From a virus: a stretch of 20,787 bases of DNA. Positions 1-20,787 of the stretch are shown in pieces (within the stretch, counting starts at the first letter, position 1; each line of letters opens with the position of its first letter). The notes under the pieces were generated by a model. It was not told the origin of the DNA and did not search any database. It was given only the letters and a program-made list of their open reading frames with translations. Position numbers and translations under genes: made by a program. The stretch is taken from the IMG/VR virus record IMGVR_UViG_3300032053_000653, positions 1-20,787 of that record, one strand, 5' to 3'.

Positions 1-1
1 T

Positions 2-568
2 GTAGATATAGATGATTTAGTAAATTTATTAAATAATTCATTTAACTTAGAATTAATGGAGTTAAATACTATTAGTGAAAATGAAATACCAAAAAATCTA
101 AATAGTATATATTTTATTGATAAGATAATTAAAAATTTTAAGAATCTAAAATATATTAAAGTAAATGTTTCTGATAAAAGATTATATTCTAGAATGTTAG
201 CAACTAATACTGGTCAATTTATTATTAATTTTGATTTTAAGATAATAACATCTGTAATAGATTTTTCTGAATATATTTCTAGTAAAGAAGAATATGATAT
301 TCTAAATAAGATACTAAAAGATATAGGTTTAATAAATGATGATCCATTTACAATAGGTAAAGCATATATTAATACAAAATCTCAGATGTTTATAACATTA
401 TTGAGATTAAATGAATCAGTATATGTTAATGAAAATGATGAAGTTAATACTGAGATATATAATGCTGAAAAATTTTTAGAAATTTTTGATTTAATTTTTG
501 AATTAGTAGATATTAAGGTAGCACAGGATGACTGTAAATTAGTACTAATTACTGATTATTTAAATTAA
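2..568 (+). CDS. hypothetical protein, probably 5'-truncated by window edge
   Basis: I do not recognise this protein. The frame is open from base 2, and the first in-frame ATG is at 56, giving 170 residues. The 18 codons upstream of that ATG (V-D-I-D-D-L-V-N-L-L...) have the same Ile/Asn/Asp-rich composition as the rest, so the gene may well begin outside the window. It is acidic, with alternating strand-like and helical segments, and has no signal peptide, membrane segment or cysteine motif. It sits upstream of structural and packaging genes, where T4 has the neck and tail-completion genes 13, 14 and 15, so a neck role is possible. That is position-based inference only. Confidence 0.6.
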   Translation, partial: VDIDDLVNLLNNSFNLELMELNTISENEIPKNLNSIYFIDKIIKNFKNLKYIKVNVSDKRLYSRMLATNTGQFIINFDFKIITSVIDFSEYISSKEEYDILNKILKDIGLINDDPFTIGKAYINTKSQMFITLLRLNESVYVNENDEVNTEIYNAEKFLEIFDLIFELVDIKVAQDDCKLVLITDYLN

Positions 569-611
569 TTATAGATAATTGCGGGAGTTATAAATATTTT
601 TATGATAAATA

Positions 612-619
612 TATAAATA
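612..619 (+). promoter_or_regulatory. T4-late-like TATAAATA box
   Basis: TATAAATA matches the T4 late-promoter consensus and ends 12 bases before the ATG at 632. A second copy lies near 588. In DNA this AT-rich such 8-mers occur by chance, so position before a gene is the only support. Confidence 0.35.
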
Positions 620-631
620 ACGTACCTATAA

Positions 632-880
632 ATGCTATATAATGATAGGAAAAATTTAAAAAGACTTAAAGAATTAACAGAAATTCTGGAACGGGTACCA
701 AATTCTTATCTTGATACTACGATGGATTTAATTTCTCATCTAGAATCAATAATTAATGAAGTTAATCCAATTATTTTAAATGAAAATAATACTGAATTTA
801 AGATAAAATATTATGCCACATTATTTAAATCTATTTCTGATTTAATTAAAAAAGAAAAAGAAAAGCTTAGTGTATTATGA
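632..880 (+). CDS. small hypothetical protein
   Basis: This 82-residue protein is predicted to be almost wholly helical. Leu/Ile/Glu/Lys are spaced like a coiled coil (L-K-R-L-K-E-L-T-E-I-L near residues 9-19), and the C-terminus is lysine-rich (K-K-E-K-E-K). There is no signal peptide, membrane segment or recognisable catalytic motif. It follows a TATAAATA-like box and its stop overlaps the next start (ATGA), which suggests translational coupling with the membrane-anchored protein downstream. The function is unknown. The helical character and the context would fit a small virion or assembly protein, but nothing here proves it. Confidence 0.72.
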   Translation: MLYNDRKNLKRLKELTEILERVPNSYLDTTMDLISHLESIINEVNPIILNENNTEFKIKYYATLFKSISDLIKKEKEKLSVL

Positions 881-1233
881 CTGAATCAGAAAAATCTAAA
901 AGACCTGAAAAAGGCTGGAATGAGTATGGTATATTAGTACTTAAGGAATTAGAAAGACTTAATGATAATTTTGAAAGTCTTAGAAAAGATATGGATGAAA
1001 AATTCAAGCAAATTAATGATAAAATAGTTATTATTAATTCAATTGAAAAATCTGTATTAGAAACTGAAAACTGGGTAGAAAAAGTAAATGATATTTGGTC
1101 TCCAACTCAAATGAAAGAAGCTAAAGATGAATTATATAATCAGAAAAATAAATGGACAGCAACTGTTGCTATATTTACATTTATTCAAATAATAATTACA
1201 ATTCTAATAGCATTAAAGGGTAAAATATTCTAA
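877..1233 (+). CDS. small coiled-coil protein with C-terminal membrane anchor
   Basis: This is a 118-residue protein. Residues 1-15 are polar, and residues 16-90 form a charged helical region with coiled-coil spacing (E-L-E-R-L-N-D-N-F-E-S-L-R). A single hydrophobic segment at about residues 92-113 (V-A-I-F-T-F-I-Q-I-I-I-T-I-L-I-A-L) is followed by a short basic tail. The likely topology is a tail-anchored inner-membrane protein facing the cytoplasm. Similar small coiled-coil plus one-TM proteins are common near tail and neck genes of T4-like phages, but I cannot assign a function. The start overlaps the stop of the preceding gene by four bases. A holin-like or membrane-tethered assembly role is possible but unsupported. 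Confidence 0.78.
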   Translation: MTESEKSKRPEKGWNEYGILVLKELERLNDNFESLRKDMDEKFKQINDKIVIINSIEKSVLETENWVEKVNDIWSPTQMKEAKDELYNQKNKWTATVAIFTFIQIIITILIALKGKIF

Positions 1234-1247
1234 AATAACTTTCAATA

Positions 1248-1255
1248 TATAAATA
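1248..1255 (+). promoter_or_regulatory. T4-late-like TATAAATA box
   Basis: TATAAATA ends 15 bases upstream of the ATG at 1271, in the 37-base gap between two genes. It is consistent with a late promoter giving a very short leader. Chance occurrence is not excluded. Confidence 0.38.
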
Positions 1256-1270
1256 AAAGTTATCTAAATA

Positions 1271-3244
1271 ATGGTTAATGGCAATATAGTGAACTCTGCT
1301 GAAGATTCACTGCTAATAAAATTAGTTGCAGCTTATAAGCTACTAAAGCATATAGTGTCATATGAAGATCATACTATAGGTGAAGATAGTGAAAACTATT
1401 TTAAAAAATGGTTTAGATGGTCAACAGATAATACAATCTTTTCTGATTGGATTATTTTATCAAATATAAATCTTAATAATCTTAATTTAGATCCAGATAA
1501 TGATTTTTGGATAGAATATAAATATGACGTACAGGAACTAAATACTGGCCATACATTAGAATTTAAATCAATCGCGCTCGAAGTTGTTACTAGGCAAGGC
1601 CGATTACTTGCACAAACTCAAGTTAGTACAAGCGCATGTGATCCAAGTGATTCACATTGTTTCGGTAATCTAATAATAGAAGATTGTTGTGATAAGAATG
1701 ATAATATATTTAAACCATATAGTTTATTAACTAATGCTAATTGCTTTTATGATCAGTTATCAAAATTAACAAGTGATATATTTGGACACTGTGTTAAATA
1801 TTATCGAATCGAACCTGATAAAGATAGTGAAGATTTTATATTTAAGGAATATAGTATGTTTAATAGAAATACTGCCAAAGATATTAAAGTATTAGTTCCT
1901 GATAATGAGTTTCCACCTAATGATTTTCAGTTTGATCCATTTGGTGGCATGAATTTCGAAGGCTTTGAAATTCATATAACACGTCAAGAATTTGAAGAAG
2001 CCTTTGGTGCAAAACAACGACCTAGAGAAAGAGATTCAATGTATTTCCCTATTAATCAAAGAATGTATACAGTTAATTCTGTAGCACTTGCTGATGAAAT
2101 TAATGCAATGCATACCTACTTTAAAATTAAATTAAGAAAATTTGAAGATAGTAAAAATATTAATGATACTCCAGAAATTTCTAAAGAACTTGATGATTTA
2201 GTTGTAAGCATGGAAGAAATAGTTAATGATAAAGTACAAGAAGAAGTATTAAAAGTAACTAAGCCTCAACAATATAAAACTATAGGTACTGATAAAAATG
2301 ATTATGTTAGAAGTGATTTAAATGTAGATATTAAAATTGTTGATGAAAAAATTAATAATAATTGGACAATTGTTTCTAAAAATTATTATAATTTATCTAA
2401 ATTAAGTCCTGGCGTTGTTGCAATTAAATATAGATTATCTGCTAAATTAACATCTACTGAAAATAGAGCATATACTGCCTGGTTTAAACCTCAGTTTAAA
2501 ACTTCTAAAGCCAAGTTAAATATTTCAGCTTTCACTAATTCATCTGGAAAATTACAAGTAGGTACTATTAATGCAAATGGATTATCTATTAATGATAGAG
2601 TTGAAATATTTGATGCAATTGGGTATTCAAATATGATATTAACAGTAATATCAATTATTGATGATACTAACTTTATTCTAGATTTAACGTATGACCCATT
2701 AATATCATCAGTAAATACTAAAGTTCAATTAAAAGAACGTGCTACACTATTATATGGATATAATACGCTTATTACTAATTCAGATATAGGTATGTCTATA
2801 GAAGCTTATAAGGGTTATATAGTAGTTTCTATTAATGACAAAGAATACTTCTTTAAATTAAATGAATCTGATTATACTACAGCTGTTTGGTATAGCTTTA
2901 TTGTAAATTTATCTAATAAATTTAACACATTAAGTACTCATGTATATAAATTAGAAAAACAGTATACTTATACAAATCCACAAGCTGAAGATTCATCATT
3001 AACTCCGGTAGGATATGAAATAAAAACTAATCTAGAAAATATTGAATTTAATACAAATTCACAATATACATTATTGGGTAGTCCTTTATTTTTAACAAAT
3101 GTTAGAATATTTGATTTGCCAATTGAAGAAGAAGAACAACAGAATGTATTAAATCAGCTCGTTGTATATGATACTCAACATGCGCTACTTGTAGATAATG
3201 CACTAAATCAATTAAAACTTCTAAAAATGGAAAATCCAAGATAA
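1271..3244 (+). CDS. putative virion structural protein (657 aa)
   Basis: This large acidic protein directly precedes the terminase genes, where T4-like phages keep neck and tail-completion genes. Residues 1-130 include W/F-rich strands. A Cys cluster lies at about 123-140 (A-C-D-P-S-D-S-H-C-F-G, then D-C-C), and residues 285-325 look helical. From about residue 380 to the end it is beta-rich, with Y-T-A-W-F, W-Y-S-F and a final N-V-R-I-F-D-L-P-I-E-E-E segment reminiscent of concanavalin/LamG-like jelly rolls. The C-terminus (V-V-Y-D-T-Q-H-A-L-L-V-D-N-A) ends in E-N-P-R. I infer a virion component, perhaps with a carbohydrate- or protein-binding beta-sandwich. No exact family is recognised, and fibre, whisker or neck roles remain open. 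Confidence 0.85.
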   Translation: MVNGNIVNSAEDSLLIKLVAAYKLLKHIVSYEDHTIGEDSENYFKKWFRWSTDNTIFSDWIILSNINLNNLNLDPDNDFWIEYKYDVQELNTGHTLEFKSIALEVVTRQGRLLAQTQVSTSACDPSDSHCFGNLIIEDCCDKNDNIFKPYSLLTNANCFYDQLSKLTSDIFGHCVKYYRIEPDKDSEDFIFKEYSMFNRNTAKDIKVLVPDNEFPPNDFQFDPFGGMNFEGFEIHITRQEFEEAFGAKQRPRERDSMYFPINQRMYTVNSVALADEINAMHTYFKIKLRKFEDSKNINDTPEISKELDDLVVSMEEIVNDKVQEEVLKVTKPQQYKTIGTDKNDYVRSDLNVDIKIVDEKINNNWTIVSKNYYNLSKLSPGVVAIKYRLSAKLTSTENRAYTAWFKPQFKTSKAKLNISAFTNSSGKLQVGTINANGLSINDRVEIFDAIGYSNMILTVISIIDDTNFILDLTYDPLISSVNTKVQLKERATLLYGYNTLITNSDIGMSIEAYKGYIVVSINDKEYFFKLNESDYTTAVWYSFIVNLSNKFNTLSTHVYKLEKQYTYTNPQAEDSSLTPVGYEIKTNLENIEFNTNSQYTLLGSPLFLTNVRIFDLPIEEEEQQNVLNQLVVYDTQHALLVDNALNQLKLLKMENPR

Positions 3245-3293
3245 TCTTTGGATTAACAAATAGATTAGTTATATTAATCAATATATAATATAA

Positions 3294-3301
3294 TATAAAT
3301 A
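3294..3301 (+). promoter_or_regulatory. T4-late-like TATAAATA box
   Basis: TATAAATA ends 10 bases before the ATG at 3312, inside a 67-base A/T-only intergenic spacer. It is a candidate late promoter for the packaging genes. The surrounding TA repeats make it weak evidence alone. Confidence 0.38.
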
Positions 3302-3311
3302 AATATAATAT

Positions 3312-4028
3312 ATGTCTTCTGGCGCAGGTAAAAAAATAAGAAAGGAACTTGATGATACATTAAATGGATTATTAGAGGATGATAATCTTCTTGGGAGTGT
3401 AATGGATATTGAAAGTGATTTACCTGCAGTTAAACCTATACGGAAAACTAATTATGATGAATTAAAATCTAAAGCTGAAGATAAAGCTAAAAAAACAATT
3501 AATTCATTAATGAAATTTTATCTTACTGAAGATATTATTAATCAAGATGAATATGTTAAAGCTAGTTCAAAAATACATGAGATGACACTAGCCAGTTTAT
3601 TATTTCAATTAGAAACAGCTGAGCGTGCATTAGTAATATTATTAGAAACCATTGATGGTGGAGAACTTGCCCCAAGGATGTTTGAAGTATTAGGTACATT
3701 ACAAAAATCAATGCTTGATATTATTAAAAGTCAAACAATGTATTTAATGGCTGCAGAAGAAGGGGCTAAGAAACTTTCAAGAGATATTGAAGTTTATACT
3801 GGATTAAAAAGAACTACTATTCAGTCTAATACTAATACTAGTGGTAATATAACAAGAGGTACTAAATCTTTAATGCAAAGTATACAAACTGAAATTAAAG
3901 AAGAGATAGAAGCTGATAGTATAAATATAGTACAATTTAAAGATTTATCTATTAATGCACCATTAGATGAAGGCAATGATTATAGTGAAGATAATAGTGG
4001 TGAAGATTTATCTCAAGAAGAAGATTAA
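3312..4028 (+). CDS. terminase small subunit, T4 gp16-like
   Basis: This 238-residue, largely helical protein sits just upstream of the large terminase, apart from one inserted gene. Residues about 50-175 form the helical core: a segment with E-T-A-E-R-A-L-V-I-L-L-E-T-I, then E-L-A-P-R-M-F-E-V-L-G-T-L-Q-K-S, then a coiled-coil-like helix. That pattern (paired helices, then PRmfEVLgtL) resembles gp16-type small terminases, which form rings that regulate the gp17 motor. The C-terminal 40 residues are highly acidic (D-E-G-N-D-Y-S-E-D...E-E-D), plausible as a disordered tail. It is longer than T4 gp16 (164 residues). The assignment rests on motif pattern and gene order, not on a catalytic signature. 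Seven bases separate it from the next ATG. Confidence 0.65.
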   Translation: MSSGAGKKIRKELDDTLNGLLEDDNLLGSVMDIESDLPAVKPIRKTNYDELKSKAEDKAKKTINSLMKFYLTEDIINQDEYVKASSKIHEMTLASLLFQLETAERALVILLETIDGGELAPRMFEVLGTLQKSMLDIIKSQTMYLMAAEEGAKKLSRDIEVYTGLKRTTIQSNTNTSGNITRGTKSLMQSIQTEIKEEIEADSINIVQFKDLSINAPLDEGNDYSEDNSGEDLSQEED

Positions 4029-4035
4029 TATTTAT

Positions 4036-5229
4036 ATGAATAAATTTAAAACATACAGTGACTTAATATTAGAATCTAAAAAATCTATGTCATTACCAAA
4101 AACAGTATATATAATTAATAAACTTTTTAAAAAAGAAAATAAAAGTTTATACGTAGTCGGTGGTGCATGTAGAGATTTTTTACTGGGAATTAAACCGAAG
4201 GATTTTGATTTAGCAACTGATGCAAAGCCTGCTGAAGTTATATCTATATTAAATTCTGCTGGAATTAATAATTTTCCAAAGGGTGAGGCATTTGGTGTAA
4301 TTTCTGCAGTAACAGAAGATGGTGAATTTGAAATAACTACATTTAGGGCTGATTTAAGTAAAGGTCGCAGACCTGATGCTGTTGAATTTACAACAATAGA
4401 TAAAGATGTACTTAGACGCGATTTAACAATTAATGCTCTATTTTACGATATTGAACGTAAAGAAGTAGTTGACTTAGTTGGTGGAATTAAAGATTTAAAT
4501 GATAATATTATACGTACTGTAGGTATACCTACTGAGAGATTTAATGAAGACCCATTAAGAAAAATGAGAGCCCTTAGATTTAAAGCTAAATTAGGTGCAA
4601 AATTAGATCCTGCAACTAGAGATGCTTTAATAAAATCTGAATGGAGTAAAAATTTAATTCCATCGGAAAGTTTAGGTAGTATTTCTAAAGAACGAATACG
4701 CGATGAATTTTTAAAATCAATAGAATTTGCAAAGAATCCCATCTTATATTTTAGTTGGTTAGATGAATTTAGATTTTGGCCATTTATATTACCGTCACCT
4801 AATGGCAATAATATAGATACTTCATTTTTAAATAAATCTTATATTGATAGTAATAATGTTGATGTACAATTAGCAACGTTATTGAAAGGTGTAGATTTAC
4901 ATAAAAATACTAAGTATGGTTTAATGATTAAGAAGCAATATGCATATACTATAGAACAAATAAGAACTATAGAAACATTACATTTCTTAATGGTATTTAA
5001 ACCTACTGATATAATAGATATTAAAAAAGATTTAGGAATTTCTAAATTAAATATTAAAACATGTTTAGAATTTGCTAAATTTAATCAAATTGATAAAAAA
5101 TTAATTCAAAAACTTTTTGATTTTAATCTTAGTATCAAAGGAGATAACCCGGCATTAAATGGGCTTTCCGGTAAAGCGTATGGTGACAAGTTAAAACAAC
5201 TTGAAGCTGAAGCTTTTGAAAATTATTAA
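4036..5229 (+). CDS. class II tRNA nucleotidyltransferase / poly(A) polymerase-like enzyme with capsid-targeting-like N-terminus
   Basis: This 397-residue enzyme is predicted to add CCA or A residues to RNA 3' ends. The class II (bacterial Cca/PcnB) signature is complete: V-V-G-G-A-C-R-D-F-L-L-G at about 40-51, metal-binding D56-x-D58 in K-D-F-D-L-A-T, R-R-D at 127-129, and the nucleotide-selecting E-D-P-L-R-K-M-R-A at 171-179. A helical C-terminal half ends with G-L-S-G-K-A-Y-G. I chose the ATG at 4036; the frame is open to 3967 but that extension only overlaps the previous gene. From this start the protein begins MNKFKTYSDLILES, which matches the tag of the internal proteins at 17562-20058, with a gp21-like site after I-L-E. 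Its place between the terminase genes is unusual. CCA-adding versus poly(A) specificity cannot be decided by eye. Confidence 0.9.
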   Translation: MNKFKTYSDLILESKKSMSLPKTVYIINKLFKKENKSLYVVGGACRDFLLGIKPKDFDLATDAKPAEVISILNSAGINNFPKGEAFGVISAVTEDGEFEITTFRADLSKGRRPDAVEFTTIDKDVLRRDLTINALFYDIERKEVVDLVGGIKDLNDNIIRTVGIPTERFNEDPLRKMRALRFKAKLGAKLDPATRDALIKSEWSKNLIPSESLGSISKERIRDEFLKSIEFAKNPILYFSWLDEFRFWPFILPSPNGNNIDTSFLNKSYIDSNNVDVQLATLLKGVDLHKNTKYGLMIKKQYAYTIEQIRTIETLHFLMVFKPTDIIDIKKDLGISKLNIKTCLEFAKFNQIDKKLIQKLFDFNLSIKGDNPALNGLSGKAYGDKLKQLEAEAFENY

Positions 5230-5235
5230 TTATGT

Positions 5236-5817
5236 GTGAACGATTTTTTACCATCATCAAATCAATCTGAAACTGAAAGTACTGAACGCGTCGTTTGGAC
5301 TACTGAAAAGGTAGATCAATTAGTAAATGCTCTCAATGAGGGTATTAAAATTAAGGTAGCACTGCCTTACTATGAAGGTGATCCTAGCTGGCGTAAAGGC
5401 GATATAGTATTTGAATATACGGACTTTGAGATTGAAGAATTAAAAAAATGTGCTAGAGATATTACTTATTTTGCTGAGCATTATGCTACAGTAATGACAG
5501 ATGAGGGTCTACAGAGAATCAAATTGAGAGATTATCAATTTGATATGCTTAGGCATTTTGTAAATAATAGGTTTTCTGTTACACTCGCGAGTCGTCAAAT
5601 TGGGAAATGTCTGCGCAAAGATACTAAAATGATTGTTAAAATTAATTCTTTACATATTTTAAATAAACTGAACGCGTATTTTAAATCAAATTTTACGTAT
5701 GATTCCGAAATAGAAATATATTTCTTTGAGTTACATAATGTTTTGTTTTCAGATACATATTCATTTCTTGACAAATTTAAATTTAAATTATATAAGATTC
5801 TTACGTATATATCATGA
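5236..5817 (+). CDS. large terminase N-terminal part fused to N-intein (split gene)
   Basis: This is the first half of the packaging ATPase. Residues 1-124 are the N-extein, with an adenine/Q-motif-like region (L-R-D-Y-Q-F-D-M-L at about 96-104) and the start of the Walker A loop, A-S-R-Q-I-G-K, at 118-124. T4 gp17 has S-R-Q-L-G-K-T at this point. From Cys125 the sequence becomes intein-like (C-L-R-K-D-T-K-M-I-V-K-I, block A) and ends at a stop after residue 193. The rest of the ATPase lies in the frame starting at 5992. The start is GTG at 5236, six bases after the previous stop; no in-frame ATG precedes residue 86. A functional terminase requires trans-splicing. The stop overlaps the next ATG (ATGA). 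Confidence 0.9.
   Translation: MNDFLPSSNQSETESTERVVWTTEKVDQLVNALNEGIKIKVALPYYEGDPSWRKGDIVFEYTDFEIEELKKCARDITYFAEHYATVMTDEGLQRIKLRDYQFDMLRHFVNNRFSVTLASRQIGKCLRKDTKMIVKINSLHILNKLNAYFKSNFTYDSEIEIYFFELHNVLFSDTYSFLDKFKFKLYKILTYIS
5608..5814 (+). mobile_element. N-terminal half of a split intein (IntN)
   Basis: The intein begins at Cys125 of the upstream terminase fragment, within the P-loop between G-K and T. Block A is C-L-R-K-D-T-K-M-I-V-K-I, with the nucleophilic Cys1. Sixty-nine residues follow before the stop. Block B is absent here and appears in the downstream half, so the break lies between blocks A and B. This early break resembles the atypically split TerL inteins known from metagenomic phages (AceL-TerL type, from memory). 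Confidence 0.85.
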
Positions 5818-5999
5818 AGCTAGTGATATATTATCATAAAATAAAAAAGAAGTCTGCATTACAAATATGGGAATATGATAAACTAAAACATCAAACTGCG
5901 GCTGCACACGGATATAATGTCTTAACTATATGGGAAAGAGATTTCATGAAATTCCCAGAAGAGCAAATAAAAAAATGTATGGATTTTATAAATGAATAA
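5814..5999 (+). pseudogene. homing-endonuclease remnant in the intein fracture (Vsr-like/EDxHD type)
   Basis: This 61-codon frame lies between the two intein halves and overlaps both neighbours (4 bases upstream, 8 bases downstream). Residues about 19-61 (W-E-Y-D-K-L-K-H-Q, H-G-Y-N-V-L-T-I-W-E-R-D, then I-K-K-C-M-D-F-I-N) match the C-terminal end of Vsr-like phage homing endonucleases, which typically read 'GYkvLriWE.D' and end in a K-C-x-x-F-I helix. Such enzymes are usually 150 residues or more, and the catalytic N-terminal part and any zinc finger are missing here, so it is probably an inactive remnant. It may still be translated and could couple translation to the downstream half. A free-standing endonuclease between split-intein halves is the arrangement described as a fractured gene. 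Confidence 0.62.
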
Positions 6000-6441
6000 A
6001 TACATTAAGCAATACTTAAGTCTTTTAATATTAAACCTAATCCAATTAATAGAATTCTATCAATATAGAAATCTAAATTTAGATGAAAATGATATTAACA
6101 AGAAAATAATTTCATCTAAAGAAATAGATGGAATTTTAATATCTACTGATACGGGATTTAAACCTATATCTCATATACATGATACTCAACCATATAAATT
6201 ATGGAAAATACAAACGGAGTCTGGTTTATTTCTAGAAGGAGCTGACAATCATATAATATTTAAAGAAGGATTAATAGATACATTCATTAAAGATATTAAA
6301 TGCAATGATTATATCCACACAGTAAACGGATTAGAACGTATTACATCAGTTACTAATTATAATGTAAAGATTAGTATGTTTGATGTTACTGTTGCTGATG
6401 AGAATCATAGATTTTATTCTAATGGGATATTATCTCATAAT
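5992..6441 (+). mobile_element. C-terminal half of the split intein (IntC)
   Basis: Residues 47-150 carry the remaining splicing blocks. Block B is G-A-D-N-H-I-I-F with His87, and block F is M-F-D-V-T-V-A-D-E-N-H-R-F-Y with D131 and H139. Block G is G-I-L-S-H-N, with penultimate His149 and terminal Asn150, followed by Thr151 as the +1 nucleophile. All residues needed for splicing appear intact. No endonuclease domain is fused to this half. Confidence 0.88.
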
Positions 6442-7896
6442 ACGATTTGTAGCGCGATCTACATTGCATGGTATCTATTATTTAACTTTGATAAAAATGC
6501 TCTTATTTTAGCTAATAAAGGTACTACAACAAAGGAGATAATTGATAAAGCAAAAATTATATTACAACATGTACCATTCTTCATGAAACCAGGTATTAGG
6601 AAGAATGATGTATATGAAATGAAATTCGATAATGGCTGTAGGCTTGTTGGTCAAAATACAACAAGTAAGGCTGGTATAGGTTTTACTATACATTTATTAT
6701 TCTTAGATGAGTTTGCTCACGTTCATCATAGTTTTGTTGATAGTTTCTTTGAAAACGTTTATCCTACATTATCATCATCTAAAATATCACGTATTATTAT
6801 TACAAGTACTCCGAATGGCTATAATAAATTTTATGAAATTTATAAAGCTGCAATTGAAGGAGCAAGTGAATTTAAAGCATTTAAAGTTGATTGGTGGCAA
6901 GTACCCGGAAGAGATGAAGCCTGGAAAAAACGTGAAACTTCAAACTTGGGCAGTGAAGAAGCATTTAATAGACAATATGGAAATCAATTTCTAGCTTCAA
7001 GTAATTTATTATTACAGGGTTCAACGATTAAGAGATTACAGAAAGGTTCAATTAAATATGTACATCATCTATTTGAAGAATTTGAAAATATTGAAATTGA
7101 TACTGAACGTTATTTAGGATGGGATCCTAATTTTGATACAATGAATTGTACAGATCATGAAAAATATTTTGTATTTTCAGTAGACGTTGCTGATGGTTCA
7201 GGTGGTGATTATTCTGTTATTAATATATTTGAACTAATTAATATAAATGAAAAATATTTTAAATATATTACTACACCAAGTTCAATGAAAGATTTTTTTG
7301 GACTTAAACAGGTAGCAAGATTTTCTAGTAATGAACATAGTATTGAAGATTTTTCTAAAATACTTTATACACTATCGTGTGAATTATTCTATACTGAAAA
7401 TTTAAAAATAGTACTTGAATGGAATTATAATGGTGCATTAGTAATGAAACATTTACAAACTCTATTTCCTAATAAAAATAAGTTTGATGATGAAATGGTA
7501 TGTAGATTTAAACATAGGCATGATGCTAGAACATCTGAATATGGATTAAAAATTAAAAAGGATAATAAGGTTGTATTTTGTCAAAGTTTTAAGAAATTTA
7601 TAGAAACTAGAAGATTAATAGTTAATGATTCAAATACTATCCATGAATTAGAAACATTTGGTAAATTATCAACAGGTAGTTATGGTGGCCAATTGGGTAA
7701 TGATGACATGGCTATGACAGCTATAAATGTTACTGAATTTATGACAACTCCTGATTTTACTGATTATGTAGAAGAAATGCTAGATTTAATAGACTCTGAT
7801 ATTCATGATAGAATGGAGTCTATTTTAAATAAGGTAGCAGATGGTGATTCTAATCTTGATTTTGATATCTATGATTTAGTAAAACCTGATAAGTAA
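5992..7896 (+). CDS. C-intein fused to large terminase C-terminal part
   Basis: Residues 1-150 are the C-intein and 151-634 the C-extein. The extein starts T-I-C-S-A-I-Y and completes Walker A (G-K+T). Walker B is L-L-F-L-D-E at 235-240, with catalytic acidic residues D239/E240, and the coupling motif T-S-T-P-N-G is at 271-276. The RNase H-like nuclease domain has D398 in S-V-D-V-A-D-G, E476 in L-E-W-N-Y-N-G and D571-D572 in G-N-D-D-M-A-M, matching the three acidic positions of T4 gp17. Joining the exteins gives 124+484=608 residues, very close to gp17 (610). The protein packages DNA into proheads and cuts the concatemer. The first about 45 residues are not recognisable as intein core and may be linker. 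Confidence 0.93.
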   Translation: MNKYIKQYLSLLILNLIQLIEFYQYRNLNLDENDINKKIISSKEIDGILISTDTGFKPISHIHDTQPYKLWKIQTESGLFLEGADNHIIFKEGLIDTFIKDIKCNDYIHTVNGLERITSVTNYNVKISMFDVTVADENHRFYSNGILSHNTICSAIYIAWYLLFNFDKNALILANKGTTTKEIIDKAKIILQHVPFFMKPGIRKNDVYEMKFDNGCRLVGQNTTSKAGIGFTIHLLFLDEFAHVHHSFVDSFFENVYPTLSSSKISRIIITSTPNGYNKFYEIYKAAIEGASEFKAFKVDWWQVPGRDEAWKKRETSNLGSEEAFNRQYGNQFLASSNLLLQGSTIKRLQKGSIKYVHHLFEEFENIEIDTERYLGWDPNFDTMNCTDHEKYFVFSVDVADGSGGDYSVINIFELININEKYFKYITTPSSMKDFFGLKQVARFSSNEHSIEDFSKILYTLSCELFYTENLKIVLEWNYNGALVMKHLQTLFPNKNKFDDEMVCRFKHRHDARTSEYGLKIKKDNKVVFCQSFKKFIETRRLIVNDSNTIHELETFGKLSTGSYGGQLGNDDMAMTAINVTEFMTTPDFTDYVEEMLDLIDSDIHDRMESILNKVADGDSNLDFDIYDLVKPDK

Positions 7897-7902
7897 GAGT
7901 AA

Positions 7903-8193
7903 TATGGTGAAATTGAAGCTAATAAAAGAAATGAAGATTTTTTAAATAACTATAGAAGATGTAAAAATAATCCACAATACGGAAAATTAGGTAAAGAACA
8001 CCCATCGTGTAAGAAAATTATTTTAATTAAAGATAGTAAAAAGTTAGAATTTAATGGTAACAAAGAATGTAAAGAATACTTTAAATCTGTAGAACCTGAA
8101 TTAAGTTATAATACACTTAGACAGTATAGTTCAAAGAACATAGATTACTTTAGTTATAACATCGAAAGATTTAAACAAAATAGTGATATATAA
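7903..8193 (+). pseudogene. homing-endonuclease C-terminal fragment without start codon
   Basis: The gap between terminase and sheath holds a frame open from just after the stop at 7900-7902 to the TAA at 8191-8193, about 96 codons with no ATG near its beginning. It encodes N-N-Y-R-R-C-K-N-N-P-Q-Y-G-K-L-G-K-E-H-P-S, then I-I-L-I-K-D-S-K-K-L-E-F-N-G-N-K-E-C, then L-S-Y-N-T-L-R-Q-Y. This resembles the NUMOD/IENR-type DNA-binding tail of GIY-YIG or HNH homing endonucleases, in which 'k.y.f.s..ea..yf' is followed by a helix-turn-helix. The nuclease domain is absent. I infer the decayed remnant of an intergenic homing-endonuclease gene; a short protein from a non-ATG start is less likely. Confidence 0.5.
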
Positions 8194-8218
8194 ACAAATA
8201 AAATAAATTACATATAAT

Positions 8219-11200
8219 ATGGCATTAAGTTCTGACTTAACACAATTTTTATCGTCGGGAGTATACAGACTCGAATTTGATAAATCACAAACAGCCAATG
8301 TTCCATCGTCTCAATTACGTTTAGTTGTTGGTTATTCAAAAAAAGGCCCATTTAATACGCCTGTTTTTATTTCTGATCCAGGTTTCTTTGAGCAAGTTTA
8401 TGGACCAATTGATCGTACACAAGAAAGAAAAGGATCATTTTTTCATAGAACAGCAGCTGCATGTCTTGAAAGAGGGCCAATTATTGCCCTTAACTTATTA
8501 AGATTAAATAATGATGAAAATAGTGGTAAAGCTGATTTAGTTGAATATCAAGTATTTTCAACTTCTGTTTCTGAAGCAAATAAAGATGAAAAAACAGAAT
8601 TATATTCTGGATTCTATAATAAAGATAGATTTTGGTTCCCTGAAGATAAATCATTTTTACAAGCAATTGGTGCAAATAAAGGAATATTCCAATTAGTTAA
8701 TTTAAAACAAAATCCTATTACGGTACTTGTTCGTCAGGCTGCAGAAACTAGAGGTTTCGATATTACAGCTAAATCTTGGTTTGGTGTTGGTAGTGTACCT
8801 TCATTTATGCATGACGATGATTATATAAGTGACTATTTAATAGACGTATTTGTAATTGATGGAGATTTTACTAATTATCAAAAATTAGCAATAGACCCTA
8901 TATTCGGTAAATATTTTGATTCAACTAAGGGATTAATTAAATCTAAATTATCAGACTTTGTTAATGCAAGAGAAGTTAATCTATTAGCAACATATTCTGG
9001 TACATTAATTCCTGACTTTGTTGATTTAAATGGAAATAATATGTTTATACAAGATAAAATAAATAGTGATTCAGCTGTAACAGGTTTATTCTGTGCTGTT
9101 GATAAAACATTATTTGATGATGAAGTATTAAGTGGTTCAGCTACTGGTATTGATATCATTGGACATAATATTGAACATAAAACAAATACTGATGTTGGAT
9201 TTAATAAAATTAATTTTTTATCTTATGATAGAGTAATTAAGGATGATCTGTCATATGAAGAATATGAAAGTCCTGAAATACCAATGTCTGTAAATACAGG
9301 TGAAGATATATCATTTTATTTAACATCAGCCCCAGGTAATCAATCTCAAGTACCTCCTATTGTTTCACCTTCTGATGCTGCAGCAGTTAATTCAGGTACT
9401 GTAAATTATGTTATTAAGATAGGCGTAGATACTCATACACAATTTAATAGTAACTTAGCAGGTAAATTATTTTTAAATACTCCTGGTACACTATCAAGAA
9501 CTGTTGGTTCTTATGTATTAGTAACAAATGGTATAATTGAAAAATGGGCACCTGTTGTATCATTAGCACAAGGTTCTGGTTCAATGAGTATTGGTATTTC
9601 TATTGAAGAAAGTGGTTATTCTATTTATTTAGATGGTAGTAATAATATTTATTTTTTATCAGTACCAGATTGGATGAAATATGATGCAATTAATAGTAAT
9701 TTTATAAGTGCACAATATAATGGAACATATGATGATTTCATTAATGGTACTATTACATCTGGAGATAAGGTGCATGATTCAACTGAATTACTAGAATGGT
9801 ATTTAGAAATTCTTCAATATAACTATGGTTTAGTAGTTGGTGAAGGTATACTTTCTGATAATGCATCAGGTGTTGGTGCAGGTTCAGCAATTATGGGAAC
9901 TGCATATGGTATACCATCTGCTACTATAAATGCATTTTTAGATACTGATTTATCACTACCGGCACTTTTACCTGCACCAGGGCCTGGAGCTTATTTATTA
10001 AGTGATGGTGTTACAGTATCTGATAATTTTACAGTATTATCATTAGCTGGTCAATTAAATATGACAATGACAATTAATACTGCCGTAACATTACCAGCAA
10101 ATGAAGTTATCGTTCTTGCTGCACCTTATAAAGCATCTGTATTCCCAGGTGATTATTTAGTAGCTGATGAATTAGGTCCTAATGGTGAATCTAGATTAAC
10201 AAAAATAGAACGTATCGTAACAGAAGGTTCTAATTTACATATCTATACGGTTTCTGCAATTAAGAAAACTACTTTACCATCTACAGATCAAACAGTAGAA
10301 AGATATCGTAAAATTGAAAGTATAATTGAGCATTATAAATTATTCGCTATGAATGGATTTACATCTGACCCTTTATATCATTCTCCTAATGGAACTCAAG
10401 AAAGAATCGATTTAATATATGCAGATACATTAAGTGCAAGTACTAATCTATTTAAAACTTTAATAGATAAAGAAGCTATTTCTTATAGATATATTGTTGA
10501 TACATTTGGTTTAGGTATTCAACCTGAATCTAAAAATCAACTTACTACACTTGCAAAATCTAGACAAAATGCATTTGCAATTTTAAGCGGTCCATCAATG
10601 CAAAATTTTAAAGAATCTACTGATCCTAGATTTACAGATATTAATGGTTCAGTAAGTTCAGAATTTATTGCATCAGGTGGTGATTTAAGTAAAAATCCTA
10701 CAAATATCTATAGTCTACCTTCAATTTCAAGTGGTGCTAACTTTGGTGGATTTTATATTCCATATATAGCAGTAAGAGATAGAGGTAAAAATATTTCAGT
10801 TCCTCCTGCAGGTTATGTTTCTAATAATTTCTTAGATAAATATTCAAGCAGTTTACCTTGGTCAATTGTTGCAGGCCCAAGAAGAGGTATTATATCTGGA
10901 ACTGGTGTAGTTGGATTAGAAACTAATTTTAGCAAAGATGATAGAGATTATTTAGAGCCATTTGGTTTAAATCCTATTATTTTCCAAAGAGGTGTAGGTC
11001 TAATGATTGCAGCTAATAAAACAGCTCAACAAAATGTAAAATCTGCATTATCTAGTATACATGTTAGAGAAGTATTAATTTATATTCAAGATGGTATTGC
11101 TGAAATTTTAAAAACATATCAATGGGAATTTAATACAGCTCAAACCCGTTTAGAAATTTCTACACTTGCTGATGCATTTATGGCTAAAGTACAAAAAGAT

Positions 11201-11377
11201 AATGGTGTATATGATTACAAAAATGTTATGGATCAATCTAATAATGATTCAGATGTAATTAATGCTAATATTGGTGTACTAGATACATTTATTGAACCAG
11301 TAAAAGGATTGGAAATCTTAGTTCATCGTACGACTATATTAAAAACAGGTGCAATTTCAACTGGACAATTCAAATAA
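8219..11377 (+). CDS. tail sheath protein, gp18-like
   Basis: This 1052-residue protein forms the contractile sheath around the tail tube. The N-terminus (S-S-G-V-Y-R-L-E-F-D-K-S, then V-V-G-Y-S-K-K-G-P-F-N-T-P-V) matches the start of myovirus sheath proteins. The C-terminal domain, about residues 850-1052, has the conserved core P-W-S-I-V-A-G-P-R-R-G-I, then N-P-I-I-F-Q-R-G-V-G-L, H-V-R-E-V-L-I-Y-I and a final beta segment around E-P-V-K-G-L-E-I-L-V. That core carries the interlocking sheath domain. It is much longer than T4 gp18 (659), the extra length lying in a Ser/Gly/Asn-rich beta-type region around residues 340-680 that probably decorates the sheath surface. The ATG follows an A/T-only leader, and a strong terminator follows the gene. 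Confidence 0.95.
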   Translation: MALSSDLTQFLSSGVYRLEFDKSQTANVPSSQLRLVVGYSKKGPFNTPVFISDPGFFEQVYGPIDRTQERKGSFFHRTAAACLERGPIIALNLLRLNNDENSGKADLVEYQVFSTSVSEANKDEKTELYSGFYNKDRFWFPEDKSFLQAIGANKGIFQLVNLKQNPITVLVRQAAETRGFDITAKSWFGVGSVPSFMHDDDYISDYLIDVFVIDGDFTNYQKLAIDPIFGKYFDSTKGLIKSKLSDFVNAREVNLLATYSGTLIPDFVDLNGNNMFIQDKINSDSAVTGLFCAVDKTLFDDEVLSGSATGIDIIGHNIEHKTNTDVGFNKINFLSYDRVIKDDLSYEEYESPEIPMSVNTGEDISFYLTSAPGNQSQVPPIVSPSDAAAVNSGTVNYVIKIGVDTHTQFNSNLAGKLFLNTPGTLSRTVGSYVLVTNGIIEKWAPVVSLAQGSGSMSIGISIEESGYSIYLDGSNNIYFLSVPDWMKYDAINSNFISAQYNGTYDDFINGTITSGDKVHDSTELLEWYLEILQYNYGLVVGEGILSDNASGVGAGSAIMGTAYGIPSATINAFLDTDLSLPALLPAPGPGAYLLSDGVTVSDNFTVLSLAGQLNMTMTINTAVTLPANEVIVLAAPYKASVFPGDYLVADELGPNGESRLTKIERIVTEGSNLHIYTVSAIKKTTLPSTDQTVERYRKIESIIEHYKLFAMNGFTSDPLYHSPNGTQERIDLIYADTLSASTNLFKTLIDKEAISYRYIVDTFGLGIQPESKNQLTTLAKSRQNAFAILSGPSMQNFKESTDPRFTDINGSVSSEFIASGGDLSKNPTNIYSLPSISSGANFGGFYIPYIAVRDRGKNISVPPAGYVSNNFLDKYSSSLPWSIVAGPRRGIISGTGVVGLETNFSKDDRDYLEPFGLNPIIFQRGVGLMIAANKTAQQNVKSALSSIHVREVLIYIQDGIAEILKTYQWEFNTAQTRLEISTLADAFMAKVQKDNGVYDYKNVMDQSNNDSDVINANIGVLDTFIEPVKGLEILVHRTTILKTGAISTGQFK

Positions 11378-11405
11378 TTTCCATTTAAAGAAAGATTATT
11401 TATTT

Positions 11406-11460
11406 AAAAACGAGAATGAAGTTTATAATTTAATTATAGATTTTAATTCTCGTTTTTTTT
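11406..11460 (+). terminator. intrinsic terminator after sheath gene
   Basis: AAAAACGAGAAT (11406-11417) pairs with ATTCTCGTTTTT (11446-11457), a 12-bp stem with a 28-base loop, and the T run continues to 11461. It sits 28 bases after the sheath stop. Confidence 0.78.
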
Positions 11461-11461
11461 T

Positions 11462-12028
11462 AATGAATCAAATTTTAACTTTTCACAAAAATATATAATT
11501 AAAGACTTTAAGTTATTTTTAAATGAAAATCATATTCAAGGTTCTGTTAATTCATCTATTAAATTAGGTCTTTATTATCAGAATGAACTAATCAGTCTAA
11601 TGACATTCGGTTCATATAGAAAGGCATTGGGTCAAACACCTAAAGATGATGAATACGAATTGTTAAGATTTTGTAATAAGTTAAATACCTCAGTAATAGG
11701 TGGTGCTTCAAGACTGTTTACTTATTTTAAAAATAATTATAATCCAATTAAAATAATTAGTTATGCTTCACTTGATAGATCAAATGGTAATTTATATGAC
11801 AAACTCGGATTTACATTAATAGGTAAAAGTAAACCAAATTTCTATTGGATTATTGATAATATACGAGAATATAGATTTAAATATAGAAAAGATATATTAG
11901 TTAAATCAGGCCACGATAAGAATATGACTGCTATAGAGATAATGCATAATTTAGATCATTATAGAACATATGATTCAGGTAATTTAAAATACGAATATAT
12001 TTCCTTAAATTCGATATATAAACTGTAA
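11462..12028 (+). pseudogene. 5'-truncated Vsr-like homing-endonuclease gene
   Basis: The recognisable protein reads from about 11462 through the first ATG at 11600 to the stop, roughly 188 codons. The part upstream of that ATG (F-L-N-E-N-H-I-Q-G, then I-K-L-G-L-Y-Y-Q-N-E-L-I-S-L) clearly belongs to the same domain. It continues with M-T-F-G-S-Y-R-K, Y-E-L-L-R-F-C-N-K-L, V-I-G-G-A-S-R-L-F, I-I-S-Y-A-S-L-D and Y-D-K-L-G-F. This is the C-terminal module seen behind Vsr-like nuclease domains in phage homing endonucleases. The nuclease domain and a proper start are missing, and the frame opens in the right arm of the sheath terminator. I read it as a truncated insertion between sheath and tube genes. 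A shorter protein from 11600 (142 residues) could still be made. Confidence 0.68.
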
Positions 12029-12075
12029 GTATATTTATATTGCTTACGATAAATAATTAAAATAATAATACAAAC

Positions 12076-12630
12076 ATGGGTCAATTACCACATTATAATA
12101 ACTCAAAGGCTTCTAGTAATAAATATGAGCCAGTACATCAGAACTTATTTGAAGTAACATTTTTACCTCCAGCAGGTGTTACAGGTCAACAGATGTTACT
12201 TGAACATGTATTAACAGTAGGTGGTTTAGATGGTGTTAATATTGCAACAGAAGCTGTACAACAAAAATATAAATTTTCTGATAGAAGTTTTGCTGGAATG
12301 CCCAGTCAAACATTTGTAGATATTACTATAACATTTTCACTAAATTTAAATGATAGTAATCAAATGTATGCATATAAAACATTGCGCCAATGGAAAGATT
12401 TAGCATATGATCCATTAACTGGTATAATGGGTATTAAAAAGGATTATACTGGTCAATTAATTATTGTAGAATTTAATAGGCCCGGTAATATATATAGAAA
12501 ATTGACATTTAATGATACATTTATTACAGGTCAAATAACTGGACTTGATTCTAGAGATTATAATAGCGCAGAACCATTAACACTTTCTATTACATTTAGA
12601 TCTGATACTTGGAAAGAAAGTAATTCATAA
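12076..12630 (+). CDS. tail tube protein, gp19-like
   Basis: This 184-residue protein is predicted to polymerise into the inner tail tube. It has the gp19-family outline: an N-terminal segment leading into N-L-F-E-V-T-F-L-P-P, a central V-G-G-L-D-G and K-Y-K-F-S-D-R-S-F-A-G with T-F-V-D-I-T-I-T-F-S, then Y-K-T-L-R-Q-W-K-D-L-A-Y-D and a C-terminal strand (L-T-L-S-I-T-F-R-S-D-T-W). Length is close to T4 gp19 (163). It lies downstream of the sheath gene as in T4, but is separated from it by a homing-endonuclease fragment. The ATG at 12076 follows an A-rich leader, and a strong terminator follows the stop. Confidence 0.92.
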   Translation: MGQLPHYNNSKASSNKYEPVHQNLFEVTFLPPAGVTGQQMLLEHVLTVGGLDGVNIATEAVQQKYKFSDRSFAGMPSQTFVDITITFSLNLNDSNQMYAYKTLRQWKDLAYDPLTGIMGIKKDYTGQLIIVEFNRPGNIYRKLTFNDTFITGQITGLDSRDYNSAEPLTLSITFRSDTWKESNS

Positions 12631-12652
12631 TAATAAGTTATTAATAAACTTT

Positions 12653-12688
12653 AAAAACCGTATAAATTACTATACGGTTTTTTATTTT
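12653..12688 (+). terminator. intrinsic terminator after tail tube gene
   Basis: AAAAACCGTATA (12653-12664) and its complement TATACGGTTTTT (12671-12682) form a perfect 12-bp stem with the 6-base loop AATTAC, followed by a T-rich tract. It is 23 bases after the tube stop. Confidence 0.88.
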
Positions 12689-12725
12689 TCGGTAGTATAT
12701 ATAATATAAACAAACATATTATATT

Positions 12726-13148
12726 ATGATAATTTTCAAGACTACTTGCCTAATAAACGGAAAAATATTCGTTGGTCAAGCTACACTTGATAATCCTAAT
12801 TTTTATGGGTCTGGTAAATTTATATTAACTGATATTAGAAAATATGGTATACAAAACTTTCAGCGTGAAATATTAGAGGAATGTAATACTGCTGAACTTA
12901 CAAATAAAAGAGAATTATATTGGATTAAAAAATTAAACGCTGATAATGACAATATTGGCTATAATTCAATCGATAAGACTGATACTGATAAACTTGAAAA
13001 GAAAATTCAAACATTACTTACTAATATTGAATATAATGAATTATATGATATTATAATTCAGGAATCTATTAAAAATAAAAATAAACCTAAAACAGTATCA
13101 TCATATGTTAGAGATATTATTAACATTCATATTAATCAATCTAAATAA
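12726..13148 (+). CDS. GIY-YIG-type homing endonuclease, free-standing
   Basis: This 140-residue protein has the N-terminal GIY-YIG nuclease layout with substituted signature residues. GIY is I-I-F, and YIG is F-V-G in I-N-G-K-I-F-V-G-Q. It continues with N-F-Y-G-S-G-K-F-I, I-R-K-Y-G-I-Q-N-F-Q-R-E-I-L and R-E-L-Y-W-I-K-K, which supplies the conserved catalytic-type Glu, then I-G-Y-N-S. The C-terminal 50 residues are helical and lysine-rich, perhaps a minimal DNA-binding tail; no NUMOD repeats are evident. It is flanked by the tube terminator upstream and lies only 10 bases before the next gene, typical of intergenic homing genes in T4-like phages. Both aromatic substitutions are Tyr to Phe, so activity may be reduced or lost. 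Confidence 0.8.
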   Translation: MIIFKTTCLINGKIFVGQATLDNPNFYGSGKFILTDIRKYGIQNFQREILEECNTAELTNKRELYWIKKLNADNDNIGYNSIDKTDTDKLEKKIQTLLTNIEYNELYDIIIQESIKNKNKPKTVSSYVRDIINIHINQSK

Positions 13149-13158
13149 AAAATAAACA

Positions 13159-14199
13159 ATGTCAATAGAAAAAGAAAATGCATCTAATGAAGATGCAATG
13201 AAAAAAGCAGTAGAAGCAAAAGAAGGTAAATTTAATACTAATATAGATAACGGAAATGATATTACTAAAGATCCATATTTAGAAAATGCTAAAAAAATGG
13301 AAGAATTAACAGGTCAAATGGGATTAGGTAATGTACATTCTATGCGTAATACAATTGATACTGATACTATTAATTCATCTATGGTATTAGGATGGCATCC
13401 GGTATATGCTGATGAAATGCCATCAGCCGGTTTATTTTATCCAGCAGATATAAAAATTACTATTAGAGCAGCATACGTTGCCGAGATCAGACATTGGTCT
13501 ACTTTAAATGATAGAGATATGTATGATGTAGAAGATAAGCTAAATCATATCATGCAGAATTGTTGTAAAATAATGAGCAGTGGTAGAATGTTAAGTTGGA
13601 AAGATATCTTAGAAGAAGATCGTATTTTTTTAATATTAGCTATTAGGGAATTAACATTTAAGGATGGGGAAAATAAATTACAGGTTGAAAAAAACTGTGA
13701 AGATTGTGGAACTAAAAATATACTTGAAATTAAAAATTCAAATTGGGTATATAGTAAATTACCAGATGATATTATAAAATACTATGATGAAAGTAGAAGA
13801 ATATTAGCTATACAAACTAAGTCATGTGGAACTATAGAAATGAAACCTCCTACAATAGGTACATTCCAAGTAATTACTAAATTTATTCAAACTAAACAAC
13901 AGGCTGGTGAATTTTGGGATCAAGCATATACTCAAATATTACCATATATTAGACATGAGTGGAGAGGATTTAACGATAAAAACATATTTGACGGTGAAGT
14001 TGATTTTAAAGGATGGGATGAAAAGAAATATATGTTACATTATAGATTAGCTGAAAAAGTTAAAGTAGGTGTACAACCTGATATAAAATGCATGTGTTCT
14101 GGGTGCGGTGCTGAGGTCACTGCACAAGTTAACTTTCAACAATCAGGGGGTATCAAAGGTCTTTTCGTTATTTCAGATATCGCTGGAGAATTACTTTAA
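13159..14199 (+). CDS. T4 gp26/gp51-like baseplate hub / tail assembly protein with zinc site
   Basis: This 346-residue protein lies directly upstream of the tape measure. Residues 1-75 are polar and probably disordered. A conserved-looking domain starts at S-M-V-L-G-W-H-P-V-Y and includes L-P-S-A-G-type text (M-P-S-A-G-L-F-Y-P), I-T-I-R-A-A-Y and I-L-A-I-R-E-L-T-F. Cysteines C180-x-x-C183 and C313-x-x-C316 (C-S-G-C-G) are placed to form one four-Cys zinc site. This pattern fits the T4 baseplate-protein family (gp26/gp51 type), whose members assist hub and tape-measure assembly. The stop context and the downstream frame suggest a longer frameshifted form, as for lambda G/GT. The exact gp26 or gp51 equivalence is uncertain. 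Confidence 0.65.
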   Translation: MSIEKENASNEDAMKKAVEAKEGKFNTNIDNGNDITKDPYLENAKKMEELTGQMGLGNVHSMRNTIDTDTINSSMVLGWHPVYADEMPSAGLFYPADIKITIRAAYVAEIRHWSTLNDRDMYDVEDKLNHIMQNCCKIMSSGRMLSWKDILEEDRIFLILAIRELTFKDGENKLQVEKNCEDCGTKNILEIKNSNWVYSKLPDDIIKYYDESRRILAIQTKSCGTIEMKPPTIGTFQVITKFIQTKQQAGEFWDQAYTQILPYIRHEWRGFNDKNIFDGEVDFKGWDEKKYMLHYRLAEKVKVGVQPDIKCMCSGCGAEVTAQVNFQQSGGIKGLFVISDIAGELL

Positions 14200-14200
14200 G
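14191..14200 (+). promoter_or_regulatory. candidate +1 programmed frameshift site (CTT TAA G)
   Basis: The upstream gene ends GAA TTA CTT TAA G. A +1 slip of the CTT codon onto TTT bypasses the TAA and enters the downstream frame at AAG ATT AAA. CTT followed by a stop is the architecture of the bacterial prfB (RF2) frameshift site. A purine-rich GGAGAA lies just upstream, a possible internal Shine-Dalgarno-like stimulator. Recoding here is inferred, not shown. Confidence 0.45.
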
Positions 14201-14464
14201 ATTAAATTTCAATTAGAAAAGCATTTAAGATTACAGCCATCTGAAATTGAGGCTCTACCTTATTATGAACTCGAATATACAATTGAAAATTTAATTGAAG
14301 ATTTAAAGAAACGTAATAAAGAAAATGATGAACAGCAGAATGATACTTTAAATAATTCCGCACATTCCGATTCTATGAGGTCAATAAATAGCCCAAAGAT
14401 ACCAAATATGGGCAAGATTCCTAGTATACCAAGAGGTGGAGTCTTTAAAATGCCTAAATATTAA
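14198..14464 (+). CDS. C-terminal extension of tail assembly chaperone, reached by +1 frameshift
   Basis: This 88-codon frame lies between the gp26-like gene and the tape measure. It reads F-Q-L-E-K-H-L-R-L-Q-P-S-E-I-E-A-L-P-Y-Y-E-L-E-Y, a pattern like the T part of lambda-type G/GT tail chaperones (helix, then 'lp.yE.e.l'). A charged helix and a Pro/Gly/Ser-rich tail (I-P-N-M-G-K-I-P-S-I-P-R-G-G) follow. The first in-frame ATG falls near the C-terminus. The only other conventional start is GTG at 14108, whose first 30 codons run inside the upstream gene and look like shadow sequence. Expression as a 434-residue fusion with the upstream protein is therefore likelier. The stop lies 7 bases before the tape-measure ATG. 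Confidence 0.6.
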   Translation, partial: KIKFQLEKHLRLQPSEIEALPYYELEYTIENLIEDLKKRNKENDEQQNDTLNNSAHSDSMRSINSPKIPNMGKIPSIPRGGVFKMPKY

Positions 14465-14471
14465 AAGTTAG

Positions 14472-17400
14472 ATGTCTTTCAGTTTATTTAAAAATGCATT
14501 CGAAAAACTATCTGCTGAAAATCAGACTAAGATGGCCGACTCAATTGAAGATGTTGCCGAATATCTTCTTGATGAATCTAAAAATACTTTACTTATAGGA
14601 ATAAAAATAATTTCCGATAAGTTAAATGTTGTAACCGAACACCTTGCTGATATCTCTAAGAGTCTTAATGTAATGAGGGGTATTAAAACTGGTAAAGTAA
14701 ATAAGAAAGATTTAGAAGCAGTTTCTAAATCAGCTATTGGTATGGGTACTGGTATGAAAGTAATTGTTACTGCAATTGAATCATTTGCAAAATTACCAGA
14801 CGATGCTGCTGCTAATTTTGTAATTACAATAGAAAAAATATCTGAAGCTTTTAAGAAAGCTGAAAGTGTAATTAAAACTTTTGCAACACTAGGTCCTGCA
14901 TTAATGAAAATGGCCTTAGGTATATTATCATTTGGTTTAGCTTTAATACTTGCTGCACCTATATATGCAGTAGCTGCACTTGCAACGTTAATTATAATGC
15001 CAGTAATGTGGGCTTGGCTTACATTCTTTAAAGTAGTACTTAAGGGCTTTCCTGCTAAGAAAATTGAACAAGCAGGGGAAGCTTTAACTGTTATGGCCGG
15101 AGTTATATTCCTATTTGGCTTATCGTTGGCTGTTTCTGGTCCAATTTATTTATTAGCTGCTTTATCGACATTAATAGTAATGCCAGTAATGTGGGCTTGG
15201 CTTACATTCTTTAAATTAATATTAAAAAAATATCCAGCTAAGGAATTAAAAGAAACTGGCGAAGCTTTAATGGTTATGGCTGGTGCTATATTCTTATTTG
15301 GTTTATCATTAGCTGTTTCTGGATTTTTATATGTTGCTGCACTACAATTTTTACCAACTATAATGGGTATAGTATTAGGTTCACTTTTATTATTTCAATT
15401 AGTGTTAGGAAAAGATGGAGGTAAATCAATACAAGACGGTGCTAAGGGATTAATGTATATGGCTGGTGTTATATTACTATTTGGTGTAGCTTTATTGTTA
15501 GCAATACCTTTATATAATTATATTTTTAAACAAGAAGGTGCAATGAAAGGATTAGGTTTAATAGCAATGGTTATATTAGGAGCACTTGCAATATTTTATA
15601 TAATGAGTAAAGTATCAGGTAGTATAGTCGATGGGGCTAAAGGTTTAATGTATATGGCTGGTGTTATATTACTATTTGGTGTAGCTTTATTGTTAGCAAT
15701 ACCTTTATATAATTATATTTTTAAACAAGAAGGTGCAATGGAAGGATTAGGTTTAATTGCTGCTGTTATTCTAGGTGCCGTTGCTGTATTCTGGTTAATA
15801 AGTAAAATAGATGGTAGTATAAAGAAAGCTGCTGTCGGTTTAATGTTAATGGCATTAGATATAGTATTATTTGGTGTAGCAATATTTGTCTTTGGTAAAT
15901 TAATGGAACAGCTTGGAGATCCTTGGAAAACACTAGAATTATTAGGTGCAGCCATAGGTGGAGCTGGTTTAGCAATGTATTTAATTGGTAAAAAAGCTGG
16001 TATAATACTTAAGGGTGCTGGCGCTTTATTTGTTGCTACTATACCTTTATTTATTTTAACCTATGCATTAAAGAAATTTAAAGAAGCTGGAATAACATCA
16101 GATGACTTATTATTATTAGGTGCAGCTGTCGGTGGATTAGGTACTGCAATGTTTTTAGCAGGTAAAGGTGCATCAGAAATAGCACAAGGTTCAGGATCAA
16201 TGATTTTAGCTGGAGGTGCTTTAATAACTATTGCTTATGGTTTACAAAAATTTAAAGATGTAGGTTTAACATGGGCTGATGCCGGTTTAGCCGCATCAGT
16301 TATTGCTGGACTTGGTATTGAAATGGGAATTGCCGGTTTAGCTGCAATTCCTATAGCTGCCGGTGCAGCGGCCATGGGTTTAGCGGGTGGTGCATTATTA
16401 GCAATAGGATTTGGTTTAGCTAAATTCAAAGAAGTGAGTTGGAAAAAAGAAGATGGTCCAATGTTATCTGATTCACTGATTAGTTTACGTAATGGATTTT
16501 TAGGTATTAGTGCCGATGATGGATTTTTAGCTGCAATAAAAAACGTAGCTAAAATGACAGCAAGTATACCATTTTTAATAGCAGCTGCCGGAGCATATGC
16601 TATTATGGGTGCAGCTCTTGGTTCCATAGGTTCTGGACTTAAGAAATATAAACAAGTCAATTGGTCAGATAAAGATAGTTCATCATTTACTGTAAGTATT
16701 GGAGCTTTATCGAATACTTTTCAAACTATAGGTAAAGACCCTAAGAATGCAGCTGCAATTAGATTAGGCGTAAGTATGATGCCTATTATTGCAAACGGTA
16801 TTACTACATTATTTGCAGCTCTTAAAAAATCTGAAGCTTCAAAATTTGCATCACCGTTATATTTAATAGGAACTGGTATTGCAAGTCTATTTAGTGTATT
16901 TTCATCATCTGCAGATGTTCTAAAGAATGGTGATAAAATCGCTCAATCATTATCTAAATTATTAGGCAGTGTATTTGATACTGTTGCTAAACTAGGAGCT
17001 AAAGTTACTCCTAAATCACTTTCAGCGTTTACAACAATAACAAATGATTTTGTACTATTAGGTAAAACATCTACTCAATTAGAGAAAGTTGCAAAATCAA
17101 TGGAACGCATCTCATCTGCAATGGGTACATTTAAAACTAATATGAATGGTATAGATAAAGGTATACTTAAAGATACTAAGGGCCTATTTGAAGCAATGGC
17201 TATTATATCTAAATCAGGAAGTACTGAAGATTTAATAAAAAAATATAGTGAAGGATTAAAAGAAGTATTTAAACAACTTTCAGATTTATTAGCTGGACAT
17301 AGTACGGCTGTTACAAAAGCAGTAACTGCATCTACAGCTTCTAATCAGAATACAATGGAAACATTTGGTAAACAACTTAATGTGCCTTATGCACCTACTA

Positions 17401-17537
17401 AAACTGATTCTAAAGCTAAAAAAGAAGATGTAGTTGCTGCAGTAGAGAAACTAGATATAGAACCATTAATGTTAATTATGTCAAATATAGAGAACTTGCT
17501 ACGTAGTGGTATTAAGGTTAAAACTTCTCAAGTCTAA
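14472..17537 (+). CDS. tail tape measure protein, repeat-built and hydrophobic
   Basis: This 1021-residue protein is predicted to set tail length and be ejected with DNA. Residues 1-130 are helical and amphipathic (K-K-A-E-S-V-I-K-T-F and similar). Residues about 143-770 consist of roughly ten repeats of 58-75 residues, each starting near M-A-G-x-I-x-L-F-G and containing hydrophobic stretches long enough to cross a membrane. Residues 770-1021 are soluble, helical and Ser/Lys-rich. Position after the chaperone-like genes, size and hydrophobic core are typical of tape measures; T4 gp29 is 590 residues. Units 4 and 5 are nearly identical in DNA, indicating recent duplication. The ATG at 14472 has no evident Shine-Dalgarno site. 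Confidence 0.9.
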   Translation: MSFSLFKNAFEKLSAENQTKMADSIEDVAEYLLDESKNTLLIGIKIISDKLNVVTEHLADISKSLNVMRGIKTGKVNKKDLEAVSKSAIGMGTGMKVIVTAIESFAKLPDDAAANFVITIEKISEAFKKAESVIKTFATLGPALMKMALGILSFGLALILAAPIYAVAALATLIIMPVMWAWLTFFKVVLKGFPAKKIEQAGEALTVMAGVIFLFGLSLAVSGPIYLLAALSTLIVMPVMWAWLTFFKLILKKYPAKELKETGEALMVMAGAIFLFGLSLAVSGFLYVAALQFLPTIMGIVLGSLLLFQLVLGKDGGKSIQDGAKGLMYMAGVILLFGVALLLAIPLYNYIFKQEGAMKGLGLIAMVILGALAIFYIMSKVSGSIVDGAKGLMYMAGVILLFGVALLLAIPLYNYIFKQEGAMEGLGLIAAVILGAVAVFWLISKIDGSIKKAAVGLMLMALDIVLFGVAIFVFGKLMEQLGDPWKTLELLGAAIGGAGLAMYLIGKKAGIILKGAGALFVATIPLFILTYALKKFKEAGITSDDLLLLGAAVGGLGTAMFLAGKGASEIAQGSGSMILAGGALITIAYGLQKFKDVGLTWADAGLAASVIAGLGIEMGIAGLAAIPIAAGAAAMGLAGGALLAIGFGLAKFKEVSWKKEDGPMLSDSLISLRNGFLGISADDGFLAAIKNVAKMTASIPFLIAAAGAYAIMGAALGSIGSGLKKYKQVNWSDKDSSSFTVSIGALSNTFQTIGKDPKNAAAIRLGVSMMPIIANGITTLFAALKKSEASKFASPLYLIGTGIASLFSVFSSSADVLKNGDKIAQSLSKLLGSVFDTVAKLGAKVTPKSLSAFTTITNDFVLLGKTSTQLEKVAKSMERISSAMGTFKTNMNGIDKGILKDTKGLFEAMAIISKSGSTEDLIKKYSEGLKEVFKQLSDLLAGHSTAVTKAVTASTASNQNTMETFGKQLNVPYAPTKTDSKAKKEDVVAAVEKLDIEPLMLIMSNIENLLRSGIKVKTSQV
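14900..16790 (+). repeat. about ten tandem protein repeats within the tape measure
   Basis: Unit starts can be traced by recurring text: L-M-K-M-A-L-G-I-L-S-F-G, L-T-V-M-A-G-V-I-F-L-F-G, L-M-V-M-A-G-A-I-F-L-F-G, L-M-Y-M-A-G-V-I-L-L-F-G (twice), L-M-L-M-A-L-D-I-V-L-F-G, then more divergent G-A-L-(L/I) and K-K-(F/Y)-K units ending with L-K-K-Y-K-Q-V-N-W. Period is about 61 codons in the first units and 65 in the middle. The 32-base DNA match from 14999 recurs at 15182 (183-base period). Confidence 0.8.
15441..15757 (+). repeat. near-identical 195-base tandem duplication
   Basis: Bases 15441-15562 and 15636-15757 differ at only three positions by eye, giving an exact 65-codon period. The duplication keeps frame. 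The remaining part of each unit has diverged. Confidence 0.9.
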
Positions 17538-17561
17538 TGATATATAATAAAATAATTAGAA

Positions 17562-17948
17562 ATGTATATTAAGTCATATTTTGAGTTTATTAATGAATCA
17601 AACAATAAGATTTATGACTCAAGGTTTATTATAGATTATATTAAAGATATTTCAGATAATCCAGAAACTGATGTTCCTGATTATTATTTTACTTTAATAA
17701 AGAAAGCTAACGCAAAATTTAAAAAAGAAACAATTGATATTAAAGACTTATTAAAGAAAGATAAATCTTTAAAGGAATATGTAGATAGCAAAGAAGACAG
17801 ATATGAAGATTCTGAGTATCAACCATATGATGATGAATTAGATAATCCTATTGTTATATTTAAAGGTGAAGTTATAGATGGTTATAATAGAACGTCAACA
17901 AAATTTCATAAAGGTGAAAAAGCTATTGAGGCATATGCTTCAATTTAA
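17562..17948 (+). CDS. putative internal head protein with capsid-targeting tag and ParB-like motif
   Basis: This is a 128-residue protein, the first of five tagged genes. It starts MYIKSYFEFINES, close to the T4 internal-protein tag MKTYQEFIAEA, with a predicted prohead-protease cut after I10-N-E12. The mature part is acidic and helical up to about residue 85 (D-L-L-K-K-D-K-S-L-K-E-Y). It then has D-N-P-I-V-I-F-K-G-E-V-I-D-G-Y-N-R-T-S, resembling the 'npivv..G.viDGyhR' signature of ParB/sulfiredoxin-fold N-terminal domains, and ends in K-A-I-E-A-Y-A-S-I. I infer a protein packaged in the head and possibly delivered to the host. The ParB-like match is a short motif and does not establish nuclease or nucleotide-binding activity. 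The gene begins 24 bases after the tape-measure stop. Confidence 0.78.
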   Translation: MYIKSYFEFINESNNKIYDSRFIIDYIKDISDNPETDVPDYYFTLIKKANAKFKKETIDIKDLLKKDKSLKEYVDSKEDRYEDSEYQPYDDELDNPIVIFKGEVIDGYNRTSTKFHKGEKAIEAYASI

Positions 17949-17962
17949 AAATAATTTAAATA

Positions 17963-18700
17963 ATGAAATACATTAAAACATTTGAGGATTTCGTAAATGA
18001 ATCTAAACTTCAGGAAGGTCATGATAGACCAGGAAAAGAATTTGATAGAGAATTTAAGGTTAACAATGGATTTACATTCCAAACAGTAGATAATGAAAAA
18101 AATGATTATGAAAAAGATGGTGATATAGAAAATATAGATGAATCAATTGATGAAGCCAAAGATTATTCAACATATGATGAACTTAAGAAATATCAAAAGC
18201 TTAAAGGTAAAACAGTAGAATATAATTTCGGTACTGAAAAGAAACCAAATATTGAAAAGATTAAAGTCGATCATATTCAAATATCTGATGCTGGTGGAAA
18301 TGCAAAAATATTCATCCAAGGCTATGGTAAAAGACTTAGTATGAATACGACAGTTAGTTTTAATGTTAAATCAATTGAAAATTTAGATAAGTTTATAAAG
18401 GAATCTTTTATACCATCATTTGATGAATTCTTAAATGAGGCGGCAGGTACATTAAAGGATAAATATGAAGCCTTAATTAAGAATTTAGAAAAAGCTAAAA
18501 TACCTTGTAAAGTTAAATTAATGAAAGACGAAATTGTAATAGAATGTGGCTGGGATTTTCCAGATAAAATATTCCATAAAGTTTCAGATGCTGCTGATAG
18601 TGCAAATTTAAAAGATTCTGATATTAGTGTATGTGCAGAGCAATCAGGAGGTACAGTATTAGATTCAAAAAGAATTAACGGTGGTCCAAAAAGATACTAA
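17963..18700 (+). CDS. putative internal head protein, multi-site (polyprotein-like)
   Basis: This 245-residue protein starts with the tag MKYIKTFEDFVNES, with a predicted cut after E13. More [I/L]-x-E sites follow: I-D-E60|S, I-D-E64|A and, most strikingly, F-I-P-S-F-D-E-F-L-N-E159|A, an internal near-copy of the tag. Between the sites lie a beta-rich domain (about 65-145, with K-G-K-T-V-E-Y-N-F-G and A-K-I-F-I-Q-G-Y-G) and a C-terminal alpha/beta domain (160-245, with I-P-C-K-V-K-L-M-K-D-E-I-V-I-E-C-G). This suggests two mature proteins from one precursor. The function of the domains is not recognised. The gene lies 14 bases after the preceding stop with an A/T-only leader. Confidence 0.8.
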   Translation: MKYIKTFEDFVNESKLQEGHDRPGKEFDREFKVNNGFTFQTVDNEKNDYEKDGDIENIDESIDEAKDYSTYDELKKYQKLKGKTVEYNFGTEKKPNIEKIKVDHIQISDAGGNAKIFIQGYGKRLSMNTTVSFNVKSIENLDKFIKESFIPSFDEFLNEAAGTLKDKYEALIKNLEKAKIPCKVKLMKDEIVIECGWDFPDKIFHKVSDAADSANLKDSDISVCAEQSGGTVLDSKRINGGPKRY

Positions 18701-18717
18701 AAAATATATATATAGCA

Positions 18718-18933
18718 ATGGAAAAAATCAAATCATTCGGAGATTTCTTAAATGAAAATAAAGATCCCAATTATTTAGAATGGTTAACTAATAATTTTAA
18801 AAAGAATAAAGAATTCGTGAAAATCATGAAAGATAGTAAGCTTTCAAATGAAGAATATAAAACTATTTATTATGCTATACAAGATGCAATAAGCAGTTCC
18901 AGATCAGTTTCAAATCCAGGACATGGTTGGTAA
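18718..18933 (+). CDS. small tagged putative internal head protein (71 aa)
   Basis: This is the smallest member of the cassette. It begins MEKIKSFGDFLNEN, with a predicted cut after L11-N-E13. The remaining 58 residues are helical and basic, including Y-L-E-W-L-T-N-N-F-K-K-N-K and a second helix around Y-K-T-I-Y-Y-A-I-Q-D-A-I, and end S-N-P-G-H-G-W. A mature product near 6-7 kDa would be comparable with small T4 internal proteins. There is no signal peptide, membrane segment or known catalytic motif. It stands 17 bases after the previous gene and 12 before the next, so all five tagged genes are probably co-transcribed. Function unknown. Confidence 0.75.
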   Translation: MEKIKSFGDFLNENKDPNYLEWLTNNFKKNKEFVKIMKDSKLSNEEYKTIYYAIQDAISSSRSVSNPGHGW

Positions 18934-18945
18934 TAAATAATTATA

Positions 18946-19518
18946 ATGAGATATATTAAAACATTCGAGCAATTCATTAATGAGGGTGCTAAATCATTAG
19001 AGGACGAATCTGCACTTACTAGAAAAGTTCAAAATAAATTAGAACCTTTAGCTATTAAAGAAATGGATAAAGATGATAGATTTAAAGATACGGATGATAA
19101 TGAACTAATTAATATGCTTCATGATGAAATGTTTCCTGATGTATTTGAAGCATATCCTGATAGAATAAAAAAGTTTCTTTCTGATTCAAATTATAGAAAG
19201 AAAATATATGATGGTATCTATAAAGATTTTATATCAGAAAGTATTATTACTGAAAGTAATGTAGCTAATAAAATACCTAAAGATCTTGTTAAAAAAGACA
19301 AGTATAAAAAAGGTGATACTATTTACTATAAAGTATATTTTCCACCAAGCGGAATGATGGCATCGAGTAAAGGTGAAATGAGTAAGTCTACTTATGTTGG
19401 TAGAATTTCAAAAGTTTTAAAACATAAAGGCCCAGAACTATCAAGCGGTCCAATACAAAAGTATGAAGTTGGCTATGATACAATTGCACATTCTTATATT
19501 TTAGGTACTGAAAAATAA
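18946..19518 (+). CDS. putative internal head protein with tag and second cleavage motif
   Basis: This 190-residue protein starts MRYIKTFEQFINEG, with a predicted cut after I11-N-E13. Residues 14-92 are acidic and helical (D-E-S-A-L-T-R-K-V-Q-N-K-L, then N-M-L-H-D-E-M-F-P-D-V-F). A second tag-like stretch, Y-K-D-F-I-S-E98|S followed by I-I-T-E103|S, separates this from a C-terminal beta-rich domain (K-K-G-D-T-I-Y-Y-K-V-Y-F-P-P, then Y-V-G-R-I-S-K-V-L, Y-E-V-G-Y-D) that looks like a small SH3/KOW-type barrel. Proteolysis would release two modules. No family is recognised for either. It belongs to the co-directional tagged cassette, with 12 bases to each neighbour. Confidence 0.8.
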   Translation: MRYIKTFEQFINEGAKSLEDESALTRKVQNKLEPLAIKEMDKDDRFKDTDDNELINMLHDEMFPDVFEAYPDRIKKFLSDSNYRKKIYDGIYKDFISESIITESNVANKIPKDLVKKDKYKKGDTIYYKVYFPPSGMMASSKGEMSKSTYVGRISKVLKHKGPELSSGPIQKYEVGYDTIAHSYILGTEK

Positions 19519-19530
19519 AAAAATAATAAA

Positions 19531-20058
19531 ATGAAATACATTAAAAACTTTGAAGATTTTTTAAATGAATCTGAAAACATAAATGAATCTAATCTAGATT
19601 TAATACAATATGTAAAAAAATCTGCAGCCAAAGTTCATTCACATGGTGGTAATGGAGAAAATATTTTAGGATATGGTCTTCAAGATTTAGCAAGACATTT
19701 AGAAGCATACTATACAGATGGTCGTATCTATGATGATAAGACAATTAAATTATTTGAACAGTTGGTAGATTCAATGTCAAGTAATGAAATTGATAATAAT
19801 CAAGTTGATGAATCTGTAGCTGAAGAATTAAATGAAAGTTCAGTTACACAACTTGAAAAATATGTAAATACTACTAGTAAAAATCCAAAAGTTAATTTAG
19901 TTACATTTGATGAATTATTAATACCGCTTGCGCAGCATTTAGATTCATATACAGGTGAATCAATGGGTGATTTAGAATATCCAAAGGAAGTATTAAATAC
20001 ATTTAAGAAGCTTACTGATGGAATGGCAAAAGCACACATTGATGGATTTAATTTATAA
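19531..20058 (+). CDS. putative internal head protein with duplicated domain
   Basis: This 175-residue protein starts MKYIKNFEDFLNES, with predicted cuts after L11-N-E13 and I17-N-E19. It is built from two related halves. Residues about 21-87 (L-I-Q-Y-V-K-K, L-A-R-H-L-E-A-Y-Y-T-D-G, I-K-L-F-E-Q-L-V-D-S-M) align with 106-172 (L-E-K-Y-V-N, L-A-Q-H-L-D-S-Y-T-G-E, L-N-T-F-K-K-L-T-D-G-M). The second half is preceded by V-D-E94|S and L-N-E102|S. So the duplication includes the cleavage motif, and processing would yield two similar helical domains. No family is recognised. It is the last gene before the largely non-coding right end. Confidence 0.8.
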   Translation: MKYIKNFEDFLNESENINESNLDLIQYVKKSAAKVHSHGGNGENILGYGLQDLARHLEAYYTDGRIYDDKTIKLFEQLVDSMSSNEIDNNQVDESVAEELNESSVTQLEKYVNTTSKNPKVNLVTFDELLIPLAQHLDSYTGESMGDLEYPKEVLNTFKKLTDGMAKAHIDGFNL

Positions 20059-20097
20059 TTTGCGCAAGTCTAATAGAAACTTTGGGAGCTCAAAACA

Positions 20098-20127
20098 TTT
20101 AGTTATATTTATACTATAATAACAAAT
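20098..20127 (+). promoter_or_regulatory. promoter-like repeat, copy A
   Basis: TTTAGTTATATTT is followed by CTATAATAACAAAT (20114-20127), which contains a TATAAT box. The same arrangement recurs at 20240-20268 with 13 of 14 identical bases in the last block. GAAACTTT occurs upstream of both copies at different distances. A short 18-codon frame starts at 20136. Confidence 0.5.
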
Positions 20128-20239
20128 CAACTTAGATGTCTAGGTTAAGTTATATTTTTAAAAAATGGGAACTTTTTTTCGGTCTAATTTGATTTTATTT
20201 TAAAAATACCCCAATAAAAACTTTTAAATATTGAAACTT

Positions 20240-20268
20240 TTTAGTACATTTACTCTATAACAACAAAT
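20240..20268 (+). promoter_or_regulatory. promoter-like repeat, copy B
   Basis: TTTAGTACATTT is followed by CTATAACAACAAAT (20255-20268), matching copy A. It lies 16 bases before the ATG of a 35-codon frame and about 150 bases before a strong terminator, so it may drive a short transcript. Confidence 0.5.
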
Positions 20269-20284
20269 ATATACTTTAGAAAAC

Positions 20285-20392
20285 ATGAAAGCAATTAATA
20301 ACATATCATTACATAGTTCGCAACGATTAAGTAGACTGAGACATCAATCTAAGTGCAACTCACGTATGTTATTAAATCTAGCTATTGAATAA
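20285..20392 (+). CDS. possible 35-residue basic small protein
   Basis: The ATG at 20285 follows promoter-like copy B after 16 bases. The frame encodes M-K-A-I-N-N-I-S-L-H-S-S-Q-R-L-S-R-L-R-H-Q and ends L-N-L-A-I-E. It is basic, Ser/Arg-rich and resembles no family I know. It is the only sizeable frame between promoter-like copy B and the terminator. The transcript may equally be a non-coding RNA. Confidence 0.3.
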   Translation: MKAINNISLHSSQRLSRLRHQSKCNSRMLLNLAIE

Positions 20393-20417
20393 GTAGTCTA
20401 TATAAATTTAAAACCTG

Positions 20418-20455
20418 AACCTGAGTTGTAGTAAAATACAATTCAGGTTTTTTTT
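20418..20455 (+). terminator. strong intrinsic terminator
   Basis: AACCTGAGTTGTA (20418-20430) pairs with TACAATTCAGGTT (20437-20449), a 13-bp stem with one G-T pair and a 6-base loop, followed directly by TTTTTT. It separates the short transcript unit from the tRNA-like genes. Confidence 0.88.
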
Positions 20456-20484
20456 GTTCATTGAAATTTTAAAATTAATTATAA

Positions 20485-20567
20485 GGAAGGTACCGTCAAG
20501 GTGGCAAACTGGGCTTGAACCCCAGGGTTACGGGCAACTGTAAGGGTTTCGATTACTCTATCTTCCT
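20485..20567 (+). tRNA. tRNA-Ser (anticodon TGA)
   Basis: The acceptor stem GGAAGGT/ATCTTCC has seven pairs including one G-T. The anticodon arm CTGGG-CTTGAAC-CCCAG has anticodon TGA at 20516-20518. A long variable arm is present (TTAC...GTAA), as expected for serine tRNA, and the T-arm AGGGT-TTCGATT-ACTCT has a normal T-loop. The D-arm is weak (only C-C/G-G pairs evident) and position 8 is A. CCA is not encoded: the stem is followed by T-C-T-A. Confidence 0.72.
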
Positions 20568-20572
20568 CTAAT

Positions 20573-20644
20573 GGGTATTTAAGCATTAAGGTGATGTGCG
20601 AAACTGTGAATTTCGAGAAGACGGGCCAGTACCGTCATTTACCC
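20573..20644 (+). tRNA. tRNA-His-like gene (anticodon GTG), non-canonical
   Basis: The anticodon arm CGAAA-CTGTGAA-TTTCG is perfect, with GTG at 20606-20608. The D-arm GCAT/ATGT contains the G-G of the D-loop, and the T-stem GACGG/CCGTC is perfect. An extra 5' G (20573) faces C73 (20644), the tRNA-His identity pair. The T-loop GCCAGTA lacks the usual TTC-A, and the acceptor stem has two T-T mismatches. CCA is not encoded. It lies five bases after the serine tRNA. It may be a divergent or decayed tRNA. Confidence 0.5.
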
Positions 20645-20787
20645 CAAAAAATAAAATTTAAAATATGAAAAAGGAATTTGATATGTATTGAGGTCTACTA
20701 TTCATACACAAAAAGTAAATAAATGGATGAAGAAACATATGCCCGAATATTATTCAGATATCTGTTATAAAAGAAATAGTGGAGTAT

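Follow-up and report, generated by a model that had tools for sequence, protein, structure and literature searches.

A short N-terminal tag on unrelated proteins of large T4-like phages points to capsid-targeted cargo

Results

Genes of the tagged locus

The window, i.e. the whole stretch of 20.8 kb that was analysed, is a piece of a T4-like contractile phage and harbors terminase, sheath and tube genes. The source phage is of the large, T4-like, environmental type, and the relatives of the window are LR756500 (462 kb), the 77-kb contig G001, Lak phages, PAU, Tenacibaculum phages and Chryseobacterium phage MA9V-1. Five consecutive ORFs between positions 17562 and 20058 start with M-x-x-I-K-x-[FY]-x-x-F-[LIV]-N-E and diverge thereafter (Table 1). 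The tag of protein 1 is a one-residue-shorter form with Y instead of F at position 7. A sequence-only reading of this DNA had claimed five adjacent tagged genes with mutually unrelated bodies; all five were found at this place with the shared N-terminus, and no body matched any other of the five.

Table 1. Tagged genes, predicted cut sites and neighbouring features of the window (↓, predicted cut)
Feature	Coordinates	Strand	Description
Tagged protein 1	17562..17948	+	128 aa; tag MYIKSYFEFINE↓S at 17562-17597
Tagged protein 2	17963..18700	+	245 aa; tag MKYIKTFEDFVNE↓S at 17963-18001
Internal tag remnant, protein 2	18407..18439	+	FIPSFDEFLNE↓A, residues 149-159; predicted second cut site
Tagged protein 3	18718..18933	+	71 aa; tag MEKIKSFGDFLNE↓N at 18718-18756
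Tagged protein 4	18946..19518	+	190 aa; tag MRYIKTFEQFINE↓G at 18946-18984
Predicted internal cut sites, protein 4	19231..19254	+	ISE↓S and ITE↓S, residues 96-103, between its two domains
Tagged protein 5	19531..20058	+	175 aa; tag MKYIKNFEDFLNE↓S at 19531-19569
Predicted second cut site, protein 5	19579-19587	+	INE↓S, just after the tag
Predicted internal cut site, protein 5	19828..19836	+	LNE↓S, between its two domains
CCA-tRNA nucleotidyltransferase	4036..5229	+	tag-like N-terminal extension MNKFKTYSDLILE↓S; looser-form candidate
Tape-measure-like protein	14472..17537	+	1021 aa, untagged; assignment from position and sequence; immediately precedes the cassette

The five bodies gave no significant match in Pfam or PHROG, including none to a described anti-defence or takeover family. 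A tblastn search with two of them returned no convincing match, PADLOC returned weak matches only, and AlphaFold models of proteins 2 and 5 (pLDDT 45 and 37) were too poor to use. An Rfam match to 5.8S rRNA was below the cut-off and is ascribed to chance.

Recurrence and conservation of the tag

In the window, a loose form of the tag occurs on 6 of 20 ORFs, compared with 0.1 expected from shuffled N-termini. Since scans for close relatives with single proteins had yielded few loci, the tag itself was chosen as the search pattern. Its degenerate DNA pattern matched at least 120 stretches in IMG/VR, and among the matches listed there 115 tagged starts at 80 loci were parsed; a control with the same codons in scrambled order matched one stretch in the whole collection. 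The same DNA pattern was found in four stretches, all from MAGs, among 85,000 bacterial and archaeal genomes (257 Gb). A looser pattern matched in 30 of 31 related records, with up to 18 matches per genome and none for the backwards control. Chance is thus excluded as the source of the tag, which recurs throughout the lineage. Tag-like matches in PAU, pT24 and Lak were discounted as probably fortuitous, that in PAU lying away from any annotated gene start, and the PTm1 genome contained no match to the pattern.

The retrieved loci comprise at least 236 unique tagged proteins; grouping by body gave 150 clusters, of which 115 have a single member. An alignment of 150 tagged proteins, nearly all of them one per body cluster, gave the consensus MKHIKLFExFxNE and no conservation beyond the tag. 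Among 142 representatives, the information content amounts to 2-5 bits per residue within the tag and about 0.2 past residue 14. Conservation ends with the glutamate at residue 13 and a small residue at 14, which the search pattern had left unconstrained and which is A, S or G in 90 of the 142 representatives. Because the codons of the tag vary freely, selection must act at the level of the peptide. Furthermore, tags resemble each other more within a locus than between loci (similarity 0.63 vs 0.49; 0 of 500 permutations), as expected if the tags of each phage match its own core and protease.

Head loci of the relatives

A prohead protease of family S77 and gp23 are present in LR756500, G001 and PTm1. 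The protease was found in 17 of 28 tagged contigs and in 14 of the 16 tagged contigs of at least 140 kb; neither S77 nor gp23 was seen in the window, a 20.8-kb fragment without head genes. In the relatives, the gene between portal and S77 protease, i.e. at the position of T4 gene 67, bears the tag in 11 of 16 head loci (G001, G004, G009, G010, G011, G013, G017, G019, G022, G026 and G029, with the near-identical G019 and G026 counted separately). No canonical tagged gene lies between portal and protease in the other five (G005, G008, G012, G016 and G025). The proteins at this position have a conserved body, usually with a strongly acidic C-terminal tail, and tags lengthened by insertions still keep the glutamate. 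The cultured phage MA9V-1 can be added to this series: there, a gene starting with MKTFTCFINE↓A lies between those annotated by others as ‘capsid assembly protein’ and ‘prohead core protein serine protease’, and its body shows no resemblance to those of the other relatives. Tagged proteins of MA9V-1 are MA9V1_146, MA9V1_150 and MA9V1_207, for which cleavage behind FINE or FVNE is predicted to give N-termini starting with ANSFN, AKRNE and SITNY. The N-terminus of gp23 in the relatives reads LINE↓AEI. A virion proteome of a tagged phage was not found in the literature, which for MA9V-1 offers an SDS-PAGE gel only.

Match to the T4 capsid-targeting sequence

In the tag of T4, residues 4 and 7 direct targeting and residues 8 and 10 processing, and cleavage by gp21 takes place after L/I-x-E (PMC9026906). 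A relaxed form of the tag pattern picks out T4 ipII and ipIII (MKTYQEFIAE↓A), and the functional T4 residues 4, 7, 8 and 10 align with F7, F10, [LIV]11 and E13 of the new tag. Both are N-terminal tags of at most 20 residues with two aromatic residues three apart, followed by hydrophobic-x-E (T4 MKTYQEFIAE vs MKYIKTFEDFVNE), and in both the tag alone is conserved in front of unrelated bodies (150 body clusters for the new tag).

Tagged bodies in the relatives

The tagged bodies of the relatives include RimK ATP-grasp, cytidylyltransferase, cyclic-phosphate receiver, ART-PolyVal, zeta toxin/AAA kinase and LRR proteins as well as Tad3 and Acb1-like homologues. Tad3 (PF25185, anti-Thoeris) was detected in 4 of 47 contigs. 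Its three tagged loci (L190, L191 and L192) score 57-80 bits in Pfam at a cut-off of 27, and the proteins carry an N-terminal tag or a one-step variant (FLNES, FLAES, FLTDS) and, in addition, an internal [IL]NE↓[GS] immediately ahead of the Tad3 domain. The homologue of G028 (L189) is untagged. Near Tad3 and on the same strand, the three loci contain a tagged 2H protein that resembles Acb1 and shows two HxT motifs; the relatives in which tagged homologues of Tad3 and Acb1 lie close together are G009, G024 and G059. The scores for Acb1 (PF23474, anti-CBASS) are 31.3 bits (L122) and 27.3 bits (L148); as they barely exceed the cut-off of 27, the Acb1-like protein could be another 2H phosphoesterase.

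Internal cut sites and fusions

Copies of the cut motif inside proteins 2, 4 and 5 had been overlooked in the sequence-only reading. Inside tagged bodies, [LIV]NE[ASG] was observed 27 times as compared with 3.6 in shuffles, and controls with reversed or E-to-Q/D motifs were flat. A weaker excess (94 vs 27) is present in untagged ORFs from these loci as well, so that the signal is not exclusive to tagged proteins.

The C-terminal part of protein 2 is homologous to the free-standing tagged proteins L131:4648-4968 and L108:209-532, whose N-terminal tags align with its internal FDEFLNE; protein 2 thus looks like two tagged proteins joined into one. The C-terminal domain of protein 4 recurs in a tagged protein from the 13-gene cassette of L068 (L068:10646-11293; phmmer E 2.8e-16), the N-terminal domains of the two differ, and predicted sites lie near the junction in both, in the L068 protein as VNE↓G at residue 80 near the domain boundary. 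For protein 5, a tagged homologue with 34% overall identity was found (L119:7750-8298), and the C-terminal domain of protein 5 alone occurs inside another protein, from L032 (E 4.8e-24). An internal repeat considered for protein 5 was unsupported by BLAST (E 2.2). A 507-aa protein of L060 contains four VNE↓[AG] sites, mostly in the context ESVNE. From such arrangements, polyprotein processing of the precursors with internal sites is predicted.

A sixth, looser tag outside the cassette

A further, looser tag lies outside 17562-20058 and had been missed by the sequence-only reading. In the looser scan, an internal ATG at 4036 of ORF 3967-5229 gives MNKFKTYSDLILE↓SKK in front of a tRNA nucleotidyltransferase (Pfam PolyA_pol, E 6e-36). 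The L009 homologue, about 50% identical in its body, also has an N-terminal extension, MKLKNISEFKLVNE↓AQT. The nucleotidyltransferase is probably head cargo as well.

Discussion

Proposed function of the tag

The best explanation of the whole is that the five proteins are head cargo which would be targeted in the manner of T4, cut by the S77 protease and injected, with likely roles in early takeover or counter-defence; on the comparative data we regard this as very probable. The first 12-13 residues would serve as a capsid-targeting sequence that binds the scaffolding core of the prohead during head assembly. The S77 (gp21-type) prohead protease would cut after the glutamate of F-[LIV]-N-E↓[S/A/G/N], the propeptide would leave, and the mature body would stay with the DNA and enter the host at infection. 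At the internal F-x-x-F-L-N-E or [LIV]-x-E↓S sites of proteins 2, 4 and 5, the same protease may free two products per precursor. Early host takeover or counter-defence ahead of phage gene expression would be the most likely role of the window bodies, whose packaging, cleavage, ejection and function we infer from sequence comparison. A more far-reaching proposal, in which a single portable tag brings many different effectors into each head, in part as polyproteins split by the prohead protease, and Tad3- and Acb1-like blockers of nucleotide-signalling immunity are among the cargo, is put forward tentatively, at somewhat below even chances.

The capsid-targeting part of this explanation is strongly supported by comparative genomics. 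As a claim of the sequence-only reading it is borne out by the resemblance to ipII and ipIII, by the tag on the gene 67-position protein and by the residue following the glutamate; the mature N-termini have the standing of predictions. The anti-defence role suggested in the same reading gains from the tagged Tad3 and Acb1-like proteins of the relatives and finds no counterpart in the five window bodies, which match no anti-defence family. Its third proposal, an exchangeable locus, is supported by the 150 body clusters behind one tag and by L009, the closest relative, where no tagged gene was found at the cassette position. There, the tape-measure-like gene, a homologue of the 1021-aa protein of the window, is followed by one short untagged ORF and then by a 46-bp element that the window has on the downstream side of the cassette; this comparison is suggestive only, because the contig goes no further and the element is promoter-like. 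In LR756500, tagged genes are located elsewhere in the tail module. Altogether, the data support the view that the tag is a module attached to many unrelated proteins, arranged in putatively exchangeable cassettes, among large T4-like phages.

Alternative explanations

The tag might mark structural head proteins that are packed and cut for core building or DNA condensation and are not ejected as effectors. Such a role would account for the same tag on the gene 67-position core protein and has a parallel in T4 IPIII, which functions in head morphogenesis (PMC9026906); the lack of an effector match for the five window bodies fits it equally. However, 150 unrelated body clusters and up to 18 pattern matches per genome go far beyond the needs of a core, homologues of enzymes and immune antagonists occur among the tagged bodies, and L009 has no tagged gene at the cassette position, so that we regard a purely structural role as unlikely.

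Considerably less probable still is a signal for localisation or translation that has nothing to do with the head and serves, for instance, in import into a phage-made compartment, in membrane anchoring or in enhancing translation. Packaging of the tagged proteins is something that we infer, and in some head loci the expected position holds no tagged gene, which leaves such a signal some room. Against it speak the conservation at the protein level with free synonymous choice, ending at the glutamate and a small residue, the match to T4 ipII and ipIII, the location beside the prohead protease and the recurrence as internal sites. The tag has no hydrophobic stretch, and a reading as a signal peptide was rejected. 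The greater likeness of tags within a locus and the tandem order of the cassettes could finally be taken for the remnant of a recent tandem duplication with fast-diverging bodies. This origin, which we consider hardly credible, was rejected on the sharp edge of conservation at residue 14 in 142 representatives and on the unrelated folds that carry the same tag (RimK, cytidylyltransferase, Tad3, 2H phosphoesterase, receiver domain); moreover, homologous bodies exist with and without it, as seen for Tad3 in L190-L192 vs L189.

Significance

To our knowledge, the sets of proteins injected by phages are normally known only through virion proteomics of cultured phages. With a 13-residue tag that is rare in bacterial genomes, the proteins that uncultured huge phages are predicted to inject can be read from the sequence alone. 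The resulting list, with its anti-Thoeris and anti-CBASS homologues and many families of unknown function, provides candidates for counter-defence screens. If the proposal holds, virion-delivered proteins would counter host alarm signals (Tad3 against Thoeris, the Acb1-like protein against CBASS) before phage expression. It would also widen the principle of T4 capsid targeting from a few internal proteins of T-even phages to a lineage-wide export code, possibly including polyproteins.

Comparison with known systems

The principle itself is known: the ip genes of T-even phages are exchangeable and can be recognised from a signal sequence (Repoila et al. 1994, as related in PMC12373910 and PMC3012670), and T4 Ip1, Ip2 and Ip3 block GmrSD enzymes (PMC12373910; PMC3012670). 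In the open-licence literature, the only papers searchable, no prior description of such a lineage-wide tag was found. As far as these papers show, the lineage, the lineage-wide scale and the use of one tag for the gene 67-position protein too are new, as are the internal sites, the fusion and the tagged anti-Thoeris and anti-CBASS homologues. With Tad3 and Acb1, the likeness lies in the tagged and neighbouring homologues of the relatives, whereas the five window proteins show no match to Tad3 or Acb1.

T4 Alt, gp67 and gp68 are cut by gp21 at L/I-x-E and packaged in the core (PMC9026906). Alt is a packaged ADP-ribosyltransferase, and one tagged body in the relatives matches ART-PolyVal, in contrast to the window proteins, which have no ADP-ribosyltransferase match. 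The phages phiKZ and SPN3US pack many head ejection proteins, which the gp21-type proteases gp175/gp245 cleave behind a glutamate motif (PMC5694885, PMC9026906). Common to them and the phages described here are the large size, the many head proteins and glutamate-motif cleavage by a gp21-type protease, which in our case is predicted; their propeptides, however, often exceed 100 residues and end in A-x-E or S-x-E, compared with a 12-13-residue tag ending in N-E.

The new tagged proteins resemble IPI, IPII and IPIII of T4 in the short N-terminal tag, whose aromatic residues are spaced by three and whose predicted cut follows F-[I/L/V]-x-E, and in the combination of a conserved tag with variable bodies; the phages likewise have an S77 prohead protease (seen here in the relatives of the window) and an acidic gene 67-type core protein adjoining the protease (again in the relatives). 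Unlike the T4 tag, the new tag is usually three residues longer (M-x-x-I-K) and is absent from T-even phages, and in place of L/I-x-E it usually has N at P2 and sometimes V at P3. Its up to 18 pattern matches per genome are both scattered and grouped in cassettes of 5-13, the same tag is also placed on the gene 67-position core protein, and internal sites and tag fusions distinguish the new tagged proteins from the internal proteins of T4.

Tagged genes and prohead proteases in related phages

In three phage contigs (L190, L191 and L192), the capsid-targeting tag is found on both the anti-Thoeris gene Tad3 and the Acb1-like (anti-CBASS) gene, which lie near each other; the two are a candidate virion-delivered counter-defence pair, the Acb1-like matches being just above the cut-off. 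Tagged nucleotidylyltransferases in three further loci, one of which (L039) matched Pfam CTP_transf_like, are possible virion-delivered enzymes of NAD synthesis or repair. In relatives, the S77 (gp21-type) prohead protease ORFs are approximately 600-750 aa in length; at the C-terminal end they continue far beyond the S77 domain, and they possibly represent protease and scaffold in one fusion.

Features of the window and of related loci (L009, closest relative)
Feature	Location	Remarks
S77 prohead protease ORF	L007 28725-30623 (LR756500 226725-228623); also L150-L166	
Tagged nucleotidylyltransferases	L039 7917-8522; L093 6396-6992; L094 from 7470	GRFQP..H.GH motif
Large terminase	window 5236-7896	apparently split over separate ORFs; intein-like insertion at Walker A motif
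Terminase C-terminal part, similar counterpart	L006 45736-47622 (LR756500)	
Small endonuclease-like ORF	window 5814-5999	between terminase pieces
Short ORF	window 12726-13148	between tube and baseplate genes
Promoter-like element, 46 bp	window 20216-20261; L009 15323-15368	87% identity between copies
G+C-rich non-coding stretch	window 20478-20650	downstream of cassette; genome A+T-rich
T4 gene 61.1 (hypothetical, 54 aa)	T4 18966-19130 (L201)	minus strand; N-terminus MKTFKEFIKE|D

Terminase and non-coding elements

The apparent terminase insertion has the junctions SRQIGK/CLRKDT and GILSHN/TICSAI, and the arrangement looks like a split-intein "fractured gene". By eye, the short ORF resembles a GIY-YIG homing endonuclease.

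The promoter-like element follows the tape-measure region in the window and L009 alike, with weaker matches to the nearby window sequence in LR756500. The G+C-rich stretch has a predicted fold with multiple stems, but its z-score is -0.05; neither an Rfam match nor a tRNA was detected there.

Comparison with T4

The N-terminus of the gene 61.1 product resembles a capsid-targeting start. The protein may be a T4 head-cargo protein that has gone unrecognised, or the likeness may be due to chance.
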